Positions 1 through 5,926 of a stretch of DNA of 5,926 nucleotides are shown here, piece after piece (within the stretch, counting starts at the first letter, position 1; each line of letters starts with the position of its first letter). The stretch is from Bacteroidales bacterium (GTDB taxonomy: Bacteria; Bacteroidota; Bacteroidia; Bacteroidales; P3). The notes under the pieces were generated by a model, which was not told where the DNA came from, did no database searches, and was given only the letters and a program-made list of their open reading frames with translations. The stretch is taken from NCBI GenBank assembly GCA_017545365.1, contig JAFWOP010000072.1, positions 1 through 5,926 on the forward strand. The letters are read 5' to 3'. The translations under genes and the position numbers were made by a program.

Positions 1-2257
1 CTTCTCTGATACCGAGGCTGTAGTCTTTGCCTGCTATGCGATTCGCCCTCATCGATCCTGGCTTAGCAGCGACGTCGTATTCCTCACGGGTAAGCGTGAG
101 ATATGTCTTCCCGTTCTTTTCAATACTATCCGACAACGAATAGTGTATCTCTGCATTTGTATAACCTATCGGCATCGGATATGTCACCCTGTCATACACT
201 CGTGAGTGGTATGTCCATGATGGGCTATTAGATAGCATGGCCGGCACATCCTTTTCTTCTGACTCAATGCCGACTATCAGCGCAAAGTTCTTCCATGGCT
301 CCGTTTCCTGATAGCTATGCAATGCCGAGTCAGGAACATGCAAGACTGCCGTCTCAAACGGTACACCTTGGAATGTCTGTTGATCACAATAGGGCGCTGC
401 TGTGGCATAACAATATACATCCTCAACCGAATGACAATATCCAAATGTATCATAGTACATAAACTTAAGCCCCGAACCCAATGAAATAGTTTTCAACGCA
501 GTACAGCCAGCGAATGCCGACTGTTCAATATCCCAAACATTATCAGGAATAGAAATAGAAGACAGAGAACTACATTCAGCAAAGGCTGCCCCACCTATCG
601 AAATTAATGTTTTTGGTAACTTTATGGAACATAATGAGGAGCATCTATAGAAAGCAGCAGCATAGATTCTCGTCAGCTGATCAGGCAAAGTGACCTTGTT
701 CAGACTGGAACAGTCAGCAAACGTATAACTCTTGATGATATCAACACTATCCGGAACAACTACCGACTGCAAAGACCTGCACCCATAGAAAGCCCTATCT
801 TCGATAACGGTCACACTCTGAGGAATGTCTACGCTTTCCAAACTCTCACAAGCACGGCAAAACTCATAGGGAATCACTTCAACACCCTGAGGTATAACCA
901 ATGATTCTAATGCCCTGCATTCTGCAAAAGCACACTTTTCAATTCTCTGCAGACCTTCGTGCAACTGAATGTTCTTGAGGCTGGAACAAGTCATGAATGC
1001 TCCATACCCTATCACTTTTACAGTTGGTGGCAACACGATATCGGTTAATCTTTCACAACTGTTAAAAGCCCCTTCGCCAATTTCCTCAAGTGTGTTGTTG
1101 AGGGTCAAGGTCTTCATACTATTACAACCACTGAAAACGTATTCCCCTATCTTTGTCAAACCATCAGGAATCACTACTTCTTCCAAGCCAAAACACATCG
1201 AAAAAGCTTTTTTCCCGATTGTCCTGATACTCTTAGGAAATACCAAAGACCGTAAGTATTCACAATGAGCAAAAGCGGTTTCACCAATGGTCGTCAAACC
1301 TTCAGAGAAAGATACTGAGCGTAGAGCATAACAAGATCTGAAAGCATTCTTAGGAATGACTTTCAGGCCCTCCCCTATAACAATCTCTATGACTTGCGAC
1401 GAAGAGAAGGATTCCTCGCCCAGCGAAGTCAATGAGTTGGGAAGCTCTAGTCGCTTCACGAAGCCACAGTCGAAGAAGGCTTTGTCCCCTATCGTCTCCA
1501 AACCCTCATGCAAAATAATGCCATTCAAACACGAACAAGACATGAATGCCTGGTTACCGATAGTTGTAACGCTAGACGGGATTTCCACGGCGCTTAAGGA
1601 CCCGCATTTGATAAATGCGTCATCCTCTATTACCTGCACCCCCTCAGGAATAGCAATTGCACTTAATTCCGAGCAATGCGAGAATGCTCCTTTGGCTATT
1701 TTCATCAGCCCTTTTCCAAGAACCACGTTCCGTAGGTTCACACAATTCGAAAAGGCATAATCTTTTAACTGACTGACAGAATCAGGAATCACTACTTTCC
1801 TCAGATTTCTACATTCTGCAAAAGCATAGATACCGATAGTCTTCAGATTCTCCCCTAATGTAACTTTAACCAATTGGTCGCAATGGCTGAAAGCATATCC
1901 TCCAATACTTAACACACCGTTCGGAATATTGACCTCTCTCAAGGTAGTACATTTTTGGAAAGATGAACTGCCAATTCGTTCTATTTGTTTGCCTATCTTA
2001 ACTGATGATAGAGCATCGCAGTTATAAAAGGCTTCATCGCCTACTGAAGTAACATGATATGTCTTACCTTCTATAACGATAGAGTCGGGGATAACAACAG
2101 AACCTGTATAGGGAGAGTCTCCAGCCACAACCTCTGCTGTCATCGTATTGGTGTTGATTTCATAAAAGATTTCATCATGACAAATTGTCTGTGCCCATAT
2201 TGCCTGACAACTCATTCCAGAAAGCAACACAGCATAAAAAAGAATCATTCTTCTCAT
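1..2257 (-). CDS. Large BspA-like secreted leucine-rich-repeat protein, C-terminus beyond window
   Basis: The frame is open from an ATG at 2255-2257 to the left edge: 752 codons with no stop, so the gene is 3'-partial. Residues 1-22 form a signal peptide (basic MRR, hydrophobic LFYAVLL, likely cut AIWA|Q). Residues 74-601 are 23 consecutive LRR_5 (Treponema pallidum-type) repeats of 23 residues with consensus xxAFxxCxxLxxVxIPxxVxxIG; repeat 10 (residues 281-302) has 22. A capping segment follows, with the usual 'LHVPDSALHSYQ...PWKNF' signature near residues 639-658. From about residue 672 a different domain begins (SWTYHSR at 680, NGKTY at 714-718) that resembles the downstream half of the neighbouring 2335-3222 product. 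I found no frameshift. The family is surface-exposed; some oral members bind host proteins or other bacteria, but the ligand here is unknown. It has its own promoter-like box 50 bases upstream, and its leader has AAAAGGA before the ATG. Codon choice is AT-richer than in the second LRR gene. Confidence 0.93.
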   Translation of the reverse strand, partial: MRRMILFYAVLLSGMSCQAIWAQTICHDEIFYEINTNTMTAEVVAGDSPYTGSVVIPDSIVIEGKTYHVTSVGDEAFYNCDALSSVKIGKQIERIGSSSFQKCTTLREVNIPNGVLSIGGYAFSHCDQLVKVTLGENLKTIGIYAFAECRNLRKVVIPDSVSQLKDYAFSNCVNLRNVVLGKGLMKIAKGAFSHCSELSAIAIPEGVQVIEDDAFIKCGSLSAVEIPSSVTTIGNQAFMSCSCLNGIILHEGLETIGDKAFFDCGFVKRLELPNSLTSLGEESFSSSQVIEIVIGEGLKVIPKNAFRSCYALRSVSFSEGLTTIGETAFAHCEYLRSLVFPKSIRTIGKKAFSMCFGLEEVVIPDGLTKIGEYVFSGCNSMKTLTLNNTLEEIGEGAFNSCERLTDIVLPPTVKVIGYGAFMTCSSLKNIQLHEGLQRIEKCAFAECRALESLVIPQGVEVIPYEFCRACESLESVDIPQSVTVIEDRAFYGCRSLQSVVVPDSVDIIKSYTFADCSSLNKVTLPDQLTRIYAAAFYRCSSLCSIKLPKTLISIGGAAFAECSSLSSISIPDNVWDIEQSAFAGCTALKTISLGSGLKFMYYDTFGYCHSVEDVYCYATAAPYCDQQTFQGVPFETAVLHVPDSALHSYQETEPWKNFALIVGIESEEKDVPAMLSNSPSWTYHSRVYDRVTYPMPIGYTNAEIHYSLSDSIEKNGKTYLTLTREEYDVAAKPGSMRANRIAGKDYSLGIRE
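455..2038 (-). repeat. 69-bp tandem array coding 23 LRR_5 repeats
   Basis: This stretch encodes residues 74-601 of the large LRR protein. Each unit is 69 bases (23 codons), except repeat 10, which is 66. Cysteine occupies position 7 in 22 of the 23 units (serine in repeat 10) and again in the partial 24th unit. Position 4 is Phe in all units except repeat 18 (YEFCRAC), where the Phe is shifted by one. The units are well diverged at the DNA level, so this is an old protein repeat, not a recent satellite. The regularity also produces long open frames on the opposite strand that are not genes. Confidence 0.9.
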
Positions 2258-2306
2258 AGTCTTTGTCCTTTTACTATTATCGTTTAATATGATTTTTATT
2301 GGTATG

Positions 2307-2314
2307 CAAAGATA
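2307..2314 (-). promoter_or_regulatory. Bacteroidetes-type -7 box (TATCTTTG) for the large LRR gene
   Basis: On the minus strand this reads TATCTTTG followed by CATACC, an exact match to the Bacteroidetes -7 consensus TAnnTTTG. The start site would fall near 2301, leaving a leader of about 44 bases. No TTTG-like -33 element is visible 19-21 bases upstream; that position overlaps the stop codon of the preceding gene. The site suggests the LRR gene has its own transcription start, though read-through from the upstream gene is also possible because no terminator is visible in the 77-base gap. Confidence 0.5.
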
Positions 2315-2334
2315 AGCATAAACGAAGGTTGCGC

Positions 2335-3222
2335 TTACTTTACCACGACCTTCTTCCCGTTTTGTATATATACCCCCTTGGGAAGTTTGTTAGAACCTTG
2401 AAACTCGGAACTATTTGCGACTCGTCGGCCCGAGAGGTCGTAGATGGCGGTTTCGGATGAACGGTAGCGCTTCTGCGATACGATGCCTGTGACGGGATTC
2501 GCATTGAAATCAGTGTTACTGAAAATGCATTCCCCATCCTCATAGCAGGCAAGGAATTGTCGTCTCTCTATCAGCCAGTGACCATTGGAATACCTATAGC
2601 CTGTTCCCGTAGCGTTGTAAAACGGGCCGTAAACACCTTCATTACGATTTCCTATACCGCGTATCCAGACATCCATGATGTAATCAGGATCTGCAGGATA
2701 GAATTGGGACCCATTGTCTTTATAGCTAAAAGAAAGGCGCTCGAAGTAACGGTCTCCCACCTGTATGGTGTCTTTCGATTTCACATACAGCAAAGGATTA
2801 TCAGGATTTCCCGAGAACTGGTTGGAATAGGGCGTGTTCTTGTCGCCGACCTCCAAATCAAAATTATAACTCACATGAGAACCACCTCCTTCGTTATAGA
2901 TGTAGTATAAACCGCGCCTCTCGCCGATAGTGGCTATCAGATAGGTGGTGTCGCGATAGGAGTCGGTGTAGTACAGTTTCTTATACGTGTCTTTGCCCCT
3001 TACAGTATCTCCCATCACAGTAAAATACGACTGCAAATACAATTCCTTTTCCTCCCAATTACCCAATGCAAAAGCGTCATGATCGGGATTTGTGCATTCA
3101 GACTCTGTAACATGGTGCTTATACACCCACTGCTTACCGTCTTTCAGATAGGTGCCGTAAATCTCTTGTGCCACCAGCAGCTGTGGCAGCAGCAATATTG
3201 CGAATAGTAGAACTTTCTTCAT
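2335..3222 (-). CDS. Secreted protein of unknown function with sorting-like C-terminal tail
   Basis: This 295-residue protein starts at the ATG at 3220-3222, where a signal peptide begins at once (MKKVLLFAILLLPQLLVA, cut before Q19). A GTG three codons upstream is possible but less likely. The body (residues 20-240) has the pattern of a common, uncharacterised Bacteroidales family: WVY near 32-34, GDT...GKDTYKKLYY at 71-85, a RRGLYYIYNE segment at 102-111, NFDLEVGD at 120-127, and WIRGIGN at 187-192. LACYEDGECIF (224-234) closes the body. Residues 259-295 (AIYDLSGRRV...LPKGVYIQNGKKVVVK) resemble short type A C-terminal signals of the type IX secretion system. The predicted location is therefore exported or surface-bound; no enzymatic motif is visible. 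It is transcribed from its own promoter and lies 77 bases upstream of the large LRR gene, whose C-terminal domain looks related to it. Confidence 0.87.
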   Translation of the reverse strand: MKKVLLFAILLLPQLLVAQEIYGTYLKDGKQWVYKHHVTESECTNPDHDAFALGNWEEKELYLQSYFTVMGDTVRGKDTYKKLYYTDSYRDTTYLIATIGERRGLYYIYNEGGGSHVSYNFDLEVGDKNTPYSNQFSGNPDNPLLYVKSKDTIQVGDRYFERLSFSYKDNGSQFYPADPDYIMDVWIRGIGNRNEGVYGPFYNATGTGYRYSNGHWLIERRQFLACYEDGECIFSNTDFNANPVTGIVSQKRYRSSETAIYDLSGRRVANSSEFQGSNKLPKGVYIQNGKKVVVK

Positions 3223-3269
3223 AGCGAACACCTTTTATTATATTAATTACAAAGTTTCTTTTTCCGCTG

Positions 3270-3300
3270 CAAATTTAAGTATTAATGATGAAAAAACCAA
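3270..3300 (-). promoter_or_regulatory. Bacteroidetes-type promoter for the 295-residue protein gene
   Basis: The minus strand has TAAATTTG (3270-3277), an exact TAnnTTTG -7 box. A TTG (3298-3300) lies upstream with exactly 20 bases between, inside the 19-21 base spacing known for Bacteroidetes promoters (-33 TTTG, -7 TAnnTTTG). Transcription would start near 3264 and leave a leader of about 42 bases that is A/T-rich and contains AAAAGG 9 bases before the ATG. This is the best promoter match in the window. Confidence 0.65.
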
Positions 3301-3494
3301 GGAAATCACTTAACAACTACTTAACAGTTTTGGTTGACGCCCGTTTTGTCACATAGAGAAAAATGGAAGAAATGCGTCATAATTCCCGATGAAATGGGCG
3401 ATTTTTGTATTCATTCGTGTGATTTGTGTTCGAAAAAAAAGAATCCCAGATGTTCTGCTACACATGCTACAATTGCATCACATGTTTCCATATC

Positions 3495-3758
3495 GCCCAA
3501 AAGCAATGCTTTTCACCTCTAAAAGCATTACTCCCAGACTCCAAAAGCATTGCTTTCAGACTGTCAGAACAATGCTCTTGGCCTCCAAAAGCAATGCTCC
3601 TTGCCTCCGAAAGCAATGCTTTGGGCGTTACGGAGCAATGCTTTGGAGGTTACAGAGCTATGTTCTGTATGGAACGGAGCTATGTTCTGTATGGTACGGA
3701 GCTATGCTCTGTATGGCACGGAGCTATGCTCTGTATAGTTTGGAGCAGTGCTCTAGAT
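3495..3758. repeat. Twelve-unit tandem array of imperfect palindromes, exact 22-bp period
   Basis: Twelve palindromic cores have centres at 3506, 3528, 3550, 3572, 3594, 3616, 3638, 3660, 3682, 3704, 3726 and 3748, with no insertion or deletion between any pair. Units 1-6 are built on AAAAGCAATGCTTTT (unit 1 at 3499-3513 is a perfect palindrome about a central A; others carry mismatches). Unit 7 (GGAGCAATGCTTT) is a hybrid. Units 8-11 follow CGGAGCTATGCTCTGTATGG; units 10 and 11 differ at one base. Unit 12 (GGAGCAGTGCTCT) is divergent, and the next 22 bases no longer fit. There are no unique 30-base spacers, so this is not CRISPR. The array lies downstream of the smaller LRR gene and about 195 bases upstream of the next promoter. 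Possible roles are a multi-site protein-binding array, a hairpin-rich transcript segment or an intergenic satellite; I do not recognise a named family. Confidence 0.93.
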
Positions 3759-3800
3759 GGACACATGCGTTGTCGTCGTTGATGAAACAATTTGTACCAA

Positions 3801-3840
3801 CAGAAAGCCCTCTGCACAACACGACGGTTGGGCAGGGGGC
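3801..3840 (-). terminator. Likely intrinsic terminator of the smaller LRR gene
   Basis: Bases 3807-3820 pair with 3827-3840 around a 6-base loop (ACGACG). In minus-strand RNA 12 of 14 positions are Watson-Crick pairs, with two mismatches (3811/3836 and 3816/3831). On the minus strand the hairpin begins 58 bases after the LRR stop codon and is followed by TTTCTGTT, a short T-rich stretch. The plus-strand exit side (ATGCTTTGC) has no T run, so the orientation fits the LRR gene. The T run is weaker than in a textbook terminator. Confidence 0.6.
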
Positions 3841-3864
3841 ATGCTTTGCTAAAACCTATTTATG

Positions 3865-3881
3865 ACTTCTTCGAAAGAAGT
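3865..3881. repeat. Perfect 7-bp inverted repeat just after the LRR stop codon
   Basis: ACTTCTT and AAGAAGT are exact reverse complements separated by CGA. The hairpin starts 17 bases past the smaller LRR gene's stop in the direction of transcription. It is not followed by a T run, so it is not a terminator alone; it could protect the 3' end of the transcript or work with the stronger hairpin 24 bases further on. Confidence 0.5.
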
Positions 3882-3898
3882 GATGGCGGCGCCGGGGT

Positions 3899-4954
3899 TT
3901 ATTTTACAACCACCTTGCGAGTCTCGCCATTGCTCATCTTCACGACGTTCAGGCCCTTCTGCATGGCAGGCAGCTGGCGACCATTGATGTCGTAGATGCC
4001 CTTCAATGTGACCTGTTCTGTAGCCTGCTGGATGTTGGCAGTCTCGATGTTGTCCATTTCCGAGATCTTACCGAACTCCTTCCAGACGTCAGCACTCTGA
4101 TAGGCGCTCTTCGAACCCGTAGGAACCACAAGGCTTATTTTGGATAAATCCAGCTGATAGAACACGTTGGTGCCTAGGGTGGCAGGTTTTGCAGGAGCGG
4201 CGTAAACGGTCTTCAGGTTTTTGCAGGCTGCGAAAGCCAGCTTCTCGATGCTGGTGACGCCCTTGCCGATATAGACTGTTTCGACACCCGCTTTGGAGAA
4301 GGCTTTATTGCCGATGGTCTTCACGTGGTCGGGCACGGTGATGCTCTTCAGTGCCGAGCAGGAGGCGAACATCTCGTCCCCGATGGTAGTCAGGCCCTTG
4401 CCAATCGTTGCCGATGCAAGTTCACTGCATGACATGAAGGCGGCTCTGCCTACAGTGGTCACCTTGTCGGGAATGGCAATCCAGGTGATCGATGTGGCCG
4501 AGAAAGCACACTCGCCTATCTCAACAAGACTTTCAGGCAATTGCATGCCGGTGAGTTTATCACACGAGTCAAAAGCATAGGCCATGATTTTTTCGACACT
4601 TTTACCCAAGACTACCTTCTTCATGTTCCTCGACTGATAGAACGATTTCTCGTCGAGCGTCTTCACGTTGTTGCCGAGAGTGACCGATGTGATTCTCGAG
4701 TTATTGCCAAAAGCCCATTGGGAGACACCCGTCACCTTATAGGTAACGCCTTCGTAAACCACTTCATCGGGAACGACGATGTCGCCCTCGTAGTTCACAG
4801 AAGAAGCGTATTCTGAATACTTAGCCACCCAAACCTCGTTGGCCGACTTTTTGCTATAACGCAGGCCGTCAACAATGAAATCGTAAGCCCACATACTGCT
4901 GCTTGCCATGAGCATCGTTGCCAGGAGCAGCATCTTTGTCATATTCTTTTTCAT
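3899..4954 (-). CDS. BspA-like secreted leucine-rich-repeat protein with sorting-like tail
   Basis: This is a complete 351-residue protein. Residues 1-23 are a signal peptide (MKKNMTK, then LLLATMLMA, likely cut SMWA|Y). A short N-terminal segment with IVVPDEVVYEGVTYKVTGV (59-77) is the usual entry to an LRR_5 array. Seven repeats cover residues 79-237, five of 23 residues and two of 22 (148-169 and 216-237). A cap follows at about 238-300, with LVVPTGSKSAYQ and WKEFGKI typical of the family. The tail (319-351, GIYDINGRQL...KVVVK) resembles the tail of the 2335-3222 product and short type IX secretion signals. The protein is predicted to be surface-located; its ligand is unknown. It starts 59 bases after the lipoprotein gene's stop and may be co-transcribed with it; no exact TAnnTTTG box is visible in that gap. 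The chosen ATG gives a complete signal peptide; the ATG at codon 5 is an alternative. Its codons are GC-richer than those of the large LRR gene. Confidence 0.95.
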   Translation of the reverse strand: MKKNMTKMLLLATMLMASSSMWAYDFIVDGLRYSKKSANEVWVAKYSEYASSVNYEGDIVVPDEVVYEGVTYKVTGVSQWAFGNNSRITSVTLGNNVKTLDEKSFYQSRNMKKVVLGKSVEKIMAYAFDSCDKLTGMQLPESLVEIGECAFSATSITWIAIPDKVTTVGRAAFMSCSELASATIGKGLTTIGDEMFASCSALKSITVPDHVKTIGNKAFSKAGVETVYIGKGVTSIEKLAFAACKNLKTVYAAPAKPATLGTNVFYQLDLSKISLVVPTGSKSAYQSADVWKEFGKISEMDNIETANIQQATEQVTLKGIYDINGRQLPAMQKGLNVVKMSNGETRKVVVK

Positions 4955-5013
4955 CTTCGTGTATTGTTTATAAATTGACTTTTCGTAAAAAGAGGGGCAT
5001 CTTCTTCATAAAG

Positions 5014-5643
5014 TTAATTCGTTGGATAAACAACGGTAACCGAATTGGTAGACTGCGGAACAGTATAGTTGTCATACTTCTCAATGTTCTTCTCCCACAT
5101 GCCCTTGTCGTAAATGCCAAAGTTGAAATCGAAGGGTTTGAGCGGATGCACTTGACCATCAGCAGTAACATAGGTCACCATGACGGTAGCCATGAGGAAT
5201 TTGTTGCCTTTCTCTTCAGGCTGGAAGCTCCTCACAAGGTGTGAGACGGTCTTGTAATCGATCTTTGCCCCGTTCGGCACATTCTTGAAGACATAGTGGT
5301 GCATGACGACATTCTCGAAGAAGCTCGTTGCGCCGGGGTAGAAGAGGTAAGGCATGCAAGCTACCTGGAAGGTGTTGGCCTCTGCCTCATAGAACTTATC
5401 GTCGTTCTTGTCACTGGAATCGAACTTATAAGTGTTGGTCTTGCCATCAGGACCGGTGAGAGTGAAATCGAAGGTGAACATCTTGTAGGTGTCACGCTGG
5501 GTCACCACTGCCACGCGAACTTCAACATTTCCCTTTCCTTCGTCCTTGGGGTCGTCATCGTCGTCGCTACATGCTGTCAGCATTGTTGAGCTCAAGCTGC
5601 AGAATAGGATGGCAACCATCATCCAAAGAGTCTTTTTCATCAT
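5014..5643 (-). CDS. Lipoprotein of unknown function
   Basis: This 209-residue product has a lipoprotein signal peptide: MMKK, a hydrophobic stretch, then the lipobox LTAC with the lipidated cysteine at residue 25. SDDDDD follows at once. In Bacteroidetes an acidic run in this position acts as an export signal that takes lipoproteins to the outer face of the outer membrane, so surface exposure is likely. The rest (about residues 37-209) looks like beta-rich secreted sequence (VEVRVAVVTQRDTYKMFTFDFTLTG, in pieces of alternating hydrophobic residues) with no catalytic motif I recognise. Two ATGs are adjacent (5643 and 5640); the first is used here. The gene lies 72 bases after the partial gene to its right and 59 bases before the smaller LRR gene, so an operon of surface proteins is plausible. 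No exact promoter box was found in either gap. Confidence 0.87.
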   Translation of the reverse strand: MMKKTLWMMVAILFCSLSSTMLTACSDDDDDPKDEGKGNVEVRVAVVTQRDTYKMFTFDFTLTGPDGKTNTYKFDSSDKNDDKFYEAEANTFQVACMPYLFYPGATSFFENVVMHHYVFKNVPNGAKIDYKTVSHLVRSFQPEEKGNKFLMATVMVTYVTADGQVHPLKPFDFNFGIYDKGMWEKNIEKYDNYTVPQSTNSVTVVYPTN

Positions 5644-5715
5644 AATTGATTTTGTTTTGTTTGAATGTTATTGAATAAATAATTAAATCATGTGTGTGTA
5701 GAGTTTTATAGCTGA

Positions 5716-5926
5716 CTATCGTGTCTTCACATCGGTGAACTTCCAGTAGCCACGTCCGTCGGCAACCTCAAAGGAAGTGGCTTCGGCAGGCAGCGGCGGG
5801 AAGATGAGTGCATAGCGAAGCTTCTGATAAGGGAAGGGCACGATGACCTTGCCCGGTGCGAGCACGACGTTGTCGGTGCCGACAATGCTCAGCTTGCCAC
5901 CCTTGTTGCCTTTGATGTAGGTCTTG
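5716..5926 (-). CDS. C-terminal fragment of an unrecognised protein
   Basis: The frame enters from the right edge and ends at a TAG at 5716-5718, giving 69 residues. It is coding rather than chance: the frame is open throughout, strongly G/C at third positions (AAG, GTC, ATC, GGC), and ends in a normal spacing before the next gene. Visible segments are KLSIVGTDNVVLAPGKVIVPF, in alternating beta-like pattern, then YALIFPPLPAEATSFEV and a final GYWKFTDVKTR. The 'LIFPPLP...W' ending recalls the C-termini of uncharacterised Bacteroidales beta-sandwich proteins, but I cannot name a family. The N-terminus, including any export signal, lies outside the window. It is probably the first visible member of a unit with the lipoprotein and the smaller LRR gene. 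Confidence 0.72.
   Translation of the reverse strand, partial: KTYIKGNKGGKLSIVGTDNVVLAPGKVIVPFPYQKLRYALIFPPLPAEATSFEVADGRGYWKFTDVKTR

Follow-up and report, generated by a model that had tools for sequence, protein, structure and literature searches.

The window analysed here, a 5,926-bp stretch of Bacteroidales DNA, carries an array of twelve palindromic sites between two of its genes. This array is a real element that occurs in many Prevotella-group genomes, and no previous description of such palindrome arrays was found in the literature searched, in which broad queries were only partly sifted and subscription journals scarcely covered. As read from the sequences, the element is marked by a 13-bp site, a 21- or 22-bp register, intergenic placement, an occurrence spread over many Prevotella-group genomes, and a palindrome that turns over while the geometry stays fixed. 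We lean, at somewhat better than even chances, towards the arrays being tandem operators for a cooperative, dimeric, sequence-specific DNA-binding protein that would coat or wrap the DNA of gene spacers; we infer the protein binding, the dimeric and cooperative nature of the binder and the wrapping of the DNA.

A 13-bp palindrome in a fixed register

In the window array the palindrome centres fall at 3506 + 22n (n = 0–11), up to 3748, with zero slip, and cores that match AGCNNNGCT with no more than one mismatch begin at 3502 + 22n for the same twelve values of n. Complementary pairs were met in 62 of 84 cases over the twelve centres (seven pairs per side); among other spacings of 15–35 bp the top twelve-position comb in the window scored 48, at 33 bp, which is a multiple of 11, and the comb score of mononucleotide shuffles of the window (n = 300) did not exceed 44. 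Likewise, the three-unit pattern gave three matches in the window and none in 200 dinucleotide-preserving shuffles, and both shuffle tests rule out a chance origin of the array. An earlier note on this DNA had described twelve considerably diverged palindromes at an exact 22-bp period without slippage, and this is borne out by the cores and the comb, with mean pairwise identities of 0.74 for the 13-bp core, 0.33 for the 9-bp spacer and 0.57 for the whole unit. CRISPR arrays consist of near-identical repeats separated by unique spacers of ~30 bp, and an array with 22-bp units, 9-bp spacers and this unit identity is not one of them.

Table 1. Features of the window; the limits of each site are its centre ±6, taken from the motif pooled over 112 arrays.
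Feature	Positions	Strand	Centre	Details
Array	3495..3758	.		twelve units of 22 bp, made up of a 13-bp palindromic site and ~9 bp of spacer (TRF, core search, comb score)
Site 1	3500..3512	.	3506	AAAGCAATGCTTT
Site 2	3522..3534	.	3528	degenerate, 3/7 pairs
Site 3	3544..3556	.	3550	
Site 4	3566..3578	.	3572	one core mismatch
Site 5	3588..3600	.	3594	
Site 6	3610..3622	.	3616	
Site 7	3632..3644	.	3638	
Site 8	3654..3666	.	3660	one core mismatch
Site 9	3676..3688	.	3682	one core mismatch
Site 10	3698..3710	.	3704	
Site 11	3720..3732	.	3726	
Site 12	3742..3754	.	3748	
Upstream gene	3899..4954	-		BspA-type leucine-rich repeat protein, 351 aa (ORF and Pfam)
Downstream gene	2335..3222	-		ATG at 3222 (longest ORF from GTG 3231); without a Pfam match; start resembling a signal peptide
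Candidate terminator hairpin of upstream gene	3807..3840	-		followed by TTTCTGTT; weak (z -1.33; 19/200 shuffles fold equally well)

The product of the downstream gene is probably secreted, and the candidate hairpin, which lies between the stop of the upstream gene and the array, was left unscored by the terminator script. Between the array and the downstream gene, ~25–30 bases at window positions 3381–3410 (query ~1120–1153) recur at 90–100% identity in many Prevotella genomes and may represent a conserved element of a promoter or leader. By DNA, no convincing orthologue of the window locus was found among 299 genomes (best match 45 bases), and by protein only partial paralogues were found, in 12 of 22 genomes. 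A plasmid or phage origin of the array was rejected, as blastn against phage and plasmid collections gave no match, and an Rfam scan of the window returned 0 matches above the gathering score.

Pooling 112 arrays and 527 units delimits a 13-bp palindrome with sharp edges, RRAGCWWWGCTYY, and after it a 9-bp spacer that varies almost freely. Positions -6 to +6 are rich in information and ±7 to ±11 hold 0.04–0.17 bit, although many arrays were located via AGC cores, so that AGC/GCT conservation is partly ascertained; positions ±5 and ±6 were not used for finding, and the centre only partly. This refines the core given in the earlier note, as the motif is RRAGC-WWW-GCTYY and not one fixed core.

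Spacing was examined in 83 Prevotella-group loci, assigned to the group by record title (one is titled Bacteroidaceae), where exact-core neighbours 12–40 bp apart lay at 22 bp in 223 of 249 cases, at 21 bp in 9, at 23 bp in 13 and elsewhere in 4, the loci themselves having been located with spacings of 20–24 bp permitted. In the Hoylesella marshii sample all 32 neighbouring exact cores were at 22 bp, over spacers with an identity of 0.45 within arrays versus 0.43 between arrays. Adjacent spacers in the two rumen genomes RUG178 (G001) and RGIG7592 (G002) are more alike (identity 0.58 and 0.55, versus 0.29 and 0.32 between arrays), which indicates that arrays there also grow through local duplication. 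Four units make up 13 of 15 arrays in H. marshii, all six in G004 and 12 of 14 in G135 (the other two have five); in G002, seven of 13 arrays have six, and the modal number is thus not always four. With 10.5 bp to the turn, a 22-bp step amounts to 2.1 turns, which makes the placement of every palindrome on the same helix face, as had been supposed, an approximate one; by arithmetic, twelve units could keep strictly to one face only with ~11 bp per turn or with wrapping. On relaxed B-DNA each 22-bp unit would turn by ~34 degrees, which would make a wrapped or slightly underwound path more natural than a one-sided one.

Several genomes carry the same geometry with other palindromes. The G001 sample contains five arrays of AT-rich palindromes of the AAATTAASTTAATTT type at 22 bp; AT-rich units are flanked on both sides by AGC units in an unbroken register in L260, L267 and L271, the AGC flank is clear on one side in L274, and it is not clear in L266. 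Likewise, AGATGGCCT units carry on the register in KH2P17 (G006) and AGCAGCCCT units do so in Prevotella illustrans (G008). The arrays of G135 are built from AAAGGTWACCTTT at 22 bp, a palindrome that is also present in G154, with a GGTSACC variant in G043 (2/150 genomes by exact triples). In G053, GTCACGNCGTGAC units are spaced at 21 bp and all 12 CACGNCGTG neighbours lie at 21 bp; 10 of 14 neighbouring AGC units in this genome (range 12–44 bp) are at 22 bp, with G/C-rich centres unlike the WWW of the AGC family. Two further G053 arrays at 21 bp (L364 10320, L365 1106) have successive palindromes that differ in sequence, for example TTCAAGGCTTGAA beside TCCGCGGCGTGGA, and could be a sign that the constraint is on structure and not on a specific sequence.

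Core-free scans for palindromes at equal steps peaked at 22 bp in G001, H. marshii (G003), G135 and G007, and at 21 and 22 bp in G053. A second peak in H. marshii, at 41 bp, is due to unrelated repeats, and a further peak at 33 bp in G001, when palindromes alone were scored, is expected if dyads fall every 11 bp. The 41-bp tandem repeats of H. marshii form unrelated families, most with a short palindrome per unit (L278 2210; L281 11054; L284 1104; L287 17383; L288 617 and 8708), and in the consulted part of PMC4596501 MITE464 of Porphyromonas gingivalis is likewise described with 41-nt repeats.

The earlier note had read the array as one whose spacing is kept while its sequence drifts, and both the neighbour counts and the exchange of palindromes in register uphold this. 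The same note offered a neutral satellite expanding via unit duplication as its alternative, and such duplication is real in the rumen genomes, where adjacent units are alike; for the window, TRF also reports a higher-order period of 66 bp. A satellite leaves unexplained, however, why the site is conserved and the spacer is not, why different palindromes turn over at one fixed spacing and share one register, and why the spacing in H. marshii is fixed over unrelated spacers, and we hold it to be very improbable as the whole account. Unit duplication and dimer sites are not mutually exclusive.

Distribution and placement between genes

The earlier note had proposed a search of related genomes for cores spaced at 22 bp, and this revealed arrays in many Prevotella-group genomes, with the spacing kept over differing sequence. 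In a contig scan at least 119 stretches matched three units at 20–24 bp spacing, and among the matches listed 83 were from Prevotella, Hoylesella or Prevotellaceae. Exact triples at 22 bp numbered 151 in G001, 122 in G002 and 20 in H. marshii, with 0 matches to the reversed pattern, and 13 of the 15 genomes searched carry at least one. Within the genus of G001, 14 of 150 genomes have at least one exact triple, and the reversed control matched two of 150, once each. These counts are a floor, since G135 scores 0 for both patterns searched, yet 200 kb of it contain 14 arrays built on a different palindrome.

Array density reached 29–65 per Mb per register in five of nine sampled Prevotella-group genomes (G001, G003, G135, G007 and G053), although the regions from H. 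marshii, G053, G008, G006 and G014 were chosen partly for containing matches and densities there may be high. No array at 22 bp was detected in the sample of G032, and weak or different arrays were seen in G105 (3 matches), G087 (3) and G037 (6), those of G087 and G037 being even-centred. In viral contigs, 108 stretches (L120–L227) match the loose three-unit pattern. Tandem AGC-type or similar units at 21 bp were also noted in Prevotellaceae (L077 ~128–347), Prevotella (L002 7842–7955) and Tannerellaceae (L050 1236–1391), where the unit sequence is more uniform than in the 22-bp arrays.

Arrays are largely confined to the spaces between genes. Across G001, G003, G135 and G007, none of 47 arrays lies within an ORF of at least 100 aa, though such ORFs make up 83–87% of the sequence, and in G053 three of 19 do. 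The 93 array-bearing gaps (56 same-strand, 21 converging, 16 diverging) do not differ significantly from other gaps in gene orientation, and no preference for converging genes is claimed, their gaps being 18 of the 83 with arrays versus 13.4 expected by length (p 0.08). In same-strand gaps the array is closer to the upstream stop in 40 of 56 cases (p 1.6e-4), and at 98 gene ends the terminator script placed a terminator before the array in 36 and beyond it in 25. The two putative surface-protein genes of the window, to which attention had been drawn, are incidental neighbours: among 54 proteins that flank other arrays no Pfam family was matched more than twice, and many of the genes are housekeeping genes.

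One gene boundary is common to G001 and G002. Its flanking protein is 92% identical over 139 aa, and conservation covers both a terminator-like hairpin to one side of the array and, to the other side, the stretch upstream of the following gene. The array itself has 13 in-register positions (some degenerate) in one species versus 6 in the other, a comparison for which one blastp row set included sub-arrays of one array.

Arm variation, folding and the putative binder

Complementary pairs at ±6 showed no excess in any of six array sets, and those at ±5 showed none in the five single-genome sets; in the pooled set, pairs exceeded shuffles at ±5 and at ±7 to ±9. Among the 58 units of G135 there is none in which both arms carry an identical variant, and at least one arm still has the consensus in 54. 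Just outside the site, the number of pairs at ±9 in G001 was reached by 0 of 500 shuffles and at ±8 by 22 of 500, and in G002 that at ±8 was reached by 0 of 500. Units related by duplication inflate the ±8/±9 counts, yet the counts leave room for a structural constraint.

On either strand, predicted folding of the window array is far stronger than that of its shuffles (z -8.9 and -9.7), as for any row of palindromes. When spacers or cores were exchanged between real arrays the change in folding was significant (p<0.05) in 0 of 8 tests, the lowest p being 0.058 and in the direction of weaker folding of the real arrays. Shuffling the spacers of G135 lowers folding (mean z -1.5) and swapping them between arrays does not, so the effect reflects their common composition. 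The possibility that the palindromes work as hairpins in RNA, in single-stranded DNA or as cruciforms, for example as 3'-end structures of mRNA, draws on this strong folding and on the extra complementarity at ±8/±9 in G001 and G002. However, the site arms do not covary at ±6, nor at ±5 in single genomes, the variant arms of G135 are uncompensated, and the predicted folding is not array-specific; independent arms together with folding that is insensitive to swaps make hairpins very unlikely and favour a protein dimer on duplex DNA. The cooperative dimeric protein proposed in the earlier note is strengthened to this extent, as dimer sites for a putative binder are favoured over hairpins.

Fixed spacing over free spacers, arrays of four sites and the exchange of palindromes in register suggest dimers in mutual contact. 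Under the operator reading, one dimer would sit on each 13-bp palindrome and touch its neighbours two helical turns away, and the dimers would coat or wrap the DNA that separates transcription units. Four sites may then form one complete particle in several species, and the twelve sites of the window would be a longer stretch. More speculatively, the role could be one in chromosome organisation or in insulation between transcription units, not in single-gene control; the diverse neighbours, the position of arrays nearer to gene ends than to starts and their confinement to spacers point towards such an architectural or insulating role. We count in favour of operators the array that two species retain at a shared gene boundary with different numbers of positions (13 versus 6), and against them the duplication of units in the rumen genomes, the ±8/±9 pairs, a modal number that is not always four, G032 with no arrays detected, and the small number of weak or different arrays in G037, G087 and G105. 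A clear dyad at the level of the array is present in G135, where 33 of 56 inner half-sites are variant versus 13 of 56 outer ones; it was rejected as a general trait, being significant in none of six AGC sets.

A candidate for the reader is a protein of the Lrp/AsnC (feast/famine) family, in which case each four-site array would be wrapped by a single octamer, made of four dimers. As described in the consulted part of PMC2995911, Lrp dimers bind imperfect inverted repeats of 13–17 bp whose centre is AT-rich and which are clustered at distances of two or three turns; the dimers form DNA-wrapping octamers, and FL11 was crystallised on a 13-bp palindrome. The AGC-family palindrome of 13 bp with its WWW centre, in sites 21–22 bp apart, matches such operator clusters in geometry, and all 18 genomes searched encode one to three Lrp/AsnC members. 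However, the arrays sit between unrelated genes, unlike Lrp/AsnC clusters, which the same source, as we read it, places in the control regions of regulated genes, and no orthogroup tracks the arrays across the 18 genomes. Neither the presence of Lrp nor a change in its recognition helix follows the palindrome type: in the commonest group the helix VSRAAIHQRVQ[HR]L is identical in the GGTNACC genomes G135 and G154 and the AGC genomes G001, G002 and G053, in a comparison that rests on 29 readable of 42 matches. The sole feature that sets G135 and G154 apart is the segment after the helix (ILGSSFN versus ITGSGF/Y). Furthermore, the one member of H. marshii belongs to the commonest group and the single members of G004 and G007 to another, and G032, with no detected arrays, has three. 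We therefore regard an Lrp/AsnC reader as improbable.

Relation to known repeats and meaning of the arrays

The nearest published Bacteroidales repeats are PINSR and BrickBuilt. PINSR of Prevotella intermedia is intergenic and noncoding, with 177 and 184 copies in two strains and, in the consulted part of PMC4755523, no terminal inverted repeats. It shares with our arrays a Prevotella host, intergenic placement and a lack of coding capacity; compared by description in that part of the source, it differs in being one 188-bp consensus and not a palindrome register, and it may belong to this array class or stand apart from it. Prevotella (now Hoylesella) marshii DSM 16973 was PCR-tested for PINSR and, in the same text, is not among the four species reported positive. 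Five of the six G037 matches (L304 6676, L305 18958, L309 2471, L313 8831 and L316 12592) appear to be copies of a single dispersed element whose even-centred palindromes (TTCTATATAGAA) are spaced at 22 bp and which resembles PINSR in being one conserved sequence. BrickBuilt of P. gingivalis, a MITE with tandem repeats of 22, 23 and 41 nt and 19 copies in one strain (PMC4596501, in part), is likewise a Bacteroidales repeat, intergenic and made of tandem 22–23 nt units. As described there, it departs from the arrays in its 23-nt unit of unrelated sequence, its leader and tail, its IS5-like terminal repeats and its direct repeats in place of palindromes.

REP/BIME elements with their RAYT transposases are described in the consulted part of PMC3733652 as tagged single palindromes of 20–40 bp, and the arrays are like them in being dispersed, intergenic and species-specific in their families, and in forming complex arrays. 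Transposases of the Y1 type (PF01797, broader than RAYT and the one family covered by our test) were missing from six of 13 array genomes and present in nine of 11 others, on which grounds membership of REP/RAYT was rejected, and the GTAG/CGTC end tag of REP elements is not visible in the unit consensus, in which alone it was sought. The earlier note likewise saw no fit to CRISPR or REP patterns.

More broadly, the arrays could be selfish dispersed repeats of REP or MITE type that are spread by some transposase and tolerated between genes, with the regular spacing demanded by the copying machinery. Their dispersed, intergenic, species-specific families are what such repeats would show, PINSR is amplified in the view of its authors (PMC4755523, in part), and the H. 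marshii arrays L038 and L295 have 102 bp in common at 87% identity, a similarity that takes in the array and ~22 bp to one side of it and then stops. Array ends in G135, G004 and H. marshii also have a weak outward-facing consensus. However, terminal repeats are inconsistent (none at G002 ends, weak at most at G001 ends), the Y1-type transposases do not follow the arrays, and position is kept between species at one boundary, and so we find this origin rather unlikely, if the least remote of the alternatives.

On the boldest reading, the arrays would be a new, hitherto undescribed kind of chromosomal element whose geometry is invariant (13-bp palindromes with dyads every 21 or 22 bp, often four per array) and whose sequence is replaced between species. 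It is possible, and we put it forward only tentatively, that their reader is a fast-evolving dimeric nucleoid protein or a group of paralogues, which would assemble wrapped, nucleosome-like particles, positioned by sequence, in many Prevotella spacers between transcription units. With a bait sequence, a prediction of spacing and natural specificity variants at hand, the arrays are directly testable. If true, this would give meaning to an intergenic repeat class that lacks a description in the literature searched. If a protein does read the arrays, members of Prevotella, an abundant group of the gut, rumen and mouth, would own an architectural DNA system of about a hundred positioned complexes per genome, with a protein–DNA code that has turned over between species at constant geometry.
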